Positions 1-64,000 of a stretch of 64,000 nucleotides of DNA are shown one piece after another. Source of the DNA: Halolamina sp. CBA1230 (GTDB taxonomy: Archaea; Halobacteriota; Halobacteria; Halobacteriales; Haloferacaceae); assembly GCF_002025255.2 (NCBI RefSeq), contig NZ_CP054587.1, positions 1,860,001 to 1,924,000 of the forward strand. The letters are read 5' to 3'. Numbering within the stretch: position 1 is the first letter of the stretch; the number at the start of each line of letters is the position of its first letter. The notes under the pieces are model-generated. The model had not been told where the DNA came from and did not search any database. It worked only from the letters and a program-made list of their open reading frames with translations. The translations under genes and the position numbers were made by a program.

Positions 1-2
1 CG

Positions 3-929
3 ACGAACACGGCGAAAATGCTGTTCGCAGCGAACAAGGCGCCGATGTTCTCGGGTGACGGTGAGAACCTTGAACGGCGCTTGAAGCCGCTGCACCTGCC
101 GTACATCTACCGCGACGAGGACGATATGGACGAGGCTGATGAGGCAGACCCGTACATCAAGGAGCGAGACTACACCATCGAGCAGCGGTTGACGACCGAC
201 GAGAATCGCGCTGCGTGGCTGTCGGTGATGGTTGATTCGTGGCACCGACTGGAGGAGGATGGCTGGTCGTATGAGCAGTCGCAGCAGGAGCTGTGGGACC
301 AGTATCAGGCTGAGGCAGACACTATCTGGTCGTTCCTGACGGAGTGTGTGGAGTCGAGTTACGGGACGCGGTTCGACGACGATACGCCGGTGCACCTGAC
401 GGTGGATGAGCTGCATCAGATGTGTGCTGACTATCATCGTGAGCGTGGGGAGACGTTGGAGATGTCGGCGGCGCAGTTCGCGCGCCAGATCAACAAGATG
501 GGCGTGCATGAGATGATTAGTTTTGAGTCGCGGAAGACGGGGCAGAAGCGTTCGCGGAAGTGGCTGCACCCGACCGAGACAGGGTTCCAGCACGCGACTC
601 GCGACACCGTGCAGCGGTTTGTCGCTGAGTGCGATGAGATTGATGTTCCGGCGCGCGAAGACGACGGCGACAGCGGCGGTGAAGGCGGGTCGTCAGACCC
701 CGAAAATGAGTCGCTGTCGCGGGTGGAGCAGCTGTACAGCGAGATAGAGAGTTGGGAGGGTGAGGATGCTGTGCTGGAGGCGACCCCGGCGAAGTTGCTG
801 GCGCACACGGACATCGATTGGGCGGATGCGGCGGAGCTGCAGGGTGCGCTGACGGTGTTGGCGGAGCGAGATCGAGTCGAGCAGGGAGATGATGATGTGT
901 ACCGCCCAGCAGGGGGTGATGGCGAATGA
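3..929 (+). CDS. Replication protein, C-terminal part (SF3/D5-like helicase), 5' truncated by window
   Basis: The reading frame is open from the window edge, so the true start lies upstream. The first visible residues (FAANKAPMF, then an Arg-Arg-Leu-Lys-Pro stretch) resemble the sensor region of superfamily 3 helicases found in phage and plasmid primases of the P4/D5 type. The next roughly 150 residues could form a winged-helix DNA-binding tail, and the end is acidic and Gly/Ser-rich. It overlaps the next gene by ATGA, so the three leftmost genes are probably co-translated. A role in replication of the element is inferred; the ATPase core itself lies outside the window. Confidence 0.6.
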   Translation, partial: TNTAKMLFAANKAPMFSGDGENLERRLKPLHLPYIYRDEDDMDEADEADPYIKERDYTIEQRLTTDENRAAWLSVMVDSWHRLEEDGWSYEQSQQELWDQYQAEADTIWSFLTECVESSYGTRFDDDTPVHLTVDELHQMCADYHRERGETLEMSAAQFARQINKMGVHEMISFESRKTGQKRSRKWLHPTETGFQHATRDTVQRFVAECDEIDVPAREDDGDSGGEGGSSDPENESLSRVEQLYSEIESWEGEDAVLEATPAKLLAHTDIDWADAAELQGALTVLAERDRVEQGDDDVYRPAGGDGE

Positions 930-1201
930 GCGCCCCTGCGACTTCCTGCGGCGACGACCGCGATGCTGCAGGTGAGACGTTCGTGGTCGCGTTCGATGCG
1001 TTTGACAGTGATGTTGGTCAGAAGATTCTGAAGCGAGGGTACACGTCGTTGCGAGATGCGGAGGCGGAGGCGTACAGGCTTGCTGTGGAATGCTGCAATG
1101 ACCCTGATAACGTGGAGATTTCGGAGAGGTACTTGATAGAGACGAAGGTGGAAAACGAGTATGGGGAGTACTTGGTGGCGAGTGAGGAGGTGGTACGATG
1201 A
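926..1201 (+). CDS. Small hypothetical provirus protein
   Basis: A 91-residue acidic protein whose start overlaps the stop of the replication gene (ATGA) and whose stop overlaps the next start in the same way. It has no signal peptide or membrane segment. The middle part (FVVAFDAFDSDVG followed by an Ala/Glu-rich helix) looks like a compact alpha/beta fold. No family was recognised. Position suggests an early, replication-linked function. Confidence 0.65.
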   Translation: MSAPATSCGDDRDAAGETFVVAFDAFDSDVGQKILKRGYTSLRDAEAEAYRLAVECCNDPDNVEISERYLIETKVENEYGEYLVASEEVVR

Positions 1202-1644
1202 GCGTCGAGAACGTTCGTGGTGGCGACGATGGTGTGGGTCGGGAGCGTGATCCGGATGAACTGGCTGAGGCGCGTCACGACCCGGATATGGCGGTGTACG
1301 ACTACACTGACCAGACTGTCGTGCGCCTGCCACCGTGCGAGCCGGGACCGCAGCAGGGAGCTGTCGTGTTCGAGTTCGAGCGCGACGGCGGGGAGTGGGT
1401 GTTTGACCATGTCGTGGTGTTGCGGCGGCGGGGGTGGCGGGGGTCGTGGACTTCGGTTGCGCCATCGATACAGCCAGCGCACGAATACGAGGGGCAGGCG
1501 TTGTTGCATGTGGGTAACGGGATGGGGTTCGATGCGCGTGATCTGGAGGATAAGCAGCGCGAGCGGCGTGAGAAGAATCAGCAGGGTGAGGAGGAGCAGT
1601 CGGTGGTGGAGCGGACGGAGCAGTCGGGGTTGGAGGAGTTCTAG
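1198..1644 (+). CDS. Hypothetical provirus protein
   Basis: A 148-residue protein translationally coupled to the preceding gene by ATGA. The N-terminal two thirds contain beta-strand-like segments (VVFEFERDGGEWVFDHVVV). The C-terminal roughly 35 residues are a highly charged Glu/Arg/Gln helix. There is no membrane segment and no recognised family. It is the last gene before the intergenic region that precedes the virion genes. Confidence 0.6.
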   Translation: MSVENVRGGDDGVGRERDPDELAEARHDPDMAVYDYTDQTVVRLPPCEPGPQQGAVVFEFERDGGEWVFDHVVVLRRRGWRGSWTSVAPSIQPAHEYEGQALLHVGNGMGFDARDLEDKQRERREKNQQGEEEQSVVERTEQSGLEEF

Positions 1645-1791
1645 CTGCGGTGCTGTTCTTTTGAGTTGCCGAAGTGTTTTATTCACCCGGATAGTAACGA
1701 AAGTTGCCCCGTGAGGGGCGTTGTGTGAACTTCAATTCGGAGACACTGCGTCTTCGTTGAGTTGTTGTCTGCATGGTTTGGTTTCATTTCG

Positions 1792-1812
1792 GGGCGGGTG
1801 TTTTACCCGCCC
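1792..1812 (+). terminator. Strong hairpin, likely transcription end
   Basis: Perfect 8-bp arms GGGCGGGT and ACCCGCCC around a GTTTT loop, followed by a pyrimidine-rich stretch. It sits after the replication genes and before the virion genes, so termination or RNA processing is a reasonable reading. Confidence 0.55.
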
Positions 1813-1848
1813 ACTTTCTGTGTTTGTTCAAGTCAGTCCCCACAGGCA

Positions 1849-1856
1849 TTTATATC
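1849..1856 (+). promoter_or_regulatory. TATA-like box for virion genes
   Basis: TTTATATC in GC-rich surroundings, about 110 bases before the VP3-like start. Initiation here would leave a long leader carrying the GCTAGC pair. Confidence 0.45.
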
Positions 1857-1966
1857 GCTGTGCGTTATCAGTAACTAGTCCATACCTTACAGGTTCGCGT
1901 TGACGCTAGCCCTCCAATCGCTAGCCGGCAACCGGTCAGGTATGGCGAAAAGCTTCGAATCAATAC

Positions 1967-2353
1967 ATGACTGTCAATAATTTCGACGCAGAAGACGTGC
2001 TACCCAGTATTATCTGGATAGCTAGTGGCATCGCATCAATGGGGATCGGCGACCTCACACTCTTGAACACGAACCTGACGGACTCGGCGGTGACGATGGG
2101 CGCAACGACCCTGTCGTTCGCGCTGTTCTTCGGGATTTTCAGTGGGGCAGCCATCCTCTACACGAACAAAAAGTACGACTTCCGAAGCTGGGACAACGAC
2201 GAAATCGGGGTCGCTGGAGGACTCCTCGGCGTGATGGTCGGTGTCGAGACCATCCCCGGACTCAACAGCTTCGTGACGTCCAATTCGCTCATCGGGCTCG
2301 CCGGCGTTATCCTGCTCTCCGTCGGGATCTGGTGGCTCGCGTACAAACGGTGA
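1967..2353 (+). CDS. VP3-like small integral membrane protein of virion
   Basis: A 128-residue protein with four predicted membrane segments (roughly residues 10-30, 40-62, 75-98 and 104-125). Size, topology and position directly before the spike gene match VP3 of pleolipoviruses, the internal membrane protein of the vesicle-like virion. Its stop lies 7 bases before the spike start, so the two are co-transcribed. Identification rests on topology and gene order; no sequence motif proves it. Confidence 0.7.
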   Translation: MTVNNFDAEDVLPSIIWIASGIASMGIGDLTLLNTNLTDSAVTMGATTLSFALFFGIFSGAAILYTNKKYDFRSWDNDEIGVAGGLLGVMVGVETIPGLNSFVTSNSLIGLAGVILLSVGIWWLAYKR

Positions 2354-2360
2354 TTCTTCT

Positions 2361-3935
2361 ATGAAGGGTCATCGTATCGTTGCGTTCCTGTTCGCGGTCG
2401 CGCTGGTGGTGTCGCCGCCAGCCGGTATTGTCGGGACAGCGTCTGCGACGCACGACTGCGACGGGCTGGATAACCTAGTTGCGGCGGTCAGCGCCGGTGT
2501 GATGGCATCGAGCGAGTGGGTGACCGGCGCGGGCGCCGAAGACGGGGTTAATTACGACAAATGCGGCAGAAACCACACCGCGCACGTAGTCGAGGATATC
2601 GAGAAGAGCGATGGGAATCAGACGCATCTGGATATCTATCAGGGCGCTGTGGCGCAGGCATCCCTCGCCCAGAGCTATCATGATGTTCAAACGAACGTGA
2701 TGAACCGGTACGGGTCTCTCGTGTGGTCTGATGGGATGGCTGCGTACGCGGAATGTTACGAAGCAGGTCGGACGAAGGCGCACTGTGAGGCGGAGATGCG
2801 CAGCACGATTGCCGATAAAATCGCGTTCAAACAGCGAAATATCGTCGAAGAGAGCGACAAGCACGTTGCGGCGCTCGACGCGCTCCGGAACCGTTCCGAG
2901 ATGGAGGAAGACCTGACTTCGAACGGAGTGTTCGGTAAGGACGATGCGTTTGCGTACCAGTACCCGGCGAACGCGTCCGAATCCGATGCGGTCGGGAAAG
3001 CGGGCGTCCACCAGACCGTCGTGCACTACGACGTACAGTTGGCTAACGGGTCCACACAGGAGGCTGACTACATCGTGGCCATTGACCCGCGGTCTGGCGC
3101 GAATTATCAGCAGTATCTCGGTGCAGCGCCAGAATCGATGGTCAACGGGCAAGATACGGACCAAATACCCGCTGTTCCGATGGTTGTCGCGCCGCCGAAC
3201 GACAACTACGACTACCGAGATGTGTACGACCCCGACAAGTACCACTCCAAGCTGACCGAACTCAAGAAGACGAACAGTCGGCTGCAAGACAACGTCGGGA
3301 AGTTCTCGAACTCGACGTGGGACGCGCTGGAGTCCGGCAAAATCGACGCGTCTGACCTTATCACGCACGGAAAAATGGTCAGCGACTACTCCAGCAAATA
3401 CAGCGAAACAGGATACTACGTGCACGCGGTCGCGGCACTGTCGCAGTTAGGTCTGGAGACGCCGAATCTGAACGAGACGGCGCACATGACCATCCGGTAT
3501 GACGACGCGAAACACACCGGACTGTTGCTGTCTGACACGGCGCCGAGCAACGGGTCGTGGGTCGTCGGCGAGACGTACAACGCGTCGGAAATCGACGGAC
3601 TGCAGATGTTCGTGACGCAGCAAGGCACGAAAATCGAACTTAGCGGTGAGTTCGAGCTGGCTGCGGCGCAGGGTCCGGATGGCGACGAGAAATCGACGGT
3701 CGAGACGCGCAAGACGAACTACGTGACGACCGACGCGACCGAGGTCAAGAAGGTTATTGAGCGGACGGAGGTGACTCGGAAGGTCATTGAGACGCGTGAG
3801 CCGGACGGGACAGGGGTTGTGCCGTCCGGGGATGACCTGCCGGTCGATTGGCGCGTGCTTGCTGGTGGTATTGTGGCACTGATTATCGTAGTGTACTTGC
3901 TGCGGTCAGCGATTACTGCGAAAATCAAGTACTAA
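2361..3935 (+). CDS. VP4-like spike protein
   Basis: A 524-residue protein with a cleavable-looking signal peptide (residues 1-30, ending near GTASA) and a C-terminal membrane anchor (DWRVLAGGIVALIIVVYLL) followed by a short basic tail. The ectodomain has several N-glycosylation sequons, such as NHT, NQT, NRS and NST. A charged segment before the anchor (TEVKKVIERTEVTRKVIE) could form a coiled-coil stalk. This is the layout of pleolipovirus VP4 spikes, which mediate receptor binding and membrane fusion. It is followed 7 bases later by another anchored protein. Confidence 0.75.
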   Translation: MKGHRIVAFLFAVALVVSPPAGIVGTASATHDCDGLDNLVAAVSAGVMASSEWVTGAGAEDGVNYDKCGRNHTAHVVEDIEKSDGNQTHLDIYQGAVAQASLAQSYHDVQTNVMNRYGSLVWSDGMAAYAECYEAGRTKAHCEAEMRSTIADKIAFKQRNIVEESDKHVAALDALRNRSEMEEDLTSNGVFGKDDAFAYQYPANASESDAVGKAGVHQTVVHYDVQLANGSTQEADYIVAIDPRSGANYQQYLGAAPESMVNGQDTDQIPAVPMVVAPPNDNYDYRDVYDPDKYHSKLTELKKTNSRLQDNVGKFSNSTWDALESGKIDASDLITHGKMVSDYSSKYSETGYYVHAVAALSQLGLETPNLNETAHMTIRYDDAKHTGLLLSDTAPSNGSWVVGETYNASEIDGLQMFVTQQGTKIELSGEFELAAAQGPDGDEKSTVETRKTNYVTTDATEVKKVIERTEVTRKVIETREPDGTGVVPSGDDLPVDWRVLAGGIVALIIVVYLLRSAITAKIKY

Positions 3936-3942
3936 CAAGAAA

Positions 3943-4953
3943 ATGACTAACAACAATAACACTACAGATACGGAGCACGACGACGAGTCGTTCTCCTTCG
4001 GTTTCGACAGTATCAGCATTTCAAACATCGGAGGTATCGACACGAAGACGATTGCGTTGGCGGTCGTGGCGCTGGTCGTTGCCAGTTCGGTGGCGATGGC
4101 GGCGCCGTCCGGCATTACTGCCGGGAGTACGACGAGCGGGATGATCGAGATCACCGCGGAAGACGACAGTATCGAGCAGAACGACACCGTGACGCGCGGT
4201 GTGTACTTCGAGGTCAATAACCAGGGTAGTAACATCGCGACGGTTGACTCCGTCACGGTGTACGACGCTGACGGTAACGAGGTGGCGAACGGCTCGTTGT
4301 CGGTCGATGTTTCTCCCGGTAGCAGCGCCGAGTTCACGACTCGGTCGAGCTCGGGTTCGGGAGCGAACACGCTTGGTGTTGATGTGCCCGAGCGCGTCGA
4401 TAACAACGCGACGCTCGACGTCGCGGTGACGCAGGGACCATCGACGCAGACCATCACGCTCCAGCTGGACCTCGACGCTGACGACGACGGCGTCACCGAC
4501 AGCCTGGACGCGTACCCGCTGACAGCTCCGACGACGCACGACCTGACGGTCAACACGTCCGAGGGCACACCGTCGCAGCTGTCCATCACAGTGACTGACG
4601 GACAGAATACCGTGGAGTTCGAGAAGTACAACAGTTCTACCGACGAATATGAGGCGGTGAAGGAGACGACTGTTGGGGCGATGAACGAGACGGAAACAGC
4701 GACGTACGACATTAGCGGCGCCGAAGACGGGCAGCAGTACCGCATCGTCAGTGAAGGGATGGCGACCGTCGATAGCACGCAAGTGCTGTACGACACCGCC
4801 AGCGGTGGCGGTAGTGACGGTGGCGACGGTAGCAGTGACGGTGCGCTCGTGTCGCTGCCGGCGGTGCCTGACATCCCGACCAAGTTCGTGGTCGGTGGCG
4901 GCGCAGTAGCGGTCGTTGTCGCCGCGTTGTACGTGCTGCGCGACGACTACTAA
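3943..4953 (+). CDS. Anchored surface protein with thrombospondin type 3-like calcium motif
   Basis: A 336-residue protein with a hydrophilic N-terminus, a hydrophobic segment near residues 27-47 (signal or anchor), a Ser/Thr- and Gly-rich ectodomain and a C-terminal membrane segment (FVVGGGAVAVVVAALYVL). Around residues 178-196 the stretch DLDADDDGVTDSLDAYPL is a type 3 thrombospondin-like Asp-rich loop expected to bind calcium. The protein lies between the spike and the ORF6-like gene, where some pleolipoviruses carry an additional membrane protein. A second surface or stalk protein is the likely role. Confidence 0.6.
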   Translation: MTNNNNTTDTEHDDESFSFGFDSISISNIGGIDTKTIALAVVALVVASSVAMAAPSGITAGSTTSGMIEITAEDDSIEQNDTVTRGVYFEVNNQGSNIATVDSVTVYDADGNEVANGSLSVDVSPGSSAEFTTRSSSGSGANTLGVDVPERVDNNATLDVAVTQGPSTQTITLQLDLDADDDGVTDSLDAYPLTAPTTHDLTVNTSEGTPSQLSITVTDGQNTVEFEKYNSSTDEYEAVKETTVGAMNETETATYDISGAEDGQQYRIVSEGMATVDSTQVLYDTASGGGSDGGDGSSDGALVSLPAVPDIPTKFVVGGGAVAVVVAALYVLRDDY

Positions 4954-4970
4954 CGCCCGCTAACGTGGGT

Positions 4971-4997
4971 TTCGCCGCTTTTGCGGCGAATTTATTT
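4971..4997 (+). terminator. Hairpin with T-rich tail after surface-protein genes
   Basis: Perfect 8-bp arms TTCGCCGC and GCGGCGAA around TTTT, followed immediately by TTTATTT. It lies between the stop at 4953 and the start at 5010. It resembles an intrinsic terminator and may attenuate transcription so that structural genes exceed downstream genes. Confidence 0.6.
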
Positions 4998-5009
4998 AGG
5001 TGACTGAAT

Positions 5010-5873
5010 ATGACTCATAAAATGAAACGAGCGGTCGTGTTGGTCGTGGTTTGCCTGTCACTCTTACTCATAGGGTTCACTGTAGGCGCTTCGGCAGCTC
5101 CCGGCACGCCAGCCGGGACCGCGACACCCACATCGACCGCCAACGACACGGAGGCGAACAGTTCAACAACAACAACATCGACGCCGACAGACACGCCTGC
5201 AGATACCGCTGATAGTGACGAGAACGACTCCGAGAGCCTTACTCGGGATCGCATCATCCAGTGGGCGATTACGTCCGAGGATGTCTCTGACGAGCGCGCA
5301 CAGAGCGTGCAAGCGTGGTTCACCGAGCATCGAGCATCACTGTCGGAGCGTGACCAGCGAATCATCTCCCGCTGGCTGGACGTGCAGGTCCCAAGCGATG
5401 AGGAGCAGAGTCAGCAGGAGTCGATTGATACGTCGAACCTGACGTTGTCGGGGACGTATCTCGGCGGTCAGGTCGAGATTTACGACGAGCACTGGCAAGG
5501 AACGACCTATGAAGCCGTGGTGTGTGCCGATGAGACGACGCGCATTGCGGTGACGGACTCGTCGAATATCGGTGGCGGAAGCGGGTCTGGCAGTGCGCAA
5601 ATCAGTCGGTACACTATCGAAACCGGGTGTGAGAAGATTTCGATGGTGACGAATCCGACTGAAGAGATCGCGACGATTACTATCGGGTTCGGCGGTCCCC
5701 GCCTTCACTACAACAACCACCGTCTAGGTGGCGGTCCAATCGTGCCGGGACCGTACGGTGGGGATGCGATGCAGACGGTCGCGATTCTGAGCACCGTTAC
5801 CGGCGTGATGGGGGTGCTCGGTATTATCTACCGGACGAAAGAGAAGCTCAAATGGGCGGTGAAGCGACCATGA
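5010..5873 (+). CDS. ORF6-like exported membrane protein
   Basis: A 287-residue protein with a signal peptide (VVLVVVCLSLLLIGFTVGASA), then a Thr/Ser/Ala-rich stalk (residues 30-75), a mixed globular part and a C-terminal membrane segment (VAILSTVTGVMGVLGIIY) with a basic tail. Two Cys residues (about 171 and 210) could form a disulfide outside the cell. An ATG at 5022 is an alternative start. Position and topology match the ORF6-type gene of the pleolipovirus core; its function is not established. Confidence 0.6.
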   Translation: MTHKMKRAVVLVVVCLSLLLIGFTVGASAAPGTPAGTATPTSTANDTEANSSTTTTSTPTDTPADTADSDENDSESLTRDRIIQWAITSEDVSDERAQSVQAWFTEHRASLSERDQRIISRWLDVQVPSDEEQSQQESIDTSNLTLSGTYLGGQVEIYDEHWQGTTYEAVVCADETTRIAVTDSSNIGGGSGSGSAQISRYTIETGCEKISMVTNPTEEIATITIGFGGPRLHYNNHRLGGGPIVPGPYGGDAMQTVAILSTVTGVMGVLGIIYRTKEKLKWAVKRP

Positions 5874-6790
5874 CGGATAGTGCCCGACAATCCAGCGACG
5901 ACAGCAGTAACGGGCTGCGTGGCGACCTCGTGTACCTGCTCGGGGAGTACTCCACGTGGATTGGCATCGTAGCTATCATCGGCACTATCGCCGGGATTCT
6001 GGCGCTCTGGCAGTTCCAGATTAAACTCCCGAGCATCCCGTCGTGGGGCGAACTGCCGACATCGGCGCAATTAGCGGTCGTGACGGTGCCGGGCGCAGCC
6101 ATCACGACCCTCCTGCTGTACGCCGTGCTCAAAGCTCTCGGGTGCGTGGACTGGCTCGCACAACCCGACTGGATACACGTGTACGAGGTCGATATGGCCA
6201 GAGAGCGTGCCGAGCGAGACGGGACTGCGGAGCCGGTAGAGTACCTGCAGCACTACAAATTCGGTCCTGAGTTGTGGTCGAATCGTGTCATCAGGGAAGG
6301 GAACTCATACGACGCGCAGTCCGCCGACGGCGAGGTGATGTGTGCTCGCCGGGTGGAGGTCGATGAAGACGAGAAGTCCATTGAGTTGTGGGGTCCGTGG
6401 ATGGCTGAGGAGACCGATGTGGCGATGTTGGCGGAGAAGCAGAAGATCGAGGCGAACCGTGGGAAAATCCGCGAGTGGGCTGTGTACGGGCAGAACCTGC
6501 ACGCGAAGCTCCCGAGTGTTGTGCAGGCTATCGAGAGCGCCTATTGGCGGGCGATGACGCAAGAAGACCTGGATGACCAGGCGCTGCACCCGGACATCGT
6601 CAGGTCGCACGTCAGCGACGATATCGAGGCGTTCGTGGAGTCAGTCGAGACGCCCGGTGAGAGCACGAGTAGCGGTGATAATGACGATGAGGAAGCCGGT
6701 GAGTCGAGCGTGGATGGGCAGCAGTTGATGAATCAGATGTTGGAGGCTGAGGACCTGTCGCCGCCCGACAGTGGGGGTGATGGTCGATGA
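5870..6790 (+). CDS. ORF7-like membrane protein with large cytoplasmic domain
   Basis: The start at 5870 overlaps the previous stop by ATGA; an in-frame ATG at 5852 would add six residues. Two membrane segments lie near residues 30-45 and 66-86, followed by a cytosolic domain of about 180 residues with a WSNRVIREG segment, and a Ser/Asp/Glu-rich disordered tail. It ends in an ATGA overlap with the NTPase gene. Gene order equals ORF7-VP8 of pleolipoviruses, and tight coupling suggests the two products act together. Catalytic residues were not identified. Confidence 0.6.
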   Translation: MTDSARQSSDDSSNGLRGDLVYLLGEYSTWIGIVAIIGTIAGILALWQFQIKLPSIPSWGELPTSAQLAVVTVPGAAITTLLLYAVLKALGCVDWLAQPDWIHVYEVDMARERAERDGTAEPVEYLQHYKFGPELWSNRVIREGNSYDAQSADGEVMCARRVEVDEDEKSIELWGPWMAEETDVAMLAEKQKIEANRGKIREWAVYGQNLHAKLPSVVQAIESAYWRAMTQEDLDDQALHPDIVRSHVSDDIEAFVESVETPGESTSSGDNDDEEAGESSVDGQQLMNQMLEAEDLSPPDSGGDGR

Positions 6791-7950
6791 CGGAGTACGA
6801 CGGGCTCGACATTAAGAACCTGCGTGAGCGCTTGGCGAAGAACGGTGACATCCATGCGTTGCAGGAAGCCGGGTTGCTCGACGAGCGCACTATTAAGAAG
6901 CTCTTGAGCTACAAGCGGTCGTATGAGTCGGAGAGTGCGGCGCACTACGACAACCCCGAAGAAACTGCCTACTACGCCCGGAATACGAAGTACTGGCGTG
7001 AGACGGTCGAGCGTGAACTGAGTGAGAACTTGCGGAAGGCGGTGCAGAACGGGAACTGGCAGGTCATCGCGTTCGCGCTCGGACGTGGGAGTTCGGAGGA
7101 GCAAGTCAGGATGGATTTCGGTGACTACGAAAAGCACCGGTCGTTGTTGCAAGAGCCCGGTCTGGTTGAGTTGATGTTTGCCGGGATGGGTGGGGGGAAG
7201 ACGATGACTGCAGTGCGGCAGGCGGAGACGTGGATGATGATTTACCCCAACGGAATGGTCGTCAGCAACATCAAGTCGTGGAGCGAGAAGCACGACCGCG
7301 TCGAGTATGTCGGCGACCTCCGGGACCTTGTCGAGACAGCGTCAGAGAACCCTGAGCAGCGCGTCTTCGCTGTGCTTGACGAGTTCGGGTTGAAAGGGAG
7401 TGCGTACGGCGGTATCAACCAAGAAGCGATGGAAAAGGTGATGAAAAATTTCGTTCGGCTGATGAGGAAAGAGCCGTATAAGCTACAGATTGTCGGTATC
7501 AGTCAGCGACCGACCGACATTCACCCGACCCTGCGGAACGACAAGTTAGCCGTCTACGCTATCAAGGAGGGGGCATCGAAGGCGGATAAGCAGAAGCACA
7601 TGGTCATCTATGACGAGACGACTGATGACAAGTGTACGCAGCCTGATGAGGATGCTGTGAGGTGTGACCTGCGTGGGATTGGGATGCCGACCACGCCGCC
7701 AGATACGGACGATAAGGCTGACTGGGACTGGGGTACGCCTGAAGACTGGGTCGAGTTAGGGTTGACGACGTGGGAGGAGTTGGATATGGACGAGGAAGAG
7801 GCGTCAGGCGGGTCGCAGCCCGTTCAGTGTGCGTACTTGAAAGATGGCGAGGAGCAGTGTGGAGCGTTGGTGTACGATGGGCACGAGTCTGGGATGTGTC
7901 AAGCGCACCGGCATCGAGACGACCGCGAGGAGCGTCGGGTTGAGGCGTAG
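6787..7950 (+). CDS. VP8-like P-loop NTPase with C-terminal zinc knuckle
   Basis: A 387-residue protein with a Walker A motif GMGGGKT near residue 133 and a Walker B-like VFAVLDEFG near 193-201. These fit the putative NTPase (VP8) at the end of the pleolipovirus core, proposed to act in assembly or genome handling. The last 40 residues contain Cys-X10-Cys-X12-Cys-X3-His, probably a small zinc-binding domain. It has no membrane segment. The 146 bases after it are non-coding and G-rich. Confidence 0.72.
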   Translation: MTEYDGLDIKNLRERLAKNGDIHALQEAGLLDERTIKKLLSYKRSYESESAAHYDNPEETAYYARNTKYWRETVERELSENLRKAVQNGNWQVIAFALGRGSSEEQVRMDFGDYEKHRSLLQEPGLVELMFAGMGGGKTMTAVRQAETWMMIYPNGMVVSNIKSWSEKHDRVEYVGDLRDLVETASENPEQRVFAVLDEFGLKGSAYGGINQEAMEKVMKNFVRLMRKEPYKLQIVGISQRPTDIHPTLRNDKLAVYAIKEGASKADKQKHMVIYDETTDDKCTQPDEDAVRCDLRGIGMPTTPPDTDDKADWDWGTPEDWVELGLTTWEELDMDEEEASGGSQPVQCAYLKDGEEQCGALVYDGHESGMCQAHRHRDDREERRVEA

Positions 7951-7993
7951 GGTCGCGTGCGTGGTGCGCGAGTGCGCGTCGCGTACGCGTAGT

Positions 7994-8026
7994 GGGGTGG
8001 AGGTGGGTGGAGGTGGGGGGAGGGGG
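7994..8026 (+). other. G-rich tract with G-quadruplex potential
   Basis: Four G runs of 4, 3, 6 and 5 bases within 33 bases, separated by TGGAGGT-type spacers and a single A. It is preceded at 7953-7990 by an alternating CG/TG/CA stretch. It lies between the NTPase gene and the small HTH gene. No gene fits here. Confidence 0.6.
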
Positions 8027-8046
8027 TGAGAAGGTTTGGCTGAGTA

Positions 8047-8066
8047 GTGATAGTCACCTGTTATCC
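8047..8066 (+). promoter_or_regulatory. Palindrome and TATA-like box before small HTH gene
   Basis: GTGATAGTCAC (8047-8057) is an inverted repeat, followed by TTATCC about 31-36 bases before the chosen ATG at 8097. This looks like a promoter with an overlapping operator, suggesting the gene is transcribed and regulated separately from the virion genes. Confidence 0.4.
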
Positions 8067-8096
8067 AATACCACGCCGGGAAGATGTTGGGTCGCA

Positions 8097-8525
8097 ATGG
8101 CAACAATCAGTTCAGACCGAATCGAAGACACAAGTAAAAAGGTCAGAATTGCCGCTGCATGGCTTCTCGACAGCGATTTCCACCGTAAGAGAGCCGCCGA
8201 AGTGTTGTCGGTCAGCGGTGAGTATATAAGGCAAGTAGTCAGGGACATGGAGCGCGACGAACGCGAACTTGTCGCCGACCACGAACTCGAAGCAGCGCAG
8301 GATAAGATGCTGCAGGCGGAAATCGCACAACGGCTGCGGGACGCGGATGCAATATCGACCGACACCGACCCCGCAACCATCGAAATCCATATCGACGACC
8401 TCAACCGCGAAATCCGCCGCCTGCGGACGCTAGAGGAGTCTGCGCGGCGCGGGGACGAGGAGCGAGAGTGGGTTGCCGCGTCAGCAAGAGCGTTCCTCGA
8501 AAATCTCGTCGAGGACTCGACCTAG
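8097..8525 (+). CDS. Small helix-turn-helix protein of provirus
   Basis: 142 residues from ATG 8097; the open frame extends upstream only through the G-rich tract. Residues 20-50 (FHRKRAAEVLSVSGEYIRQV) read as a helix-turn-helix, followed by a long acidic helical region (residues 50-140) that could dimerise. Its stop codon overlaps the stop of the convergent integrase by three bases. A lysogeny or transcription regulator is plausible; no family was recognised. Confidence 0.55.
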   Translation: MATISSDRIEDTSKKVRIAAAWLLDSDFHRKRAAEVLSVSGEYIRQVVRDMERDERELVADHELEAAQDKMLQAEIAQRLRDADAISTDTDPATIEIHIDDLNREIRRLRTLEESARRGDEEREWVAASARAFLENLVEDST

Positions 8526-9556
8526 TCCGGCAGGTAGTCTCTGACGCCTCTGACGCCGACTTCAGGGTCGTACTCGACATAGCGCTTCTCCGTAAATTCG
8601 ACACTTGAGTGCCCGAGATAGCGAGAAATCGAATAGAGGTCAGTCAGGTCAGTTTTGTTAACAAGGCGTGTGGCGGCGCCGTGTCTGACATTATGAGACG
8701 AGACCTTCCAGCGGTTCGGCTCGCCATCCGGGCTGTTGGCGTCGGCGTACAGCTTGCGGTTGATGCCGGCGTTGTCGGCTGCCTTCACGATTACTTCGTT
8801 GATAGCCTCGCCCGACAGCGGCGCGCCACGTGTGCCGACGAACAGGTGGTCGTGGTCCCTTCCCCCTAGGTATTCGTCGCGTAGTCCGCCGTGCAGCCAC
8901 CGATGCAGCAACCCATCCAGCGACCGGTTGTACCCGACCACGCGCTTGCGGTTGTTCTTCGTCACGCTCGCCGGGAGCGTGATTTCCCGTTTGTTCTCAT
9001 CGAGCATATCCAGAGAAATGGCGGCTAACTCCCCGCGACGGCACGCACTGTGCCACGCAAGCCGGATCAACAACTGGTTCCTCACGCGGTCTTCCTCCAC
9101 AGCCTCCTCCATCGCCTCGATATCCTCTTCATCGACCGCGTACTTCTCGCCGTCGTTGAGGTGGTGGTCCTGCTCGTTCGACTTCGTGAGACCCCACTTT
9201 TCGTCCTTCGCGTCGTTCCACCGCGAGAGTGGGTTGTCGTCGATAATCCCCATCGATTCGAGATAGTCGTAGAGCGCGACGATACGGTCCCACCTGTACC
9301 GCCCGGTCGTCCCCGAAAATTCGTTGCTGAGGGTGCGCCCGAGCCGGTTCGCGTCAGCAGCCGTCACATCGGTCACCTCGTCTATTCCTTGGTCGTCGAG
9401 CCACCCGTCGAACCACCGGAGGTCTTGCTCGTACCGTTTCGTGCTATTGCTATCTCGTTTGTCGTTGTCGGCGTCGTCGGTGCCAGCAGCTAGTTCTTCG
9501 GCGTAGTCTACGATGAGCGGGCGGCAGTCGTCGATGGGCTTGTAGCGCGGTGGCAT
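8522..9556 (-). CDS. Tyrosine recombinase (integrase)
   Basis: 344 residues with the catalytic set of phage integrases: Arg in ACRRGEL (residue 173 or 174), Lys near 200, HNVR (His288, Arg291), His316 in YLGHSS and Tyr326 in KRYVEY. The N-terminal 120 residues form a SAM-like core-binding domain. The enzyme would catalyse integration and excision of the element. It follows a small regulator gene by two bases on the same strand and is convergent with the rest of the provirus, close to the inferred right end. Confidence 0.9.
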   Translation of the reverse strand: MPPRYKPIDDCRPLIVDYAEELAAGTDDADNDKRDSNSTKRYEQDLRWFDGWLDDQGIDEVTDVTAADANRLGRTLSNEFSGTTGRYRWDRIVALYDYLESMGIIDDNPLSRWNDAKDEKWGLTKSNEQDHHLNDGEKYAVDEEDIEAMEEAVEEDRVRNQLLIRLAWHSACRRGELAAISLDMLDENKREITLPASVTKNNRKRVVGYNRSLDGLLHRWLHGGLRDEYLGGRDHDHLFVGTRGAPLSGEAINEVIVKAADNAGINRKLYADANSPDGEPNRWKVSSHNVRHGAATRLVNKTDLTDLYSISRYLGHSSVEFTEKRYVEYDPEVGVRGVRDYLPD

Positions 9557-9558
9557 TG

Positions 9559-10155
9559 TTAGGCGGTTCGGTAGTATCGACGGCTGTCGGTGTTGATTTC
9601 GTACCGTTCGTCGTCTACAGGGTCAACTATTGCGTACTCGGCGTCAGGGTACCACTCGACCATGTTCGTGAGTGCAGTTCTGGCTCTCGACACGTCGATG
9701 TCGAGGTAGTCAGCCCACGCTTCGGCGGTACTCGCCCGACGTGCGTACTCGTACGAGTCGTCTTCCGAGAGGTCATCGTCGCTGACGATAGAGTGGAACG
9801 ATTCGAAATCTTCGGGGGAGTCGAGTTCGGGGAGTTCGGTGAGGATGGCGTGTGCGAGGTCTTCGAGGTCGTCGTCGGCTTGCCCGACTGCGTCGAGGTC
9901 GGCGATGCTGTCCTCGATGCGTTCGAGGCGAGTTTCGAGCGGGGTGATGGCGCTTTCGACGGCTTCTTCGACGGTGTCTTCGTCGATGCTCGCGGCGGGC
10001 TGCTCGCCGTCGTCGTCCGCCATCTCCTTTTTGGCGAGGGTGCGGAGCATCATCGCCATCGAGGAGTAGTCGGGGGTGGCATCGACCCAGTCTTTGAGTT
10101 CGTTCTTTTCAGCTGGTGTGAGTGCGACTTCGATTTTCTCGGTTCGGGTTGTCAT
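9559..10155 (-). CDS. RHH-like regulator upstream of integrase
   Basis: 198 residues from ATG 10155; a longer frame to 10191 is open but adds an atypical leader. The N-terminus (TRTEKIEVALTPAEKNEL) has the pattern of a ribbon-helix-helix DNA-binding domain. A coiled-coil-like middle (residues 70-110) and a C-terminal alpha/beta domain follow. It is co-directional with the integrase, two bases apart, so it probably controls integrase expression or assists recombination as an accessory DNA-binding protein. Confidence 0.6.
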   Translation of the reverse strand: MTTRTEKIEVALTPAEKNELKDWVDATPDYSSMAMMLRTLAKKEMADDDGEQPAASIDEDTVEEAVESAITPLETRLERIEDSIADLDAVGQADDDLEDLAHAILTELPELDSPEDFESFHSIVSDDDLSEDDSYEYARRASTAEAWADYLDIDVSRARTALTNMVEWYPDAEYAIVDPVDDERYEINTDSRRYYRTA

Positions 10156-10191
10156 GTGTATGGGGTGTGTGTTCCGCCTTATTAGGACCAT

Positions 10192-10341
10192 GGTCTGCTT
10201 TGTGGCTACTACTCCAGAACCGCGTCATCTAAACAACGGCGTTCCTTCGACCAGGTCTTTTCGCGGAGGCGACGGCGCCGACAGCGCCCCGCCGATCGTG
10301 ACGCCCCCGGTGCTACCCCCGTTTTCGGGGACGCGTCGACG
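10192..10341. other. Provirus-host junction region
   Basis: 150 bases between the integrase cassette and the first host gene. Composition rises to host GC within it. It ends with a hairpin (CCCCG-TTTT-CGGGG, 10317-10330) that would terminate the leftward DUF7521 transcript. No tRNA gene or fragment was recognised. Confidence 0.4.
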
Positions 10342-10656
10342 CTACTCCCGGTCGTTCGGCGTCCAGAGGCCGTAGAGGATACAGCTCAGCCCGACGAACC
10401 GGCTGCCCTCGCCGATCACGCCCAGCGCGAACTCCGGAACCCCGGGCACGAGCAGGCTCCCGACGAACAGCAGGACCGGCACCCAGAACACCAGCAGGAA
10501 CCCGACGGCGACGAACTTCATCGGCCGGCTCCCCTGTCTGTACCCCCGGAACGCGATGTAGCCCACCGCCAGCCCCAGTAGCGTGGTGCCCAGCGTCAGG
10601 GCCGTAGTGACGGCCCCGAGCAGCCGGGGATCGATCTGAACGAGCGTGTCGAACAT
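10342..10656 (-). CDS. Small membrane protein, DUF7521-like
   Basis: 104 residues from the ATG at 10656, with three membrane segments covering most of its length and a short polar C-terminus. It starts two bases after the stop of a winged-helix regulator on the same strand. This pair (ArsR-type regulator plus small membrane protein of the DUF7521 type) is common in haloarchaea. Function is unknown. Confidence 0.75.
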   Translation of the reverse strand: MFDTLVQIDPRLLGAVTTALTLGTTLLGLAVGYIAFRGYRQGSRPMKFVAVGFLLVFWVPVLLFVGSLLVPGVPEFALGVIGEGSRFVGLSCILYGLWTPNDRE

Positions 10657-10658
10657 CG

Positions 10659-11039
10659 TTAGAGCTCCTCCACGAACCGTCTGAACCGTTCGGTCATGCG
10701 GTCGCGCCGCGTAACGGAGAGTTCGATCCCGTCGTCCGTGAGCGTGACGACCGCTCGGTCGAGCCGCGCGGCGTACACCTTGTAGTGGTGCCCCTGTTCC
10801 TCCGGGCGCCGGCGCACCTCGACCAGGTCGTGCTCTTCGAGCTCCTCCAGCCGGCGGTAGACGGTTGTCTTCGACGCCTCGCACTGCTCGGCGAGCGCGT
10901 CGGCGGACTGGGGTTCCCGTGCCGTCGCCTCGACGATGGTTCGCGCACAGTCGTCAGCGAGCAGTGAGCCGAGTGTCGCGGCGTCCATCTCATCACTCAC
11001 GCGAATCTCTCCCCGCCGTCCGGAAAGCGGTGCGAGCAC
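10659..11039 (-). CDS. Winged-helix transcriptional regulator (ArsR-like)
   Basis: 126 residues from GTG 11039; an internal ATG at 10988 (MDAATLG) would give a shorter protein. Helix-turn-helix residues are SADALAEQCEASKTTVYRRL (about 44-63), followed by a basic wing (EVRRRPEEQGHHYKVY). It probably regulates itself and the membrane protein behind it. The likely promoter is a symmetric TATA box at 11072-11079 shared with the divergent small gene. Confidence 0.8.
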   Translation of the reverse strand: MLAPLSGRRGEIRVSDEMDAATLGSLLADDCARTIVEATAREPQSADALAEQCEASKTTVYRRLEELEEHDLVEVRRRPEEQGHHYKVYAARLDRAVVTLTDDGIELSVTRRDRMTERFRRFVEEL

Positions 11040-11071
11040 GACCGCAGCGAGCGCAACTGTGCTCGCCCTTC

Positions 11072-11079
11072 TTTATAAA
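11072..11079. promoter_or_regulatory. Symmetric TATA box shared by divergent genes
   Basis: TTTATAAA is its own reverse complement. It lies 23-31 bases before ATG 11103 on the plus strand and 32-40 bases before GTG 11039 on the minus strand. Both genes could therefore be driven, nearly leaderless, from one TATA element. Confidence 0.6.
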
Positions 11080-11102
11080 TACTCCCCGTAGAACCGGCCG
11101 CG

Positions 11103-11255
11103 ATGGTCACACTCGACGAGACCACGATCGGCATGGCGTTCGCGGTCGTCGGCGTCGTCGCGACGCTGATCTGGTACGGGCTCGCGTGGTACGGCATCGC
11201 CACGCTGCGGGACATCCGCGACGCTCTCGGCAGCAGCGGCGCGGACGGCCGGTGA
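11103..11255 (+). CDS. 50-residue membrane protein
   Basis: A short gene with one membrane segment near residues 10-30 (GMAFAVVGVVATLIWYGLAW) and a polar C-terminus (TLRDIRDALGSSGADGR). The TATA box at the usual leaderless distance supports it. No family was recognised. Confidence 0.6.
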   Translation: MVTLDETTIGMAFAVVGVVATLIWYGLAWYGIATLRDIRDALGSSGADGR

Positions 11256-11360
11256 GCCCCGGCACCGATTTTTTCACCGTCGCCCGGAGCCCCCACGAGT
11301 GCCGCTGTACGACCACGGTGCGTGTTCACGGCCGAGTCGCTGGATCCCCCTGTACACTTA

Positions 11361-11396
11361 CTTTGCGACACAAAGCTAATTTACTACACAAAGCTA
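11361..11396 (+). promoter_or_regulatory. Promoter and operator of ABC exporter operon
   Basis: CTTTG-CGACA-CAAAG (11361-11375) is an inverted repeat, and ACACAAAGCTA occurs twice (11368-11378 and 11386-11396), 18 bases apart. Between the copies lies an AT-rich AATTTACT that could be the TATA element for the gene starting at 11428. Repeats flanking the TATA box suggest repression, perhaps by the winged-helix protein encoded at the end of the operon. Confidence 0.5.
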
Positions 11397-11427
11397 TTTG
11401 TCCCTTCGGTCCACACCACCAATCGGT

Positions 11428-12279
11428 ATGGGCACTGACACTCGGCGTTCCCCCCTCCCGGGTCGGTTCCTCGAACAGACCGGCGCGTTCGCCGCCAGAG
11501 CACTGCGCACGCTCCGCCGCAACGGCGCCGTCGTCTTCTGGTCGGTCGCGTTCCCGGCGCTGTTCTACCTCCTGACCGTGTACCTGCTGATCAACACCAG
11601 CTCGATGCCCGCGGAGGCTGCGGGGATCGTGAAGGCGACGAACGCCATCTCCTACGGGACGTTCGCAGCGCTAGTCGTCTTCCTCAACACGTTCTCCCAG
11701 TCGCTGGTCGCCGACGTGGAGGGCGGCAGATACGCCCAGTTCCGCGCGCTCCCGGTGTCGCCGGGCGCGGACTTCTTCGGGCGCTTCGTCGCCGCCTACG
11801 CGTTCGCCGTCGTCGCCGTCGCGGTCGTGCTGGCGGTCGGCGTCGCCACGGGCGCGACGTTCGGCCTGCAGTCGGTTATCTCGATCCCCGTCGTCCTGCT
11901 CGGCCTGCTCGCGCTCGGCCTGTTCGCGGCGAGCATCGCGGTGGTGCTCGTCGCGGCGGTGCCCGAGCCGAAGTTCGCGAGCATCATCACCATCACGCTG
12001 GTGCTGCTCGCCTTCTTCCTGACGGGGTACAACGGCGTTCAGCCCGCGCTGGTCGCCTCGACGGCGGAGTTCGTGAACTACGTCCCCAACGGGCTGGCGA
12101 CCCGCCTCGCGGTGTACCACCTCGTCCCCGTCGGCGACTGGGCGGCGGCCGGACTGGCCGAGCCGTCGGCACCGACCGCGCCGCGGTATCTCGCCCTGCT
12201 CGCCGCCTACGCCGTCGCTGGGGCCGGTGTCGCCGTGATCGCCACCCGTCGCTCGCTCTACCGGGGTGAGATCCAATGA
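11428..12279 (+). CDS. ABC-2 type transporter permease
   Basis: 283 residues from ATG 11428. Six membrane segments and the arrangement (an amphipathic N-terminal helix, a large first extracellular loop, then a cluster of four helices) fit ABC-2 permeases used for export of drugs, lipids or polysaccharides. The gene overlaps the ATPase gene by ATGA. Substrate cannot be told from sequence. Confidence 0.85.
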   Translation: MGTDTRRSPLPGRFLEQTGAFAARALRTLRRNGAVVFWSVAFPALFYLLTVYLLINTSSMPAEAAGIVKATNAISYGTFAALVVFLNTFSQSLVADVEGGRYAQFRALPVSPGADFFGRFVAAYAFAVVAVAVVLAVGVATGATFGLQSVISIPVVLLGLLALGLFAASIAVVLVAAVPEPKFASIITITLVLLAFFLTGYNGVQPALVASTAEFVNYVPNGLATRLAVYHLVPVGDWAAAGLAEPSAPTAPRYLALLAAYAVAGAGVAVIATRRSLYRGEIQ

Positions 12280-13172
12280 GCGCCGACGCGCCCGCCGCCG
12301 TCGAAGCCCGGAACGTCCGGAAGACGTTCGGCGACGACGGCGTCCTCGACGGTGTCGACCTCACCGTCAGGGAGAACGAGGCGCTGCTGCTGATGGGTCC
12401 CAACGGCACCGGGAAGACGGTGCTGCTCTCCTGTCTCGCTGGGAGCGTCGAACCGACCGAGGGGGAGATCCGGCTGTTCGGCGACCCCGTCGCCGACGAC
12501 GGCGGGCACAGCCTCTCGCTGCTGCTCCAGGGCGGCGCGAGCGTCGACAGCCTCTCCGGCCGGGAGACCGCGGCGTTCTACGCGGGTCTCCACCCCGAGT
12601 TCACGGACCGCTGGCGCGACCTCGTCGACGAGTTCGGCCTCGCCGAGGAGCTCGACAAGCGCGCCAAGCACTACTCCGAGGGGATGAAGCGGAAGCTCGA
12701 ACTCGCGCTGGCGCTCGCGGTCGACACGCCGCTGTACTTCCTCGACGAACCCACTGCTGGCGTCGACCTCTCGATGGTGCAACGGTTCCACCGCGCGATC
12801 AGGGACCGGATCGAGGCCGGCGGCACCGTCGTCGCCACCAGCCACCGCCCCGTCGACGCGTCGTTCGCCGACCGGATCGCGTTCGTGACCGGCGACGGCG
12901 TCACCGCCGTCGGCCCCCCTGCGGACCTGCTCGACGCCGTCCCCGAGACGGTCCGGATCGTCGGCGGTCCGCCCGGGACGGGGACGTTCGAGCCGCACGT
13001 CGTCGGGGAGCTGTTCTACCACGGTGACGAGCGCCGTGGGTTCCTCGCCCCCGACGCGACGCTCGCCGACGTCGAGGCCGCCGCGCCCGCCGGCGCGACC
13101 GTAGAGACGGTCGAGCCGAGCTACACCGACGCGTTCAACTACCACGTGCACACGGAGCGGAACGATGAGTGA
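12276..13172 (+). CDS. ABC transporter ATP-binding protein
   Basis: 298 residues with Walker A GPNGTGKT (about 43-50), a signature-like YSEGMKRK, Walker B YFLDEPTAGVD and a switch His in TSHRP. The C-terminal 80 residues form the usual accessory domain of exporter ATPases. It is coupled to the permease by ATGA and overlaps the next gene by 8 bases, so the four genes from 11428 to 14073 are one operon. Confidence 0.92.
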   Translation: MSADAPAAVEARNVRKTFGDDGVLDGVDLTVRENEALLLMGPNGTGKTVLLSCLAGSVEPTEGEIRLFGDPVADDGGHSLSLLLQGGASVDSLSGRETAAFYAGLHPEFTDRWRDLVDEFGLAEELDKRAKHYSEGMKRKLELALALAVDTPLYFLDEPTAGVDLSMVQRFHRAIRDRIEAGGTVVATSHRPVDASFADRIAFVTGDGVTAVGPPADLLDAVPETVRIVGGPPGTGTFEPHVVGELFYHGDERRGFLAPDATLADVEAAAPAGATVETVEPSYTDAFNYHVHTERNDE

Positions 13173-13785
13173 GGACGTCGATCCCACGGAGCTCCAGCGT
13201 GACCTCGACCGGATCAAGGACGCGATGGGGATCGCCGAGCGGTACGAGGGCGCGCCGGAACAGTGGCTCGGCTTCGGCGTCGTCGTCGCGCTCGGCTGTG
13301 CGCTCTCCCAGTTCGTCGTGCTCGAACGCCTCCCCGGGCTCTGGTTCCTCGTGATCTGGCTCGGCCTGTTCGGGTTGTTCGGTGCGGTGGCGTACTGGCG
13401 CTACGACGGCTACTCGTGGGCGCCGGGCGACGGGACGCCCAACGTCGGCTATCTGATCCTGACGATCTACGCCGGCACGTTCGCCGTCCAGTTCGTGGCG
13501 GGACCGTTCCTCGTCGAACTCGGCTACCTCGCGGAGACGGCGTTCGTGCTCGGGCTCGTGCTGGTGATGCTCGGGCTCGGCTACCTCGTCGCGGCCGAGA
13601 GCCTGAAGGCGCACCGCATCCGCAGCCGCGACCGGCGGGCGTTCCAGGTCGGCGGCGCCCTGATGATCGTCCTCGGCGTCGCCGTCGCGAACGTCGAACT
13701 GCTCCACGAGTGGGGGTTCGCGGCGTACGGCGGAACGTATCTGGTTTACGCCGTCGCTTCCTACTGGGTGCTGACTGACTCGTAG
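13165..13785 (+). CDS. Hypothetical membrane protein of ABC operon
   Basis: 206 residues. A short soluble N-terminus (LQRDLDRIKDAMGIAERY) is followed by about six membrane segments. It overlaps the ATPase gene and abuts the regulator gene without a gap. Family not recognised; an accessory component of the exporter is inferred from context. Confidence 0.75.
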   Translation: MSEDVDPTELQRDLDRIKDAMGIAERYEGAPEQWLGFGVVVALGCALSQFVVLERLPGLWFLVIWLGLFGLFGAVAYWRYDGYSWAPGDGTPNVGYLILTIYAGTFAVQFVAGPFLVELGYLAETAFVLGLVLVMLGLGYLVAAESLKAHRIRSRDRRAFQVGGALMIVLGVAVANVELLHEWGFAAYGGTYLVYAVASYWVLTDS

Positions 13786-14073
13786 ATGGACCTCGACAAA
13801 CTCGTTCACCAGCCGACCCGGCTCGAGATATTCGCCTACCTCTACCGGCACGGCGAGTCGACGTTCACCGACCTGACGGACGACCTCGACCTGACCGAGG
13901 GGAACCTCTCGAGCCACCTCCAGCGCATGGAGGACGAGGACGCCGTCGAGATCCGCAAGGAGTTCGTGGACAAACGCCCCCGGACGACCGCGGTGCTCAC
14001 CGACGAGGGCGAGGCGCTGTTCGAGGACCACGTCCGACAGCTGGAGGGGCTGATCGACGACCTGGACGGGTGA
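13786..14073 (+). CDS. Winged-helix regulator (HTH_34/MarR-like)
   Basis: 95 residues. HTH LTDDLDLTEGNLSSHLQRME (about 29-48) and a basic wing RKEFVDKRPRTTAVLTDEG are typical of compact single-domain winged-helix repressors. Its start directly follows the previous stop. As last gene of the exporter operon it is a good candidate for binding the repeats at 11361-11396. Confidence 0.85.
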   Translation: MDLDKLVHQPTRLEIFAYLYRHGESTFTDLTDDLDLTEGNLSSHLQRMEDEDAVEIRKEFVDKRPRTTAVLTDEGEALFEDHVRQLEGLIDDLDG

Positions 14074-14125
14074 AGGCCAGTTATCTGCCTGCGGGGCACC
14101 TCCCCGCATGGCTCGCCTCGGAGAG

Positions 14126-14875
14126 TCAGACCCAGCGCAGCGACACCATCAGCCCGATCAGCACCAGCTGCAACACGCCCTGCACCCCGCCCAGCTTCGC
14201 GTTCCGCGCGCCGATCCGGGAGATGATGCCCGCGTCCGGGTCGGGGGAGGTGATCTGGGCGTACATCCGGATCTCGCCGGGCAGCAGGAAGCCGAACCCT
14301 TGCACCGACAGCAGCGTCACGATCCCCAGCGAGAGCGAGACGAGCAGCGGGATCCCCTGCAGGCTCCCGATCGTCGTCGCCACCCACGCCAGCGAGCCGA
14401 CCGCCGAGACAGCGAACAGCGCCTGCCAGCGCCGGTCGTCGAATGCGTTCAGTCGCCAGCCCGCGAGCAGCAGCGCGGGCAGCAGGTTCGCGGCGGTGAA
14501 CAGCGCGAGCCAGGGCTCGCTGTTGGGGAAGTGGCCGAGTCGCTGGGCCAGCGTTATCCCGCCGGCGATGGTCACGAGCGCCATCGCGGGCAGGAAAAAC
14601 GTCGTCTTCGGCGTGAGTCGGGTGAACACCGCGGCGCTCTCCTCCTCGTCCAGCCCGCCGATTGCGGGGCCGAGCACGGCGCCCATGAACAGGTCCGTCC
14701 CGGTCCACAGCAGCCCCGCCATCACGTGGACGTACGTGTGGACCTCGACCGACGCCATCCCCGAGGTGACGTACCCCGTCGCCAGTATCGATATCGCGAC
14801 GACGCCGCCCGCGAACGCGGGGTTGGCCCGGCTCCCCAGTCCGCTGATCGTGCCACGCACCGAACGTGTCGACAT
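14126..14875 (-). CDS. Hypothetical polytopic membrane protein
   Basis: 249 residues with seven or eight membrane segments. The second segment carries conserved-looking His residues (VEVHTYVHVMAGLLWTGTDL) reminiscent of CopD/DUF2269-type membrane proteins, which may bind heme or metal. A TATA-like element (GATAATAA on the plus strand, 14896-14903) sits about 25 bases upstream, implying a leaderless transcript. It is convergent with the ABC operon and divergent from the prepilin peptidase gene. Confidence 0.7.
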   Translation of the reverse strand: MSTRSVRGTISGLGSRANPAFAGGVVAISILATGYVTSGMASVEVHTYVHVMAGLLWTGTDLFMGAVLGPAIGGLDEEESAAVFTRLTPKTTFFLPAMALVTIAGGITLAQRLGHFPNSEPWLALFTAANLLPALLLAGWRLNAFDDRRWQALFAVSAVGSLAWVATTIGSLQGIPLLVSLSLGIVTLLSVQGFGFLLPGEIRMYAQITSPDPDAGIISRIGARNAKLGGVQGVLQLVLIGLMVSLRWV

Positions 14876-14986
14876 ACGTGGACGTTCGGTGGGGTGATAA
14901 TAAGGCTACCTTCTGCGGAACCCTCGATTGCTCCCGCGCGCTCGCTTTTCCCAAACGATTTTGCCGTCGCCGCTGGCGTCGGGGGT

Positions 14987-16018
14987 ATGATCGGCTCGCT
15001 GGGGGGCCTCGCCTCGCTCGGCGATCTCGCCCGCCTGCTCGCGGTGCCGCTGCTGGGCTGGGCCGCGCTGCGTGACGTGCGGACGCGCCGGGTTCCCAAC
15101 TGGGTCTGGTACGTTCTCGGCGGGCTCGGCGCGGTGCTGCTGGCGGCGGAGCTGGCGCGCTCGGCGCCGTTCGCCGGCCGGTACGCCCGCCTCGAACTGT
15201 TCCGGATCGCCGTAAGTATCGGCCTCGTCGTCCCGCTTGCGTACCTGTTCTGGCGGATCGGCGGGTTCGGCGGCGCCGACGCGAAGGCGCTGATGGCGCT
15301 TGCGGTGCTGTTCCCGACCTACCCCGCGTACTACCCGCCGGCGACGCTGTTCGGCGTCCCTCTCCCGCCGGTGCTCCCGGCCGAACCCACGCTCGTCGGC
15401 GTGTTCTCGCTGACGGTGCTGACCAACACCGTGCTCGTCGGCGCACTGTTCCCGGTCGCGCTGGCGGCCCGAAACGCGCTCGCTGGGCGGGTCGAGCCGG
15501 CGATGTTCCTCGCCCGGGTCGTCCCGGTCGACGACCTGGTCAACCAGCACGGCCGGCTGTTCGAGGATCGCTCGGGGTTCACCCGCTCGGGGCTGGACGT
15601 CGACGCGCTGCGGATGTACCTGCGCTGGCGCGGCCTCGCGCTCGCGGAACTGCGCGCGGCCCCGGAGCGCTACCGCGACCCCGACAGCGTGGGCGAGACG
15701 TTCGACGCGACCGACGGCGCGGTCGACCCGACGGCGGTCGAACACGGCACTGCCTCGAACGACGCCGACGACCCGCCCGAGGACCGCGAGCACGACGACC
15801 CGTGGGCCGCCGAGCGCTTCCTCGACGACGTCGACGGCTCGGCGTACGGCACCGATCCCGAGACGCTGCGGGAGGGGCTGGAGACCGTCGCCCGGGAGGA
15901 GGCTGTGTGGCTCTCGCCGGGGCTGCCGTTCCTCGTCCCGATGTTCGTCGGCCTGCTGATCGGGCTGACGTACGGCGACCTGCTGTACGGGCTGTTGACC
16001 GCGCTGGGACTTGCCTGA
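14987..16018 (+). CDS. pibD: Prepilin peptidase (A24 family, PibD-like)
   Basis: 343 residues from ATG 14987. The first membrane-proximal loop has the aspartate in LRDVRTRRVPN and the second catalytic motif is GFGGADAKA, the GxGD-type signature of archaeal type IV prepilin and prearchaellin peptidases. There are six or more membrane segments. An acidic cytoplasmic insertion (about residues 215-305) precedes the last segments, as in other haloarchaeal PibD proteins. It would process pilins and archaellins at the cell membrane. Confidence 0.85.
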   Translation: MIGSLGGLASLGDLARLLAVPLLGWAALRDVRTRRVPNWVWYVLGGLGAVLLAAELARSAPFAGRYARLELFRIAVSIGLVVPLAYLFWRIGGFGGADAKALMALAVLFPTYPAYYPPATLFGVPLPPVLPAEPTLVGVFSLTVLTNTVLVGALFPVALAARNALAGRVEPAMFLARVVPVDDLVNQHGRLFEDRSGFTRSGLDVDALRMYLRWRGLALAELRAAPERYRDPDSVGETFDATDGAVDPTAVEHGTASNDADDPPEDREHDDPWAAERFLDDVDGSAYGTDPETLREGLETVAREEAVWLSPGLPFLVPMFVGLLIGLTYGDLLYGLLTALGLA

Positions 16019-16021
16019 TCG

Positions 16022-16498
16022 TCACTCCTGCCGCTCGACGACGAGCAACACGGCGAGGCCGAGGATGAGGAGCGTGTACGCCGCCGCGGCGAACAGCGCG
16101 GCCTGTTCGGACGCGTACTCGCCGGTCCGGAAGATGATGGCCTTCCGGATCATCGCGATGACGCCGGTGTAGATGACGAGCCTGACGATGCGCCGGGTGG
16201 TGCTCTCCTGCGTGTAGGCGACGACGGTCTGGTACACCTCGACGATGATGAACAGCAGCAGCGCCGTGTCGATGAACCCGACGACGACAAGCGGGTCGGT
16301 GATGGAGCCGTCGACGGCGCTCTGGACGATCTGCAGGCCGAGGTCGAACACGCCGATGGCGAACAGCGCGCCCAGCACCACCGCCGCGGCGACCTCGGTG
16401 TAGCGGATGAGCGCCTCGCTGAACTCCAGGATGCGGTCGTCGAGGGAGTCGCCGGTCTCGAGTTCCCTGCCGACCGGATCCTGTTCCTCGTCGGTCAC
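16022..16498 (-). CDS. PsiE-family membrane protein
   Basis: 158 residues with four membrane segments after a charged N-terminus. The pattern (a leading helix rich in Glu and Ala, a [19 protein letters not shown] segment, then [20 protein letters not shown]) matches the phosphate-starvation-inducible PsiE family. Its role is unknown. It ends three bases after the prepilin peptidase stop on the opposite strand. Confidence 0.8.
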
Positions 16499-16572
16499 GT
16501 GTACGCTTCCGGGGCCAGCCTCAAGATTCTGCGGGCCGCGGACTTTTCACTTCGAGCGCCCAGACTCCGGGT

Positions 16573-16983
16573 ATGGCTGAAACCTCCGACCGCTCGGCGG
16601 TCGATATCGAGTTCGGCGACGACGGGCTGGTCCCCGCGGTGGCCCAGGACACCGACTCCGGCGAGGTGTTGATGCTCGCGTACGTCTCGCCCGAGGCGCT
16701 CCGGCGCACCGTCGACACCGGCCGCGCCCACTACTACTCCCGCTCCCGCGACGAGCTCTGGGAGAAAGGCGCCACCAGCGGCAACACCCAGTCGGTCGTC
16801 GACGTGCGCGTCGACTGCGACGCCGACACGCTGCTGTACGAGGTCGAACAGGACGGCGGCGCCTGCCACACGGGGTATCGCTCCTGTTTCCACCGTTCCG
16901 TACAGGCGACCGATGACGGCGAGACCGTTCGAGTGGAAACGACGGGCGAACGAGTGTTCGATCCCGACGTCGTGTACGAATGA
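16573..16983 (+). CDS. hisI: Phosphoribosyl-AMP cyclohydrolase
   Basis: 136 residues. Motifs include [29 protein letters not shown] and the metal-binding DCDAD with Cys in [12 protein letters not shown]. The enzyme opens the purine ring of phosphoribosyl-AMP in histidine biosynthesis. It stands alone as the cyclohydrolase domain without a HisE part. Its stop overlaps the next start (ATGA). Two further his genes (hisA, hisB) lie about 26 kb away. Confidence 0.95.
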
Positions 16984-18116
16984 GCGTCGCCGACGAGCCC
17001 GTCCCCGAGAACCCGAGCGCGGACGACCTGGTCGCCGAACTCCGCGACGCCCGCGATGAGCGCGAGGAGATCGCCGCGGAGATCGAGACGTACGGCGAGG
17101 AGTCCGTCCAGGCCGTCACGGACGCGGTCGAGGAGGCGACCCGGCTGTTCGACCGCTACGCCGACTCCGCGACCGGCACCGGCGACTTCGAGGCGTACCT
17201 GGAGTTCCAGAGCCAGTTCGCCGAACTGGTCGAGAACCTGCCCGAGGAGATCCCGGAACGCGACGGGTTCGAGGAAGCCAACGAGGCGGTCGACCAGCGC
17301 ACCATCTCCGAGAGCGACTTCCGCCGGGCCCGCGAGGCGATCGCCGACGCCCGCGGGATCGCGGAGCTGCTGGACCGCCGCGACGCCGCCCAGCAGCGCG
17401 TCAGCGACGCCGAACGCGCGGTGAGCGAACGCCTCTCGGCGATCGAACGCCGGCTGGACGAGCTCGCCGAACTCCGCCGACTGGGCGACGCGGACCTCAC
17501 CGCACCGACCGAGGAGCTGACCGAGCCCGTCGAGCGCTACGACGAGGCGGTTCGCGAGGCGTTCGACGAGTTCGCCAACGACGCGCCGGCCCGGGAGCTG
17601 CTCGAACTGATCGAGACGACCCGGCTCTACCCGCTGATCGACTACCAGCGCCCGCCTCAGGACCTGCTGGAGTACGTCAAGAGCTACCCCGCGGGCGAGG
17701 AGCCGCTACCGACGCTGCTCTCCTACGCCGACTACTCGGGATCGAAGCTCTCCCACTACGTCGAGGACACGACCGCGTTCGAGACCACGGTGCCGGTCCA
17801 CCGCACCTACCTCGACCGCATCGGCCCGGAACCGCTGACTGTCGGCTCGCCCCCGCCCGCGGACCGTCTGCGCTACCTCGCGGCGGAACTCGTGTCGGTC
17901 GTCGGCCGGTTCGCCGACGAGGAGACGGTCGCGCTGGCCCGAAATATGCGGGATCTGGCCCGCCGGGACGACTACGACCGGCTGCGGAACGCGGTCGTGG
18001 CCGAGGCGGATCTCACCGACGAGCAGCGCGAGGCGCTCCGGAACGGCGAGGTCGAGGCCGAAGTGGAACGACTGCGCGAGGAGCGCGAGCGGCTGGAGCG
18101 TGCGCTGGAGGGGTAG
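16980..18116 (+). CDS. Coiled-coil protein, haloarchaeal (DUF7118-like)
   Basis: 378 residues, strongly acidic, with long heptad-like helices in residues 10-200 and again in the last 40 residues. A central part (about 220-320) contains [19 protein letters not shown]. It is translationally coupled to hisI but no enzymatic motif is visible. The family appears restricted to haloarchaea; function unknown. Confidence 0.75.
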
Positions 18117-18140
18117 AAACGACCCCTGTCCGCGGCTGGC

Positions 18141-19508
18141 TCAGTCCTCGAGCGCCGCCGCGAGCTCGCGCTCGACGGCGTCGGCGAGTTCGACCGCGCG
18201 CTCGCGTTCGCGGGCCTCGGCGTAGATCCTGACTTTTGGTTCGGTGCCGGAGGGGCGGACCAGCACCCACGCGTCGCCGTAGTCGAGGCGGTAGCCGTCG
18301 ACGGTGCTGGCCTCCACGTCGGCCTCGGCGGCGTACTGCTCGGCGGCGTCGAGCATCGCGCTCAGTTCGCGCTCCTTCCCGTAGCTGAGGTTCCGCCGGA
18401 CGTTCTCGTAGGCGGTGTAGGGGGCGACGACCGCGCTGGGGGGGTCGCCGCGTTTCGCCAGCAGTTCGAGGAACTTCGCGGCGATGAACGCGCCGTCCCG
18501 GACCAGCCGGTAGTTCGGGAAGAAGATCCCGCCGTTCCCTTCGCCCGAGATCGGGACGCGGCGCCCCTCGGCCTGCAGCTCCTGGATCCGGGTGATGATG
18601 TTGGTCGCGCCGATCGGCGTGAGTTCGAGATCCGCGCCCACGTCGTCACAGACGTCGACGAGGCGCTGGGAGACGTTCACCGCGGCGACGGTGGCGTCGC
18701 CCGGTTCCAGCGCTTCGGCCGCCAGCGCCGCGAGGGAGGCGTCGCCCTCGACGTACTCGCCGTCCTCGTCGAAGAAGATGGCGCGGTCGGCGTCGCCGTC
18801 GTGGGCGATCCCCACGTCGGCGTCGCTGGCGCGAACGAGGCGGCCGAGATCGTCGAGGTTCTCCGGGACTGGCTCGGGGTCGCGACCCGGGAAGTGGCCG
18901 TCGGGCTGGCCGTTGACGGTGACCACGTCACAGCCCAGGCGGCGGAAGAACTCGGGGCTGGTGAGCGCGCCCGCGCCGTGGCCGGGGTCGAGCGCCACGG
19001 TGAGGTCGGCGTCCGCGACCGCCTCGCGGTCGACGTTCGCGAGCAGGTCGTCGACGTAGTCGGCGGCGACGCCGTCGATCGTTCGGGAGGCGCCGGTTTC
19101 CTCCCAGTCGGCCTCCTCGAACGTCTCGCCGAGCAGACAGTCCTCGACGCGTTCGAGCTCGGCGACCGGGAGTTCGACGCCGTCGGCGCCGACGAGCTTG
19201 ATCCCGTTGTACTCGGGCGGGTTGTGGGAGGCGGTGACGACGACGGCCGGGATCTCCTCGACCTCGGCGTAGCGCACGGCCGCGGGGGTGGGGAGCACGC
19301 CGAGGCGGTCGGCGTCGACGCCCACGGCAGTGAGGCCGGCGTCGGCGGCGTTGGCGAACAGTTCCCCGGTGGTTCGCGTGTCGCGGGCGATGGCGGCGCG
19401 GTCGGCGTCCCAGACGGTGCCGGCGGCCTTGGCGACCCGGAGGACGAACTCGGCGGTGAGCTGTTCGCCGGCGACCCCGCGGGTGCCGCTGGAGCCGAAG
19501 ACCTTCAT
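18141..19508 (-). CDS. glmM: Phosphoglucosamine/phosphomannomutase
   Basis: 455 residues, the usual length. The catalytic serine is Ser94 in VVTASHNPPEYNG, the metal loop is DGDADRA, and the phosphate-binding tail is RPSGTEPKVRIY. The enzyme interconverts hexosamine (or mannose) 6- and 1-phosphates for UDP-GlcNAc or sugar-nucleotide synthesis. Archaeal members are hard to divide between GlmM and ManB, so specificity is uncertain. Confidence 0.9.
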   Translation of the reverse strand: MKVFGSSGTRGVAGEQLTAEFVLRVAKAAGTVWDADRAAIARDTRTTGELFANAADAGLTAVGVDADRLGVLPTPAAVRYAEVEEIPAVVVTASHNPPEYNGIKLVGADGVELPVAELERVEDCLLGETFEEADWEETGASRTIDGVAADYVDDLLANVDREAVADADLTVALDPGHGAGALTSPEFFRRLGCDVVTVNGQPDGHFPGRDPEPVPENLDDLGRLVRASDADVGIAHDGDADRAIFFDEDGEYVEGDASLAALAAEALEPGDATVAAVNVSQRLVDVCDDVGADLELTPIGATNIITRIQELQAEGRRVPISGEGNGGIFFPNYRLVRDGAFIAAKFLELLAKRGDPPSAVVAPYTAYENVRRNLSYGKERELSAMLDAAEQYAAEADVEASTVDGYRLDYGDAWVLVRPSGTEPKVRIYAEARERERAVELADAVERELAAALED

Positions 19509-19524
19509 TCGCGTGGTGATTGTG

Positions 19525-19732
19525 TACTGGGGGTCAAAGCGGTTCCGAACGGGAAACGCGGTCGAGCGGCGTTTCGTCCGGTGTGTCGGCGTTCGGTACC
19601 TGTGTCGATGCCGCTGGCGTGGTGGGCGAGTCGAACCGCTGCGGCATCGATCGACGAACCGGAAGGGGAGAGATCACCCCCACACGCCGCCGAGTGGACG
19701 ACGGATTCAGCCCGACCCCCTGACCCCCAGTA
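19525..19732. promoter_or_regulatory. 12-bp inverted repeats between glmM and AstE-like gene
   Basis: TACTGGGGGTCA (19525-19536) and its exact complement TGACCCCCAGTA (19721-19732) lie upstream of the two divergent genes, 17 and 58 bases from their start codons. Each strand therefore shows the same motif ahead of its gene, as expected for sites of one regulator. The 280-base gap holds no gene. Confidence 0.45.
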
Positions 19733-19789
19733 TCGGCGCTCCCGCCCGGTATCGAACCCACTAAGGCCGGCCCGGGTAAGCTACGGACA

Positions 19790-20749
19790 ATGAGTCTCAC
19801 GCTCGGCGACGCCAGCGCGGCCCCCGGGGAGATCGCAACCGGGCGGCTCCGCGTCGGCGAGAGCCGCGACGGGAGCCCGGTCTCCCTGCCGGTCTGTGTG
19901 GTCAACGGTGCCGACGACGGCGAAACCCTGTACCTGCAGGCGGTCTCGGACGGCGACGAACTCAACGGCCTCGGCGTGCTCACGCGAGTGGTTCCGCGGC
20001 TCGACCCCGACGACCTCGCCGGGGCGGTGCTGATCGTCGGCATCGTGAACTACCACGCGTTCCAGGTCGCCGAGCACCGCAACCCCATCGACGACACGAA
20101 GATGAACCGGGCCTACCCCGGCGACGAGGAGGGGACCAGCTCCGAACGCATCGCGGCCGCGACGTTCGACGCCGCGAAACGCGCGGACTACGTGCTCGAT
20201 CTCCACCAGGGCTCCACGTCGCGGATGCTCAACGAGGCCCGGGTGCGGTGTGGCCGCCACCACCGCCTCCACGCCGACTGCCTCGAACTCGCGAAAACCT
20301 TCGGCACGGGCTACGTGCTCGACCAGAAAGGCCCCGACGGGCAGCTCGCCCGCGCGGCGCCCGACGAGGGGATCCCCACGATCGACCCCGAACTCGGCGG
20401 CTGCGTGGGCTGGGACGAGGAGAGCATCCAGTACGGCGTCGAGGGAACCTTCAACGTTCTCCGGCACTACGGGTTCCTCGACGGCGAGGCCGCCACCGAG
20501 GAGCAGACCCGCGCCGCGGGGTTCGACCAGTACCGCTCGCCCGGCGGCGGGCTGATCCGCTTCCGGGCGGAGTTGGGCGAGGAGGTCCACCCCGGCGACA
20601 CGCTGTTCGACGTGATCGACCCGTTCGGCCAGCTGTCGAGCCGCGTGACCGCCGACAGCGAGGGGATCTTCTGGCGCTCCCGCCGACTCCCGCAGGTCGC
20701 GTCCGGCGAGTACGTCTGCTCGGTGGCGACGGGGATCGACGCGTACTGA
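19790..20749 (+). CDS. Succinylglutamate desuccinylase/aspartoacylase-family protein
   Basis: 319 residues with the zinc carboxypeptidase-like fold of AstE/AspA. The metal motif, normally HGxE, reads SDGDELNG here (His replaced by Asp), while the third ligand in DLHQGS is kept. A C-terminal beta-rich domain carries GEEVHPGDTLFDVIDPFG. It would hydrolyse an N-acyl amino acid or related amide; the substrate is unknown. The changed ligand may shift metal or substrate preference. Confidence 0.8.
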   Translation: MSLTLGDASAAPGEIATGRLRVGESRDGSPVSLPVCVVNGADDGETLYLQAVSDGDELNGLGVLTRVVPRLDPDDLAGAVLIVGIVNYHAFQVAEHRNPIDDTKMNRAYPGDEEGTSSERIAAATFDAAKRADYVLDLHQGSTSRMLNEARVRCGRHHRLHADCLELAKTFGTGYVLDQKGPDGQLARAAPDEGIPTIDPELGGCVGWDEESIQYGVEGTFNVLRHYGFLDGEAATEEQTRAAGFDQYRSPGGGLIRFRAELGEEVHPGDTLFDVIDPFGQLSSRVTADSEGIFWRSRRLPQVASGEYVCSVATGIDAY

Positions 20750-20766
20750 AAAGAGATTCCAGAATC

Positions 20767-21036
20767 ATGGCCATCGTCGGAGAAACCATCGTCACGAGCG
20801 AGGGACGGATACCGATACCAGAGCGCGTCCGCGACGCACTCGATCTCGAGCCCGGAACCGAAGTCGAGTTCGTGCTACTGGACGACGGGAGCGCCCGTAT
20901 ACGGCCGAAGCGTCCCCCGACAGAACGACTCCGCAAAGTCGGAGAAACGCTCGAGGAGCACGACGTGGACGTGTCAGAACTTCGCCGCAAGTCGAAAGAC
21001 ACGTGGGGGTCTCAGTTCGACGAGGAGGACCCGTGA
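20767..21036 (+). CDS. AbrB/MazE-type antitoxin-like regulator
   Basis: 89 residues. The N-terminal SpoVT/AbrB swapped-hairpin domain is clear (GRIPIPERVRDALDLEPGTEVEF), followed by an acidic tail typical of antitoxins that contact a PIN toxin. No toxin follows: a GTG-started frame overlapping its end runs only 17 residues before the next gene. It begins 17 bases after the AstE-like stop and may be co-transcribed with it. Confidence 0.85.
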   Translation: MAIVGETIVTSEGRIPIPERVRDALDLEPGTEVEFVLLDDGSARIRPKRPPTERLRKVGETLEEHDVDVSELRRKSKDTWGSQFDEEDP

Positions 21037-21082
21037 TCGAAGAACCGACAGCTACAGGTGCTTTTCGCTTGGTTTCGAAACC

Positions 21083-22171
21083 ATGACCACCCCCACACCG
21101 CTCGTCTGTCCGTCCTGCGGCGCCGAGTACGCCGACCGCTGGCGCTGTGAGTGCGGCCACCCGCTGGAGTTCGCCCACCAGCCACTCCCCGACGGCCCCG
21201 CACCGGACCCCGCCGCGTTCGACACCCGCGAGGGGCTGTGGGCGTTCTCCGAGTTCCTCCCCGTCGAGAAGCGCGTGAGCCTCGGCGAGGGGATGACGCC
21301 GCTCCAGCAGGCCCCGGAGTGGGACGCCGAGTTCAAACTGGAGTACGTGTTCCCCACCGGCTCGTTCAAGGACCGCGGCGTGACGACGACGCTCTCCCGA
21401 GCGCTCGAACTCGGCGTCGACCGGGTCGTCGAGGACTCCTCGGGCAACGCGGGCGCGGCGGTCGCCACCTACGCCGCTCGGGCGGGGATCGACGCCGAGA
21501 TCTACGTCCCGGCGTCGGTGAAGGAGAGCAAACTCCGGGCGATAGAGGCCGCCGGCGCGACGCCGGTCCGCGTGGAGGGAAGCCGGCAGGACGTGACCGA
21601 CGCCTGCGTAGAGGCGGCCGTCAGCGAGGACGCTGACGCCTGGTACGCCTCCCACGCCTGGAACCCCGCCTTTTTCGCCGGGACGGCGACGGTCGCCTAC
21701 GAGATCGGGCTCCAGCGCGACTGGACCGCCCCGGACGCCGTGGTGACGCCGCTGGGCCACGGGACGCTGTTCCTCGGCGCCTATCGGGGGTTCCGCGCGC
21801 TGGAAGAAGCTGGGTGGATCGACGAAATCCCGCGGCTGTACGGCGCACAGGCTGCGGGCTACGCACCGATCGCCGCCGAACTCCACGACAACACGGAGGA
21901 GTCGAACGACGTGGCCGACGGAGTCCAGATCCGCGATCCAGTTCGAAAGGGGGCGATCCTCGACGCGATCGACGCCACGGGCGGCGACGCGATCTCGATC
22001 GAGGAAGGACCCGCCGAACGCGAACTCGACCGACTGCACGGGGCTGGGTTCTACACCGAACCCACCAGCGCGGTCGCGCCCGCGGCGCTCGCGGAACTGC
22101 GCGAGCGGGGGGAGATCGACGAGGACGAGGACGTGGTGGTGCCGCTGACCGGGAGCGGGCTGAAAGGCTGA
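21083..22171 (+). CDS. Threonine synthase-like PLP enzyme
   Basis: 362 residues. An N-terminal zinc ribbon (CPSCG...CECG, residues 9-28) precedes a fold II PLP domain with the lysine in TGSFKDRG and the phosphate-cradle-like TGSGLKG at the end. Archaeal threonine synthases and related dehydratase-like enzymes share this layout. It would convert O-phosphohomoserine to threonine, but haloarchaea carry paralogs and this one may have another substrate. Confidence 0.8.
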   Translation: MTTPTPLVCPSCGAEYADRWRCECGHPLEFAHQPLPDGPAPDPAAFDTREGLWAFSEFLPVEKRVSLGEGMTPLQQAPEWDAEFKLEYVFPTGSFKDRGVTTTLSRALELGVDRVVEDSSGNAGAAVATYAARAGIDAEIYVPASVKESKLRAIEAAGATPVRVEGSRQDVTDACVEAAVSEDADAWYASHAWNPAFFAGTATVAYEIGLQRDWTAPDAVVTPLGHGTLFLGAYRGFRALEEAGWIDEIPRLYGAQAAGYAPIAAELHDNTEESNDVADGVQIRDPVRKGAILDAIDATGGDAISIEEGPAERELDRLHGAGFYTEPTSAVAPAALAELRERGEIDEDEDVVVPLTGSGLKG

Positions 22172-22172
22172 G

Positions 22173-22604
22173 TCAGTCCGCCACCGCGTCGACGCGATCC
22201 CGCACCCAGTCGAGCACGCTGAACAGGACGTCGAGGTGGTGGGAGCCCAACGATGAGAGTTCCGCGTCGCCGGCGTCGGGCGGCGGGTGGAAATGCGTTC
22301 GCGGCGCGGTCGTTTTCGGGTGACGATCCCACCGGCACTGGTACGGGTCCGATCGGTCCGTTCGCGTCTCGACGTAGTGGACGGAGTAGTCGTCGGTCGT
22401 GAACCACCGGAGGTCGATACGCGCCGCCGTCACGGACTGCGGGTACGCGCTCGCGACGAGCGGGAGTTCGAGATGCCGCGGCGAGACGCTCGACGGTTCG
22501 AACGTCCAGCCGTCGACCAACGGATGCCCCTCGGCTCGTCGGGCGATCGTCCGGAGCGTCGGGACGTCGAGGCGGCCGCTCGGGAGCCCTTCGTCGTCGG
22601 ACAT
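22173..22604 (-). CDS. Putative TumE-like toxin partner
   Basis: 143 residues, directly abutting the upstream winged-helix gene on the same strand (stop TAG next to ATG). The central part (YSVHYVETRTDR, then CRWDRHPKT and THFHPPP) resembles the pattern of TumE/DUF6516 toxins, where an RWDN-PHH-type segment is conserved. The gene order fits a toxin behind an HTH antitoxin. This is inference from pattern and context; an unrelated haloarchaeal hypothetical is possible. Confidence 0.45.
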   Translation of the reverse strand: MSDDEGLPSGRLDVPTLRTIARRAEGHPLVDGWTFEPSSVSPRHLELPLVASAYPQSVTAARIDLRWFTTDDYSVHYVETRTDRSDPYQCRWDRHPKTTAPRTHFHPPPDAGDAELSSLGSHHLDVLFSVLDWVRDRVDAVAD

Positions 22605-23147
22605 CTACGCCGACGCGGAGCGGCCGGTCCGGTCGTCCGTGTTCCGCTCGGCTCGGTGGATCGCCCGCTGGATCACGCCGAGGTCCTCGCGGACGGTCCG
22701 CCAGCGGGAGAGCGCATCCCAGCGATCGTGTACCCCCTCGTGATCGGCGTCGTCGAACACGGCCGGCGAGACGGCGTCCGGGTCGGGGGCGTCGAACCGC
22801 TCCTGGAGCGACTCGTCCTCCTCGACGAGCGCGTCGAGCTCCTCGCGGAGCGCCGCGGCGGTGTGGTCCTCGGCGAGCCGCTCGATCCGTTTCCAGCGCA
22901 GGTAGGAGTCGTTCCGGCGGTACTCCGTCGGTCGGTCACCGCGCTGCTCGGCGATCCTCATCTCCACCAGTTGTGAGAGCGCGTCGCGTGCACCCGTCGT
23001 CGAACAGGCGGCGCGGTCGGCGATCTCCGTCGCCGTGGTGTACTCGGCCGTCCCCGTCACCACGTCGTACACGCGCTGGAACGTCGTGCGCTCGGCCTCC
23101 CACTGCTGTCGAGCGTCCTCCGGGAGCGCGCCGCGATCCTCGGTCAT
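22605..23147 (-). CDS. Winged-helix protein, DUF7342-like (possible antitoxin)
   Basis: 180 residues from ATG 23147. HTH YTTATEIADRAACSTTGARD (about 39-58) is followed by REDxx-type helices rich in acidic residues. A TATA element lies at the leaderless distance, and an ATATCT-N12-AGATAT inverted repeat overlaps it, suggesting autoregulation. It is immediately followed by the 143-residue partner. Confidence 0.7.
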   Translation of the reverse strand: MTEDRGALPEDARQQWEAERTTFQRVYDVVTGTAEYTTATEIADRAACSTTGARDALSQLVEMRIAEQRGDRPTEYRRNDSYLRWKRIERLAEDHTAAALREELDALVEEDESLQERFDAPDPDAVSPAVFDDADHEGVHDRWDALSRWRTVREDLGVIQRAIHRAERNTDDRTGRSASA

Positions 23148-23170
23148 GATCGAAACGACGAGCCTGTAGA

Positions 23171-23198
23171 CAATATATCTTTGGCAAAACGTAGATAT
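23171..23198 (-). promoter_or_regulatory. Promoter and palindromic operator of the DUF7342 pair
   Basis: On the minus strand GATATATTG lies about 25-33 bases before ATG 23147. ATATCT (23175-23180) and AGATAT (23193-23198) form an inverted repeat around it. Confidence 0.5.
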
Positions 23199-23255
23199 CC
23201 GAGAAAACCGTCGCGGGGCCGAACTGTTTTGCCCGTACCGCCGAACGCCCGAACG

Positions 23256-23795
23256 ATGGTCGCCGTCGACGCGAACTACTGTCCGACCTGTGGCGCCGCC
23301 CTCCAGTCCCGCACGTTCGAGGGGCGCGACCGCCGCTACTGCCCCGACTGCGAGCAGTTCGTCTGGCGCAACCCCGTCCCCACCGCGGGCGTCGCCGTCC
23401 GCGACGGCGACGAGATCCTGCTCGTCCGCCGCGGCGGTGGGCCGAGCGAGGGGTACTGGACGCTCCCCGGCGGCTACCTCGAACCGGACGAGTCGGCGCC
23501 GGCTGCCGCGGTCCGGGAGCTCCGCGAGGAGGCCGGCGTCGACGCCGACCCCGGGGAGCTCCGGCTGCTCGGCACGCATCTCCGGGAGCAGAACGGCGGC
23601 GCGGCGTACCGAGCGCAACACGTCCTCCTCGTTCGCTACGTCGTCGAGCGCGAACACGTCGACGGGGCCCCGTCGGCGGGGAGCGACGCCGACGCGGCGC
23701 GGTTCTTCGAACGGGAGACGCTCCCCGAGCAACTTCGCGACCACAACCGTCGCTTCATCGAGCGAGCGTTGGCACGGGAGGAGCCCGGCCGATGA
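23256..23795 (+). CDS. NUDIX hydrolase with N-terminal zinc ribbon (copy 1)
   Basis: 179 residues from ATG 23256. Zinc ribbon CPTCG...YCPDC (residues 9-35) is followed by the NUDIX box GGYLEPDESAPAAAVRELRE with EEAG. Such proteins resemble NADH pyrophosphatases and ADP-ribose hydrolases and probably clean up modified nucleotides. It overlaps copy 2 by ATGA; copy 3 lies 0.9 kb downstream and shares its leader layout. Confidence 0.9.
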   Translation: MVAVDANYCPTCGAALQSRTFEGRDRRYCPDCEQFVWRNPVPTAGVAVRDGDEILLVRRGGGPSEGYWTLPGGYLEPDESAPAAAVRELREEAGVDADPGELRLLGTHLREQNGGAAYRAQHVLLVRYVVEREHVDGAPSAGSDADAARFFERETLPEQLRDHNRRFIERALAREEPGR

Positions 23796-24340
23796 CCGAC
23801 TTCCCGCCCAGCTTCTGCCCGTACTGCGGCGCCGAACTCCGTGGCGAGGACCCCCGCTACCACTGTCCCGACTGCGAGCGCGGCGTGTACCACTCGCCGG
23901 CGGTGGCTGCGGCGGTGGGGATCGTGGACCGCTCGGGTGCGACGCCGTGCGTGCTGCTCGGGGAGCGCGGCGCCGCGCCCGCCGAGGGTCGGTTCTCCAC
24001 GCCCGGAGGGCACGTCGACTTCGGCGAGGAGCCACGGGCCACGGCCGCCCGAGAGCTCGCGGAGGAGACCGGCCTCCGCGTCGATCCCGCGGATCTCCGA
24101 CTCCTCGAAGCGCGCGACCTCGAGACGGTCGTCCCCGAACCGGGGCTGACCGACGAGAAGCAGGTGGTCTGTGTGGACTACGCGGTCGAACTGGGCAATA
24201 CCGACGGCGAACCGTCGGCGGCCGACGACCTCGCGGGCCTGCGCTGGGCGAACGAATCCGAGTTCGACCAAGTGGAGTGGGCGTACACCGACGACGCGGC
24301 AGTCTGTCGGGCGGCGATCGCGGCGGTCGATCAGGCGTAG
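23792..24340 (+). CDS. NUDIX hydrolase with N-terminal zinc ribbon (copy 2)
   Basis: 182 residues. Ribbon CPYCGAEL...HCPDCERG (residues 9-31), then NUDIX box GGHVDFGEEPRATAARELAE with EETG. It is coupled to copy 1 by ATGA and ends 10 bases inside the convergent small membrane protein gene. Sequence outside the box differs from copies 1 and 3, suggesting a different nucleotide substrate. Confidence 0.9.
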   Translation: MTDFPPSFCPYCGAELRGEDPRYHCPDCERGVYHSPAVAAAVGIVDRSGATPCVLLGERGAAPAEGRFSTPGGHVDFGEEPRATAARELAEETGLRVDPADLRLLEARDLETVVPEPGLTDEKQVVCVDYAVELGNTDGEPSAADDLAGLRWANESEFDQVEWAYTDDAAVCRAAIAAVDQA

Positions 24341-24567
24341 GCGAGCACACCCTCGCCGAACAGTCCGATCCCGGCGACGACGATCAGGACCGCGATACCG
24401 CGGTAGAGCCACACCTTCCAGTCCGCCGGCTCGACCTCGTCGGCCGAGGTCGTGCTTCCGATGGCGTCCAGCTGTTCGCTGAAGCGTGCCAGCGGCCGGG
24501 CGAACCGGTAGAGCCCGCCCCCGACGGCGACGACGAGGAGGCCGTACAGCAGCAAATCCTGTGACAC
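24331..24567 (-). CDS. 78-residue membrane protein
   Basis: Two membrane segments (residues 4-20 and 54-75) joined by a polar loop. It overlaps the tail of NUDIX copy 2 on the opposite strand. Haloarchaeal hypothetical of unknown function. Confidence 0.65.
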   Translation of the reverse strand: MSQDLLLYGLLVVAVGGGLYRFARPLARFSEQLDAIGSTTSADEVEPADWKVWLYRGIAVLIVVAGIGLFGEGVLAYA

Positions 24568-24643
24568 GACTCCCCATTTCTCGACGATGATTGATCAGTT
24601 TTCGGGACCGAACCGTTTTCTCCCCACCGACGAACCCTCGATC

Positions 24644-25207
24644 GTGATCGCCGTCGATGCAGACTACTGCCCGCTCTGCGGTGCTGCGGTCGAACACCGC
24701 GAGGTCGACGGCCGCGAGCGCGCCTACTGCCCGAATTGTGAGCGCGTGCTCTGGCGCACGGCGGTTCCGAGCGTCGCCGTCGCGGTCGTCGACGTTGACG
24801 AATCGCGTCGCGATTCGTCCGCCAGTCAGACACAGTCTGACGACGGCGACCGTGTCTGCTGTATCCGGCGCGGGCAGCCGCCCGCCGAGGGCGCGTGGGC
24901 GCTCCCTGGCGGCCATCCTGAACACGACGAGCCGCTCGCTGAGGGCGCCGCGCGGGAACTCGAGGAGGAAACCGGACTACACGTCGACCCCGACGACCTC
25001 GAACCGATCGGGACCGGGTTCGCAGCGGGGTCGGAGCGCAACCACGCTGCGATCCACTTCGGCGTGAATCGGGCCGCGGCGACTGGGGCCACGGAAGCGG
25101 GCGACGACGCCGATGCGGTCGCGTTTCTCACCCCCGACGCGTACGACGAGCGCGAGTCGCTGGTCCACGACCGGGCGAGCGTCGAGGAAGCGCTGAGGCG
25201 GTTCTGA
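24644..25207 (+). CDS. NUDIX hydrolase with N-terminal zinc ribbon (copy 3), palindromic insert
   Basis: 187 residues from GTG 24644, chosen because VIAVDADYCPLCG aligns with MVAVDANYCPTCG of copy 1 and both follow a similar GAACYGTTTT leader; an ATG at 24587 would add 19 residues. NUDIX box GGHPEHDEPLAEGAARELEE with EETG. Relative to copy 1 there is an extra roughly 17-residue segment (SRRDSSASQTQSDD) in the first strand-loop, encoded by two perfect DNA palindromes, and a shortened middle. Probably active, since the insert lies in a loop. Confidence 0.85.
   Translation: MIAVDADYCPLCGAAVEHREVDGRERAYCPNCERVLWRTAVPSVAVAVVDVDESRRDSSASQTQSDDGDRVCCIRRGQPPAEGAWALPGGHPEHDEPLAEGAARELEEETGLHVDPDDLEPIGTGFAAGSERNHAAIHFGVNRAAATGATEAGDDADAVAFLTPDAYDERESLVHDRASVEEALRRF
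24797..24841 (+). repeat. Two perfect palindromes inserted in frame in NUDIX gene
   Basis: The first has 11-base arms GACGAATCGCG and CGCGATTCGTC around a single T (24797-24819). The second has 7-base arms GTCAGAC and GTCTGAC around ACA (24825-24841). Both are absent from the paralog at the aligned position and keep the reading frame. Confidence 0.8.
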
Positions 25208-26491
25208 CTACCGCTCCGGATGCGTCGGCGCGTCGAACCCGCCGCGAACGAGCGGCTTCGCGACGTGGCGGCGGGCACACGGCGGCACCTCGTACCAGCC
25301 GCGTTCGAGGTCGCGGTCGACCTCGGTCTCGACTTTCCCCGGCGCGCTCGTCCCACAGTCGCGGCATCGGTACCCCTGGTTCCGGCCCGCGGAGCTCATC
25401 GTTGTCTCACAGTCCGGACATTTCGGGTTCCGGAGCGCCGTCCGGTCCAGGCCACGAACGGCGAACTTCTCGAGTTTGAGCGTGCCCGAACTCACCTCCC
25501 CGCAGACGGTGAGCTCGTCGCCCGGCCGGAGCGCGCGCACGCGGTGGCGGAACCGTTTGGTCGGTTCGAACGCCGCCGCGTCGATGGTCAACCTACTCTC
25601 GACGCCCCTGATCGGCACGAACACGTGGCCACCCTCCCGCGTTTCCGGCTCACCGGCGACGACACAGTCCACGCGGTACGCGCCGCCGTCGTCGAGGGCA
25701 GTGAGGTCGGCCACGTCGGCGGCGCGGAGGTGAGCGTCGGTGCCCTGGTTCGTCCGGAAGAGTGCGGTTCGCTCGACCGGCTCCGAGTCGATCCCCCCAG
25801 CGACTTCGCGGAGTGCCTCGGGGTCGTCACCCCTGATCCCGTAGAGGATGGGCCCCGGCGCGCTGGGCACGCAGACCGCCTCGTCCTCCACGCGGTCGAC
25901 GGTGTCCCACGCCGCGGGGTAGGCGTCCTCGGCGGCGGCGAACAGGCTCGCTTCGTCCACCTCGCGTGGCGTGCCACAGCGGTCGAACTCCCGGTAGGCG
26001 ATCAGTTCGTACGTCCACTCGTCGAAGGCGCCGGCCGCGCCGACCGCCGCGAGCGCGCCGATGCGGCCGTGGCCGCCCGTCCAGCCAGCGGTCTCGAAGC
26101 CCGTGTCGTCGGCCAGCGCGAGCGCGTCGTCGAGGTCGTGGAACTCGCGGACCGCATTGCGGGCGAACGCGGTGACGGCGGCCGGCACCTCGTCCGGGTC
26201 GCAGTCGGCGACGACGAGCCCGGGCGACGTACGGGGGTCGTCGGTCTCGGCCAGCGGTTCGAGTTCCTCGCGGGCGATCTCGGCGGCGTGGTCGGCGTCG
26301 AGATCGGTGTGGATCGCGAGCGCGGCGTTCCCCCGCGTTTTGCGCTCGACGGCGGGGTTGAGGCGGATCAGCAGGCGCTCGTCGATCGACCCCCCGGCGG
26401 CCGCGATCCGCTCGGCGATGCGGGCCGCGAGGTAGGTCGTGCACATCCCGCGCTCGCGGGAGTCGGTGTCGTCGACGCCGATGACGGTCAC
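25208..26491 (-). CDS. tiaS: tRNA(Ile2) 2-agmatinylcytidine synthetase
   Basis: 427 residues from GTG 26491 ([16 protein letters not shown]), matching TiaS length and its characteristic DDTDS start; the frame stays open upstream but without family similarity. Later parts include the TGGHGRIG motif, an OB-fold region and a C-terminal zinc ribbon CPDC...YRCRDCG. TiaS attaches agmatine to cytidine 34 of tRNA(Ile) so that it reads AUA, an essential archaeal step. It is divergent from an HTH regulator gene. Confidence 0.92.
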
Positions 26492-26622
26492 GCCGGGAGG
26501 GAGGCGGCCGACGGCCAAGGCGGTTTCGCGTCGATCGACCGAGCGCCAACTCCCGATATATGGAGCTATCGGTCGCTCGAACAGCGAACCGCCCGACTGC
26601 GCCGTCCCGGGTCGACACAACG

Positions 26623-26630
26623 TATATATG
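26623..26630 (+). promoter_or_regulatory. TATA box of HTH regulator gene
   Basis: TATATATG lies 24-31 bases before ATG 26654, so the mRNA is expected to be leaderless. A second AT-rich block (GATATATGG near 26555) faces tiaS. Confidence 0.65.
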
Positions 26631-26653
26631 CCGTGAGTCGCCTACTTCCCCAT

Positions 26654-27634
26654 ATGAGCCGTACAGCGCTGATCGAGAACGTCACGGCGATGCTGCAGGA
26701 CGCCGGGTTCCTCGTCAGCGAGCGCTGTGCGATCCGGCCCAAGAGCTTCGACGTCGCGGCCCGCCGCGGCGAGGAGCTCGTGCTGCTGAAGGTGCTGGGC
26801 AACGTCGACGCGTTCGACGCCGCCACGGGGCGGGAGATGCGTCGACTCGGGGAGTACCTCTCGGCGACGCCGATGGTCGTGGGGATGCGCACCCGCGACG
26901 AGGAGCTGAAGCCGGAGGTGGTGTACTTCCGTCACGGCGTGCCCGCGATCCATCCGGACACCGCGTTCGACTTGTTCGTCGAGGACGTGCCGCCGCTGAT
27001 CTACGCGGCCCCCGGCGGGCTGTACGTCAACATCGACGGCGACCTGCTCTCGGAGAGCCGCGAGGAGGAGGACTGGAGCCTCGGGAAACTCGCCTCCGAG
27101 CTCGGCGTCTCCCGGCGCACCGTCTCGAAGTACGAGGACGGGATGAACGCCTCCATCGACGTCGCGGTGAAGCTGGAGGAGCTGTTCGACCGCCCCTTCA
27201 CGGCGCCGATGAACGTGATGGAGGGCGCCGAGGAGGTCCGCGACGCCGAGCCCACCCCCGACGCGCCGGAAGCCGACCCCGACGACGAGCACGTCGTGGG
27301 CGTGCTGACGCGGGCGGGCTTTACGGTCCACCCCACCACGCGGGCGCCGTTCAACAGCGTGAGCGAGGACGAGGAGCGCCGCGGCCGCGACGGCGCGAAG
27401 CTGCTGACGGGCCACTCGGAGTTCACCCCCAACGCCGAGAAGCGCGCCCGGATCATGTCCTCGCTGGGGCAGGTCACCCGCACGCGCTCGGTGTACTTCG
27501 TCGAGAACGACGCCAGCCGCGAGTCCGTGAAGGGGACCGCGCTGGTCTCCTGTGACGAGCTGGCGGAGACGGACGACCCCGAGGCGGTGCGGGATCTGAT
27601 CCGCGAGCGCGCCGCAGAGCCTGGCGAAGCCTGA
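26654..27634 (+). CDS. Archaeal HTH-type transcriptional regulator (XRE-like)
   Basis: 326 residues. The N-terminal 130 residues look like an endonuclease-fold (Mrr-like) domain ([20 protein letters not shown]). A helix-turn-helix follows at about 146-168 ([20 protein letters not shown]), then a C-terminal domain that resembles a second copy of the first. This matches the conserved archaeal family of putative HTH regulators (MF_00584 type). Targets are unknown. A dispersed repeat element follows the gene. Confidence 0.82.
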
Positions 27635-27700
27635 TTCTCTCCGTTCGTTGGGTTCGCTGTTCGTGTTTCGGTGGGAAGCAAGAGTAGATCTGGCTCGAAC

Positions 27701-28125
27701 AGCGACAGCAACAGCATCTCGATGCTTGACCACTTGCGACCGCAGGGTGCCGGGCACGAGGCCCATCATCAGAAATCGGAGATTTCTGATTGGCAGACGA
27801 GGATCTTCGATTCTCGTCGACGTCGCCGGACTACGTCCGGCTGGCAGCCGAGAGTCAGGGACTCTCGGCGACGCCCGCGAGGCGTCCACCGCCACCGCAT
27901 CGCCGTCGCTGTCGGCGCGAAGCGCACGCGGCCTCGTGCCGCTTGTCAGAGCAGGATCGAAGATCCCGCAGGCCGTACGGGCGACGCACGGGTCGCCCGT
28001 ACGACAGCGCGAGGGACGAGTGACTGAGCGACAGCGAAGGAACGAGTCGGCTGGGGAGGTTCGTGGGCTGTGCGGGGCAGTTGCGGTCACAAGTGGCCAA
28101 CGATCGAGCTACTGTTGCCGTCAAT
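27701..28125 (+). repeat. Dispersed element with inverted-repeat ends, copy 1
   Basis: Core end sequences GACCACTTGCGACCGC (27728-27743) and GCGGTCACAAGTGGCC (28083-28098) are inverted repeats (14 of 16), and the similarity continues outward (ACAGCATCTCGATGC against ATCGAGCTACTGTTGC). The right third carries blocks shared with copies 2 and 3 (GCGAGGGACGAGTGA, GAGTCGGCTGGGGAGG, GGCTGTGCGGGGC). It lies in the 668-base gap after the HTH gene. Open frames across it lack any recognisable protein features. Confidence 0.8.
27768..27869 (+). repeat. Four consecutive hairpins with 3-base loops
   Basis: Arms ATCAGAAATC (loop GGA, 27768-27790), GACGAGGATC (loop TTC, one wobble, 27796-27818), GCCGGAC (loop TAC, 27825-27841) and GCCGAGAGTC (loop AGG, 27847-27869). 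Gaps between hairpins are 5, 6 and 5 bases. A further hairpin with 12-base perfect arms CGTACGGGCGAC lies at 27973-28002. Confidence 0.85.
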
Positions 28126-28256
28126 GCCGAAGGATCGAGCTACTGTTGCCGTCAATGCCGAAGGATCGAGCTACTGTTGCCGTCAATGCCGAAGGATCGA
28201 ACTACTGTTGCCGTCAATGCCGAAGGATCGAACTACTGTTGCTGTCGATGCCGAAT
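28102..28256 (+). repeat. 31-bp tandem repeat, five units
   Basis: Units begin at 28102, 28133, 28164, 28195 and 28226, each starting GATCGARCTACTGTTGCYGT. Units 1-3 are identical, unit 4 has one change and unit 5 four. The unit resembles the outer end of repeat copy 1. There are no spacers, so it is not a CRISPR array. Confidence 0.9.
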
Positions 28257-28302
28257 AGGAGTAAGATCGTAGCTAGCCCAGTACCACCGAAAACCTCACT
28301 AA

Positions 28303-28980
28303 TCAGGGCGCGACGCCGACGGTCAGCAGCGTCCCCCACGTCCGGTAGCGTTCGACCATCGCCTCCCGACTCCCGAACCCCTCGTGGGGGAACTCCGACT
28401 CCTCGGGAATCTCCGTCTCGCGGTCCGGGACGTTGTCCTGCTCGGCGACGTGCAGGCCGGCGGCGCGGAACGCCTCGCGGTACTGCTCGCGGTCCCAGCG
28501 GGTCATCTCCACCGAGATGTTCTCCTGCCAGTCGTGGGAGGCGACGTTCTCCTCGTAGTAGTTCACCGCGCAGTAGAACGTCCCGCCGGGTTTCAGCACG
28601 CGCCGGATCTCCTCCAGCGTGTGGTGGGGGTCGTTCGCGTAGTAGAACGCCTCCATCGTGAACACGTGGTCGATCGAGTCCGTCTCGAAGGGAAGGTGAT
28701 CGAAGTCGCCGACGAGAAAGCCGATCGCGTCGTCGTCGGTGTAGCTGTCGGCTTTCCGGGCCATCTCGGGTGAGCCGTCGAGTCCGTAGCCGGCGCCGAT
28801 CCCCCGCTCGCGCAGCGCCCGGAGCGCGTACCCGCTGCCGGTGCCGAGATCCAGCACGCGGTCCCCCGCCTCGACGGGCATCCGTGCAAGGATCGGGCGT
28901 GCGGTGTGCCAGTGGCGCTCCTCCATCCCCTGCTCGCGGTCCTCGGTGGCCCAGCTGTCGAACTCCTCGCGAACGCTCAT
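28303..28980 (-). CDS. Class I SAM-dependent methyltransferase
   Basis: 225 residues from ATG 28980. The SAM-binding motif I is VLDLGTGSGYALRAL (about 43-57), with motif-II-like GFLVGDFDHLPF and IRRVLKPGGTFYCAVNYYEE. The C-terminal half resembles sterol/quinone-type or small-molecule methyltransferases. Substrate unknown. It is divergent from the gene at 29085 with 104 bases between. Confidence 0.88.
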   Translation of the reverse strand: MSVREEFDSWATEDREQGMEERHWHTARPILARMPVEAGDRVLDLGTGSGYALRALRERGIGAGYGLDGSPEMARKADSYTDDDAIGFLVGDFDHLPFETDSIDHVFTMEAFYYANDPHHTLEEIRRVLKPGGTFYCAVNYYEENVASHDWQENISVEMTRWDREQYREAFRAAGLHVAEQDNVPDRETEIPEESEFPHEGFGSREAMVERYRTWGTLLTVGVAP

Positions 28981-29084
28981 GGGTCGGGTTCGAGCGTGCG
29001 GGGCAAAACGGGTTCGGCTCCGGCCGGTCGTCGACAGGAAGCCGGCGCCGCGAGTTTGAAGTCGCCGCCCCCCTACCACCGGAT

Positions 29085-29669
29085 ATGGAGTACGACCTCG
29101 CCATCGACGGCGCGCCCGACAGCGTCCCGGCCGGGACCGCGCTGCTGCTGTTGCACCCCAGCATCGGGGAGACCGACCGCGTCGACACCGACTTCCTCAG
29201 CGTCGACACCGACCGTTTCCTCGTCGTCTCCACCCGAACTACCGCCCGCGAGGTCGAACAGAAACTCGACTACTACGAGGTCGACGAGTCGCGGGCGGAG
29301 GTCCTCGACACCCTCTCGATCGAACGGGGGTACTCCCGGCGCTCGGCGCCGCATATCCACTACGCGGCCGGCCCGGACGACGTCGAGGGGATCGTCGAAC
29401 AGGTCGAGGCGTTCCTGACCGAGCACGACGGCCAGCTCCGCATCACGCTCGACTCGCTCAGCGAACTCGCCTACTACGGCGACGAGGACGCCGCGCTGGA
29501 GGCAGCCGAGCGACTGATCGAACTCGTTCGTGAACACGACGCGGTCTGCCTGTTCCACCTCTCCAGCGAAGTCCACGACGACGAGACGGTCGCCGCGTTC
29601 ACGGAGCTGTTCGACGCGACGGTCCGCCTCCACGACGACGGTACTGTGAGCTACGAACCGCGAGAGTAG
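29085..29669 (+). CDS. Haloarchaeal RecA-fold-like protein without P-loop
   Basis: 194 residues from ATG 29085. Segments ALLLLHPSIGETDRV, LVVSTRTTAREVEQKL, LRITLDSLSELAYY and AVCLFHLSSEVHDDE follow the strand order of the RecA/KaiC-like proteins abundant in haloarchaea (HTR-like, DUF7504 type), but no GxxGxGKT loop is present. Probably a regulatory or sensory relative; function unknown. Confidence 0.7.
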   Translation: MEYDLAIDGAPDSVPAGTALLLLHPSIGETDRVDTDFLSVDTDRFLVVSTRTTAREVEQKLDYYEVDESRAEVLDTLSIERGYSRRSAPHIHYAAGPDDVEGIVEQVEAFLTEHDGQLRITLDSLSELAYYGDEDAALEAAERLIELVREHDAVCLFHLSSEVHDDETVAAFTELFDATVRLHDDGTVSYEPRE

Positions 29670-29720
29670 GCGGGCGGCGCGGTTTTCCCTTCTCGACCCG
29701 TCCCCGTCACGGTGTTCCAC

Positions 29721-29850
29721 TCGAAATCCCGGGGAATCGACGAGGGTGTTTCCAGTCGAAACTGTACGTGGAGTCGAAGTAGTCGAAACGGACGATGGAG
29801 TTGAAACAGCAGAAGCCGACGGCTGAGTCGAAACGACGACCGCAGTCGAA
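29721..29850 (+). repeat. Cluster of GTCGAA repeats in 9-bp phase
   Basis: TCGAA (once TTGAA) occurs at 29721, 29756, 29774, 29783, 29801, 29828 and 29846. The last five intervals are 18, 9, 18, 27 and 18 bases. The core AGTCGAAAC resembles the centre of origin recognition boxes found 3-4 kb away, without the G-run. The 192-base gap contains no supported gene. Confidence 0.6.
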
Positions 29851-29861
29851 GCCGTCCGCCG

Positions 29862-30644
29862 TTACTCCGCGAGCGCGTCAATCGTCTTCTCGGCCCACCG
29901 GACCGCGTACTCGGCGCCGTGGTCGCGGTAGGCCAGCGTGTCGAGTGCGGCGAACGGCGCGGGCAGGTCGAGCCCGTGTTTCACCGCCGAACACGCCAGT
30001 TCCGTCGCCGCCGGGAACTCGGTCTCGCCCCGGGCAACCTCACCCGGGAGGTCGTCGATCCGGCCGACGAGGCGGTCGCCGGCGTCGGCCCACGCCGCGT
30101 GGAGCTCGTCGTGATCGCCCTCCCACGCGCGGAACCGCTCGCGGGTGTGCAGGCCGACCCAAGCGTCGTACAGCGCGGCCGCGACCTGGTACGTTGCCGC
30201 GCCGCCGAGCCCCAGCGCGTCGTCGAGGTCGGCGTACCGCTCGCCGAAGAAGGGGAGGAAGCTCTCCGGAACGCCCTCGTCGATCTCAACCAGCGCCTCG
30301 GCGAGCAGGAACTCGCGGAACGACTCCGGCGTCCCCTCGGCACGGGCCTTCACGATCACCGTCGGCGGCTCGGTCTGGCGGGTCCAGACAACCGTGCCGT
30401 CGCCCGGGAGGCCGATCGTGAACTGGTCGGAGGTGTAGGCTTCCAGTTGGGCCGGCGCGTTCTCGGGGAGCCACGCGTCTGGGTAGCTGGCGGGATCGAG
30501 CGCGTCCACGAGCAGCCCCAACTCCTCCGCGACCGCCGGCGGGAGCGTCTCGAAATCCTGCTCGGCGTCGAGGACGCGAACGTCGGGCGCGAGCTCGCTG
30601 TGCAGTCGCTCGACCGTCGGGGAGAGCGTCCGTTCGGCGAACAT
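29862..30644 (-). CDS. Conserved haloarchaeal hypothetical (DUF7089-like)
   Basis: 260 residues, acidic, mixed alpha/beta N-terminus and helical C-terminus (EVARGETEFPAATELACSAV). No membrane segment or catalytic motif recognised. Its start overlaps the stop of a 30-residue membrane peptide gene (TGATG). It lies beside the replication origin cluster. Confidence 0.65.
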   Translation of the reverse strand: MFAERTLSPTVERLHSELAPDVRVLDAEQDFETLPPAVAEELGLLVDALDPASYPDAWLPENAPAQLEAYTSDQFTIGLPGDGTVVWTRQTEPPTVIVKARAEGTPESFREFLLAEALVEIDEGVPESFLPFFGERYADLDDALGLGGAATYQVAAALYDAWVGLHTRERFRAWEGDHDELHAAWADAGDRLVGRIDDLPGEVARGETEFPAATELACSAVKHGLDLPAPFAALDTLAYRDHGAEYAVRWAEKTIDALAE

Positions 30645-30736
30645 CAGGCCGAGAGGACGATCTGGAAGACGAGCGCGAACGCCAGAATCGCGGACAGGCC
30701 GACTGTGCTGGTGACGATCTTCGTCGCCGTGCTCAT
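30644..30736 (-). CDS. 30-residue single-span membrane peptide
   Basis: Reads MSTATKIVTSTVGLSAILAF followed by a second hydrophobic stretch ending FQIVLSA. One membrane helix spans nearly the whole product. It overlaps the next start by TGATG, which supports translation and a partnership with the 260-residue protein. Confidence 0.6.
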   Translation of the reverse strand: MSTATKIVTSTVGLSAILAFALVFQIVLSA

Positions 30737-30787
30737 ACCGCCACCTGCGACCGCGTGGCTGTTAACGGTTGCTGAAGCGGTCGGCGT

Positions 30788-30866
30788 GGGGGAGGAGAGG
30801 GGTAGGGAGGAGCAGTGAGGAAGAGAGGAGCAGGGAGGAAGAGAGGAGCAGGGAGGAAGGGAGCAG
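30788..30866 (+). repeat. Polypurine tract with 18-bp tandem units
   Basis: Nearly pure A/G on the plus strand. Units TGAGGAAGAGAGGAGCAG (30816-30833), GGAGGAAGAGAGGAGCAG (30834-30851) and a shortened third (30852-30866). It lies between the end of oapC and the promoter side of the 30-residue peptide gene. Confidence 0.75.
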
Positions 30867-30883
30867 AGGTGGGATCGACCCAG

Positions 30884-31669
30884 CTACTCGTCGATGCCGT
30901 AGTCGTCGGCCATCTCGATCACGTACCGGCCGTCCTCCTGGAGCGAGATGATGTACTCCTTCCGGTCGTACAGCTCCATGAGGTTGAGTTCGTACTGGCC
31001 GGGCGCGGTGATCTTGATGCTCTCGAACTGGTCGTTCAGCTCCTCGCGCAGCGACCGCAGGTCGGTGTCCTCGTCGCTCACCGGCTCCTCCCGTTCCGGC
31101 GCCGAGCCCGCGACGGGCTGTTTCTCGACGTCGTCGTCGGGGCCGACCGCACCCGAGAGGTCGAACTCGTCGGTGTCCTCGCCCGACGGCGTCTCCGTCG
31201 GGGGTCCTTGTGGCGTGCCGCGACCGCTGGCGACCTCCTCCTCGGCCGCCTCCATCTTCCGGCGCGCCTCGTCGATCTCCTCGATACTGGCCGACGAGGA
31301 GCGCGCGTCGTTCTGGGCACGGTTCTCCTCGCCCACCTCGTCGTCGATTTCGGCGTCGCGGAACGCTTCTTCCCGTTCGGCGACCCCCGACTCCGCGTCG
31401 TCGGCCGCCGTGGGTTTCGGGTCCGCCGTTTCGGAGGCTGTAGGTTTCGGATCCGGCGTTTCGGACGCCGACGTTTCAGGTCCGGTCGCGGGCTCCTCGG
31501 CGTCGGCCGGTTCGGGTGGCTCGGCGTCGGTGGCCGAAGCGTCGTCCGTGGCAGCGCGGCCGGCCGGCTGGAACTGGAACTTGTTCCCGCCGCAGTTCGG
31601 ACAGCCCGATAGCATCTCCTTGGAGCCGTCGTCGAACTGCCGGCCGCAGGTGGTACACTCGTGGGGCAC
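30884..31669 (-). CDS. oapC: Origin-associated zinc-ribbon protein OapC
   Basis: 261 residues. The N-terminal ribbon HECTTCGRQF...GCPNCGGNKF (residues 3-26) is followed by a long Asp/Glu/Ala/Pro-rich disordered linker (30-200) and a C-terminal conserved domain (QFESIKITAPGQYELNLMEL). This is the layout of OapC/ArvC proteins encoded next to haloarchaeal orc1 origins. It is last in the leftward oapA-oapB-oapC group; 4 bases separate it from oapB. Biochemical function is not established. Confidence 0.85.
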   Translation of the reverse strand: MPHECTTCGRQFDDGSKEMLSGCPNCGGNKFQFQPAGRAATDDASATDAEPPEPADAEEPATGPETSASETPDPKPTASETADPKPTAADDAESGVAEREEAFRDAEIDDEVGEENRAQNDARSSSASIEEIDEARRKMEAAEEEVASGRGTPQGPPTETPSGEDTDEFDLSGAVGPDDDVEKQPVAGSAPEREEPVSDEDTDLRSLREELNDQFESIKITAPGQYELNLMELYDRKEYIISLQEDGRYVIEMADDYGIDE

Positions 31670-31673
31670 GGGA

Positions 31674-32096
31674 CTACTTGCGCGAGACGAGCGTGCTGAT
31701 CAGGTTCTCGTCCTTGTGGAGCGTCTCGATCTGGTTCGCCGGGCCGATCACCGTCAGCTTCTGTGTCTGCTCCTCCTTCCCCATCAGCCGGTCGAACAGC
31801 CCGGGGTTGCTCGAACTCGATTTGGGGTAGGTCTCGATCTCGATGCCGCTGAACTCGTCCGGGCTGATCTCCGTCATCGTGACCTCGATCAGCTTCGACT
31901 CCTCGTCGGGGGTGAGCCCCTCCTCTAATATCACGATGTTGCCGTCGCGAACGCCGTCGAGGATCAGGCGGATCTTCTCCATGCTGGTGAGCCCCTCCAT
32001 CCGGGCGCCGCTGATCATGTCGACCCGGACGCCGTCGTCGAGGTCGTCCTCTTCGGGGGAGGAACCGTCGCCGTCGCCGCTGGTTACTTCGGGCAT
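31674..32096 (-). CDS. oapB: Origin-associated protein OapB (DUF2073)
   Basis: 140 residues with RVDMISGARMEGLTSMEKIR and GVRDGNIVILEEGLTPDEES, the hallmarks of DUF2073/ArvB proteins. It sits two bases after the GTPase gene oapA and 4 bases before oapC, the fixed order seen beside haloarchaeal origins. Presumed to work with the GTPase; molecular role unknown. Confidence 0.88.
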   Translation of the reverse strand: MPEVTSGDGDGSSPEEDDLDDGVRVDMISGARMEGLTSMEKIRLILDGVRDGNIVILEEGLTPDEESKLIEVTMTEISPDEFSGIEIETYPKSSSSNPGLFDRLMGKEEQTQKLTVIGPANQIETLHKDENLISTLVSRK

Positions 32097-32098
32097 TG

Positions 32099-32740
32099 TT
32101 AGGAGAAGTACTCCGCGATGTTCTCGTACACTTCGTCCATGTTCTGTCCCTCCAGTGCGGAGAGCGGGATCGTCTCGTGCTGCGGGAACGCGTTCGCGAT
32201 CCGCTGGATGTCCGACTCCTCCTTGTCGATCTTGTTCGCGAGGATCAGCACCGGGAGCTCCTGGCTCTCGATGATGCCGATCAGCATCGTGTTCACCTGC
32301 GTGAACGGGTCCTCGGTGCTGTCGAGCACGTAGATCACGCCGTCGACGTCCTCCCGGAGCCAGTGCATGGCCTCGGCGACACCTTCGGTCGCCTCGCGGG
32401 AGCGCCGGACGGCGTCCTCCTTCTCCATGTCGTGGTCGAGGAACTCCTCGTAGTCGACTTTCGTCGCGACGCCGGGCGTGTCGACGATGTCGATCGTGAC
32501 CTCCCGACCGTCACGTTCGATGGTCACACCCTCCTTCCGGCGCGCACGCCGTGTCTCGTGGGGGATGTGACTCTCCGGGCCCACCGCGTCGCCGGTCCAG
32601 TCGCGGGCGATGCGGTTCGCCAGCGTGGTCTTCCCGGCGTTGGGCGGGCCGTAGATCCCGATCCGTTTCGGCTCCTCTGACGCGAACAGGCCGTCCGTGA
32701 CCCGCGTAATACTTTGTTTCAGACTCGTGAGCAGACCCAT
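32099..32740 (-). CDS. oapA: Era-like GTPase OapA
   Basis: 213 residues with G1 GPPNAGKTT (about 30-38), G3 DTPGV, and G4 NKID. The internal segment DHDMEKEDAVRRSREATEGV is typical of this archaeal subgroup. It reads leftward away from the origin region, divergent from orc1. First gene of the oap operon; its promoter must lie at the left edge of the origin region. Confidence 0.88.
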   Translation of the reverse strand: MGLLTSLKQSITRVTDGLFASEEPKRIGIYGPPNAGKTTLANRIARDWTGDAVGPESHIPHETRRARRKEGVTIERDGREVTIDIVDTPGVATKVDYEEFLDHDMEKEDAVRRSREATEGVAEAMHWLREDVDGVIYVLDSTEDPFTQVNTMLIGIIESQELPVLILANKIDKEESDIQRIANAFPQHETIPLSALEGQNMDEVYENIAEYFS

Positions 32741-32880
32741 CCTTGTCTCCTGCTCCCTGACGGTAGGGAGCCGTTACACCGAGTACCGCCGGCGATGCAC
32801 TTAAGAATGGCGTCGGACGCCGTGGAACGTTCCGGGAGGGCGCCGACGCCGACCGTAACGGGAAAAACGACATACGGAGT

Positions 32881-32901
32881 CTCGACACGAAACGGTGGGG
32901 T
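32881..32901 (+). other. ORB-like site 1
   Basis: CTCGACACGAAACGGTGGGG, direct orientation, leftmost of the set and close to the oapA start. Confidence 0.7.
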
Positions 32902-32993
32902 CCGGTCGGACCCCCATCGAACGGGTCCGGTCGAGCTCCCCCCGAACTGCATGGACGAACGATCAGATGTCAGATGTCAGATGCTTCCGGGGG

Positions 32994-33015
32994 TCTCCAC
33001 ACGAAACGTGGGTGG
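32994..33015 (+). other. ORB-like site 2
   Basis: TCTCCACACGAAACGTGGGT, direct orientation; shorter G-run. Confidence 0.7.
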
Positions 33016-33120
33016 AGGTTCGTAGCTCCGTTCGGTCGAGGAGCTTCTTCCCACTGGAGATTGCCTGAACGGCCGATCTGCCGAGGGTTCGATCTCGCGA
33101 TCCCGAACTGTGAACCCCCT

Positions 33121-33141
33121 CCCCTCCGTTTCGCGTGGAAC
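33121..33141 (-). other. ORB-like site 3, inverted
   Basis: On the minus strand GTTCCACGCGAAACGGAGGG, extended by a further G-run. It bounds the AT-rich core on the left. Confidence 0.8.
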
Positions 33142-33327
33142 CACGAGCGAGAGAGGGGGAGGGGTGACGAGCCGTCGCCAGTAAACACAACTAACCACAC
33201 ACGTCACGAACTAAATAAAGGATGGAGATTGCAGTACGGACTAATCTATCGTCGTGTAGTGTAAAACTACCGCTCGAGAGGAGGCGGTTACTGCCGCTTC
33301 CCGACCCCCACCCCCACCTGATTCCGC

Positions 33328-33349
33328 GTTCCACCCGAAACGATGGGGT
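33328..33349 (+). other. ORB-like site 4
   Basis: GTTCCACCCGAAACGATGGG followed by GTGGGGGGG, the best match in the region, bounding the AT-rich core on the right. The long G-string is a known halophile extension of ORBs. Confidence 0.85.
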
Positions 33350-33466
33350 GGGGGGGTCACTACCCGCCACCGTTTCCCGTCCAACGCGGCGCGCGGCCAG
33401 TCCTCGTCTCCGGCTCGACCCGGACGATCGTGAAACTGACCGCGGCTCGCCGCTGTTTCCGGCCGG

Positions 33467-33487
33467 GCCACCGTTTCGGCTCCAGCC
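33467..33487 (-). other. ORB-like site 5, weaker, inverted
   Basis: Minus strand GGCTGGAGCCGAAACGGTGG. A still weaker one (GTTGGACGGGAAACGGTGG) lies at 33367-33385. Confidence 0.45.
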
Positions 33488-33560
33488 CTCACTGACCCGA
33501 CACACCCTCTCGACCGCTTCGACTCCAATCGTCGACGCCACACCCGTCTTTCGCCTGCCC

Positions 33561-33581
33561 GTCCAGTCGAAACAGTGGGGA
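33561..33581 (+). other. ORB-like site 6
   Basis: GTCCAGTCGAAACAGTGGGG, direct orientation. Confidence 0.65.
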
Positions 33582-33800
33582 TCAGGGCCGTAGGTCCCGC
33601 CTACAGTCGTCGAGAACGTCGGGTGTCACTCGACCCAGCTTCCGGGCCGAACCGTCCACGCGCCGCGACGACAGGGACAGGTTTTTGGTACCCCTATTCA
33701 TTTGGTTCGAGTGCATCAACTGGACGGCGCTCCGGAAACTCTCGCGACGGATCGGGCCTTGCAGGTGGTTTCCGGCGGAAAATCCCGGTCCCGAGTGCCG

Positions 33801-33823
33801 TTCTCCACTCGAAACGTAGGGGT
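33801..33823 (+). other. ORB-like site 7, at the orc1 start
   Basis: TTCTCCACTCGAAACGTAGG followed by GGT, ending 7 bases before ATG 33830. Orc1 bound here would cover its own translation start and promoter-proximal DNA, so autoregulation is likely. Confidence 0.8.
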
Positions 33824-33829
33824 ATCAAA

Positions 33830-35524
33830 ATGAACGATATGAACGACGACACGGGTTCGGAAGGAGGAGAGGGCGATCCGAACGACGGCTGGCCGATCGC
33901 GGACGACGGCGCGGTCGAAGAGGACGCTGACGACGCCGACATCGACAGCGACGATGGATCGAGCGCCGCCGAGCCGGACGACGGCGAGGACACCGACACG
34001 GACGAGTCCGAGGTCCTCGACACGGACGGGGTCACCGACGGCGTCGACTCCTCGTTGGACACGGAGGGGATCGACTCCTCGGTCGATCTCGACACCGGCG
34101 GCGTCGACATCGACCGGATGCTCGAGGACGACGGCGACAGCCAGGGGCTGTTCGACGACCTGATGGCCGGGGAGCCGATATTCAGCAACAAGGAGGTGCT
34201 CAGACCCTCCTACACGCCACACGAGCTCCCCCACCGTACCGACCAGATCAACCAGATGGCGACCATCCTGGTGTCGGCGCTGCGCGGGGACACCCCCTCG
34301 AACATCCTGATCTACGGGAAGACCGGCACCGGGAAGACCGCGAGCGCGAAGTTCGTGAGCCAGGAGCTCGAGTCCACCTCCCAGAAGTACGACGTCCCCT
34401 GCGAGGTGGAGTACATCAACTGCGAGATCACCGACACGCAGTACCGCGTGCTCGCCCAGCTCGCGAACAAGTTCATCGAGAAGAACCGCGAGATCGTCGG
34501 CGACCGCCTCGACGAACTCCGCGAACGCCGCTCGGCCGCGGCCGACGGCGACGAGGACGCGCTCGCGGACACGGAGTTCGACAGCGTCGAGGCCGTCGAC
34601 GAGAAGATCAGCGAACTCGAGGACGACCGCGAGGAGATGGAGGAGGTGCCCATGACCGGGTGGCCCACCGACCGCGTCTACTCCAAGTTCTTCGACGCGA
34701 TCGACTACCACGAGCGCGTGGTCGTGATCATGCTCGACGAGATCGACAAACTCGTCGAGAAGTCCGGGGACGACACGCTGTACAACCTCTCCCGGATGAA
34801 CTCCGAACTGGAGAATTCCCGCATCTCGATCATGGGGATCTCGAACGACCTCAAGTTCACCGACTTCCTCGATCCCCGAGTCAAGTCCAGCCTGGGCGAG
34901 GAGGAGATCGTGTTCCCGCCGTACGACGCCAATCAGCTCCGGGACATCCTCCAGCACCGCTCGGACGTGGCGTTCAAGGACGACGCGCTGACCGACGACG
35001 TGATCCCGCTGTGTGCCGCCTTCGCCGCACAGGAGCACGGGGACGCGCGACGCGCACTCGACCTCCTCCGGACCGCCGGCGAACTCGCCGAGCGCAGTCA
35101 GGCCGAGACCGTCGAGGAGCAGCACGTCCGGCAGGCCCAGGACAAGATCGAACTCGACCGCGTGGTCGAGGTCGTGCGCACGCTCCCGACCCAGAGCAAG
35201 ATCGTCCTGTTCGCGACGATCCTGCTCGAGAAGAACGGCGTCCACAACATCAACACCGGCGAGGTGTTCAACATCTACAAGCGTCTCTGCGAGGAGATCG
35301 ACGCCGACGTGCTGACCCAGCGCCGCGTCACCGACCTCATCAGCGAACTCGACATGCTGGGGATCGTCAACGCCGTCGTCGTCTCGAAGGGGCGCTACGG
35401 CCGCACGAAGGAGATCTCGCTGTCGGTCCCGATCGAGGAGACCGAACACGTCCTGCTCTCGGACTCCCGCCTCGGCGACATCGAGAACGCCCAGCCCTTC
35501 GTGCAGGCGCGCTTCGACAACTGA
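33830..35524 (+). CDS. orc1: Orc1/Cdc6 origin-binding initiator
   Basis: 564 residues from ATG 33830 (a second ATG at 33839). After a very acidic N-terminal extension (residues 1-110) come Walker A GKTGTGKT (about 163-170), Walker B VVIMLDEIDKL (about 297-307), sensor and lid regions, and a C-terminal winged helix (RRVTDLISELDMLGIV). An insertion of about 60 charged residues sits between Walker A and B, as in other haloarchaeal Orc1 proteins. It recognises the ORBs beside it and loads MCM. The presence of the oap genes indicates the main chromosomal origin-type orc1. Confidence 0.95.
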   Translation: MNDMNDDTGSEGGEGDPNDGWPIADDGAVEEDADDADIDSDDGSSAAEPDDGEDTDTDESEVLDTDGVTDGVDSSLDTEGIDSSVDLDTGGVDIDRMLEDDGDSQGLFDDLMAGEPIFSNKEVLRPSYTPHELPHRTDQINQMATILVSALRGDTPSNILIYGKTGTGKTASAKFVSQELESTSQKYDVPCEVEYINCEITDTQYRVLAQLANKFIEKNREIVGDRLDELRERRSAAADGDEDALADTEFDSVEAVDEKISELEDDREEMEEVPMTGWPTDRVYSKFFDAIDYHERVVVIMLDEIDKLVEKSGDDTLYNLSRMNSELENSRISIMGISNDLKFTDFLDPRVKSSLGEEEIVFPPYDANQLRDILQHRSDVAFKDDALTDDVIPLCAAFAAQEHGDARRALDLLRTAGELAERSQAETVEEQHVRQAQDKIELDRVVEVVRTLPTQSKIVLFATILLEKNGVHNINTGEVFNIYKRLCEEIDADVLTQRRVTDLISELDMLGIVNAVVVSKGRYGRTKEISLSVPIEETEHVLLSDSRLGDIENAQPFVQARFDN

Positions 35525-35541
35525 TCACCGTTCGGTACCGA

Positions 35542-35564
35542 GTTCCACCCGAAACGATGGGGGT
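35542..35564 (+). other. ORB-like site 8, downstream of orc1
   Basis: GTTCCACCCGAAACGATGGG plus GGT, nearly identical to site 4, in the 73-base gap between orc1 and sec11. Confidence 0.8.
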
Positions 35565-35597
35565 CGGGGAGAACGTCTCTGCGAGAAACCGAGCGTT

Positions 35598-36440
35598 TTA
35601 GGCCGCCGATAGCGGACTCGACAAGCTTCTCGATTCGGGACCGACGACCGACACCGACGTTTCGACTGCACCCGCAACGGAGCCGTTGAGGGTGGATGCG
35701 GAGTCGTTCACCGCAGGCGGCGACTCATCGACCGTCGCACTCGCGACCCCGGCGTCGATCGGTCCGGGTCCAGTCGTCGCCGCGCCGGAGAAGCCCAGTC
35801 GGACCCAGCCGAGGTAGGGGATTCGGACCCGTGCGGTGCCGATCAGCCACTCCGGCTTCACTGGCTCCCGGATGTTGTTGGTCTGGTCGTAGTAGGCGTT
35901 GTTGTCGCCTTTGGTGATGAAGCCCGCGTGGGGGGCCGGGCAGTTGTCCATCTCCTCGCAGTTGTCGGCGCCCTGCACCCACGCCTCGTTGGCCTCGTCG
36001 TACCAGTTCTCGCCGTCCTCGACCCAGAAGCGCGCGCGGTGGATGATCGGCGGGCTCGACCCACGACTTTCGTACACGATGACGGTCCCGAAGTCGTTGA
36101 ACGTCTTGTAGTCGACCTCTTTGCCGACTCGGTGGGTTACGACACCGGTCTCACCGCGGGCGGCGTCGGGAGCAAACCGGCCGGGTTCAGTGACGAAGAT
36201 CAGGTCGCCCGTCTGCATGTTCGGGCTCATACTGGAGCTCTCGACGGCGACCATCGGCGGCCAGACGCCGCTGACCGCGAACAGCAGCAGGCCCACCGCG
36301 GCGACGGTCGCGATGCTGGTCAGCATCTCCCGGGCGAACATCAGCGGGCCGGTCTCGGCTGTCAGAAACCGACGAAGCAGGCCGTCCGGCTCGTCGTCGT
36401 CGGTCGACGGCTCCGGTGGGGGACCTTCGCCAGCACTCAT
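35598..36440 (-). CDS. sec11: Signal peptidase I (Sec11-type)
   Basis: 280 residues from ATG 36440. One membrane segment (about 46-66) precedes the catalytic Ser in VESSSMSPNMQTGD; the His is in PIIHRARF and the Asp in FITKGDNNAYYDQ, the archaeal Ser/His/Asp arrangement. A second hydrophobic part (YLGWVRLGFSGAATTG) and a Ser/Val-rich tail follow. It removes signal peptides at the outer face of the membrane. Sec11 next to orc1 is a recurrent haloarchaeal neighbourhood. Confidence 0.92.
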   Translation of the reverse strand: MSAGEGPPPEPSTDDDEPDGLLRRFLTAETGPLMFAREMLTSIATVAAVGLLLFAVSGVWPPMVAVESSSMSPNMQTGDLIFVTEPGRFAPDAARGETGVVTHRVGKEVDYKTFNDFGTVIVYESRGSSPPIIHRARFWVEDGENWYDEANEAWVQGADNCEEMDNCPAPHAGFITKGDNNAYYDQTNNIREPVKPEWLIGTARVRIPYLGWVRLGFSGAATTGPGPIDAGVASATVDESPPAVNDSASTLNGSVAGAVETSVSVVGPESRSLSSPLSAA

Positions 36441-36570
36441 CTGTGCTCCGCTTGTTGGGGGGTAGCCATAGGCCTTCTGACTGGGTTCGTTCCGGCCGTC
36501 ACGACGCCGCGTTCGCTCGCTTCCGGCCGCTACCGACACCCTTTCGGTCCGTAGGTCCGCGCGTCACCCC

Positions 36571-38700
36571 ATGGCACGAATCGAGGCCGCGGACTTCCAC
36601 GAGATCGCCAAACCCGGCGACGCCCGCCTCTCGCCGGACGGCGAGCAGGTCGCGTTCGTCAAGGAACTCCCGGACGACGACGAGCGCTACGAGGCGACGA
36701 TCTATCTCGTCCCGAGCGACGGGAGCGACGAGCCCCGCCAGTTCAGCGTCTCGGAGGGCGCCGACAGCCAGCCCCGCTGGTCGCCCGCCGGCGATCGCCT
36801 CGCCTTCGTCTCGAACCGGGGGAAGGACGACGACCGCCCACAGCTCTGGCTCATCCCCGTCGACGGCGGCGAGGCCCGACAGGTCACGGAGGTGCCCGCC
36901 GGCGTTGGGGGGATCGCCTGGTCGCCCGACGGCGACCGGATCGCGTTCACCCAGTCCACGACGGAGACCGAACGCGAGGAAGGAACGGACGTCGACATCT
37001 CCGAGGAGCCGGAGTACGAGCGCGAGGAGCCGGACCCGCGAGTGATCGACCGCACCGTCTACCGCACGGGGCAGTCGCACTTCGACGGCGCGCGCTCACA
37101 CGTCTACGTCGCCCACGTCGGCGACGGCCTCGCGAGCGCCGACGAGGTCGACGTCGAGCGGATCACCGACGGCGACGTCGACTTCGGCGGTCCCGAGTGG
37201 GGCGACGCGTCGACGCTGTACTACACCGCCCAGGACGTGGGCGAGGACCCCGACGACTCCCACCGGTACTCCATCTACGCGTACGACACCGACGCCGAAG
37301 CGGCCGAGAAGGTCCACGAGTCGAGCGGCTGGGGCGCCGGCCTCGCCGCCACCGACGACGGACGGGTCGCGTTCCTCTACAGCGAGGAGGAGCAGGCCAG
37401 CATCCAGCCGACCGAACTCAAAGTGCTCGACACCGAGAACGGCGAGGTGGCCTGGATCACCGAGGCGCTCGACCGCGGACTGGGGTACGAGTCCGCGCCG
37501 CAGTGGGGCGCCGACGGCGAGCGGATCTACTTCTCGACGCCCGACGAGGGGAAGACCAGCGTCTGGTCGGCGCCCGGTGGGGCGAGCGAGCCGCCGAGCC
37601 GCGTGATCCGCCCCGGCGCCGTCAGCGCCGGCCACGTCGGCGCGGAGCGGTTCGCCTTCGCGATGAGCGAGTGGGACCATCCCGGGGACGTGTTCGTCTG
37701 CACGCTCGATCACGCCGACGAGCCGGGACTCGACGGCGGTGTGGGCGCCGAACGCGAGGACTGCGTCCGCCTCACCGAACTCAACGCCGACTACCTCGAC
37801 GACGTCTCGGTGCAGGAGCCCGAGGAGCTCTCCTTCGACTCCGACCAGGGCGAGGTCCACGGCTGGACCATCACGCCCCCCGAGTTCGACCCCGAGAAGG
37901 AGTACCCCCTCGCGGTCGAGGTCCACGGCGGCCCTCACGCGATGTGGACGACTGCGGGCACGATGTGGCATGAGTTCCAGACGCTCGCGGCCCGCGGCTA
38001 CGTCGTCTTCTGGTCGAACCCACGCGGCTCGACGGGCTACGGCGAGGAGTACATGCAGGCGATCGAGCGCGACTGGGGCGACGTGACGCTAACCGACGTG
38101 ATGGCCGGCGTCGACCTGCTGGCCGACCGCGAGTACGTCGACGCCGACGACGTCCACCTCACGGGTGGCTCCTTCGGCGGGTTCATGACCGCGTGGACGG
38201 TCGGGCAGACGGACTTCTTCCGATCGGCGGTCTCCCAGCGCGGCGTCTACGACCTCACGGGGTTCTACGGCTCGACCGACGGCGCCTACGCGCTCGTCGA
38301 GGGCGACTTCGACACCACGCCGTCGGAGGAGCCGGCGTTCCTCTGGGAGCAGTCGCCGACGGGCCACGCCCACGAGGTAGAGACGCCGACGCTGGTGATC
38401 CACTCCGACGACGACTACCGCACGCCGGTCTGTACCGCCGAACTCTGGTACCGGATGCTCCGCAAGCAGGGCACCGACACGCGGTTCGTGCTCTACCCCC
38501 GCGAAGGGCACGAGCTCTCCCGCTCGGGCGAGCCCGGCCACGTCGTCGACCGCGTCGAGCGCATCGCGCGGTGGTTCGACGGGTACAGCGACCACCACGA
38601 TGTCCCACGGGCGCTCGACCGCGAGGAGGACGAGGGGCTCTCGGCGAGTGAGGACGACGACGAGGACGAAAACGGCGACGACGCCGAGAACGAGGAGTAG
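36571..38700 (+). CDS. S9 family prolyl oligopeptidase/acylaminoacyl peptidase
   Basis: 709 residues. The N-terminal 420 residues are WD40-like propeller blades (LSPDGEQVAFVKE, WSPAGDRLAFVSN, WSPDGDRIAFTQS). The C-terminal alpha/beta hydrolase has the nucleophile in TGGSFGGFMTAW (Ser about 533), Asp in HSDDDYRTP (about 611) and His in REGHELSRSG (about 646). It ends with an acidic tail of about 40 residues. A cytosolic oligopeptidase is expected. Confidence 0.92.
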   Translation: MARIEAADFHEIAKPGDARLSPDGEQVAFVKELPDDDERYEATIYLVPSDGSDEPRQFSVSEGADSQPRWSPAGDRLAFVSNRGKDDDRPQLWLIPVDGGEARQVTEVPAGVGGIAWSPDGDRIAFTQSTTETEREEGTDVDISEEPEYEREEPDPRVIDRTVYRTGQSHFDGARSHVYVAHVGDGLASADEVDVERITDGDVDFGGPEWGDASTLYYTAQDVGEDPDDSHRYSIYAYDTDAEAAEKVHESSGWGAGLAATDDGRVAFLYSEEEQASIQPTELKVLDTENGEVAWITEALDRGLGYESAPQWGADGERIYFSTPDEGKTSVWSAPGGASEPPSRVIRPGAVSAGHVGAERFAFAMSEWDHPGDVFVCTLDHADEPGLDGGVGAEREDCVRLTELNADYLDDVSVQEPEELSFDSDQGEVHGWTITPPEFDPEKEYPLAVEVHGGPHAMWTTAGTMWHEFQTLAARGYVVFWSNPRGSTGYGEEYMQAIERDWGDVTLTDVMAGVDLLADREYVDADDVHLTGGSFGGFMTAWTVGQTDFFRSAVSQRGVYDLTGFYGSTDGAYALVEGDFDTTPSEEPAFLWEQSPTGHAHEVETPTLVIHSDDDYRTPVCTAELWYRMLRKQGTDTRFVLYPREGHELSRSGEPGHVVDRVERIARWFDGYSDHHDVPRALDREEDEGLSASEDDDEDENGDDAENEE

Positions 38701-38773
38701 CGCTCCCGAGGACTCCGTATCCCTACGGGGGCCGTTTTCGCCTGGCCGTCAGACGTGCCGTCCGTGCCCGGTT

Positions 38774-38955
38774 TCGAACTGAAGCGAGGGGGTTGGCGAC
38801 CCCAACGCCTCGCCGTCCCAGGTCCGGACCGTGGAGGTCACGGTGACCAGTGCGCTCCGCACGCCTCCCAACCGCTCCGGAGCCCTCCGAGGGAGCCTTT
38901 CACGTGGTCGTCAGACGCCGCCCAGTGGGTCGGTCTCGAACTGAAGCGAGGGGGT
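38774..38955 (+). repeat. 20-bp direct repeats after S9 peptidase
   Basis: TCGAACTGAAGCGAGGGGGT occurs at 38774-38793 and 38936-38955, 162 bases apart, each preceded within 40 bases by GTCAGACG. They lie in a 333-base gap with no supported gene. The G-run and GAAGCGA core weakly recall ORBs, about 5 kb from the origin. Confidence 0.6.
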
Positions 38956-39033
38956 CGTCCGCCGGAATCGCCCGAAACTCCCCGGCCTGACACCCCAGAA
39001 GGCACTTACACCGACACCGGCAACCGTCGGCCG

Positions 39034-39819
39034 ATGAATCGACGCCGAGTCGCCCTCCTGCTCGTCGTCGTCGGGCTGCTGTGTCTCCCGGCGCCGCAGT
39101 ATCTCGGCTGGGCAGCGGAGGCCACGTCCCCGCCCGCACAGACCTCCCAGATATACGTCGCCGAACCGATCGACCTCGACAACACCTCCGACCGCAAACG
39201 ACTCGTCGGCGCCCACGGCCACGAGGTGACGCTCGCGACCCACGAACTCACCGCTCGCCACGGCGACGAGTACCGCAAGCCGAACGCGACCCGCGAGCTG
39301 TTGGTGGCGGCGATGCGCGACGGCTCCGCCACCAGCGTCGGGAACGACGACGTTCGGGCCGACGTGCGTGCGATCGAGGACACCAACCGGTTCGTCAGGG
39401 ACACCAACGACGAGACCGAACCCGACGGCTACTACCGGTTCTCGGTCAGCGTCGACGGCCCGACGACGAACGTCACCGCCGAACCCGTCGAGATCGCGAC
39501 CGTCGCCGACGCCGTCGCCGAGCAGGCCCCGCGGTACGAGAGCCTCACCGCAGGCGAACAGCGGACGGTCGACGCCATCCTCGACAACTCCACGGGCGAC
39601 GACATGGGGTACCGACCCCGAGTGAACGACCCCTACGTCGACCAGCTTCCGACCGCGATCCGGAAGGGCGACACGCTGTACAACATCTCCGTCTACGGCC
39701 ACGTTGACGACTTCGGGCCCGGCTTCGGCGGCTTCGTCGTCGGGCTCGGCGTGGCGGCGCTGGGGGTCGTGCTGCTACTGGCTGGGGGCGGGCTGTACGT
39801 ATACGATCGCTGGACGTAG
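39034..39819 (+). CDS. Membrane-anchored hypothetical protein
   Basis: 261 residues from ATG 39034. An N-terminal hydrophobic segment (VALLLVVVGLLCLPAPQYLG) and a C-terminal one (VVGLGVAALGVVLLLAGGGLYVYDRW) enclose an acidic ectodomain of about 190 residues with sequons NTS, NAT, NVT and NIS. Haloarchaeal hypothetical; probably an outward-facing envelope protein. Confidence 0.7.
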   Translation: MNRRRVALLLVVVGLLCLPAPQYLGWAAEATSPPAQTSQIYVAEPIDLDNTSDRKRLVGAHGHEVTLATHELTARHGDEYRKPNATRELLVAAMRDGSATSVGNDDVRADVRAIEDTNRFVRDTNDETEPDGYYRFSVSVDGPTTNVTAEPVEIATVADAVAEQAPRYESLTAGEQRTVDAILDNSTGDDMGYRPRVNDPYVDQLPTAIRKGDTLYNISVYGHVDDFGPGFGGFVVGLGVAALGVVLLLAGGGLYVYDRWT

Positions 39820-39886
39820 TTCGGTCGCGACGTTTGCCTCCCTCGCTCACCGCTCTCACGGCTCGCTGCGCTCGCCGTTCGCTTCT

Positions 39887-39927
39887 GAGGCGGTTTGCCG
39901 CTCCTTTCAGTCGCGTTTTCCCGCCTC
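39887..39927 (+). repeat. Palindromic repeat family B, copy 1
   Basis: Arms GAGGCGG and CCGCCTC enclose TTTGCC...CGTTTTCC. The right arm overlaps the upp stop codon region. A related GCTCGCTGCGCTCGCCGTT palindrome precedes it (39861-39879). Confidence 0.75.
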
Positions 39928-40606
39928 ACGTGGTCCGGAACGACCGATCCCCCGCGTCGCCCAGCCCGGGCACGATGAACCCCTCGTCGTTGAGGCCGTC
40001 GTCGATAGAGACCGTCAGCAGGTCGGCCTCGGGGAACTCCTCGTTGACCCGGACCAGCCCCTCCGGCGCCGACACCGCCGAGAGCACGAACAGGTCCTCG
40101 GGCTCCTCGACGGCGGCGTCGAGAACGTTGTCGAGCACCGTACACATCGTCGACCCCGTGGCGAGCATCGGGTCCGCGACGACGACCGTGTCGTCCGCGG
40201 TGATCTCGGGCAGCTTCTTGTAGTCGACGCTGATCGGGAACCGACCGTCGTCGTCCATCCCGGCCTCCTCGTCGCGGCCGGCGGAGATGACTCCCTGCTT
40301 CGCGCGCGGGAACGCCTTCAGCAGCCCCTCGACGAACGGCGTCGCGGCTCGGAGAACGTTGATGATCACGACGTCGTCGAGCCCCTTGACGCGCTCGCCG
40401 GTCGTCTCGGTCAGGGGGGTCTGGACGGGGACGTACTCCGTCTCCATCGCGCCGTCGATGATCTCGTAGCCGCAGATCCGGCCGAGTTTCACGAGCCCCT
40501 TGCGGAAGCCGACCTGCTCGGTCTCCACGTCCCGGATCTTCGAGAGGGTGTCCTTCGCCAGCGCGTGCGTGACCAGCTTCGCCTGGTCGCGATCCTCGAT
40601 GGGCAT
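39926..40606 (-). CDS. upp: Uracil phosphoribosyltransferase
   Basis: 226 residues from ATG 40606, the typical length. The PRPP-binding motif [14 protein letters not shown] and the uracil-binding tail [12 protein letters not shown] are intact. The enzyme salvages uracil to UMP. A TATA-like TTTATGAC lies about 25 bases upstream on the minus strand, so the mRNA is probably leaderless. Confidence 0.95.
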
Positions 40607-40681
40607 TGTCGGCCCTGGGGCTGCGAACGTCATAAACGCGGGCGGTTTCGTGTGGCTACGGGGTGCTGTGCCGCACCGTGG

Positions 40682-40975
40682 TCAGCGTCCGCGGTGGTCG
40701 GCGTCTGGTTCGGTGACCGCCAGTGTGTCGATCAGCGCGAGCACCACACCTCCAACTACGACGGCTCCCCCGGCGCAGAGGCCAACGGCAAGCGCACTCG
40801 CCCAGAAGAACGGGATCTCCGACGTGAGCCACAGTTGTCCGAACACGGCGCCGACGGCCGCTAACAGCGGGGCGCCGACGTAGACGTACCACTCGTTGTT
40901 CCACGCCTCGACGTCCGTCGAGAGGAGCCGCTCCTTCATGGCGTCTCGCACGGGATGTGATACATCCGTGGCCAT
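40682..40975 (-). CDS. 97-residue membrane protein
   Basis: Start at ATG 40975. Two membrane segments (about 34-54 and 58-84) after a charged N-terminus (VRDAMKERLLSTDVEAWNNE). No family recognised. It sits between upp and polD1 on the same strand. Confidence 0.65.
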   Translation of the reverse strand: MATDVSHPVRDAMKERLLSTDVEAWNNEWYVYVGAPLLAAVGAVFGQLWLTSEIPFFWASALAVGLCAGGAVVVGGVVLALIDTLAVTEPDADHRGR

Positions 40976-41010
40976 CAAAAAATCGACCGCTCACGAGCAG
41001 TGACTCTCCC

Positions 41011-42795
41011 TCACACGAACTTCCGGACTGTCATGTCCAGCGTGTCCAGATCCAGAATGGGCGCGTAGCCGTAGTCGGGGTCGATGTTGACGGACTTCTG
41101 GAAGTCGGTCTGCTCCTGCCAGCAGCCGGAGTTCACCGCGAGCACGTTGTGGTACTTCCCCCAGCCGAGCTTGTGGACGTGGCCGGTGTGGAACACGTCC
41201 GGCACCTCGTCGATCACGAGGTAGTCCTTCTCCTCGGGCGCGACGCGAGTGTGGCCGCCGTACTGCGGGGCGACGTGCCGTTTCTTCAGGAGCTGGTACA
41301 TCGCCTTGTGCGGGTCGTCGTAGCTGGCTTTCTCCTCCGGGAGTTCGGCGATCACCTCGTCCAGCGAGACGCCGTGGTACATCAGCACCGAGACGCCCTC
41401 GACGGTGACGGTGGAGGGGTTGCCCGTGAAGCGGGCGTCGTGGGCGCTCATGATGTCCCGCAGTTCCTCGGTGAACGCGGGCTGCGGCTCCGCCAGCCGG
41501 ACCGCGTCGTGGTTCCCGGGGATCATCACGATCTCCATGTCGCCGGGCACCTTCTTCAGCTCCTCCGCGAACGTCTCGTACTGGTCGTAGATGTCGACGA
41601 CGTCGAGCTCCTCGTCCTGGTCCGGGTAGACGCCGACGCCCTCGACCATGTCGCCGCCGATAAGCAGGTACTCCACGGCCTCGGCCTCGGGCGTGTGGAG
41701 CCACTCCGCGAAGCGGTCCCAGGCGTCCTGGGCGAACTCCTGGCTGCCGACGTGAATATCCGAGATGAGGGCGGCCTGCACGTGTCGGTCGGCCGTGTTG
41801 GGCTTGTGCGTCCGGGGCACGTCGGGGAAATGGAGCGAGTCGACGAACATGATCCCGCCGTCGTCGGCCAGCGTCCCCTGCACCGCGAGACACTCGTCGA
41901 GCAGCAGGTCGTCGACGAGGGGAGCGAACGCGCGGTCCTTCATGATCAGGCAGGGGAACGTCCCCGTGGTGTCCTCCAGTTCGACGATCCAGTGGCCCGA
42001 CGCGGTCGACCGGATGTCGTCGACGAGGCCGATCATCTCCGCGTCGCTCCCGCCGGGCATCGACTGGATCGCCTCCGCCGGCCGGTGGTTCACGCGCCCG
42101 CGGAGCAGTCCCGCGAGCCGGTCGTAGCGGTCCTGGAACGTGCCGACGAACTCCTCGTACTCGCCGGTGCCCGTGGAGCGGCCGGTCACGTCGTTGCGGA
42201 TCTCCGGCGCGGGCGGCGAGCGGTCGCCGACGGCCTCTGCAGTGGTCGACGGTTCGACGATATCCTCGCCCGTAGACCCCTTCGTTTCGGCTCCACTACC
42301 GCTCTCTTCCTGTCGATTATCTCGATTTTCGCTTCCAGTCGAAACGTTGGTATCGTCAGAATCGGCGTCGGGCGACGACTCTTCGTCGTCGTCGGCTCCG
42401 AGTGCCGACGACCCTTCGTCCTCGCCGCCTCCAGTTGCCGGCGACCCTTCGTCCTCCTCGGTCAGCAGTTCGTCGGCAGGCGTCGAGTCGTTCCCGGCCT
42501 CCATGTCGGTCGGCGCCTTCGCGGCGAGGTCGGGGGCACCCTCGGCCGCCTCGGGGTGACTGGGTTCGTCAGGAGTCGCCTCGCTCTCGGGGTCGCCGCC
42601 GAGCAGTGGCCCGTCGAGCGCCTCGCGGGCGTGGGCGGCGGTGACGACGAACGCGTCGCCGGCGGCCTCCGCCGCTGCTTCGGCGGCGAGTTCGGGTTCG
42701 CCGGCGTCCGCGAGCAGCGTCACCGCCTCGCGTTCGGCGTTGTACCCCCGGCTCGTGAGCGCCTCCACGAGCCGTCGATGGGACTCCTGTGGCAC
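41011..42795 (-). CDS. polD1: DNA polymerase D small subunit DP1
   Basis: 594 residues. The N-terminal roughly 60 residues form the helical Pol D small-subunit domain. A long acidic Ser/Glu-rich linker (about 60-215) is followed by an OB fold and a calcineurin-like phosphodiesterase with DIHVGS (about 345), GGDMVEG, GNHDAVR (about 427) and GHVHKLG motifs, so the exonuclease metal site looks complete. It forms the replicative PolD with DP2 at 50628-55796. Unlike in many euryarchaea, the two subunit genes are about 8 kb apart. Confidence 0.95.
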   Translation of the reverse strand: MPQESHRRLVEALTSRGYNAEREAVTLLADAGEPELAAEAAAEAAGDAFVVTAAHAREALDGPLLGGDPESEATPDEPSHPEAAEGAPDLAAKAPTDMEAGNDSTPADELLTEEDEGSPATGGGEDEGSSALGADDDEESSPDADSDDTNVSTGSENRDNRQEESGSGAETKGSTGEDIVEPSTTAEAVGDRSPPAPEIRNDVTGRSTGTGEYEEFVGTFQDRYDRLAGLLRGRVNHRPAEAIQSMPGGSDAEMIGLVDDIRSTASGHWIVELEDTTGTFPCLIMKDRAFAPLVDDLLLDECLAVQGTLADDGGIMFVDSLHFPDVPRTHKPNTADRHVQAALISDIHVGSQEFAQDAWDRFAEWLHTPEAEAVEYLLIGGDMVEGVGVYPDQDEELDVVDIYDQYETFAEELKKVPGDMEIVMIPGNHDAVRLAEPQPAFTEELRDIMSAHDARFTGNPSTVTVEGVSVLMYHGVSLDEVIAELPEEKASYDDPHKAMYQLLKKRHVAPQYGGHTRVAPEEKDYLVIDEVPDVFHTGHVHKLGWGKYHNVLAVNSGCWQEQTDFQKSVNIDPDYGYAPILDLDTLDMTVRKFV

Positions 42796-42884
42796 GGGGA
42801 CTCCTCGGCGAGGGGGCGGGAAAAGCGTACCGCAAGCCCCCCGGTTCCGGCACGGCTAAGCGAGCGGCGACCCCAGCCCCGGGC

Positions 42885-43613
42885 GTGAGCCAGTTCCCGA
42901 CGTTCGAGGTGATCCCGGCGGTGGACGTACAGGACGGCGAGGCGGTTCAGCTGGTGGGGGGCGAGCGCGACTCCGGGAAACGCTACGGCGACCCCGTCGC
43001 CGCCGCGAAGCGCTGGCTGGACGAGGGCGCCGAGACGCTCCACCTCGTGGATCTCGACGGCGCGTTCGAGGGCGAGCGCGAGAACGCCGACGCGATCAAG
43101 GCCATCGTCGACGCCACTGTCCCGGAGGTGGATGTCCAGGTCGGCGGCGGGATTCGGACCGTCGCGGACGCCACGTCGCTGCTCGATGCGGGTGTCGATC
43201 GCGTGATCCTCGGCACGGCGGCGGTCGAGAACCCGGACATCGTCGAGCGGATCTCGGAGACGCATCCGGGGAGCGTGATGGTCAGTCTCGACGCGAAGGA
43301 GGGGGAGGTCGTCGTCTCGGGCTGGACCGAGGGGACGGGGCTCGATCCGGCCGAGGCCGCGGCGCGCTACGAGGAGCTGGGTGCGGGCTCGGTGCTGTTC
43401 ACGAACGTCGACGTGGAGGGGCAGCTCTCGGGGATCGACCGCGAGACGGTGGAGAGAGTGGTCGACGCGGTGGAGATCCCGGTGGTCGCGAGCGGTGGGG
43501 TTACTGAGCTGGGGGATGTTGGGGAGCTTCGGGACGCCGGGGCTGCGGCCGTGGTGGTGGGGACGGCGCTGTACGAGGGTCGGTTCTCGTTGTCGGACGC
43601 GATGGACGTTTAG
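42885..43613 (+). CDS. hisA: Phosphoribosylformimino-AICAR isomerase
   Basis: 242 residues from GTG 42885 (VSQFPTFEVIPAVDVQDGEA); the upstream open frame shows no family similarity. TIM-barrel with the phosphate sites VQVGGGIRTV and VASGGVTELGD and catalytic Asp in AVDVQDG and TNVDVEG. It performs the Amadori isomerisation in histidine synthesis. Repeat copy 2 fills the gap before hisB. Confidence 0.93.
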   Translation: MSQFPTFEVIPAVDVQDGEAVQLVGGERDSGKRYGDPVAAAKRWLDEGAETLHLVDLDGAFEGERENADAIKAIVDATVPEVDVQVGGGIRTVADATSLLDAGVDRVILGTAAVENPDIVERISETHPGSVMVSLDAKEGEVVVSGWTEGTGLDPAEAAARYEELGAGSVLFTNVDVEGQLSGIDRETVERVVDAVEIPVVASGGVTELGDVGELRDAGAAAVVVGTALYEGRFSLSDAMDV

Positions 43614-43653
43614 GGCGTTTTTGTCGAGTATTGTGGCGTCGTGGGAGACAGCC

Positions 43654-43991
43654 ACCGCAACAGCAACAGCATCTCGATCGTTGACTACTGAAACCGCAAC
43701 AGCACCTCGATGCTTGACCACTTGTGACCGCAGGTGCGCCGGGCACGAGGCCCGGCGCAGCACGGAGTCCCCACCCCTCCCCCCGCCGGCGCCAAAGTGG
43801 CGCCGGCGAGGCGTCCACCGCAACCGCAGCCGGCGGTGGCGCGCGACGTGAGCCCCTCCGTGGACGAACGAGCGCGCGAGGGACGAGTGAACGACCGAAG
43901 GGAGTGAACGAGTCGGCTGGGGAGGCGTGAGGGCTGTGCGGGGCGGTGCAGTCACAAGTGGTCATGCGCACTCCGCGGTCGTGTTTGCGGT
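43654..43991 (+). repeat. Dispersed element with inverted-repeat ends, copy 2
   Basis: Cores GACCACTTGTGACCGC (43716-43731) and GCAGTCACAAGTGGTC (43948-43963) match as inverted repeats in 15 of 16 positions. The left outer end is duplicated (CCGCAACAGCAACAGCATC and CCGCAACAGCACCTCGATG). Internal hairpins: TGCGCCGGGC arms with loop ACGAG (43735-43759) and CGCCGGCGCCA arms with loop AAG (43784-43808). Shared blocks GCGAGGGACGAGTGA, GAGTCGGCTGGGGAGG and GGGCTGTGCGGGGC follow. It occupies the hisA-hisB gap. Confidence 0.85.
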
Positions 43992-44101
43992 GGGGAAACC
44001 GAACGTCGCGGTCGCGTCCTCAATCCAGTGATCGAACTCAACAACCCAGAACCACCGCCACTTCCACAACCGCTTTGCCCCCGCGGCCCACCCACGGAAC
44101 C

Positions 44102-44689
44102 ATGACCGACCGGACAGCGACCGTCGCCCGCGAGACGGCCGAAACCGAGATCGACTGCACGCTCACGATCGACGGGGACGGCGAGAGCGAGGTCGACACC
44201 GGGATCGGCTTCCTTGACCACATGCTGGACGCCTTCGCCCGGCACGGCCTGTTCGACCTCGAACTCACCTGCGACGGCGACCTGGGCGTCGACGACCACC
44301 ACTCCGTCGAGGACGTGGGGATCGTCCTCGGACAGGCGTTCGACGAGGCGCTCGGCACCCGCGCGGGGATCCGTCGCTTCGCCGACCGCCGCGTCCCGAT
44401 GGACGAGGCGCAGGCGAGCGTCGTCGTCGACGTCTCCGGCCGCCCCTACTTCCGGTTCGACGGCGCCTTCTCGCAGGAACGCGTCGGCGAGTTCACCAGC
44501 GTGCTCGCCCGCCACTTCGCGCGCTCGCTCGGCCAGCACGCCGGTCTCACGCTCCACTGCGGGATCGAGGGCGACAACGCCCACCACGAGATCGAGGCGC
44601 TGTTCAAAGGACTCGCCCGCGCGCTCGACGACGCCACCCGACTCGACGAGCGCCGGAGCGACACCCCGAGCACGAAGGAGACGCTCTAG
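44102..44689 (+). CDS. hisB: Imidazoleglycerol-phosphate dehydratase
   Basis: 195 residues from ATG 44102. Metal-binding motifs [42 protein letters not shown] and [12 protein letters not shown] are all present. It removes water from imidazoleglycerol phosphate in histidine synthesis. Its last bases overlap the convergent zinc-ribbon gene. Confidence 0.96.
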
Positions 44690-45225
44690 GGTTCGCGGAG
44701 CTGGCCGTTCTCGACGACGAGTCGCTCCTCGGCCTGCGCGTGGGCGAGCACCGCCTCGATCTCCTCGCGCTCGAGGTTGTAGGCGTTCGCGAGCATCGAC
44801 TCCGCCTCCGTCCGCTCGATCGGGAACGGTCGGTTCGAGAGCATCCGCATCGCCCGGCGGTACTGCGGCGGCGTGTCGTCCGATTCGGCCGTCGACATCG
44901 CGCTAGCGGTCGATTCCTCGCCGTCGCTCGCGCCGCCCGCCGTCGAACCACCCTCCGAGCGCTCACCAGGGCTCATCGTGATCCCGTCCGTCGTGGGGGC
45001 GGAGTCGCCGTCCGCATCGGCGGTCGATCCGTCCGCCGTCTCGCTCCCGTCGGCGCCGGCTTCCGCGCGCTCGATCAGCGGCTCCATCACCCGCAGTAGC
45101 TTCGTCTTGCAGTCCGGACACAGTACCACCGAGCGGTCGCCGCCGCCGAGGCGGGGCGGCACCACCGCGTACTCCCCGAGATCGTCGGGCGCGCCACAGA
45201 AGTAACACGACTGGAGGTCGGCCAT
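44686..45225 (-). CDS. Zinc-ribbon protein with acidic linker
   Basis: 179 residues. [12 protein letters not shown]...[10 protein letters not shown] zinc motif (residues 7-40), a disordered Ser/Ala/Asp/Gly linker (50-115) and a C-terminal helical domain ([20 protein letters not shown]) that resembles a winged-helix. Conserved haloarchaeal hypothetical, possibly nucleic-acid binding. Confidence 0.7.
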
Positions 45226-45318
45226 ACTCGGCTGTCACCCTCGCCGGGCAAAAAGCTGTGTCGTGTGGGTCGACCCACCGCTTAAGGCCGGCGAGCGACG
45301 ACGCCGAAACCGAACACC

Positions 45319-45666
45319 GTGGACATCCCGCCCACCGAGACAACTGGTCGTTCGATCATCGTCAAACTGTTTCGCCGTCACAGCGTCGAGACCGAGCCGG
45401 CGGGGTCGATCGGCGACGCCATCGCGACGGTGAAGGCCGCGGGCGATCTCGACGAGGCGAAGATCCTCCAGGACGACGAGGTCGTCTACCACTCCGAGCG
45501 CAACGGGGATATCGAGGAGTGGGAACGCGCCTGGGAACGCGAGCAGCGGCGGCTCTCCGCCGAGGCGTCGGCGTGGGACTGCCCCCACGACGTCGAGCAC
45601 TGTTTCGTGGACGACCGCTGTATCGACTGCCAGATCGATCGGGCGGCGGGTCGGACCGAGGAGTGA
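45319..45666 (+). CDS. Hypothetical protein with Cys/His-rich C-terminus
   Basis: 115 residues from GTG 45319. The N-terminal half reads as alpha/beta (RSIIVKLFRRHSVETEPAGS). The C-terminal part has CPHDVEHCFVDDRCIDCQID, a likely small zinc site. No family recognised. It stands alone, followed by a family B repeat. Confidence 0.6.
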   Translation: MDIPPTETTGRSIIVKLFRRHSVETEPAGSIGDAIATVKAAGDLDEAKILQDDEVVYHSERNGDIEEWERAWEREQRRLSAEASAWDCPHDVEHCFVDDRCIDCQIDRAAGRTEE

Positions 45667-45671
45667 GCCGC

Positions 45672-45710
45672 GAGGCGGGAAAACTCGCCGGGGGCGAGGC
45701 AAACCGCCTC
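45672..45710 (-). repeat. Palindromic repeat family B, copy 2 (inverted)
   Basis: Reads GAGGCGG-TTTGCC...GTTTTCC-CGCCTC on the minus strand. A GAACGGAGTGAACCGC palindrome-like stretch follows. It lies between the hypothetical gene and the ACT protein gene. Confidence 0.75.
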
Positions 45711-45791
45711 GAGAACGCGAGCGGTGAACGGAGTGAACCGCGAGCCCCGGAGCCGGGGGTTTAACCTCGCTGCCCGCCTGCAACCGACAGA

Positions 45792-46292
45792 GTGTTCGAC
45801 GAGATCATGGAGAAGTTCGAGGGGTCGCCCTCCCAGCAGGCGGTCGTGCGCCTGCTGCTGGAGCGCGGTTTCTCGATCAACGACGAGGGGCGGGTCGTCT
45901 CCGGGGGGATCGAGATCCCGAACACGGGGATCGCCCGCGAGATCGGCGTCGACCGGCGCGTCGTCGACTCCACCACGCAGGCGCTGCTCGAGGACGACGA
46001 GCTCCGGGACATCTTCCAGAACATTTCGGCGGTGCCGAGCCTGATGGATCTCGCGCCCGTGCTCGACCTCTCCGTCGTCACCGTCGAAGTGGGCAACCCC
46101 GACGCGTCCGGGCTCGTCGCCGACGTGACGGGGCTCATCGCCGAGGAGGGGTTGACCATCCGCCAGGTGCTCTCGGACGACCCGGAGTTCGCCGACGAGC
46201 CAAAACTCTACGTCATCCTCGACGAGGAACCCTCGGGCGACCTGCTGAAGGAGATCCGGGGGCTGCCGTTCGTCCGGAAAGTGGGTTTCTGA
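45792..46292 (+). CDS. ACT-domain regulator of amino-acid metabolism
   Basis: 166 residues from GTG 45792. An N-terminal helix-turn-helix-like region (IPNTGIAREIGVDRRVVDS) precedes an ACT domain (LDLSVVTVEVGNPDASGLVA). This matches the archaeal COG2150-type predicted regulators. Binding an amino acid would alter its activity. The IMPACT gene starts three bases after its stop. Confidence 0.82.
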   Translation: MFDEIMEKFEGSPSQQAVVRLLLERGFSINDEGRVVSGGIEIPNTGIAREIGVDRRVVDSTTQALLEDDELRDIFQNISAVPSLMDLAPVLDLSVVTVEVGNPDASGLVADVTGLIAEEGLTIRQVLSDDPEFADEPKLYVILDEEPSGDLLKEIRGLPFVRKVGF

Positions 46293-46295
46293 GCC

Positions 46296-46922
46296 GTGCC
46301 GGAGAGCTTCCGTACCGTCGACGGCCGTGGGGAGGCCCACTTCACGGTCCGGGGCTCGGAGTTCGTCGGCCACGTGGATCGCGCTGACACCGTCGAGGCC
46401 GCCGAGGCGTTCGTCGAGGCCGTCCGCGAGGAGTACGACGACGCCACCCACAACGTCCCCGCGTACCGCGTCCCGGCGGGCGAGGCCTCGCCGGATCGGC
46501 TGAACGAGGTCATGATCCGGGAGTACCAGAGCGACGACGGCGAGCCCACGGGGTCGTCGGGCAAGCCGGCGCTGAACGTCCTTCAACAGCGCGAGATCCG
46601 GAACGTCGTCGCGGTCGTCACGCGCTACTACGGCGGCACGAACCTCGGTGTCGGTGGGCTCGCCCGCGCCTACTCCCGGGCGGTGAAGGAGGCCGTCGAC
46701 GACGCCGGCGTCGCGGAAGTCCGGCCGCGCCACCGCTTCACCGTCACCGTCGACTACGACGACTCCGGCACCGTCCGGGGGCTGCTCGAGGGCGCCGACT
46801 GCGAGTTCGACGCCGCCTACGAGGCCGAGGTGAGCTTCGACGTGTCGGTGCCGGTCACCGACAGCGACGACCTGCGCGACCGCATCCAGTCCGCGACCAG
46901 CGGGCGGGCACGGGTCGAGTAG
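46296..46922 (+). CDS. IMPACT/YigZ-family protein
   Basis: 208 residues from GTG 46296. The UPF0029 signature is clear: DDGEPTGSSGKPALNVL followed by VTRYYGGTNLGVGGLARAYS. A C-terminal ferredoxin-like domain follows. Bacterial relatives are linked to translation or proteolysis; the archaeal role is unknown. It is co-directional with the ACT gene, suggesting one transcript. Confidence 0.9.
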   Translation: MPESFRTVDGRGEAHFTVRGSEFVGHVDRADTVEAAEAFVEAVREEYDDATHNVPAYRVPAGEASPDRLNEVMIREYQSDDGEPTGSSGKPALNVLQQREIRNVVAVVTRYYGGTNLGVGGLARAYSRAVKEAVDDAGVAEVRPRHRFTVTVDYDDSGTVRGLLEGADCEFDAAYEAEVSFDVSVPVTDSDDLRDRIQSATSGRARVE

Positions 46923-46987
46923 TCGACCGCGGGCGGTCGCCCCTCACGAGCACAACGGTTTTGCTGCCGTCAGTCGACACGTCGGAC

Positions 46988-48169
46988 ATGGTCGAACAGA
47001 CGAACGTGGTCGTCGTCGGCGGTGGCGTCGTCGGCACGGCGACTGCCTTCCATCTCGCCGAACGGGGGGTCGAGACGGTACTGATCGACGACGACCGCGC
47101 GGGCGACGCGACCGCCGCGGGCGCGGGGATCGTCTCCCCGCCGACGAGCAGCCGCCGCGAGGACGACGACTGGTTCGCGTTCGCCGAGGCGGCGGCCGAC
47201 CACTACCCGACCCTGATCCGCCGGCTCGAGTCCCAGGGCGTCGACGACCACGGCTACGCGGAGGGGGATCTCCTCTCGGTCGCGCGCACCGAGGCCGAAG
47301 CCGAGGTGCTCGAAACCGACCGCGAGCGCGCCGCCGCACGCGGCGCCGACTTCGCGGAGATCACGCCCAGCGAGGCCGAGGACGCGTTCCCCGCCCTCGA
47401 CGGCGTCCAGCGCGCGCTGCGGTTCCACGGCGCGGCCCGCGTCGACGGCGCGACGCTGACCGCGGGGATCCGCCGCGCGGGTCGCCGAACCGGACTCACG
47501 ACGTTCGAGGGGACGGTCGAGGAGATCCGCGTCGACGCTGGCGCGGTTTCGGGTGTCATCGTCGACGCGGCGGGTCCGACCGCCCGACAGGAGCAGCGGG
47601 CCGCCGGCGGCAGCGAGCGGATCGACGCCGACCGCGTGGTCGTCGCCGGCGGCGCGTGGTCGAGCGCGTTCGCCGACGATCTGGACTGTTCGCTGCCGGT
47701 GAGCCCGATTCGGGGGCAGATCGTCCACCTCGACGCGAGCCCGGTCGACGCCGTCGCCGAGACCGACGACCTCCCGATCGTCGGGAGCGTCGCCGACGGC
47801 TACATCGTCCCGTGGCCGGACGGCCGCCTCGCCGTCGGCGCCACCCGCGAGGACGACGCCGGGTTCGACCCACGGACGACCGCAGCGGGGGTGAACTCGG
47901 TGCTCGACTCCGGCCTCAGACTCGCGCCGGGGCTGGAAGACGCTACGCTCGAGGAGGTCCGCGTCGGCCTGCGCCCGGGGAGCCCCGACGGACTGCCGAT
48001 CCTGGGGCCGATTCCGGGGGTGGACGGCGCGTACGTCGCGACCGGCCACGGCCCGACGGGGCTGACGCTCGGCCCCTACTCGGGCGCCGTGATCGCGGGG
48101 TTGATCGACGGCGAGGCGCCCGACAGCGACCTCTCGGCGTTCGACCCCGCCCGGTTCGCGGATCGGTGA
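46988..48169 (+). CDS. FAD-dependent oxidoreductase (DAO family)
   Basis: 393 residues from ATG 46988. The dinucleotide fold starts VVVVGGGVVGTATAFHLAERG (residues 7-27). An arginine-bearing SPIRGQIVHL and the C-terminal ATGHGPTGLTLGP are typical of D-amino acid oxidase, glycine oxidase and D-amino acid dehydrogenase relatives. It should oxidise a small amine or amino acid; the exact substrate cannot be told. Confidence 0.88.
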   Translation: MVEQTNVVVVGGGVVGTATAFHLAERGVETVLIDDDRAGDATAAGAGIVSPPTSSRREDDDWFAFAEAAADHYPTLIRRLESQGVDDHGYAEGDLLSVARTEAEAEVLETDRERAAARGADFAEITPSEAEDAFPALDGVQRALRFHGAARVDGATLTAGIRRAGRRTGLTTFEGTVEEIRVDAGAVSGVIVDAAGPTARQEQRAAGGSERIDADRVVVAGGAWSSAFADDLDCSLPVSPIRGQIVHLDASPVDAVAETDDLPIVGSVADGYIVPWPDGRLAVGATREDDAGFDPRTTAAGVNSVLDSGLRLAPGLEDATLEEVRVGLRPGSPDGLPILGPIPGVDGAYVATGHGPTGLTLGPYSGAVIAGLIDGEAPDSDLSAFDPARFADR

Positions 48170-48253
48170 GCGGGGCGGGACTCGCCGCTGGGGGGTGACG
48201 GCCCGCCGCGACGGAACAGGAAACTTATCCGCCCTACCGCCCCTACTCGGGGT

Positions 48254-49816
48254 ATGACCAGCGGCTCGCCCGAGAACGTCCTCTTCGTGGTGATGGACAC
48301 GGTCCGGAAGGACCACCTCGGCCCGTACGGCTACGACCGTGACACGACACCCGGGCTGGACGCGTTCGCCGAGGAGGCGACGGTGTTCGACAACGCCGTC
48401 GCGCCCGCGCCGTGGACGCTCCCGGTCCACGCCTCGATGTTCACGGGGATGTACCCCTCCCGCCACGGCGCCGACCAGGAGAACCCCTACCTCGAGGGCG
48501 CGACGACGCTCGCCCAGTCGCTCTCGGCGGCGGGCCACGACACCGCCTGCTACTCTTCGAACGCCTGGATCACCCCCTACACCCACCTCACCGACGGGTT
48601 CGACGACCAGGACAACTTCTTCGAGGTGATGCCGGGCGACCTGCTCTCGGGCCCGCTCGCGCGGATGTGGCAGGTGCTCAACGACAACCCCCGGCTCCGG
48701 AAGCTGGCTGACATGATCGTCAGCGCGGGCAACACCGCCCACGAGTACCTGAGCTCCGGCGAGGGCGCCGACTCCAAGACCCCGCGGGTGATCGACCGCA
48801 CGAAGCAGTTCGTCGACGACGCCGAGGCCGCCGAGGGCGAGGGCTGGTTCTCCTTCATCAACCTCATGGACGCCCACCTCCCGTACCACCCGCCCGAGGA
48901 GTTCCGGGAGGAGTTCGCCCCCGGCGTCGACTCCACGGAGGTGTGCCAGAACTCGAAGCTGTACAACTCCGGCGCACAGGATATCGACGACGAGGAGTGG
49001 GACGACATCCGCGGGCTGTACGACGCCGAGATCGCCCACATCGACAGCCAGCTCACCCGGCTGTTCGACTGGCTGAAGGAGACCGACCGCTGGGACGACA
49101 CGGCGGTCGTCGTCTGCGCGGACCACGGCGAACTCCACGGCGAACACGGTCTCTACGGCCACGAGTTCGGGCTGTACGACCAGCTGATCAACGTCCCGCT
49201 GATGGTCAAACACCCGGAACTCGACGCCGACCGCCGCGAGGACACGGTGGAACTGCTCGACCTCTACCACACCGTGCTGGACACGTTCGACGCCCAGGCG
49301 ACGCCGACCCCGGGATCGAACGAGGAGGCGGTGTCGCTCGACCCGACGCGGTCGCTGCTCTCCGAGCGGTACCGTGAGTTCGACGACGTCGACGATGCTG
49401 ACCCGGCGCAGGCCGCGGCGCCCTCCGGCGAGACGGGGTTCGTGGAGTACTCCCGGCCGGTGGTCGAACTCAAGCAGCTGGAGGAGAAGGCCGCCGACGC
49501 GGGGATCGAACTCGACCAGGACTCGCGGTTCTACGCGCGGATGCGCGCCGCGCGGCGGGCGGACGCGAAGTACGTCCGGATCGACCGGATCGAGGACGAG
49601 GCGTACCGCCTCGACGAGGACCCGGGGGAGGAAGAGAATCTCGCGGGCGCAGGGGAGGAGCGGATCGAGGCGGTGGAGGGCGAACTCGCGATCTTCGAGA
49701 ACGAGGTCGGGGGCGCGTGGACGAGTGCTGCTGCAGGTGAGGTGAGTGATGATTCGGTGGAGGAGATGGACGAGGAGATCCAGGAGCGGTTGCAGGATCT
49801 GGGGTATATGGAGTAG
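48254..49816 (+). CDS. Sulfatase-superfamily enzyme with Thr at nucleophile position
   Basis: 520 residues. The metal sites are VVMDTVRKDHLG near the N-terminus and CADHGELHGEHG mid-protein. The nucleophile motif that in sulfatases reads C/S-X-P-X-R is TLPVH (in PWTLPVHASMFTG), so the residue that would become formylglycine is Thr. This points away from formylglycine-dependent sulfatases and toward phosphatase or phosphotransferase-like members. No signal peptide. The C-terminal 100 residues are helical and acidic. Confidence 0.85.
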   Translation: MTSGSPENVLFVVMDTVRKDHLGPYGYDRDTTPGLDAFAEEATVFDNAVAPAPWTLPVHASMFTGMYPSRHGADQENPYLEGATTLAQSLSAAGHDTACYSSNAWITPYTHLTDGFDDQDNFFEVMPGDLLSGPLARMWQVLNDNPRLRKLADMIVSAGNTAHEYLSSGEGADSKTPRVIDRTKQFVDDAEAAEGEGWFSFINLMDAHLPYHPPEEFREEFAPGVDSTEVCQNSKLYNSGAQDIDDEEWDDIRGLYDAEIAHIDSQLTRLFDWLKETDRWDDTAVVVCADHGELHGEHGLYGHEFGLYDQLINVPLMVKHPELDADRREDTVELLDLYHTVLDTFDAQATPTPGSNEEAVSLDPTRSLLSERYREFDDVDDADPAQAAAPSGETGFVEYSRPVVELKQLEEKAADAGIELDQDSRFYARMRAARRADAKYVRIDRIEDEAYRLDEDPGEEENLAGAGEERIEAVEGELAIFENEVGGAWTSAAAGEVSDDSVEEMDEEIQERLQDLGYME

Positions 49817-49900
49817 TTGGGGTTCGAGTTGGCGGGTTTTCTTTGAGTGGTTCTTTCGTTACGGCATTGTCTGTTTCCGCGAACAGCGACGGACCCACGA

Positions 49901-50194
49901 CCGCAAACAGCAACAGCATCTCGAAGCATGACCACTTGTACCGCAACCGCACCACGATGGTCTTCCCCTCATCCTCCCCACGGGCTCGCCGACCGGTGGC
50001 GAGCCCTCGCGTCCACCGCGACCGCACCGCCACGGCTGTCGGCGCGAAGCGTTCGCGGCTCCGTCCGCGAGTCAGCGCGAGGGACGAGTGAGTGAGCGCA
50101 GCGAACGAGCGAGTCGGCTGGGGAGGCCCGAGGGCTGTGCGGGGCGGTTGCGGTCACAAGTGGTCTACGAACGAGATGCTGTCGCGGTCGCGGT
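49901..50194 (+). repeat. Dispersed element with inverted-repeat ends, copy 3
   Basis: Cores GACCACTTGTACCGC (49930-49944, one base deleted) and GCGGTCACAAGTGGTC (50150-50165). Outward similarity continues (CAACAGCATCTCGAAGCAT against CGAACGAGATGCTGTCG). An internal hairpin has arms GGGCTCGCC and GGCGAGCCC (49982-50006). Shared blocks GCGTCCACCGC, GCGCGAGGGACGAGTGA, GAGTCGGCTGGGGAGG and GGGCTGTGCGGGGC are present. It fills the gap between the sulfatase-like gene and a convergent gene. Confidence 0.85.
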
Positions 50195-50273
50195 GGCTGC
50201 CCGATCAACATACGGTTTCTCTGAACGAAGCAACTCACTCTCCCTCACCGAAAACAGCGACTTCGAAAACGAA

Positions 50274-50561
50274 TCAGTCCTCGGTCCAGTAGTACAGCGC
50301 CGTCCGATCGGCCCCACAGCTCGGACACTCGTCGGGGATCTCGTCGATGTCGCCGAGTTCGCCACAGTCCGCACACCGCCACACCAGTTCGGCCTCGCCG
50401 AACCCGTGGCCCGCGCGCTCGTGTTCGATCGAGAGCGCCTCGATCCCCTCCTCGGTGCTGACGGCGAACCCGAATTCGGTGATCCCGCGGACCGTCCCGA
50501 GTTTCGTCCCGTCCTCGTCGTACACGTCGATACCGATGGTCACGTCGGGGTCGTCGGTCAT
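50274..50561 (-). CDS. Rubredoxin-like zinc protein (DUF7130-like)
   Basis: 95 residues. An N-terminal PRC-barrel-like strand region (IGIDVYDEDGTKLGTVRGIT) and a C-terminal CADCGELGD...CPSCGAD rubredoxin-type knuckle. Conserved in haloarchaea; function unknown. It lies downstream of polD2 on the same strand. Confidence 0.78.
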   Translation of the reverse strand: MTDDPDVTIGIDVYDEDGTKLGTVRGITEFGFAVSTEEGIEALSIEHERAGHGFGEAELVWRCADCGELGDIDEIPDECPSCGADRTALYYWTED

Positions 50562-50627
50562 ACACGAGTGTTGGGTCGCTGCAACGAAAAAGACGACGGG
50601 CGATTCGGGGCGACTGGAGCCGACGCG

Positions 50628-53600
50628 TTACATGAAGTCCGCGATACCTGACTGTTTGTTCTTGTCGTTCTCGAAAATCGACTCCAGCGACCGCTCCAGC
50701 ACCTCTAACCGCTGTTTCGTGTAGTCGCGGCAGCCGTACTCCTCGGCCACCTCGACGGCGATGTCCATGTACTTGTTCACCGAGCCGCGGTGGACCGTCA
50801 GCGTCATCCGGCCGCCACACTCCCGACAGTCGCCGGTCAGGGGCATCCGGCGGTACTTCTCGCCGCAGTCGAGACAGCGCGTCTCCTGGCGCGAGAACGC
50901 CCGGAGGTTCCCGATCAGGTCCGGCAGGAAGTGGTTCTCGATCACCCGCTCGGCCACGTCGGTCTCGTCGACGGCCCGCAGTTTGCGGGAGAGCTCCAGT
51001 TGGGCGTCCATCTTCGTCTCCATGTCGCCCAGCGTCTTGTACGCCGAGAGGTCCGGCCCGAGCGCGAGGTCGGTGGTGTCGTGGGTGTGGTCGAACCCGT
51101 GGTACTCCTCCTCCGTGTCGAGCGTGTCCTCGCCGATCTGGATCATGTCCTCCACCTCGCCGGGGTCGGCCATTTCCAGCGTCGCCTCGTAGAACTCCGT
51201 CGGGTACTGCCGGACGATGTCCATGTTGTGCGCCTCGTCGTCGATCTCGCTGGGGTCGATCCGTGAGGACATCACGAGGGGGGCGTCCATCTTCCCGCCG
51301 CGCTGGTCGGGGAGGAACTCCTTCGAGAAGTTCAGGAGGCCGTCAAGGAGGAGCATGACGCAATCTTCGTCGCCGTCACATTGGCGAACTGATATACCGT
51401 TTGCAATTAATGAATGCGTGTCTTCCACAGTGAGACAGTACGTGCTCTCGGTGTCGCTTTCGACGTACTCCAGGGAGGATATACCCTCTATCAGATAGTC
51501 TTCATCACCTCCATCAGAGGCAAATCCCCGTTGTGGCTTCTGAGAGCGTATCTGCTCCTCCAGGGACTCTTGTTTTCGGGAGAGATGAAACCCTGCCTGC
51601 TCGGCAAACGTAACTGCGTCTGTTCCGCTTGCCGAGATGACGTACCCACGAGCAGACTGCTTACCGTCGTTCTCATCGTAAAACTCCGGGAACCTTTGAT
51701 GCAGGGGAACGGGATCGGTTACTCTTACGCTCGCAGAGATGTCGAGTCGACTCAACAGTGCGATTACGTCCTCTTTCAGACTCTCACTTATCGTACTTGC
51801 AGAGACAGTTGTAGAATAACTCGCTGCTGAGCCATCTCCACTGAAGTATCCTTGCAGAAACGCCCCGACGGTCTCGTCCGGTGAGTCGAATATCGGCTGG
51901 GGAACCCGCTTGGTTCCGGCGAGCACACCCGCATCGAGCACGGTATCGAAGAACGCCCGCATGAGCCGTCCGGAGACGGTCACTTTCTTGTCGTTCTCAC
52001 GGTACGGCTCCGCGCCGAACTCCTCGCTGAGCACGTCGACGAAGAACTCACGTGCTTCGTTCTCGGTGCCACAGACCGTCGTCTGATGGATCGTCCCCTT
52101 CGGTGTCTCCTGCTCGCGGGCGAATCCTTCCGCAGCGTAGTATCCCAGAAGCGTCGCGACTCGCTCGTTCAGCTCGACGAAACGATCCATCTCTGAAGTG
52201 TCTCGCTTCATCCCGAGGCGCACGTCGTCCGGAACACGCGCAAGCACCTCCTCAGTCGAACCGAACACCTCCAGCAGCAGTTCCGCGGGCACACTCTCCC
52301 GATAGAGGTAGTTACTGAGCGCTTTCTTCGTCATGCCGAGATAGTCGGCAGTACTCTGGAGCGGGTAGAACGTCCCCTCGCACTCGTCCGCGAGAGCGTC
52401 CGTGAACTGATCGTACAGTAGGTCCTTCCCGACTCCTTTCACCATCAGGCGCTCGGTGTCGACACCGTCGCACGCGATGAACTCCTCCAGCAGGTCGAAT
52501 CGCTCCGTTTCCTCCGGAGAGACGACGTTGAGGTGTTCAGGCTTGACCAAACTGTCCTCCTCGGTCAGTTCGGACGCCTTCTTCGACTGGATCTCCCCGT
52601 CGAACACCTGCATCTCGTGATCCGGCGTCACCGTGATCTCCCGCCCGCTCCGGGTTTCGACGTGGACCATGTGCTCCGGCGCGGGGTGTTTGCTCACGGC
52701 TTCGACGGGCTTGACGACCTCGTTCCCGTCGGCGTCGATGGAGGGAACGAACACGTCGCCGTCGAGTTCCTGCACGAGCGTGCCGAAGTCGTCCGTCTCG
52801 GCAGTCTCCGGATCGAGGCGCTCCTCGACGAGTGCCTGGATCTCCTCGTGGTGCCACGACTCGGTTTCGTCGCGGAACCACACCTTCGTCTCTGGGTGGA
52901 AGCAGTTCCGCCGCTTCGCCGCGTGGAAGTACGGATGCGCGTACCCCACGGCCGCGCTCGTGAACCCCACAACCCTGCCCACAACTGCGGCGGAGGTGTG
53001 CGGCGCCATCCCGAACACGAGTTCGCCCACGAGGTCCTCCCGTTCCTCCACCTCGTAGAAGGGGTCCAGCCCGTAGAACCGTTCGAGCAGGTCGTCGACG
53101 AAGTCCGCCGTGCGCATCATGTGCTCGGCGGCGCCGTCGGGCAGGACGATGTCCTGCACTTTCAGTTCCACCAGTTGGTCGTCGTGCTCCAGCGGGTCGC
53201 CGTCGATGTCGGTCTCGTACCCGAGTCGGCGGAACTCCGCGGCGGTGGTGTCCAGCTCCTCGGGCCGGACCGAGGTGACCGGCAGGTCGGTCATGTCGTA
53301 GCGCACTGTGCCGTCCTTGAACGCCGAGACGTCGTGTTTCGCCCGGAGCACCCCCTTCTCCATCGGCTCGGGGGTCTCGTTGGCGGACATCAGCCCCTTC
53401 ACGCCTTTCAGGATCGAGAAGCTCCCCTCACGCTCGCCGACGTTCTCCATGGCGTCGTGATACACCGCGTTCAGGTCGATCTCGCGCTCCTCGGGGCTCT
53501 CGACCTCCCACTCACAGCGCGGGCAGATCACGCGCCCCGACTCGTCGGGGTCGACTTCGACGCCGCAGTCGTCGCACTCGAAGTACGGCTCGGTGTGCGC

Positions 53601-55796
53601 TTCGCACTCCGGACACTGGTTCCGGTAGGTGTGCTCGCCACAGTCCGGACACTCGCGTTCGCCGAGGCTGACCTCGATCCGCCCGCGCCCGGCGTCGGTG
53701 CGCTCCTTCGCGGCCTTGGCCACGTCGCGCTGGCTGCCGCCGGCCTCGCCGATGGGGAACATCGTGTGGACCGCCGGCGAGAGGTCGCGGCTCTCCGACT
53801 TCTCGGGGCGGCCCATCCGGTTCCCGATTCTGGTGGGGGCACGCTCCCGAACGTCGAAGGGGGCGACCTCGTTCACCGCCTCGATGGCGTTCGTGCCGGG
53901 CAGCGGCGGTGCGTCCGCGTCGGCGGACGGCTCGGTAGCGTCGGTGTCGCCGTCGTCTCGGACCGTCATACCCCCATCCGCCGAGGCTGACGGCGGCGAC
54001 TGTCGGCCGCCGTCGGCGACCGCGTCGTCGTCGGCGCCCCACGTTCGCGCGCGTTCGCTCAGATCCGCGGGGCTCCACTCCCGCTCCAGTTCGGTCGTCA
54101 CGCCCAGCGAGCGCAGCAGCGGGCGGTACTCGGGGACGTACAGCGTCTCGTCGGTCGAGGTGTGCTCGACGAGCAGGCGCTCCAGCGCGCGCTGGACGTC
54201 GTCGCTCCGATCGAGCAGCAGGCCGTCGTCCTCGATCTCACCCGCGGCCGCCGCGGTCGCGAGCGCGTCGTACTCGGCGACGGTCACGTCGTGCCAGAGG
54301 TAGGTGTAGTCGGGGTGGAGCGGACAGTCGTAGCGGTCCGCCCAGTCGAGCGCGGTCCGGGGGCCGGGACTGTCGAGGTCGACGTGAGGGTCGTCCCGGA
54401 GCGCCTGCACGTCGGCGCCGGCGTCGTCGAACTCCCCCTCCCACCACTCGACGGCGTAGGAGGCGGGCACCAGCGGGTGGTTGTTCTCGACGAACTCGCC
54501 GTAGTTCACCAGGTACTCGCCGAGGTCGAGGATCTCGTCGACGCCGTTGCGGACCTCCAGCGCCTCCTCGGGGTCGTCGATCCGGCGCACGTCGCCGTTC
54601 GCGAGGCGGACCGTCGGCCCCTCGATGGAGTCGACAGGGACGACGCCGGCGGCTTTCCCCGGGCGTTCGGTTTTGATCTGGGTCCCGGTCGCGAGGAAGT
54701 CGTCGACGAGATGCATCGTCGCCGGGTGGACGCCCGCGGTCGCGAACCCGTGGTTCCGGGCGCGGCCGTAGCGCAGTCGGAACCCGCCGGACTCGGAGGG
54801 GTGGCCGAACACGGGTCGGCCGGCGATCAGGTCCCGGAGGTACTTGCTCGCCGGGTCGGCCCGGACCGGGCCCTCGTGCGCGTCGGGTTCGTCTTCTGCG
54901 TCCTCCTTGTCCCCCTCGTCGGCCTCCTCCGCTTCCTCACCCTCGTCGGCGCCGTCGTAGTAGGTGCCGTCGATGAGGTCCTGGAGCCACGGCCAGTCGA
55001 CCTCGTCGAGCTGGCGGGTGTAGCGCTGGATCTTCGGCGCCTTCAGGGCGATCCCCTCGGCCATGACGAGACACATCCCCCCACGGGCGGAGTTGGTGTC
55101 GACGCGTTCGAGGTCGCGGAAGCCCGAGACCTCCTCGTCGCCGGTGGCCTCGCCGTCCAGCATGATTGGCATATGCTCGGCGATGAACTTCGTCTCCTTG
55201 TCCTTCGGCGTGTACTGGAGCCCGGTCTCCTTCTCGTACAGTTGGATCTCCTCGGCGTAGCGCTCGATCTCGTCGTCGCGCGCGTGGAACTCCTCGATGC
55301 CGAGCAGCGAACGGGCGTAGTCCGCGACGAGCACCGACAGCGCCTGTGCGGTCCCGCCCGCCGAGCGGATCGGGCCGGCGTAGTAGACGTTGACGAACTC
55401 CGTGCCGTCGTCGTTCTGGAGCAACTCCGCACGGTCGATCCCCTCGATCGGCGCGGCGACGACCCCCTCGGTGAGCAGGGCGACCGCAGTTCGGACCGCG
55501 CCCTCGATCTTCCCCTCGCGGCTGTCGTAGTCGCCGACGTTGCCGTCGACGAAGTCCTCCACGAGTTCGAGCGCGGCCTCCTCGCGGCTCATCTCCCCTT
55601 CGAGTTCGCGGACGCGTTCGGCGACGCCGGGGATGCCGAGGATGTTCTCGACGCGGTCGGCCATGTCCCGCGCGGTCGGGATCTCGATCTCCGTCTTGGG
55701 GTCCCGTCCCTGCTCACGGGCGGCCTCGGCGCGCTCGAACGCGTCGTCGAGCTGGTCCTCGAGCCGCTCGAAGTACCGCTCGTCGTCCTCTCTCAC
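50628..55796 (-). CDS. polD2: DNA polymerase D large subunit DP2, with intein
   Basis: 1722 codons; removing the 508-residue intein leaves a 1214-residue catalytic subunit. Visible parts include the N-terminal domain (VYYAGPIRSAGGTAQALSVL), several zinc modules (CPDCGEH...CPECEAH...CDDCG...CPRCEW; and CLDCGEK...CRECGG) and the active-site segment CDGDEDCVMLLLDGLLNFSK, which contains the catalytic aspartates and is interrupted at its first Cys. It is the replicative polymerase of Halobacteria together with DP1. Two acidic insertions are halophile additions. Confidence 0.97.
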   Translation of the reverse strand: MREDDERYFERLEDQLDDAFERAEAAREQGRDPKTEIEIPTARDMADRVENILGIPGVAERVRELEGEMSREEAALELVEDFVDGNVGDYDSREGKIEGAVRTAVALLTEGVVAAPIEGIDRAELLQNDDGTEFVNVYYAGPIRSAGGTAQALSVLVADYARSLLGIEEFHARDDEIERYAEEIQLYEKETGLQYTPKDKETKFIAEHMPIMLDGEATGDEEVSGFRDLERVDTNSARGGMCLVMAEGIALKAPKIQRYTRQLDEVDWPWLQDLIDGTYYDGADEGEEAEEADEGDKEDAEDEPDAHEGPVRADPASKYLRDLIAGRPVFGHPSESGGFRLRYGRARNHGFATAGVHPATMHLVDDFLATGTQIKTERPGKAAGVVPVDSIEGPTVRLANGDVRRIDDPEEALEVRNGVDEILDLGEYLVNYGEFVENNHPLVPASYAVEWWEGEFDDAGADVQALRDDPHVDLDSPGPRTALDWADRYDCPLHPDYTYLWHDVTVAEYDALATAAAAGEIEDDGLLLDRSDDVQRALERLLVEHTSTDETLYVPEYRPLLRSLGVTTELEREWSPADLSERARTWGADDDAVADGGRQSPPSASADGGMTVRDDGDTDATEPSADADAPPLPGTNAIEAVNEVAPFDVRERAPTRIGNRMGRPEKSESRDLSPAVHTMFPIGEAGGSQRDVAKAAKERTDAGRGRIEVSLGERECPDCGEHTYRNQCPECEAHTEPYFECDDCGVEVDPDESGRVICPRCEWEVESPEEREIDLNAVYHDAMENVGEREGSFSILKGVKGLMSANETPEPMEKGVLRAKHDVSAFKDGTVRYDMTDLPVTSVRPEELDTTAAEFRRLGYETDIDGDPLEHDDQLVELKVQDIVLPDGAAEHMMRTADFVDDLLERFYGLDPFYEVEEREDLVGELVFGMAPHTSAAVVGRVVGFTSAAVGYAHPYFHAAKRRNCFHPETKVWFRDETESWHHEEIQALVEERLDPETAETDDFGTLVQELDGDVFVPSIDADGNEVVKPVEAVSKHPAPEHMVHVETRSGREITVTPDHEMQVFDGEIQSKKASELTEEDSLVKPEHLNVVSPEETERFDLLEEFIACDGVDTERLMVKGVGKDLLYDQFTDALADECEGTFYPLQSTADYLGMTKKALSNYLYRESVPAELLLEVFGSTEEVLARVPDDVRLGMKRDTSEMDRFVELNERVATLLGYYAAEGFAREQETPKGTIHQTTVCGTENEAREFFVDVLSEEFGAEPYRENDKKVTVSGRLMRAFFDTVLDAGVLAGTKRVPQPIFDSPDETVGAFLQGYFSGDGSAASYSTTVSASTISESLKEDVIALLSRLDISASVRVTDPVPLHQRFPEFYDENDGKQSARGYVISASGTDAVTFAEQAGFHLSRKQESLEEQIRSQKPQRGFASDGGDEDYLIEGISSLEYVESDTESTYCLTVEDTHSLIANGISVRQCDGDEDCVMLLLDGLLNFSKEFLPDQRGGKMDAPLVMSSRIDPSEIDDEAHNMDIVRQYPTEFYEATLEMADPGEVEDMIQIGEDTLDTEEEYHGFDHTHDTTDLALGPDLSAYKTLGDMETKMDAQLELSRKLRAVDETDVAERVIENHFLPDLIGNLRAFSRQETRCLDCGEKYRRMPLTGDCRECGGRMTLTVHRGSVNKYMDIAVEVAEEYGCRDYTKQRLEVLERSLESIFENDKNKQSGIADFM
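51381..52904 (-). mobile_element. Intein in DP2 with two LAGLIDADG motifs
   Basis: Codons 965-1472. It begins with Cys (CFHPETKVWF), has splicing block B VTPDHEM, endonuclease motifs LLGYYAAEGFA and LQGYFSGDGSA, and ends with THSLIANGISVRQ before extein Cys. The last residue is Gln instead of the common Asn, as known for archaeal Pol-II inteins. Base composition is clearly lower in GC than the extein, mostly in the endonuclease part. Both endonuclease motifs keep the acidic residue, so it may still be a homing enzyme. Confidence 0.93.
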
Positions 55797-55821
55797 CGCT
55801 TCTCACCTCGGAGCGTCGGGG

Positions 55822-56241
55822 TCACAGCCAGAGATCCAGATCGGTCTCCTCGTCGTGTTCCCGCTCCAGCGGTTCCTCGAACGTCCGCATGTACACCTCA
55901 CCGGCGAACACCGTGGCGGCGTCGAGATGGCCCGCGATCGCCTGCCCGCTCGGCCGCGAGAGCACGGCGTGGGTGTGCGCGAACCGCTCCCCGTCGAGAT
56001 ACGAGACGTTCCCCACGCAGGCTGCCATCTCCAGGGGCTCCTCGAACTCCACGGACTCGTACTCGCCCTCCTGCTGGTCGTAGAACCAGACGACGGCGTC
56101 CTGTACCGCCCCCATCGCGTTGAACCAGGCGGCGTCGACGTCCTCCTCGACCGCCAGCGACTCGATCTCCTCGCGCCAGTCGGCGCCGGTCTCGAGCCGT
56201 GCGAGGAACTCGCGGTCGGGCGAGAGTTCGCGGTAATCCAT
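55822..56241 (-). CDS. PPC-domain (DUF296) DNA-binding-like protein
   Basis: 139 residues from ATG 56241. The domain pattern AAWFNAMGAVQDAVVWFYD, EEPLEMAACVGNVSYLDGE, and HTHAVLSRPSGQAIAGHLDA matches PPC/DUF296, a trimeric fold found alone in prokaryotes. The HxHAVL histidines may bind metal. It starts upstream of polD2 on the same strand, 25 bases before it, and may share its transcript. Confidence 0.88.
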   Translation of the reverse strand: MDYRELSPDREFLARLETGADWREEIESLAVEEDVDAAWFNAMGAVQDAVVWFYDQQEGEYESVEFEEPLEMAACVGNVSYLDGERFAHTHAVLSRPSGQAIAGHLDAATVFAGEVYMRTFEEPLEREHDEETDLDLWL

Positions 56242-56561
56242 ACGAGTGTACAGCGGCGACGAGAACAAAAACACTTGGTTGGCCGTGCCTACCGGACCGA
56301 CGAACGGGAGACGGCGAGGTGGCGTGCCGGAACGCGACGAGGAACCGATGCGTGGAGGACCGGCCGTCGTGGACGGACTGTGGAACCGTTCGGGGGTGGG
56401 CGACTTGTGGAACCGTCCGGGGGGAACGTCGTGGCCACCTCGCCGACTCGGTCGCTGCACCCGTCGCAACGCCCTACCCACGGGTAGGAACGCTCCCGGA
56501 ACTCCCCGATCCGTCTTCAGCGCTGAGAAAAACGGCAGTGCGGCGGTCGGCCGACCGCGCG
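56242..56561. other. Non-coding gap with G-rich direct repeats and a palindrome
   Basis: No gene fits these 320 bases. TGTGGAACCGTTCGGGGG (56379-56396) and TGTGGAACCGTCCGGGGG (56406-56423) are direct repeats 27 bases apart. CCTACCC-AC-GGGTAGG (56473-56488) is a perfect palindrome. A regulatory role is possible but nothing identifies the regulator. Confidence 0.5.
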
Positions 56562-56705
56562 TTACGCCCACTCCGCGACGACCGGCGCGTCGGCCTCGGC
56601 TACGGAGATCCAGGCCTCCTCCCGACCGAGATCCGCGATAACGAACTCGGCGTCGTCCAGCGAGCCCATCACGTCGTCGCCGCCGTGAACCGTGCCCGGT
56701 GCCAT
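56562..56705 (-). CDS. 47-residue acidic protein (DUF7556-like)
   Basis: Starts MAPGTVHGGDDVMGSLDDAE and ends VAEADAPVVAEWA; the reading suggests a small beta-rich fold (FVIADLGREEAWISV). A TATA box at the leaderless distance supports expression. Small haloarchaeal family of unknown function. Confidence 0.7.
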   Translation of the reverse strand: MAPGTVHGGDDVMGSLDDAEFVIADLGREEAWISVAEADAPVVAEWA

Positions 56706-56727
56706 GGTACACTATCCCACGCACAGA

Positions 56728-56736
56728 GATATAAAA
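56728..56736 (-). promoter_or_regulatory. TATA box of the 47-residue protein gene
   Basis: Plus-strand GATATAAAA reads TTTTATATC on the coding strand, 23-31 bases before ATG 56705. Confidence 0.65.
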
Positions 56737-56807
56737 CCGTCGAAACATTGAGTACCGTTCGCATGGGGCGTTCCTACCGGCCAGTGTTACGCTGTTTCGG
56801 GATACGG

Positions 56808-56935
56808 GGTTGCCAGTTCCCCTTCGAAGTGTACGGTTGCCAGTCCCGTGCACACCTTCGGAGTACGCGATTGCTACTACCGCGAATACCTTCGAGTACG
56901 CCCCCGCCAACGCCGCGCACACCTTCGCAGAGTAC
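56808..56935 (+). promoter_or_regulatory. 34-bp phased repeats upstream of CBS gene
   Basis: CCTTCG followed by an AGTAC-like motif recurs at 56821, 56855, 56889 and 56922 (intervals 34, 34, 33). GGTTGCCAGTYCC also occurs twice (56808, 56835). The array ends 28 bases before ATG 56963 and looks like a multi-site operator or the remnant of a tandem repeat. Confidence 0.55.
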
Positions 56936-56962
56936 AAGAGGGGCCCAAGAGAAGTGGACCGC

Positions 56963-57820
56963 ATGAAGATAGCCGACGCCATGACGCCCGCGGAAGAGCT
57001 CGTGACCGTCTCGCTCCCGGGCTCGCGTGACGACGCTCTCGAGTACCTGCAGGAGCGGGAGTTCTCCTCCGTGCCGGTCGTCCGCGAAACCGACGAGGGC
57101 GAGCGCTACCGGGGGCTGGTCTCCCGGGACGACCTGATCGAACACCCCGACGAGGACGACCTCGCGCTGTTGATGCGCGAGGTCCCGACGACGACCGCCG
57201 ACGCGACGCTGCACGACGTCGCGGCGCTGATGCTCGACGCCGGCACGCGTCGAGTCCCCGTCGTCGAGGTCGACGACGACGACACGCTCGTCGGGATCAT
57301 CACGATCACGGACGTGATCCGCGCGCTCGCCCGCGAGGAGGTCGGCACCGACGCGGTGGTGGACGACCTCAGTAACGGGACGGTCAACACGACCTACGCC
57401 GGCACGCCGCTCCCGGTGGCGGAGCGCGAGATCGGCCTCGCAGACGTGCCCTACACGGTCGTGCTCGACGACGACGCCGAGATGACGGGGATGCTCACCG
57501 AGGCCGACATCGTCGCCGTCGCCGAGATCGTCGAGGGCGAGGAGGACGCCGGCGCCTCGATGGCCGGCGACGACGAGGACTGGAAGTGGGAGAGCGTGAA
57601 GGCCGTCGGCAACCGCTACGTCCCCACGCGGAACGTCGAGTTCCCCGGCGAGCCGACTTCGGCGTTCATGACCGAGGACGTGGTGACCGTCTCGAAGCGC
57701 AAGTCCGCGGTCGAGGCCGCACAGCTCATGATCACCAACGACATCGAGCAGATCCCGGTCGTCAGCGGCGGCGAACTCGCCGGCGTGCTCCGGGACGTCC
57801 ACCTGCTGGAGGCGATCTGA
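56963..57820 (+). CDS. Protein with four CBS motifs
   Basis: 285 residues from ATG 56963 (MKIADAMTP). CBS motifs at about 1-60, 65-125, 128-185 (degenerate) and 225-285 (AFMTEDVVTVSKRKSAVEAA). Such proteins bind adenosyl nucleotides as energy or SAM sensors. Its stop overlaps the glyS start (TGATG), so it is co-translated with glycyl-tRNA synthetase. No effector domain is attached. Confidence 0.9.
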   Translation: MKIADAMTPAEELVTVSLPGSRDDALEYLQEREFSSVPVVRETDEGERYRGLVSRDDLIEHPDEDDLALLMREVPTTTADATLHDVAALMLDAGTRRVPVVEVDDDDTLVGIITITDVIRALAREEVGTDAVVDDLSNGTVNTTYAGTPLPVAEREIGLADVPYTVVLDDDAEMTGMLTEADIVAVAEIVEGEEDAGASMAGDDEDWKWESVKAVGNRYVPTRNVEFPGEPTSAFMTEDVVTVSKRKSAVEAAQLMITNDIEQIPVVSGGELAGVLRDVHLLEAI

Positions 57821-59619
57821 TGTCCCACCACGCCGACGTCACGGAGCTCGCCAAGCGCCGCGGCTTCTTCTTCGCGGCCGCGGAGGCGTACGGCGGCGCC
57901 GCCGGCTTCTACACGTTCGGCCCGGAGGGCGCGGCGCTGAAGCGCAACGTCGAAGCCGCCTGGCGCGACCGCTTCGCGCTCAAGGAGGACAACGAGGAGA
58001 TCGCCGCGCCGACGGTGATGCCCGAACCCGTCTTCGAGGCGTCGGGCCACCTCGACACGTTCGACGACATGCTCGTCGAGTGCCCCGAGTGTGGCGAGTC
58101 CCATCGCGCGGACCACCTCGTCGAGGACGCGACCGACCTCGAGGACGCCGAGGCGCTCGGGACCGAGGAGGTCGCGGAGCTCATCGCCGAACACGAGCTC
58201 ACCTGCCCGGCCTGTGGCGCCGAACTCGGCGGCCAGGAGGTCGAGGAGTTCAACCTCATGTTCGAGACGAGCATCGGCCCCGGCTCGGGCCAGCCCGGCT
58301 ACCTCCGGCCCGAGACCGCCCAGGGCATCTTCGTGGAGTTCCCGCGGCTGAAGGAGTACGCCCGCGGGAAGCTTCCCTTCGGCGTCACCCAGATCGGCCC
58401 GGCGTACCGCAACGAGATCTCGCCCCGCCGCGGCCTGATCCGGGTGCGCGAACTCACCCAGGCCGAACTGGAGCAGTTCGTCGACCCCGAGACCGACGAG
58501 CCCGACCTCGAGAAAGTCGAAGACGTCGAACTCCGGCTCTACGCCGCGCCCGAGCAGGCCGAGGACGCGCCGCCCGAGGCGGGGTATCAGGAGCTCACCG
58601 TCGCCGAGGCGGTCGAGGAGAACGTCGTCGCTTCCGACTGGGTCGCCTACTACCTCGGCGTCGCCCAGGAGTGGTACGAACGCATCGGCGTCGACACCGA
58701 CCAGCTCCGGTTCCGCCAGCATCTCCCGGGCGAGCGCGCCCACTACGCCGCGGACTGCTGGGACGCCGAGGCGAAGATCGAGAGCGCCGGCGGCGACTGG
58801 ATCGAGATCGCCGGCTTCTCGACCCGGAGCGACTACGACCTCTCGAAACACGCCGAAGCCAGCGGCGAGAGCTTCACCGTGTTCAAGCAGTACGACGAGC
58901 CGCGCACAGTCGAGCGGTCGACGGTCGACCCGGACATGTCGACGCTCGGCCCCGAGTTCGGCGGCGACGCCGGCGCGGTCGCCGAGGCGCTCGAGGAGCT
59001 GGCGGAGCGCGACCCCGACGCGTTCCACGACGACGACGTGGCCGTCGCGGTCGACGGCGAGGAGTACACCGTCGACACCGACGTGGCGAACTTCGAGATC
59101 GTCGAGGAGACCGAGGCCGGCGAGCACATCACGCCCCACGTGATCGAACCCTCCTTCGGCGTGGACCGCACGGTGTACACGCTGATCGACCACGGGCTCC
59201 AGCGCGACGAGCTCGGCGGCGAGCCGCGTGACTTCCTCTCGCTCGCCCCCGAGATGGCGCCGACGGACGTGGCGGTGTTCCCGCTGGTCAGCAACCACGA
59301 ACCGCTGCTCGACACCGCGAGCGAGGTCGTCTCGACGCTTCGCTCGGCCGGCTTCGACGCCACCCGGGACGACTCGGGCTCGATCGGCCGGCGCTACCGC
59401 CGGCAGGACGAGGTCGGCACGCCGTTCTGTGTCACGGTCGACCGCGACGGGCTGGAGGACGACCCCACGACGGTCACCCTGCGGGACCGCGACACGGGCG
59501 CACAGGCCCGCATCCCGGTCGGCGAGCTGGTCGGCCAGCTCGAGGCGCTGCGTGACGGCGATGCCGACTTCGAGGCCCTGCTGAGCCGGTACGAGACCGT
59601 CGAGACAGCCGACGAATGA
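57820..59619 (+). CDS. glyS: Glycine--tRNA ligase
   Basis: 599 residues from ATG 57820. Class II motifs include RRGFFFAAAEAYGG, a zinc pair CPECG...CPACG, motif 2 GPAYRNEISPRRGLIRVRE and motif 3 EPSFGVDRTVYTL, with the C-terminal anticodon-binding domain. This is the archaeal/eukaryotic dimeric type. It overlaps both neighbours and thus belongs to a CBS-glyS-dolichol kinase-like operon. Confidence 0.96.
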   Translation: MSHHADVTELAKRRGFFFAAAEAYGGAAGFYTFGPEGAALKRNVEAAWRDRFALKEDNEEIAAPTVMPEPVFEASGHLDTFDDMLVECPECGESHRADHLVEDATDLEDAEALGTEEVAELIAEHELTCPACGAELGGQEVEEFNLMFETSIGPGSGQPGYLRPETAQGIFVEFPRLKEYARGKLPFGVTQIGPAYRNEISPRRGLIRVRELTQAELEQFVDPETDEPDLEKVEDVELRLYAAPEQAEDAPPEAGYQELTVAEAVEENVVASDWVAYYLGVAQEWYERIGVDTDQLRFRQHLPGERAHYAADCWDAEAKIESAGGDWIEIAGFSTRSDYDLSKHAEASGESFTVFKQYDEPRTVERSTVDPDMSTLGPEFGGDAGAVAEALEELAERDPDAFHDDDVAVAVDGEEYTVDTDVANFEIVEETEAGEHITPHVIEPSFGVDRTVYTLIDHGLQRDELGGEPRDFLSLAPEMAPTDVAVFPLVSNHEPLLDTASEVVSTLRSAGFDATRDDSGSIGRRYRRQDEVGTPFCVTVDRDGLEDDPTTVTLRDRDTGAQARIPVGELVGQLEALRDGDADFEALLSRYETVETADE

Positions 59620-60230
59620 GCGAACTCGGGCGCCGCGGCGTGCACGCGACCGGGGTGGGGATCCCGGCGCTGTACCTGCTGGGCGCGGTCGACTGGCCGG
59701 CGGTCCGCCTCCTGCTCGTGGCGCTCTCCGTCGCCGTCTCGGCGCTCGAGTTCGTCCGACTCGTGCTCGACTACGAGTGGCCGCTGTTCGACACGCTCGC
59801 CCGCGAGTACGAACGTAATAACGTCGCGGGGTACGCGCTGTACGCCTACTCCCAGACGGCGGTGGCGTTCGTCTTCGCCCCCGCGGTCGCGCTGCCCGGG
59901 ATGCTGATGCTGATCATCGGCGACCCCGTCTCGGGCTACCTCGGTGACAACGACGCCGGGAGCGCCAAGCAGGCGGGCGTGCTCGGCGTGATGTTCCTCG
60001 TCTGCTTCGCGCTCGCGGCGCCGTTTACGACCGCGGTCGCCGTGGTCCCGGTCGGCGTCGCCGCCGCCGCCGCGGGCGCCGCGGGCGCGACGCTCGCCGA
60101 TGGGCTGACGCCGGTGATCGCCGGCTTCGTGGTCGACGACAACGCCTCCATCCCCCCGGCGGCCGCGCTGGGAATCACGCTCGTGTTCGTCGCCGTTGGT
60201 CCGGGGCTGAACGCGGCGCTGGGGTTCTGA
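59616..60230 (+). CDS. Dolichol kinase/CDP-diglyceride synthase-like membrane protein
   Basis: 204 residues with about six membrane segments. The motif GDPVSGYLGDNDAGSAKQAG and later ADGLTPVIAGFVVDDN resemble the cytidylyltransferase/dolichol kinase (SEC59-like) superfamily. It would phosphorylate a polyprenol for lipid or glycan synthesis. Coupled to glyS by ATGA. Confidence 0.75.
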   Translation: MSELGRRGVHATGVGIPALYLLGAVDWPAVRLLLVALSVAVSALEFVRLVLDYEWPLFDTLAREYERNNVAGYALYAYSQTAVAFVFAPAVALPGMLMLIIGDPVSGYLGDNDAGSAKQAGVLGVMFLVCFALAAPFTTAVAVVPVGVAAAAAGAAGATLADGLTPVIAGFVVDDNASIPPAAALGITLVFVAVGPGLNAALGF

Positions 60231-60250
60231 GTCGGCCACCACGCCCTTCA

Positions 60251-60403
60251 ATGTCGACCGCGAACACCGCGTCAGCCATGGAGATCGGACTGGTCGAGAT
60301 CCTGATCGTCGCGATCGTACTGCTCGTGGTGCTGGGGATCCTCTACGCCCTGCTCCAGAGCGAGGGTGAGTCGCTCGAACTCCTGCTCGAGCTGGTCGAC
60401 TGA
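60251..60403 (+). CDS. Small single-span membrane protein
   Basis: 50 residues from ATG 60251, or 41 from ATG 60278. One membrane helix (VEILIVAIVLLVVLGILYAL) and an acidic amphipathic tail (ESLELLLELVD). It follows the dolichol kinase-like gene by 20 bases and may be part of the same transcript. Confidence 0.6.
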   Translation: MSTANTASAMEIGLVEILIVAIVLLVVLGILYALLQSEGESLELLLELVD

Positions 60404-60557
60404 TCTCCAGTCGAAACGAAGGGGTGTGAGGACCGAGCCCACGGGGAGTTCCCGAGCGACCTTTTTGAACGTTGGGTGGTGTGGCTGTGTTCGGTAGTCG
60501 TTCGTCTTTCGGTTTTCGGGTCGGGGAGACCGCGTGTCCAGTCTGACGCGTGTTCAC

Positions 60558-60600
60558 GAGGTCGTTTACCTCCTCGCTTCGCTCGGCGTTTCCCGACCTC
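60558..60600 (+). repeat. Palindromic repeat family B, copy 3
   Basis: Arms GAGGTCG and CGACCTC; between them GTTTACC...CGGCGTTTCC. Part of a 409-base gene-free stretch (60404-60812) that also has an ORB-like CCAGTCGAAACGAAGGGG at 60411-60428. Confidence 0.7.
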
Positions 60601-60639
60601 ACCCCGGCTCGCGGGTCACTTCGTTCCCCGCTCGCGTAC

Positions 60640-60682
60640 GAGACTGTTTGCTTCCTCCCTGCGGTCGGAGTTTCCCAGTCTC
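60640..60682 (+). repeat. Palindromic repeat family B, copy 4
   Basis: Arms GAGACTG and CAGTCTC; between them TTTGCTTCC...GGAGTTTCC. The arms differ from copies 3 and 5 but remain complementary. A GCTCGCTGCGCTCGCCGTT palindrome follows. Confidence 0.7.
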
Positions 60683-60722
60683 GCCCCTGCTCACGGCTCG
60701 CTGCGCTCGCCGTTCACGGTTG

Positions 60723-60771
60723 GAGACGGTTTGCCGCTCGGTCGCTTCGCTCCCTCGCGTTTCCCCGTCTC
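60723..60771 (+). repeat. Palindromic repeat family B, copy 5
   Basis: Arms GAGACGG and CCGTCTC; between them TTTGCCGCTCGG...CGCGTTTCC. It ends about 40 bases before the helicase start. Confidence 0.7.
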
Positions 60772-60812
60772 CCGCCCGAGACTTTTTGCCCGAGAACGCC
60801 CCATCCCCGGTA

Positions 60813-62999
60813 GTGGCAGAGACGACGCGACGGTTCTTCCCGTACGACAGCCCCTACCCAAACCAGGGCGAGGCGATGACCCGCATCGCCGCCGCGCTCG
60901 ACGACGGCGACGACGTGCTGTTCGAGGGCGCGCCAGGGACGGGTAAGACGCTCTCGGCGCTCGTGCCGGCGATCGAACACGCCCGACAGGAGGACCGCAC
61001 CGTCGTCATCACGACCAACGTCCACCAGCAGATGCGCCAGTTCGTCGAGGAGGCCCGCGCGATCAACGAGGAGGAGGAGATCCGCGCGGTCGTGTTCAAG
61101 GGGAAATCGTCGATGTGTCACATCGGCGTCGACTACCAGGAGTGCCAGACCCTCCGGGACACGACCCGCGAACTCGTCGAGGACCAGGCTGAGAAGCAGG
61201 AACTCGAACAGCAGCAGCGCGAACTGCTCGACGCCAGCCGCGAGGGCGACGCCGCCGCGGCCCAGCGCCGCGAGGCGGTGATGGAGGAACTCGACGAAGT
61301 CGAGGAACGCATCGAGGACGTCGAGAGCGCCAACATCTGCGAGCACTACCGCAACAACCTGCTCGGCGACAACGAGGCGTTCTACGAGTGGCTCTACGAC
61401 GACGTCCGGACCCCCGAGGAGATCTACAAGTACGCCGAGCGGGAGAACCTCTGTGGCTACGAACTGCTGAAGGAGGGGATGGAGGCGGTCGATCTGGTGG
61501 TCTGTAACTACCACCACCTGCTCGACCCCAACATCCGCGAGCAGTTCTTCCGGTGGCTGGACCGCGAGCCCGAGCGCGTGGTGACGGTGTTCGACGAGGC
61601 CCACAACATCGAGTCCGCCGCGCGGGACCACGCCAGCCGGAGCCTCACCGAGAACACGCTCGACGGCGCGCTCGACGAACTCGACGGCCGGGACGACTCC
61701 CGTGCCGACGCCGCCGAGAACGTGCTCCGGGCGTTCCGCGACGCGCTGGTCGAGGTGTACGAGGACGGGTTCGCGTTCGGCGAACGCGAGCAGGTCGACG
61801 AGAACTGGTCGGACGTGCCCATCGCCAACGACGACGCCCGGGACGACCTCACGCTCGCCTTCCTCCGGAACTACGAGGGCCGCGGGATCGACACCGAGAC
61901 CGAACTCGCGGTCCAGTTGGGCGAGACCATCGACGAGGAGTACGAGGAGGCGTACAAGAACGGCGAGGCGACCTCCCGCGCCGAGAGTTCCACGCTCGCC
62001 GCCGCGCGCTTCCTCGCGACGTGGATGGAGGAGAACGCCCAACTCGGCCAGTATCCCGTGGTCTCGGTCCGCCGGGACGCCGGCACCGAGGAGGTCTACG
62101 GCCGCGCCGAACTGTACACCTGCATCCCCCGGCGCGTGACCGAGGCGCTGTTCGACGAGGTGTACGCGAGCGTCCTCATGTCCGCGACCCTGCGCCCGTT
62201 CGACGTCGCCGCCGACGTACTGGGACTGGACGACCCCGTGACGATGGCGTACGGGCTGGAGTACCCCGAGGACCGCCGCCGCACGTACACCGCGGGGACG
62301 CCCGCGCTGTTCGCGAACGATCGGAGCGACCCCGAGGTCCAGGAGTCGGTCGCGTCGCTCGTCTCCGACGTCGTGGAGTTCACGCCGGGGAACACGCTGC
62401 TCTTTTTCCCCTCTTACAGCGAGGCCGAGCGCTACTACGGCCGACTCGGCGGGTCGGGCCAGCCGGTCGGCGACGCGGACGGGGGCGACGCCACGCTCGT
62501 GCTCGACGGTCCGGATGTCGACACGGAGGAGCAGCGGGAGCGGTTCGTCGAGGGCGAGAACGCGGCGCTGTTCACCTCGCTGTGGGGGACGCTCGCGGAG
62601 GGGGTGAGCTTCGACGGCGACGACGCCCGGACGGTCGCGGTCGTCGGCGTCCCCTACCCGCACGTCGACGACCGGCTGGAGGCCGTTCAGGACGCGTACG
62701 ACCGCGCCTACGGCGGCCGCGACGACGCGGGCTGGCGCTACGCGGTCGAGATCCCGACGATCCGCAAGACCCGGCAGGCGCTGGGGCGCGTGATCCGCTC
62801 GCCGGACGACTTCGGCGTGCGCGTGCTCGCGGACAAGCGCTACACCCGGGCGGACATGGGTCGGTACTCCGTCCGGGACACGTTCCCCGAGGAGGAGCGC
62901 GACGAACTCATCGACATGAACCCCGAGAAGCTGAAGTTCGGGCTGCTGAACTTCTACGGCGACCTGGGCGCGTACGACGGCGAGCGGCCGCGGCCCTGA
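60813..62999 (+). CDS. XPD/Rad3-family DNA helicase
   Basis: 728 residues from GTG 60813 (VAETTRRFFPYDSPYPNQGE). Walker A FEGAPGTGKT (about 38-47), DEAH box FDEAHNIES, four iron-sulfur Cys (SSMCHIG, YQECQT, NICEHY, NLCGYE) and helicase motif VI (TRQALGRVIRSPDDFG) are present. It is an ATP-dependent 5'-3' helicase likely acting in repair. A charged coiled-coil insertion lies between the second and third Cys. Confidence 0.93.
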   Translation: MAETTRRFFPYDSPYPNQGEAMTRIAAALDDGDDVLFEGAPGTGKTLSALVPAIEHARQEDRTVVITTNVHQQMRQFVEEARAINEEEEIRAVVFKGKSSMCHIGVDYQECQTLRDTTRELVEDQAEKQELEQQQRELLDASREGDAAAAQRREAVMEELDEVEERIEDVESANICEHYRNNLLGDNEAFYEWLYDDVRTPEEIYKYAERENLCGYELLKEGMEAVDLVVCNYHHLLDPNIREQFFRWLDREPERVVTVFDEAHNIESAARDHASRSLTENTLDGALDELDGRDDSRADAAENVLRAFRDALVEVYEDGFAFGEREQVDENWSDVPIANDDARDDLTLAFLRNYEGRGIDTETELAVQLGETIDEEYEEAYKNGEATSRAESSTLAAARFLATWMEENAQLGQYPVVSVRRDAGTEEVYGRAELYTCIPRRVTEALFDEVYASVLMSATLRPFDVAADVLGLDDPVTMAYGLEYPEDRRRTYTAGTPALFANDRSDPEVQESVASLVSDVVEFTPGNTLLFFPSYSEAERYYGRLGGSGQPVGDADGGDATLVLDGPDVDTEEQRERFVEGENAALFTSLWGTLAEGVSFDGDDARTVAVVGVPYPHVDDRLEAVQDAYDRAYGGRDDAGWRYAVEIPTIRKTRQALGRVIRSPDDFGVRVLADKRYTRADMGRYSVRDTFPEEERDELIDMNPEKLKFGLLNFYGDLGAYDGERPRP

Positions 63000-63013
63000 T
63001 CGCCACGGCCGAA

Positions 63014-63022
63014 ACGTATATC
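63014..63022 (+). promoter_or_regulatory. TATA-like box without an assigned gene
   Basis: ACGTATATC lies shortly after the helicase stop. The expected start of transcription would be about 63040, 140 bases before ATG 63180. A second TATA-like CTTTATCAG (63147-63155) is better placed for that gene. The 180-base gap holds nothing else clear. Confidence 0.4.
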
Positions 63023-63179
63023 CATTCCCTACGGTATGTCTCAGCTACAGGCGTCAGACGCTGGGCAGACACTCGGATTGGCACCGGTCGAGGTCGGCCG
63101 CCTCGACGGCCGATCCGTGCGGTCCTGTCAGTGCGTTCAGCGCCGGCTTTATCAGACTCCTCCGAGTAGTGGGGGGCGC

Positions 63180-63380
63180 ATGGCCACTCAACCCTCCGAC
63201 CCAGACAGCGTTCGGGAGAACTGTGCGGACTGTGGCGGGGAGACGCTCCACGACGTCCGGGTCGAGATCCGGACCGAGAGCGATCAACAGGAGAACTCGG
63301 AGTTCTCCAGGGAGCCGTACCGCGTGGCCGTCTGCCAGACCTGTGAGTCTGAGTCGGCGACGCGGATGAACAACGCCTAA
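63180..63380 (+). CDS. Small zinc beta-ribbon protein (DUF7835-like)
   Basis: 66 residues from ATG 63180. Two Cys pairs, NCADCGGETLHDV and VCQTCESESATR, form a zinc ribbon separated by a basic/acidic hairpin. The open frame extends upstream to 63036, but the TATA-like element at 63147 supports the short, leaderless form. Conserved haloarchaeal family; function unknown. Confidence 0.75.
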   Translation: MATQPSDPDSVRENCADCGGETLHDVRVEIRTESDQQENSEFSREPYRVAVCQTCESESATRMNNA

Positions 63381-63523
63381 CTACCGGCTGAGTGGCCGTC
63401 GAGCGGGCGTGGGGGCCCGTCGACGTTGCACGGCCGGTTTGCGTCGGAACGACGCCTCTTTCGTCGTTTTTCTAGGTCGGTAGTGACGACTGAACGGAAG
63501 AACGTCGCGAACCCGCTCGCTTC

Positions 63524-63566
63524 GAGGCGGTTTGCCGCCTCGTTCCACTCGGCGTTTTCCCGGCCG
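63524..63566 (+). repeat. Palindromic repeat family B, copy 6
   Basis: GAGGCGGTTTGCCGCCTCG...CTCGGCGTTTTCCCGG; the right outer arm is altered. It lies in the 286-base gap between the zinc-ribbon gene and map. Confidence 0.7.
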
Positions 63567-63620
63567 ATGCAGACCGCACCACCCGCTCGGCGGTTCGCTC
63601 CGCTCACCGCCTCACGTTTC

Positions 63621-63663
63621 GAGGTGGTTTGCCGCCTCGTTCCACTCGGCGTTTTCCCACCTC
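63621..63663 (+). repeat. Palindromic repeat family B, copy 7
   Basis: Arms GAGGTGG and CCACCTC with TTTGCCGCCTCG...CTCGGCGTTTTCC between; it ends three bases from the map stop codon. Its inner 30 bases are nearly identical to copy 6. Confidence 0.75.
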
Positions 63664-63666
63664 GCG

Positions 63667-64000
63667 CTACCCGAACAGCCCGTCGGTCAACAGTTCGTAC
63701 CCGTCCTCGGTCACGATCAGGCTGTGCTCGGCCTGCGAGACCAGTCGCCCTTCGTCCTCCTGCAGTACGGGGTAGCCCGTGATCGCCCCGTCGGCTTTCA
63801 GCCGGCGCAGCGCCATCGCCGGCCGGGGGCTGTCGAGCCACCGTTGGGCGAACGGGAGGCCGTCGAACTCCGAGGTGATCTGTTCCATCGCCTGTCGCGC
63901 GGCGCGGTCACGGACCGAGCGCTCCTCCTGGAGTTCGAAGATCTGCTCGTGGCTCCCCTCGCCGACCTTCCCGCTGCCGTCGGTGGCGAACGGCTCGATG
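63667..64000 (-). CDS. map: Methionine aminopeptidase type II, C-terminal part
   Basis: The frame is open to the right edge, so only the last 111 residues are visible. Features are EPFATDGSGKVGEGSHEQIF, a winged-helix-like insert region (PAMALRRLKADGAITGYPVL) and the metal-binding end VSQAEHSLIVTEDGYELLT. The enzyme removes initiator methionine from nascent proteins. The N-terminal metal ligands lie outside the window. Confidence 0.9.
   Translation of the reverse strand, partial: IEPFATDGSGKVGEGSHEQIFELQEERSVRDRAARQAMEQITSEFDGLPFAQRWLDSPRPAMALRRLKADGAITGYPVLQEDEGRLVSQAEHSLIVTEDGYELLTDGLFG

Follow-up and report, generated by a model that had tools for sequence, protein, structure and literature searches.

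Palindromic elements that sit in frame within protein-coding genes have been described in Rickettsia and in a small number of further bacteria; a review of prokaryotic MITEs from 2024 regards in-frame palindromes as a speciality of Rickettsia (PMC10969869). Two of the Rickettsia palindromic elements, RPE-4 and RPE-6, are classed as CGTC-4 and CGTC-1 in the paper on CGTC-tagged palindromic repeats (Di Nocera et al. 2013, PMC3733652), whose stems are 8–9 bp long with two initial A-T pairs, whose loops are 4–5 nt and whose end motif is CGTC or TGTC/CCTC; the same paper remarked on palindrome inserts in bacterial uvr genes, and it has been unresolved since 2013 which enzyme acts on CGTC palindromes. 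The haloarchaeon Haloquadratum carries PATEs, which derive from IS605 ends, and small mobile repeats (SMRs) of 80–110 bp, which have terminal inverted repeats but do not duplicate their target; the mobiliser of its SMR-A elements, which insert in palindromes near the ends of IS605-type elements, is unknown (PMC3119063).

Here we analyse a paired palindrome in a 64,000-nt stretch of Halolamina sp. CBA1230 (NZ_CP054587.1, positions 1,860,001 to 1,924,000; the window), and conclude that it is very likely a copy of a palindromic element of Halobacteria that is mobile but non-autonomous. The work compares one genome per species and contains no wet data; the window genome is G000, and G000 to G006 are all Halolamina. 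No earlier description of the haloarchaeal family emerged from the open-licence literature that we searched, supplements excluded.

A paired palindrome in a NUDIX gene

The open reading frame at 24587–25207 encodes a 206-residue product with an N-terminal Zn-ribbon and a NUDIX domain, and translates both palindromes in frame as DESRRDSSASQTQSDD. The relevant features of the window are as follows.

23181–23795, plus strand: neighbouring NUDIX paralogue, without the insert (ORF, domain search, alignment)
23792–24340, plus strand: second NUDIX paralogue, without the insert (ORF, domain search, alignment)
24587–25207, plus strand: host gene, Zn-ribbon NUDIX hydrolase, 206 aa (ORF; PF00293, E 2.3e-15; PF14803)
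24793–24796, plus strand: left tag CGTT, family consensus CGTY (logo of 90 dimers)
24795–24845, plus strand: inserted segment, 51 bp or 17 codons (filled/empty alignment GTCGAC...GGCGAC)
24797–24819, plus strand: hairpin 1, GACGAATCGCG-T-CGCGATTCGTC (two-sided changes across the family)
24820–24824, plus strand: linker CGCCA, NGSCA in the family consensus (no variation at positions 2 and 4 among 90 dimers)
24825–24841, plus strand: hairpin 2, GTCAGAC-ACA-GTCTGAC (arm and loop inspection; family search)
24842–24845, plus strand: right tag GACG (GACG in 63/90 dimers, GATG in 12/90)
27768–27869, no strand assigned: intergenic cluster of two tandem dimers, [ATCAGAAATCGGAGATTTCTGAT]tggca[GACGAGGATCTTCGATTCTCGTC]gacgtc[GCCGGACTACGTCCGGC]tggca[GCCGAGAGTCAGGGACTCTCGGC]gacg

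The arms of hairpin 1 (24797–24807 and 24809–24819) pair perfectly over 11 bp around a 1-nt loop, and those of hairpin 2 (24825–24831 and 24835–24841) over 7 bp around a 3-nt loop. The initial annotation had claimed just such an 11-bp-arm and a 7-bp-arm palindrome, the latter with a 3-base loop, lying in frame at 24797–24841 and missing from the neighbouring paralogue; all of this held, coordinates included, and the second NUDIX paralogue also lacks the segment. Its exact ends remain uncertain by a few bases because of a repeated CG, and the CG of the left tag is likely to be target DNA. Alignment with the paralogues places the insert at an inter-strand turn upstream of the Nudix box, from which we infer that it is probably a tolerated surface loop; AlphaFold models of the three NUDIX proteins of the window (mean pLDDT 43.7) were uninformative, the insert falling within a stretch below 50.

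The paired palindromes at 24797–24841 exceed chance. Shuffled windows contained no stems of at least 10 bp with loops of 1–6, and hairpin pairs with a 3–5-nt linker occurred five times in 204 kb of unselected DNA from the same genome, against an average of 0.3 per second-order Markov shuffle. The string GTCAGACNNNGTCTGAC is found 3 times in the window genome, 11 times in G003 and 9 times in G010; its reversed control was never found.

Constant borders and variable stems

A search with 61 bases of the NUDIX locus returned full-length relatives elsewhere, in the same genus and in others, and a mechanical scan recovered a constant plan of CGTY, hairpin 1, NGSCA, hairpin 2 and GACG. One copy is made of two unlike hairpins, usually of 17 or 23 nt each, with NGSCA between them, CGTY to their left and GACG to their right; the family unit is a head-to-head dimer of CGTC-tagged palindromes. 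In a logo of 90 dimers, restricted to those of canonical length, the left flank was C at −4 (81/90), G at −3 (86/90), T at −2 (82/90) and Y at −1 (87/90), with CGTT in 39/90, CGTC in 31/90 and TGTC in 4/90, and the right flank was G (87), A (89), C or T (81) and G (80). The linker had an invariant G at position 2 and C at position 4, under an extraction rule that itself demanded NGSC[AC], and it ended in CCA or GCA in most of the dimers, one tail being common to both hairpins. Tandem arrays (L103, L112) alternate the linkers TGCCA and GACGTC.

While tags and linker are conserved, the stems vary from copy to copy: the 90 dimers hold 63 distinct sequences for hairpin 1 and 46 for hairpin 2. Stems are mostly of 7 or 10–11 bp and start GAC, GCC or RYC, with loops of 1–3 nt. 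In the seed alignment 99.6% of cells were paired, with 31 two-sided changes against 7.3 in shuffles and no one-sided changes; the seeds were picked by eye, and the statistic is descriptive. No stem change in this alignment passed through G-U, which fits a constraint on DNA rather than RNA. The search relied on a dimer model, which single hairpins would escape.

Distribution of the family

A covariance model, R1, matched 86 of 99 Halobacteria genomes, and in a phylum-wide draw of 197 genomes (E 1e-5) it matched 23 of the 33 Halobacteria but no genome among the roughly 164 outside that class. Within Halolamina there were at least 56 matches in G000, 59 in G003 and 52 in G004, which are lower bounds since at most 59 candidates were scored per genome, together with 9 in G002 and 4 in G005; element DNA also matched a contig of Halolamina pelagica CGMCC 1.10329. 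Copies are dispersed within genes, between genes and inside IS605-type transposons.

In the window itself, R1 found the NUDIX copy and an intergenic cluster near 27.8 kb (27821–27872, minus strand, E 6.9e-14). This bears out the suggestion that one palindrome family links genes and intergenic DNA, as the cluster at 27768–27869 is two tandem family units. These intergenic dimers are embedded in a bigger palindrome mosaic (27690–28060) that includes CGTACGGGCGACGCACGGGTCGCCCGTACG at 27974–28003, and near copies of the mosaic occupy further intergenic loci of the window genome (L169, L181); immediately downstream, at 28063–28272, lies a short tandem repeat that is SSYCCRQCRRIELLLPSMPKD-like in one frame.

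Reading frame within genes

Family copies sit in frame in dozens of unrelated haloarchaeal genes. Among 40 chains in well-supported ORFs, about 36 were assigned to the family; the second L190 chain and those of L193, L195 and L205 were excluded as chance palindromes in coding DNA. Some 34 of the 36 share one DERSSASQTQSDD-like frame, whose predicted peptides include VDERSSSASQTQSDDVD and DESRSDSSANQNASRSGD; the two read otherwise (L116 and L136) are likely to reflect antisense ORFs. At sites with strongly coding flanks, an independent rule placed both sides in the same frame in 31 of 32 cases. The favoured frame yields a hydrophilic, acidic, stop-free peptide (for Halolamina, for example, DSSASQTQSDDGDR, as predicted from the DNA), whereas several of the other readings contain stops or give basic peptides. 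Each insert would add about 15–19 residues to the protein, and tandem copies more; this is inferred from sequence, and expression at the protein level was not tested.

That a length divisible by three might be intrinsic to the element was first suggested by 56 of 60 copies classed as intergenic, mostly from Halolamina, but is contradicted by genus g13. There the amplified intergenic type measures 49 nt across hairpins and linker, which is not a multiple of three, while all four intragenic copies (39-nt units) are multiples of three in the same measure; selection therefore best explains the divisibility of copies inside genes. The Halolamina intergenic copies are mostly divisible by three as well, probably since genes and intergenic DNA share subfamilies. 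The 49-nt g13 subfamily (L380–L398) is uniform, of the form TCACGAGAGC...ATCAGAACGC, and a second palindrome pair (CGAGAGAGC.../CCCGAAAATC...) lies near it.

Filled and empty sites in Halolamina

Empty sites were sought by joining the flanking proteins without the insert and searching the seven Halolamina genomes. Orthologues in other Halolamina species were usually contiguous across the joint, and at 17 sites an ungapped empty orthologue was obtained once the hairpins plus 6 bp were removed. The net insert was hairpins plus 6 bp and always a multiple of three, at 45, 51 or 57 bp for single dimers. At the NUDIX site the filled form reads GTCGACGTT[45]GACGGCGAC and the empty form GTCGACGGCGAC, a net difference of 51 bp. 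The orthologue is filled in G000 and G003, with the same peptide core, and empty in G001, G002, G004 and G005; no clear orthologue was found in G006. The segment is thus missing in four of the other five Halolamina orthologues, and its presence throughout the order, which would have refuted the initial annotation, was not found.

A concatenated tree of seven genes resolved the genus as ((G000,G004),((G001,G003),((G002,G005),G006))) with support of 96–100, a topology in which the two NUDIX carriers are not sisters; the protein flanking the G003 insert resembles that of its own clade. Other genes are likewise filled in two non-sister species: the L191 gene (G000, G003), the L104 gene (G003, G006) and uvrC (L206 in G004, L323 in G002), where the inserts are identical. 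The L203 gene carries nearly identical inserts in G003 and G004 that differ by one inverted loop; this hairpin loop is reverse-complemented between L203 (G004) and L324 (G003), GAA versus TTC, as if flipped. Such shared inserts require recombination, parallel insertion or repeated loss, and for the NUDIX gene two insertions at the same site, short-tract recombination or several precise losses are all conceivable. Insertion is inferred solely from the comparison of species, and no transposition event was observed.

The insertion boundary

The cleanest site is noncoding, at the left end of an IS605-type transposon. In six genomes this end is intact, with CAGGGCG running directly into GGGATGAAG and the whole reading CCTTCAGGGCGGGGATGAAG; in G052 and G059 the same left end reads CCTTCAGGGCG-TC[23]TGCCC[17]GA-CGGGGATGAAG, an exact duplication of CG around TC...GA. 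At the 17 coding sites, this boundary had only a slight edge over its neighbours, with summed mismatches of 49–52 for cuts 2–4 versus 55–56 for cuts 0, 1, 5 and 6. We take insertion at CG with duplication to be likely, though not proven: its main support is a single exact noncoding site, and CG dinucleotides abound in the host DNA.

In the mechanism we propose, insertion at a CG dinucleotide would leave NNCG-TY[hp1]NGSCA[hp2]GA-CGNN; the hairpins would fold as DNA and be recognised by an enzyme acting in trans, and out-of-frame or harmful insertions would be purged by selection. The mobilising enzyme is unidentified, and a present-day Y1 (IS200/RAYT-type) transposase would not be required.

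Alternative explanations

The alternative that survives best is that Y1 transposases of the IS200/IS605 or RAYT type mobilise the dimer in trans, as for GTAG REPs, and that the dimer is a miniature IS605 (PATE). This remains possible. Of 30 Y1_Tnp loci, each inspected over 3.4 kb, 8 carry a dimer, where a hand estimate from genome-wide R1 copy numbers predicts about 0.3; dimers occupy fixed places in IS605 ends, transposon families and TnpB 3' ends; the number of Y1_Tnp genes (PF01797, counted in the 99 genomes used for R1) correlates weakly with dimer copy number (rho 0.26); and haloarchaeal PATEs as short as 52 bp have been described (PMC3119063).

Against it, five genomes with no Y1_Tnp match (G001, G012, G037, G038, G077) hold 10–39 copies each, and two of these that belong to one genus (G012 and G038) differ at each of the six testable insertion sites, where one has the copy and the other does not; a direct Y1 role is therefore rated lower. 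The G012/G038 difference could mean either that another enzyme acts or that both genomes have lost Y1 since a recent period of activity. In addition, no Y1 gene was seen with copies on both of its sides, the ends of IS605 contain other palindromes, PATEs have a 4–5-nt target without duplication (PMC3119063), and some IS-borne dimers have the linker CGCACA in place of NGSCA, which suggests passengers. We take the IS605-borne dimers for passengers or preferred targets, by analogy with the Haloquadratum SMRs and their preference for IS605 palindromes (PMC3119063); that they are the source cannot be discounted.

Several transposon-borne structures were seen alongside. Double hairpins lie in TnpB, or between TnpB and its omega-RNA-like 3' end GCAGGAAGCCCC, at L118 (G010), L137 (G007) and L301 (G067), and in some of these TnpB is truncated by the double hairpin. 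Separately, a Y1 transposase gene (L303, G015) holds an in-frame paired palindrome, SGGIEDSADLAEQGS, that lacks CGTC tags.

A second alternative dispenses with transposition, the dimers spreading by homologous recombination or gene conversion between copies and template switching at forks, with rare formation de novo. The identical uvrC inserts in the non-sister G002 and G004, the loop inverted between G003 and G004 (GAA versus TTC) and the two-sided stem changes without one-sided intermediates would all suit it, but it is made unlikely by the numerous private insertions in which a full dimer sits, precisely bounded, in an unrelated gene.

Much less credible still is a role of the hairpins as conserved regulators or RNA elements, for example terminators or attenuators, in place of mobile DNA. 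They are strong, but they lie within coding regions, are missing from orthologues, show no G-U step in their stems and do not keep their positions relative to genes between species; in Rfam, eight loci gave no match to the hairpin unit, the sole match being an unrelated leuA leader. Finally, an ancestral protein segment lost in relatives, its palindromy a by-product of codon bias, would account for the filled sites in the non-sisters G000 and G003 but is all but excluded, given that the same DNA unit recurs both between genes and within dozens of unrelated ones, that its stems covary and that wider homologues lack the segment.

Discussion

A mobile palindrome family thus remains our preferred reading. 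The claim of a selfish palindrome largely held, except that selfish mobility by a named enzyme has not been shown; resemblance to the Rickettsia elements held for in-frame insertion in genes, while membership of the RPE or CGTC groups is supported by architecture only. A bolder reading, for which we find about as much to say as against, is that Halobacteria have their own family of CGTC-bordered dimers, the first in Archaea, which is independent of Y1, is recognised as paired DNA hairpins by an unidentified enzyme, inserts at CG and has repeatedly given proteins small acidic loops, for several genes at one site shared by more than one species.

The family is abundant and still polymorphic, its hosts can be cultured, its unit is defined and its empty sites are clean; together with a genus that lacks the usual suspect, this would allow a direct hunt for the mobilising enzyme. 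A further consequence is that short acidic insertions with a selfish origin are present in many haloarchaeal proteins, where they would otherwise pass for functional loops or adaptations to salt.

Among known systems, the GTAG REPs with RAYT transposases share tagged palindrome dimers and presumed recognition of single-strand hairpins, but have GTAG as their tag, a dedicated RAYT and mostly extragenic copies. The Haloquadratum PATEs and SMRs (PMC3119063) are likewise haloarchaeal, short, palindromic and transposase-free; this likeness was judged without comparing sequences. A PATE would share its terminal palindromes with a parent IS605-type transposon; the dimers within IS605-type elements sit beside the elements' own end palindromes and apparently duplicate CG. 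The Rickettsia palindromic elements (RPE-4, RPE-6 and the longer RPE-1) are similar in lying in frame in many unrelated protein genes and adding a short peptide, and differ in sequence, stem geometry and host, sequence membership being untested.

The closest likeness is to the CGTC repeats (PMC3733652), with which the haloarchaeal dimers share CGTC outer ends, a CCA-type unpaired tail beside the stem, a predominance of head-to-head dimers, heterodimers, subfamily-specific stems, intragenic as well as intergenic copies and the lack of a dedicated or known transposase. In contrast to those repeats, the haloarchaeal stems are mostly 7 or 10–11 bp and start G/A-A/C/T-C, their loops are 1–3 nt and their hairpins stand just 5 nt apart. 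The CGTC repeats are listed from bacterial phyla only, with no archaea, whereas the present hosts are Halobacteria; and they show no transposase association, whereas the haloarchaeal dimers occur at some Y1_Tnp loci, yet are abundant without Y1_Tnp. Although membership is not proven, because the stem and loop definitions of the four CGTC families are unmet and no archaeal hosts are found among them, the haloarchaeal family works like the CGTC repeats.
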